Source: Rhodocyclaceae bacterium
GTDB taxonomy: Bacteria > Pseudomonadota > Gammaproteobacteria > Burkholderiales > Rhodocyclaceae
Assembly: GCA_030689585.1 (NCBI GenBank)
Contig: JAUYFZ010000150.1
Coordinates: forward strand, 1-5,414
Direction of reading: 5' to 3'
Length of the DNA: 5,414 bases
In this document: in pieces, positions 1 to 5,414 of the stretch
Layout of the letters: each line of letters starts with the position of its first letter
Position numbering within the stretch: the first letter of the stretch is position 1
Notes under the pieces: generated by a model
What the model was told of the DNA's origin: nothing
Database searches by the model: none
The model's input: only the letters and a program-made list of their open reading frames with translations
Translations under genes and position numbers: made by a program

Positions 1-555
1 CTTTTGCGCGTACAAAACGAAATCAACCGGCTGGCCGATTTCTTGAGGACATTTCACGGGTTTGCCGCACCGCAGGAGATGAACCGACTGCCTTGTCAGT
101 TGGATCAAATATTAGAAGACGTGATGCTTTGGACGCGTAAAGAAGCACGAACCTATAACGTCGTCATTGAATACGCGCCGTGTTGTGGTGCAGTGCCTGC
201 TCTGTGGGCGGATCCGGCGCAGTTAAAGCAGGTACTGCTCAATCTGGTCATCAACGCGATTCATGCGATGCCGCACGGAGGCATCATTCATATTGGCATG
301 TGTCGCCTTTCTGCTTCGCATATACGGTTTTGTGTGCGCGACACCGGCTTTGGTATTCCACAGGAACTATTGTCGAAAATATTTGATCCATTTTTCACCA
401 CCCGTGCCGATGGCTCCGGCATTGGACTGGCGGTGGTTAAGAAGATTGCTTTGCAACATGGAGCCGTGATTCATGTCGAAAGTTCCACCGGGCATGGAAC
501 TTGCTTTGAGATTGATTGGCCTATCTCCGAGGAATTAAAGGAACATCATGTCTGA
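1..555 (+). CDS. Sensor histidine kinase, C-terminal part (5' end outside window)
   Basis: This is the C-terminal part of a membrane or cytosolic sensor kinase that would phosphorylate the response regulator encoded next. The frame is open from nt 1 (CTT TTG CGC...), so the gene continues upstream and the TTG at nt 4 is probably not its start. Counting from that TTG, residues 5-19 (EINRLADFLRTF) resemble the second helix of a HisKA dimerisation domain; the phospho-accepting His lies upstream of the window. A full HATPase_c domain follows: N box around N80 and N84, G1 box D113-T-G-F-G-I, F box FDPFFTT at 127-133, and G2 box GSGIGL at 137-142. The stop codon overlaps the regulator's start by 8 bp (ATGTCTGA), which indicates translational coupling and a cognate pair. 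The sensory domain, and so the signal, cannot be seen. The NtrB-like architecture fits the NtrC-type partner. Confidence 0.92.
   Translation, partial: LLRVQNEINRLADFLRTFHGFAAPQEMNRLPCQLDQILEDVMLWTRKEARTYNVVIEYAPCCGAVPALWADPAQLKQVLLNLVINAIHAMPHGGIIHIGMCRLSASHIRFCVRDTGFGIPQELLSKIFDPFFTTRADGSGIGLAVVKKIALQHGAVIHVESSTGHGTCFEIDWPISEELKEHHV
537..547 (+). promoter_or_regulatory. Ribosome binding site of the response regulator
   Basis: AAAGGA at 537-542 lies 5 nt before the ATG at 548, inside the end of the kinase gene. This supports the 548 start and co-translation with the kinase. Confidence 0.7.
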
Positions 556-1942
556 ACGTATTCTGGTGATCGAAGACGACACGACCATTCGCGTCACATT
601 GAAGGACATTCTGCAAAAACAGGGTTATCAAGTTGATCTGGCAGAAGATGGACGCAGCGGGTTGGAGCTTTTTCGCAATCGATCTTATGGGCTGATTTTG
701 CTGGATTTGCATCTGCCTGACCGGCATGGGCTTGAAGTTCTCAAAGCCATGCGTGAATCGGATGCCGACGCGCTGGTGGTGGTGATGACGGCTTTTCCCG
801 AAGTGCGCACCGCTGTGGATTGTGTCAAGTCGGGTGCCTACGACTACCTCAACAAGCCCTTTGAATTGGACGATCTCAAGGAAATCGTCCGCCGTGCCCT
901 CGAAACTCGCCATTTGCGGCTGGAGGTGGAACGTCTGCGCATTCGCACCCCCGCACCTGTCACGCTGGAAGGCATGGTGGGGGCCAGCCCTGCCTTTAAT
1001 GCGTTGGTGGAAGTGACAAGGCGCATCGCAGCAGCCTCCCGTGTGCCGGTGCTGATTCGGGGGGAATCGGGCACGGGCAAAGAGCGCGTGGCGCAGGCCA
1101 TTCATCATCTCTCTGCGCGTGCCAGCGGACCATGGGTTACGTTGAACTGTTCTGCACTGGCGGAGGGACTTCTTGAATCCGAGATGTTTGGTCACGAGCG
1201 GGGTGCTTTTACCGATGCCAAGGTTGCCAAGCGGGGATTGCTGGAACTGGCCGATGGGGGCACTTTGTTTCTGGATGAAATTGGCGATCTTTCGTTGACG
1301 TTGCAACCGAAGTTATTGCGTGCCATTGAAACACAAACTTTTCGTCGTGTCGGCGGACAGAAAGAGTTGCAGGTGGACGTGCGTTTCGTGGCCGCTACCA
1401 ATCGTGACCTTGCCACCATGGTCAAAGCGGGTACTTTCCGTGAAGACCTTTACTACCGGCTCAATGTCGGCAGCATCGAGATGCCGCCGTTACGCACTCG
1501 CGCTGGAGATATTCAACCGCTGGCACGATGTTTTCTCGATGAAGCCGCGAAAGTCATGGGCATGTCCAATGCGGAACTGGATCATCAAGCCTCTCTTTTG
1601 ATCGAACAATATGCCTGGCCGGGCAATATTCGTGAATTGCGCAACGTCATGGAACGGGCCTTGATTCTGTCAGGGGGCGAGAGAATCGGCGCGATTCATC
1701 TGCCCAAGGAGATCACTGCAACAGGAAAACAAGGGTGGGGTGACAAGGCATCTGACGACGAAACGTTGCCATTGTCCGAAATCGAAAAACGCCATATCCG
1801 GCGCGTGCTCAATGCCAGCCGAGGCAATAAAACCCATGCCGCAAAAATTTTGGGCATTACCCGATTAACCTTGCGCACGAAGATCACGGAATACGGTTGG
1901 GATGAGTTTCTGGACAGGACGGAAACGATTTTTGATCGGTAA
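548..1942 (+). CDS. NtrC-family sigma-54-dependent response regulator
   Basis: This 464-residue protein is a typical full-length bacterial enhancer-binding protein. When phosphorylated by its kinase it should oligomerise and use ATP hydrolysis to open sigma-54 promoters. Domains in order: a receiver at about 3-118, with acidic pocket E9-D10-D11, phospho-acceptor D53, T81 and K103; an AAA+ domain at about 142-375, with Walker A GESGTGKE at 172-179, Walker B LFLDE ending D243-E244, and candidate arginine fingers R298 and R304 in FREDLYYRLNV; and a Fis-type helix-turn-helix at about 428-447 (KTHAAKILGITRLTLRTKI). The sigma-54 contact loop (219-224) reads GAFTDA rather than the usual GAFTGA; the key F and T remain. 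The start is supported by a Shine-Dalgarno sequence and by overlap with the kinase gene. The target genes are not in the window. The family call is firm; the particular regulator is not identified. Confidence 0.96.
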   Translation: MSERILVIEDDTTIRVTLKDILQKQGYQVDLAEDGRSGLELFRNRSYGLILLDLHLPDRHGLEVLKAMRESDADALVVVMTAFPEVRTAVDCVKSGAYDYLNKPFELDDLKEIVRRALETRHLRLEVERLRIRTPAPVTLEGMVGASPAFNALVEVTRRIAAASRVPVLIRGESGTGKERVAQAIHHLSARASGPWVTLNCSALAEGLLESEMFGHERGAFTDAKVAKRGLLELADGGTLFLDEIGDLSLTLQPKLLRAIETQTFRRVGGQKELQVDVRFVAATNRDLATMVKAGTFREDLYYRLNVGSIEMPPLRTRAGDIQPLARCFLDEAAKVMGMSNAELDHQASLLIEQYAWPGNIRELRNVMERALILSGGERIGAIHLPKEITATGKQGWGDKASDDETLPLSEIEKRHIRRVLNASRGNKTHAAKILGITRLTLRTKITEYGWDEFLDRTETIFDR

Positions 1943-1956
1943 ATTCCAAGAATAAA

Positions 1957-2028
1957 ACCGTTCGTCCTAAGCTTGTCGAAGGACATTTTGAGCGTCGTTC
2001 ATGGTTCGACAAGCTCACCACGAACGGT
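1957..2028. repeat. Long imperfect inverted repeat (dispersed REP/MITE-like palindrome)
   Basis: Arms of 24 nt (1957-1980 and 2005-2028) match at 21 of 24 positions around a 24-nt loop. The outer part is ACCGTTCGT/ACGAACGGT and the inner core is AGCTTGTCGAA/TTCGACAAGCT. The core resembles a short intergenic palindrome I know from many proteobacterial genomes. It lies 14 bp after the regulator stop and 12 bp before the end of the convergent Fic gene. The transcript could fold into a strong hairpin and slow polymerase from either side, but there is no clear U-tract, so an intrinsic terminator is not shown. Confidence 0.8.
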
Positions 2029-2040
2029 ATTTGTTTCACG

Positions 2041-3045
2041 TTAAATCATCGGTCGCTTCAAGCGATTGCAGGATTTTGCGTAAGCGTCGAGAAAGCCTTT
2101 TTCTGCCAATCGAAAATCATTAAGTTCATAAATAGCTAAAAGCGAAAGGATGTAATCGCGTTTGGTAAAATCAACAAAGGAAATCGGAGGTAGCCCTGCT
2201 TGCAAGAGGGGCACGTTACAAATGGCACGAGCAGTTCGTTTGTTGCCATTCTGGAAAGGTTGGAGATACGGCAATCGCGTCATGAGATAAAAGGCGGCCT
2301 GAATCGGATCGTTAATATCGGCAGATCTAGCCAGCACAGTTTCCAGCATTTTTGCCACATACCCAGTGCCAGGGCGAAATACTGGTGAATAGGTGCTAAA
2401 GGCAATGTCTACCGGCATATATTCGCGTGTCACTCCTCGAAACTGAGCAGTTAAAAAATGATCTGATTCTGCCAGTGCTTCCTGTTCGTGATCGTTTGTT
2501 AATAACGCGTGGACTTGAAAGATGGAATCAAGACTGGGGTGATCATATAGATACTCGAAGGCTACTCGGTGATTCAAGACAAGAATGGCATCTTCTGCCG
2601 GTTTATTTGGGTTGCGTTCCCCGTAGTTGAACAATGCTTGCGTGTCGAGCATCGAATAGCTGCCCCCTTCTAGCACGGAAGATGCACAGGCAAAATCAAT
2701 TAGGAATTTTGCCATCTCACGTCGGCTCAAAGATGCGGGGGGCAAAGAATTGGGGAAAGCGACTAATTGGATCGGCACATAATCCAGCGTTTCTTCGCGA
2801 TATCGTGCAATTGGGCGTTCGGTATGTGATTTCAGGAAGTAGGTTGTTATTGCGGCTAACGGGTCAGTGCTGAAATAACGCACCGCCGGACCCCGTCCCG
2901 ACTGCCTGAACAAGCCTGCATCACACCCTGCTTTTAACCAGCGATTGAGCGTTGGACGACTAATATTCAAGCGATTCGCCAATGCACCCGCAGCCACTCC
3001 CAAGGGGTATTCGTCAATAATTTTTAGCAGGTCGTTCTGTGACAT
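2041..3045 (-). CDS. Fic-family protein with N-terminal HTH and a His-to-Gln Fic motif
   Basis: This 334-residue protein has the layout of HTH-Fic proteins. Residues 1-60 form a predicted (winged) helix-turn-helix (ALANRLNISRPTLNRWLK), followed by a linker and a Fic fold. The inhibitory motif [S/T]xxxE[G/N] is intact: S122, E126, G127 (SSVLEG). The Fic motif at 262-273 reads QPFQNGNKRTAR, where the classical form is HPFxxGNGRxxR. The catalytic His is replaced by Gln (codon CAA), while P, F, GN and both Arg remain; Lys after GN is also seen in Doc-type proteins. Classical Fic enzymes use the His to transfer AMP or another nucleotide part to target hydroxyls, so ordinary AMPylation is doubtful here. 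I recall a subfamily with Q at this position, so this is probably lineage-specific and not fresh decay. The ATG lacks a clear Shine-Dalgarno sequence. No separate antitoxin gene is adjacent. The HTH suggests self-regulation (inference). Confidence 0.93.
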   Translation of the reverse strand: MSQNDLLKIIDEYPLGVAAGALANRLNISRPTLNRWLKAGCDAGLFRQSGRGPAVRYFSTDPLAAITTYFLKSHTERPIARYREETLDYVPIQLVAFPNSLPPASLSRREMAKFLIDFACASSVLEGGSYSMLDTQALFNYGERNPNKPAEDAILVLNHRVAFEYLYDHPSLDSIFQVHALLTNDHEQEALAESDHFLTAQFRGVTREYMPVDIAFSTYSPVFRPGTGYVAKMLETVLARSADINDPIQAAFYLMTRLPYLQPFQNGNKRTARAICNVPLLQAGLPPISFVDFTKRDYILSLLAIYELNDFRLAEKGFLDAYAKSCNRLKRPMI

Positions 3046-3046
3046 G

Positions 3047-3060
3047 ATAAGTTTACTTAT
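3047..3060. promoter_or_regulatory. Small palindrome just upstream of the Fic start (possible operator)
   Basis: ATAAGT and ACTTAT flank a TT spacer, giving 6-bp perfect arms that begin 2 bp before the Fic start codon. The position would suit a repressor site bound by the Fic protein's own HTH, but that is inference. The site is short and AT-rich, so chance is possible. Confidence 0.3.
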
Positions 3061-3084
3061 TTGTTATTGTTTGGTTTTTTGGCT

Positions 3085-3107
3085 ATCTTATCATGCGATG
3101 ATGAGAT
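3085..3107. promoter_or_regulatory. Inverted repeat overlapping a candidate Fic promoter
   Basis: ATCTTATCAT (3085-3094) and ATGATGAGAT (3098-3107) are inverted repeats matching at 9 of 10 positions around GCG. On the minus strand the left arm reads TGATAAGAT, an extended -10-like element about 40 bp before the Fic start. The -35 match is poor (TGAAAA, 17 nt away). An operator over a -10 box would permit autorepression. The evidence is positional only. Confidence 0.35.
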
Positions 3108-3163
3108 TTTCACAAAAAAGCAAGAAGAGACTCAAAACAAGGTAGAAAACAATGGGGTCAGGT

Positions 3164-3649
3164 GTTCGCAGTAACAGTAAGTTAGCTAGCGGGTTAAAGT
3201 CCCGTCCGAGGAATTGTCCGTACGCCTCGGTAGTACGAAAAAGCGGCGTTTGAGTAATCAAGGGTCGTGAGTTCTTTACGACAAAGAAGCAGACCGTAAC
3301 GCAAGTGAACCTAGAAGTAGCCTCGTCAACTTTTTGCGGTTGTCGACCTTGTGCTTGTATAGGGAAGACTGTCATGCTGATGTGTTGGTAATGGAAGCCA
3401 TATCAGTGAGACGTCGGGGTAGCAGGGTCGGTATGTGTCGGAAGTTAAATTAGCCAGTGCTGGAGATCCGGTACGGTGGCAGGGAGACTGCCAAACAGGC
3501 TGTATAAGGAGACGAAATCAGCCTGTATCGTGCTGGAAGTCGGAGGGGTTCATAGTACTGCTTGAAGTCGATGGACAACATAACCATGACTGAGGGAAGG
3601 AACCCTGCTTTGTTCATGCAACCAAAGAGTAAAGGATAGCGGGATTGCC
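3164..3649 (+). ncRNA. Group II intron 5' ribozyme region (domains I-III, start of IV)
   Basis: These 486 nt hold no convincing gene and show many local hairpins, as expected for domains I-III. Examples are CGGG/CCCG near 3199-3213, GGCAG/CTGCC at 3478-3482/3488-3492, and CAGGCTG/CAGCCTG at 3496-3502/3519-3525. Exact domain borders and the exon-binding sites EBS1 and EBS2 could not be fixed by eye. Confidence 0.75.
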
Positions 3650-4981
3650 ATGTTGCTAACCACCCCAAGAAATATCAGGATACTCCAGAGGAAGCTATAC
3701 ATCAAAGCCAAGCAAGAGCCAAGCTATCGTTTTTACGCGCTCCACGACAAGATCTATCGTGCCGACATCCTCAAGTGGGCGTGGTGTCTAGTCAAGGCAA
3801 ACAAAGGCAGTCCCGGCATTGATGGGATAGACTTTGCAGCCATAGAGAACGGCGAAGGGGTAGATTGCTACTTGTCGGAAATAAGCAGTCAACTGAAGGA
3901 CAAAAGCTACCGGACGAGTCCGGTTAAGCGCGTAATGATTCCCAAAGCGGACGGCAGCATGCGCCCGCTAGGGATACCGACGATACGAGACCGCGTGGTG
4001 CAGATGGCGACCAAGCTGGTGATTGAGCCTATCTTTGAAGCGGATTTTTGTGACAACTCCTTCGGGTTTCGCCCCAAGAAATCTGCCCATCAAGCGATAG
4101 ACGCGATTGCTCAAGCTTTGTGGCAAGGTAAAACGCAAGTTATTGATGCTGACCTGTCGAAATATTTTGACACTATTCCGCACGTCAATCTGATGGCAAT
4201 GATTGCTGAACGCATTGTAGATGGGGCGGTGTTAGCACTCATCCAACAATGGCTCAAAGCCCCTGTAATTGGAAAAAGCGAAAACGGAAAAGCGGCAACG
4301 GTAGGTGGCGGCAAAGGCAATCGGCGTGGCACACCGCAAGGCGGGGTGATCTCACCGTTGCTATCGAACCTCTACCTGCATATCCTAGATAGAATCTGGC
4401 AACGCCACGAATTAGGCAAGAAACTGCAAGCGACATTGGTGCGATATGCCGATGACTTTGTAGTGCTGTGCCGTGGTGATACGCAAAAGCCACTGGACTA
4501 CATTAAGTGGATATTGGAGCGGCTAGAACTGACGTTAAATGAAACAAAGACAAAAATTGTCGATGCCAAAGAGACGTCATTTCGATTCTTGGGATTTGAT
4601 TTGCAAATGAACGTGTCCGAAAAAAAGGGCACGCTGTATCCGTACATCGAGGCATCGGAAAAGGCGGTAGAAAAGATCAAAGCGCGTTTGAGTGAATTGA
4701 CCGACAGAACCCAAACATGGAGACCGATAGAAGACGTGGTGCGCGATGTCAATCAAGTGCTGCGTGGCTGGTCTGGCTATTTCCATTATAGGAACTCGTC
4801 AAGGCAATTTCGAAAAGTGAAGCGTCACTCAGAAGATCGGCTTAGGATACATCTGCGTAAGCGGCACAAAATCAGCGATTGGGAAACGAGCATGTTGCGT
4901 TTCCCAAGACGAGTGCTGTATGAGAAATATGGGCTGTATCCATTAGCGACAAAAGCAGGTTGGAAGTCGGCGCATGCTTGA
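3650..4981 (+). CDS. ltrA: Group II intron-encoded reverse transcriptase/maturase (no endonuclease domain)
   Basis: This 443-residue protein binds its own intron RNA, aids splicing and copies it into DNA at new sites. The RT domain spans about 35-320. It shows KANKGSPGIDG near 49-59, IPKADGSMRPLGIPTIRDR at 97-115, SFGFRPKKSAH at 137-147, catalytic D168 in IDADLSKYFD, RRGTPQGGVISPLLSN at 225-240, and the YADD box at 266-269 with both Asp present. The maturase (X) domain follows at about 335-443, with RGWSGYFHYRNSS at 372-384. The protein ends without the C-terminal HNH endonuclease domain, as in several bacterial intron classes; such introns usually insert using nicks at replication forks or single-stranded targets. 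AAAGGA at 3631-3636 is 13 nt before the ATG, rather far. The gene is intact and sits inside the intron. The symbol is the generic family name, not an orthology claim. Confidence 0.96.
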   Translation: MLLTTPRNIRILQRKLYIKAKQEPSYRFYALHDKIYRADILKWAWCLVKANKGSPGIDGIDFAAIENGEGVDCYLSEISSQLKDKSYRTSPVKRVMIPKADGSMRPLGIPTIRDRVVQMATKLVIEPIFEADFCDNSFGFRPKKSAHQAIDAIAQALWQGKTQVIDADLSKYFDTIPHVNLMAMIAERIVDGAVLALIQQWLKAPVIGKSENGKAATVGGGKGNRRGTPQGGVISPLLSNLYLHILDRIWQRHELGKKLQATLVRYADDFVVLCRGDTQKPLDYIKWILERLELTLNETKTKIVDAKETSFRFLGFDLQMNVSEKKGTLYPYIEASEKAVEKIKARLSELTDRTQTWRPIEDVVRDVNQVLRGWSGYFHYRNSSRQFRKVKRHSEDRLRIHLRKRHKISDWETSMLRFPRRVLYEKYGLYPLATKAGWKSAHA

Positions 4982-4997
4982 TGCAAAGAACATCGGA

Positions 4998-5030
4998 AAG
5001 CCGTGTGCGGGAAAATCGCATGCACGGTTT
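4998..5030 (+). ncRNA. Group II intron domain V (catalytic hairpin)
   Basis: A 33-nt hairpin. The basal stem is AAGCCGT/ACGGTTT, with the catalytic AGC triad at 4999-5001. A two-nt GC bulge follows on the 3' side, then an upper stem GTGCG/CGCAT capped by a GAAA-containing loop. This is the standard domain V shape and binds the catalytic metals. Confidence 0.88.
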
Positions 5031-5033
5031 GAT

Positions 5034-5069
5034 GAGGGAGGGCAGGTGAAAACCTGCTCTCTACTCTAC
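5034..5069 (+). ncRNA. Group II intron domain VI with branch-point adenosine and 3' splice site
   Basis: The stem is AGGGCAGGT (5039-5047) against ACCTGCTCT (5052-5060), with a GAAA tetraloop. It extends through G5038-C5061 and G5037-T5062, then resumes at G5036-C5064 to G5034-C5066. A5063 stays unpaired and is the likely lariat branch point, 6 nt before the intron end (TAC, 5067-5069). Confidence 0.8.
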
Positions 5070-5121
5070 CTTGAATTACGACTTTTGTTATCGCCTCGGT
5101 CGCGATTCAAGACTTGACCCC

Positions 5122-5283
5122 CTCCCTGCCTACCTGCCCGCTGCGGACTACCGGTTGTTCTTTGGTTTTTCCAATCGCACTGCCATTTGGGTTGTCGCCG
5201 AATTGCATTTGATGTTTGCGGCGTTCGTGCTGGGTGTGCCGATTCATCCCGCTATCTTCGCCGGTTACTTTATTTCTACATGA
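5122..5283 (+). pseudogene. Remnant of a membrane-protein gene next to the split repeat
   Basis: The open frame runs from at least 5071 (TTG) to the TGA ending at 5283. Its first 17 codons are repeat sequence; the part from 5122 looks protein-like. It contains LPAADYRLFFGFSNRTAIW, then a hydrophobic stretch of about 20 residues (AIWVVAELHLMFAAFVLGVPI) predicted to cross the membrane. It contains a His that could be a haem ligand in a cytochrome-like helix (speculative). I recall similar N-terminal helices in cytochrome-type membrane proteins, but cannot verify this. No ATG/GTG start or ribosome binding site precedes it. The protein stops right after the first helix, so it is best read as a 5' gene fragment left by a rearrangement. 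A genuine small membrane protein is a less likely alternative. Confidence 0.4.
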
Positions 5284-5287
5284 TGTT

Positions 5288-5315
5288 TTGTTTACGCATT
5301 GAAGCGATATATGCT
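5288..5315 (+). promoter_or_regulatory. Weak candidate sigma-70-like promoter
   Basis: TTGTTT (5288-5293) and TATGCT (5310-5315) are separated by 16 nt, ahead of the ATG at 5327. Both boxes match the consensus only in part. With just 11 nt between the -10 box and the ATG, the transcript would be nearly leaderless. Confidence 0.22.
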
Positions 5316-5326
5316 ACATTACGCGA

Positions 5327-5414
5327 ATGAATAATGGATTAAATTCTTCTTCAACCGGGGCGGCAAGCCGTTTTATTGATGCCAAGTTGGCCACGGGATT
5401 CGTTAGTTTTCCAC
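5327..5414 (+). CDS. Possible start of an unidentified protein (3' end outside window)
   Basis: An open frame of 29 codons from ATG at 5327 runs off the window. It begins MNNGLNSSSTGAASRFIDAK and continues LATGFVSFP. A polar, Ser-rich N-terminus followed by a more hydrophobic part is compatible with a protein about to enter a membrane segment, but the piece is too short to tell. There is no Shine-Dalgarno sequence before the ATG. The product is not recognised. It could also be a chance frame. Confidence 0.35.
   Translation, partial: MNNGLNSSSTGAASRFIDAKLATGFVSFP

Follow-up and report, generated by a model that had tools for sequence, protein, structure and literature searches.

The window analysed here is a whole contig of 5,414 bases within a 1.7 Mb draft genome, and it raises the question of how a group II intron came to lie inside one arm of a palindrome. 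Because the palindrome can be read either as a sequence or as a shape, the locus offers a natural case for separating these two routes into such a site. The interrupted palindrome is 62 nt long and of REP type, and the intron probably found its place in the arm through pairing between its EBS1 (GCTTG) and CAGGT rather than by recognition of a hairpin. In what follows, genomes, contigs and loci carry the prefixes G, C and L, and a caret marks a junction.

The intron and the palindrome it interrupts

Positions 3164–5069 correspond to a group II intron that is predicted to be mobile, its splicing and retrohoming being likewise predictions (Table 1). It is flanked by a Fic-domain gene (2041–3045, opposite strand) and by a stretch without a recognised gene. 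The intron-encoded protein, located in domain IV, scored 386.5 bits with TIGR04416 (cut-off 300) and matched only RVT_1 and GIIM in Pfam; no HNH/En domain was found, with about 33 aa beyond GIIM, in agreement with a preliminary description of this DNA, in which the protein was said to lack En. A promoter scan of 3000–5414 gave three promoter-like sites compared with 2.9 expected.

Table 1. Features of the intron and its target in the window
Feature	Position	Strand	Description	Basis
Group II intron	3164..5069	+	1906 nt, GTTCG...CTCTAC	Rfam RF02003 and RF00029; aligned relatives' ends
5' ribozyme region	3187..3304	+	group-II-D1D4-4	RF02003, 58.7 bits
EBS1	3353..3357	+	GCTTG	Column from covariation over 11 introns; 1/1000 permutations reached it
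Intron-encoded protein	3650..4981	+	443 aa	RT (PF00078) and maturase (PF08388)
Domains V and VI	4996..5069	+		RF00029, 57.7 bits
Left arm, 5' part (5' exon)	3154..3163	+	GGGGTCAGGT	Joined-arm test; EBS1–IBS1 covariation
IBS1 (last 5 nt of 5' exon)	3159–3163	+	CAGGT	EBS1–IBS1 covariation
Left arm, remainder (3' exon)	5070..5082	+	CTTGAATTACGAC	Joined-arm test
Right arm	5099..5121	+	GTCGCGATTCAAGACTTGACCCC	Joined-arm test

Joining 3163 to 5070 gave GGGGTCAGGTCTTGAATTACGAC, which pairs with the right arm at 20 of 23 positions; in the outer part of the joined arms 16 of 17 positions were paired, the sole mismatch being a G-T wobble. Deletion of 3164–5069 brought back a 62-nt inverted repeat with a predicted fold of -36.9 kcal/mol, and its palindrome score was equalled by none of 3000 shuffles of the flanks (maximum 11, compared with 15.5). 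The pairing after removal and the shuffles bear out the earlier reading that a group II intron split one palindrome arm. In a grid of nearby junctions the top score of 15.5 was reached by 3163^5070 alone. The claim made with that reading, that no neighbouring junction would serve, was too strong, since the four slid junctions 3162^5069, 3164^5071, 3165^5072 and 3166^5073 scored 13.0 each, one match lower, so that the palindrome alone fixes the ends less firmly than had been stated.

Both intron ends were nevertheless given correctly, and they are supported independently by the ends of relatives, by Rfam, by EBS1–IBS1 pairing and by uninterrupted copies of the arm. At the homologous places, related introns start with GTTCG, GTACG or GTATG, in six bases GT(T/A)(C/T)GC, and nearly all finish with CTCTAC; the exceptions, both in one genome, were L031 (start GCACGCC, end CTCTAA) and L080, which has the same 3' end. 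The Rfam D5–D6 match stops at 5069, and EBS1–IBS1 pairing agrees with an exon end at 3163. Uninterrupted relatives of the left arm run across the junction as GGGGTCAGGTCTTG on contig C252 of the window's own genome (two copies), in G882 (three copies) and in G849 (one copy), and the following bases (GGGGTCAGGTCTTGCATTACGACATT) were also present in the three G882 copies and, as a near copy, in G849.

A search for the uninterrupted 62-nt element, as the preliminary description had proposed, recovered no full-length empty copy among 300 genomes of the order, with at most three first-look candidates scored per genome. A strict pattern for the uninterrupted palindrome, which proved too strict, found none in 61 genomes of the family, the window's own genome being among the misses because the intron interrupts its copy. 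Inverted-repeat searches of the two flanks separately were blank, as expected with the arms split, and no match was found in viral contigs. The lack of a full-length empty copy in the 300 genomes is what might be expected if the palindrome had not been a pre-existing target and had arisen by chance or after insertion, but the shuffles and the uninterrupted arm copies in the window's own genome, G882 and G849 make this origin extremely improbable.

The palindrome is of the dispersed REP type, belonging to a family associated with Y1 transposase genes. Exact copies of GGGGTCARGTCTTG numbered 278 and were spread over 78 of the 369 genomes searched in the class, compared with 8 matches for the reversed control (copies were totalled from the listing and control matches counted by eye); only four copies were present in the window's own genome. 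A Y1-like frame lay within 400 nt at 11 of 30 fetched GGGGTCARGTCTTG loci, these frames being found by regular expression without a matched control set, and a further match, L144, was judged spurious. PF01797 was matched by six of the seven proteins tested, that is by six full frames. The seventh, a 52-aa contig-end fragment from C252, gave no PF01797 match; it begins like the PF01797 proteins, and two uninterrupted repeat copies stand directly before it. At L116, L131 and L141 inverted repeat copies flank a Y1 (IS200-like) transposase gene at both ends. Such a combination of palindromic repeat and Y1 transposase gene is known as a REP with its RAYT. The target repeat family resembles REP/RAYT systems in flanking Y1_Tnp genes in inverted orientation, whereas the arms of the copy in the window enclose no transposase gene, and no Y1 match was found among the window's five proteins. 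A candidate Y1 gene beside L016, where only an 88-aa frame contained the motif, was discarded.

A second inverted repeat in the window (ACCGTTCGTCCTAAGCTTGTCGAA ... TTCGACAAGCTCACCACGAACGGT, 1957–2028, read by eye) is intergenic and follows a response regulator gene.

Pairing and hairpins at the sites of related introns

Twenty-four proteins were gathered, of which L021 and L022 were dropped as too short, and the resulting 22-protein tree, built without labelled reference classes, placed the window with L038 and with a second copy from its own genome, L004 (93/89). The wider group comprised 14 proteins (84/85), including Scalindua, Syntrophus, Smithella and G247 members, and clade members were found in Thermodesulfobacteriota, Planctomycetota and the window's class. 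For class D, L166, a candidate RmInt1 only, fell outside on a long branch, and two Sinorhizobium meliloti matches were 30.3 and 31.9 % identical. L031, whose 5' exon likewise ends in GGGGTCAGGTC^, was separate from the window in the tree, which suggests that the left-arm type is old or arose twice. Classes A, C, D, E, F and g1–g4 have been defined (PMC3552965). The window's protein is likely not of class C, and the class C hallmark of a stem-loop directly upstream of IBS1 was not found in the window, where the junction lies inside the left arm.

L004 (contig C105) has its 5' end off the contig and an insert of about 230 nt with inverted ends (CAGCCTGTCGGACTTA) directly after the protein frame; L147 has domain V twice in tandem; and the 3' end of L149 is doubled around a run of N, which may be an assembly artefact.

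The EBS1 column was identified by comparing aligned 5' ribozyme parts with each intron's own 5' exon, 11 introns being scored of 14 aligned; of four G247 copies one was scored, and the deletion copy was omitted. It paired GGTCA with TGACC, GGACA with TGTCC and GACTT with AGGTC. This column was the best of 470 and was equalled by 1 of 1000 permutations, a figure that is not a clean probability because the introns are related and because the permutations used the word length and offset already picked in the covariation step. No convincing IBS2–EBS2 column emerged at offsets up to 10. The pairing in the window is short, GCTTG and CAGGT forming 5 bp by three Watson–Crick pairs and two wobbles (4.0 of 5, with a wobble counted as half). 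L170 fits additionally (GCTCCC with GGGAGT), and L017 fits weakly (three of five pairs). L171, with a 64 % identical protein and a 5' junction near 1000, lies in GGGGACGCTAC^CCTTTTATG and is a plain exception: its EBS1, GGACGC, is unpaired with the 5' exon GCTAC and would match the opposite end of a GGGGACGC palindrome. A later deletion might account for the mismatch; a short stem spans this junction.

A significant inverted repeat in or at the junction was present at five of 18 clade sites (none of 200 shuffles equalled it), namely the window, L021 and the G247 loci L094, L093 and L088. The other 13 sites gave p values from 0.06 to 0.88. The test reached 70 nt on each side, with the 5' flank only for L021 and L022; its 18 sites did not include L089 (with just 12 nt of 5' flank), the G247 deletion copy or the later sites L149, L170 and L171. 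Hairpin targeting, as raised in the preliminary description, is not supported by these results: insertions lacking an inverted repeat had been named there as evidence against it, and 13 of the 18 sites have no significant repeat at the junction. Nor is the position constant among the hairpin sites: the window's junction falls within the left arm, and those of L021, L094, L093 and L088 fall within 0–6 nt of the right arm's 3' end.

Class-C-like recognition, in which the intron would recognise a stem-loop extruded in single-stranded DNA, and would insert in or next to it, could draw on the five significant sites, four of them with the junction so close to the right arm's 3' end, and on L092, which was negative in the hairpin test and whose exon end recurs 285 nt upstream as a perfect 12-nt inverted copy, a distant partner arm. 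The 13 sites without a significant junction hairpin argue against it, as does the window itself, where the junction lies 10 nt inward from the outer end of the stem and the target would be buried once the hairpin had formed. Such recognition is quite improbable; given the five strong hairpin sites and L092, structure may still help insertion.

What fixed-distance hairpin sites look like was seen in a second intron family, Y, in G247 (loci L097–L115), which also counts in favour of hairpin recognition. Twenty stretches were fetched, giving 17 distinct 5' junctions located 5 nt past a REP-like stem (ATCGCCGAGGGGGCTCGGCTCCTA^GTGCG, with the junction motif TCCTA^GTGCG); 15 of the 17 were recognised by a script rule and two (L104 and L108; GCGCC/GGCGC) by eye. 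Eight different arm pairs were counted by the script, one of them the misregistered L104/L108 pair, indicating stems that vary with pairing kept. The family Y protein shared 36 % identity with that of the window across 414 columns and scored 225.8 bits with the solved GsI-IIC RT, compared with 176.0 bits for the window. Family Y is apparently a class-C-like intron living in REP hairpins. It shows hairpin-linked targeting; the window's clade does not.

EBS1–IBS1 pairing accounts for the sites better than hairpin targeting, with L171 as the exception and L017 as a weak case, and sequence targeting, often of REP-like ends, is the better description of the clade. By sequence targeting, a spliced lariat RNP would reverse-splice into the arm and, without an endonuclease, cDNA synthesis would be primed from a replication-fork strand; such priming has been reported for introns lacking endonuclease (PMC4424553).

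Known systems and REP ends as a target

Class C (IIC) introns are found at terminators and attC sites (PMC4424553, PMC8919778, PMC7923331). Like the window's intron, they have an RT/maturase without En and lie in or beside inverted repeats in intergenic DNA, but they insert directly after the stem-loop, whereas the window's intron splits the left arm itself and a junction stem-loop is missing from most of the clade members tested. Hairpin siting outside class C, held to be notable in the preliminary description, has already been reported, since the g6, U1 and U2 types occur at hairpins or terminators (PMC8919778). These are likewise non-C types directly after hairpins, at terminators rather than REPs, and were set beside the clade by description. 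UHB.I2, a IIB intron that immediately follows an attC site, is a further non-class-C intron at a palindromic site, for which its authors speculate on a role of the structure (PMC7923331); it differs in its CL1 protein and is one case.

REPs themselves are known insertion targets. Two of nine copies of a Pseudomonas putida KT2440 group II intron are associated with REPs (PMC1525189); compared by description, this is a minority association, and the account of it gives no mechanism for the intron. Among the matches listed in the literature that links group II introns to hairpin sites, REPs or RAYTs, it was the only direct report at REPs. IS elements such as ISPpu9 and ISPpu10 target REPs (PMC1525189) and so share a repeated target for a mobile element, but use DNA transposases, not RNA-guided reverse splicing. 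In Thiomargarita, a palindromic repeat family in one case precedes a group II-like RT gene (PMC4853749). The likeness is a palindromic repeat adjoining an intron-like RT; that gene has an endonuclease motif and falls below the intron cut-off, and it is described without junction analysis. Class C siting at hairpins is known already, as are the placement of further types close to terminators and insertion into REPs; a clade keeping to REP ends through EBS1 change is what would be new.

A clade-wide specialisation of endonuclease-free introns on RAYT-type REP ends, with EBS1 rewritten for each REP family and palindrome end and the introns following REPs between genomes, is proposed here only tentatively. 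Repetition, an intergenic position and dispensability may be what favours REP-type ends. The clade appears to keep this kind of target whilst EBS1 varies: many members have TG(A/T)CC^ at right-end-like sites, and the window, L031 and L170 have CAGGT(C)^ and GGGAGT^ after GGGGTC. If instead any site pairing with EBS1 were taken, REP copies would be hit merely as repeated sequences. Most scored sites are indeed explained by EBS1–IBS1 pairing, and no REP-like end was seen at L017, L018 or L149, nor a clear one at L038. The likeness among sites, however, extends past IBS1: TG(A/T)CC^CC was counted by eye at 12 of 23 sites with a readable 5' exon (nine of the 12 in one genome, G247), GGGGTC precedes IBS1 in the window, L031 and L170, and strong inverted repeats stand at five of the 18 tested sites. 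Abundance alone is also a weak reason for the REP sites, given only four copies of GGGGTCARGTCTTG in the window's own genome, and insertion without any specialisation seems unlikely.

If the specialisation is real, the REP system would offer an RNA-guided retroelement a safe harbour common to the clade's hosts, with one retroelement housed in the debris of another transposon system and with EBS1 changes recording target switches. It is directly testable, and would be useful for reprogrammable intron tools.

Multiple clade copies within a single genome were available in G247, where nine distinct full-length copies were all preceded by CTGT(C/T)C^ and followed by CC; the 3' end of a truncated piece, L084, is followed by CT instead. 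Other G247 sites carry a half element only, for example TAAGTAAACTGTCC^CCGAA. The G247 repeat core AGTAWACTGTCCC had eight uninterrupted copies, with no control matches, and three of the eight were opposite arms adjoining intron copies L094, L093 and L092. Partner arms lay within reach at L094, L093 and L088, and at the longer distance already given for L092. No Y1 motif was found in the scanned flanks of eight G247 copies. Short direct duplications (for example CCGGAACC three times, CCGAATTACCC twice, and repeats of CTGTCC) were seen at the start of the 3' exons of L083, L093, L090 and L092, possibly reflecting stutter at cDNA priming or clustered half-REPs. L086/L087 is a deletion derivative, which matches only the first 78 nt and the last 245 nt of the intron.
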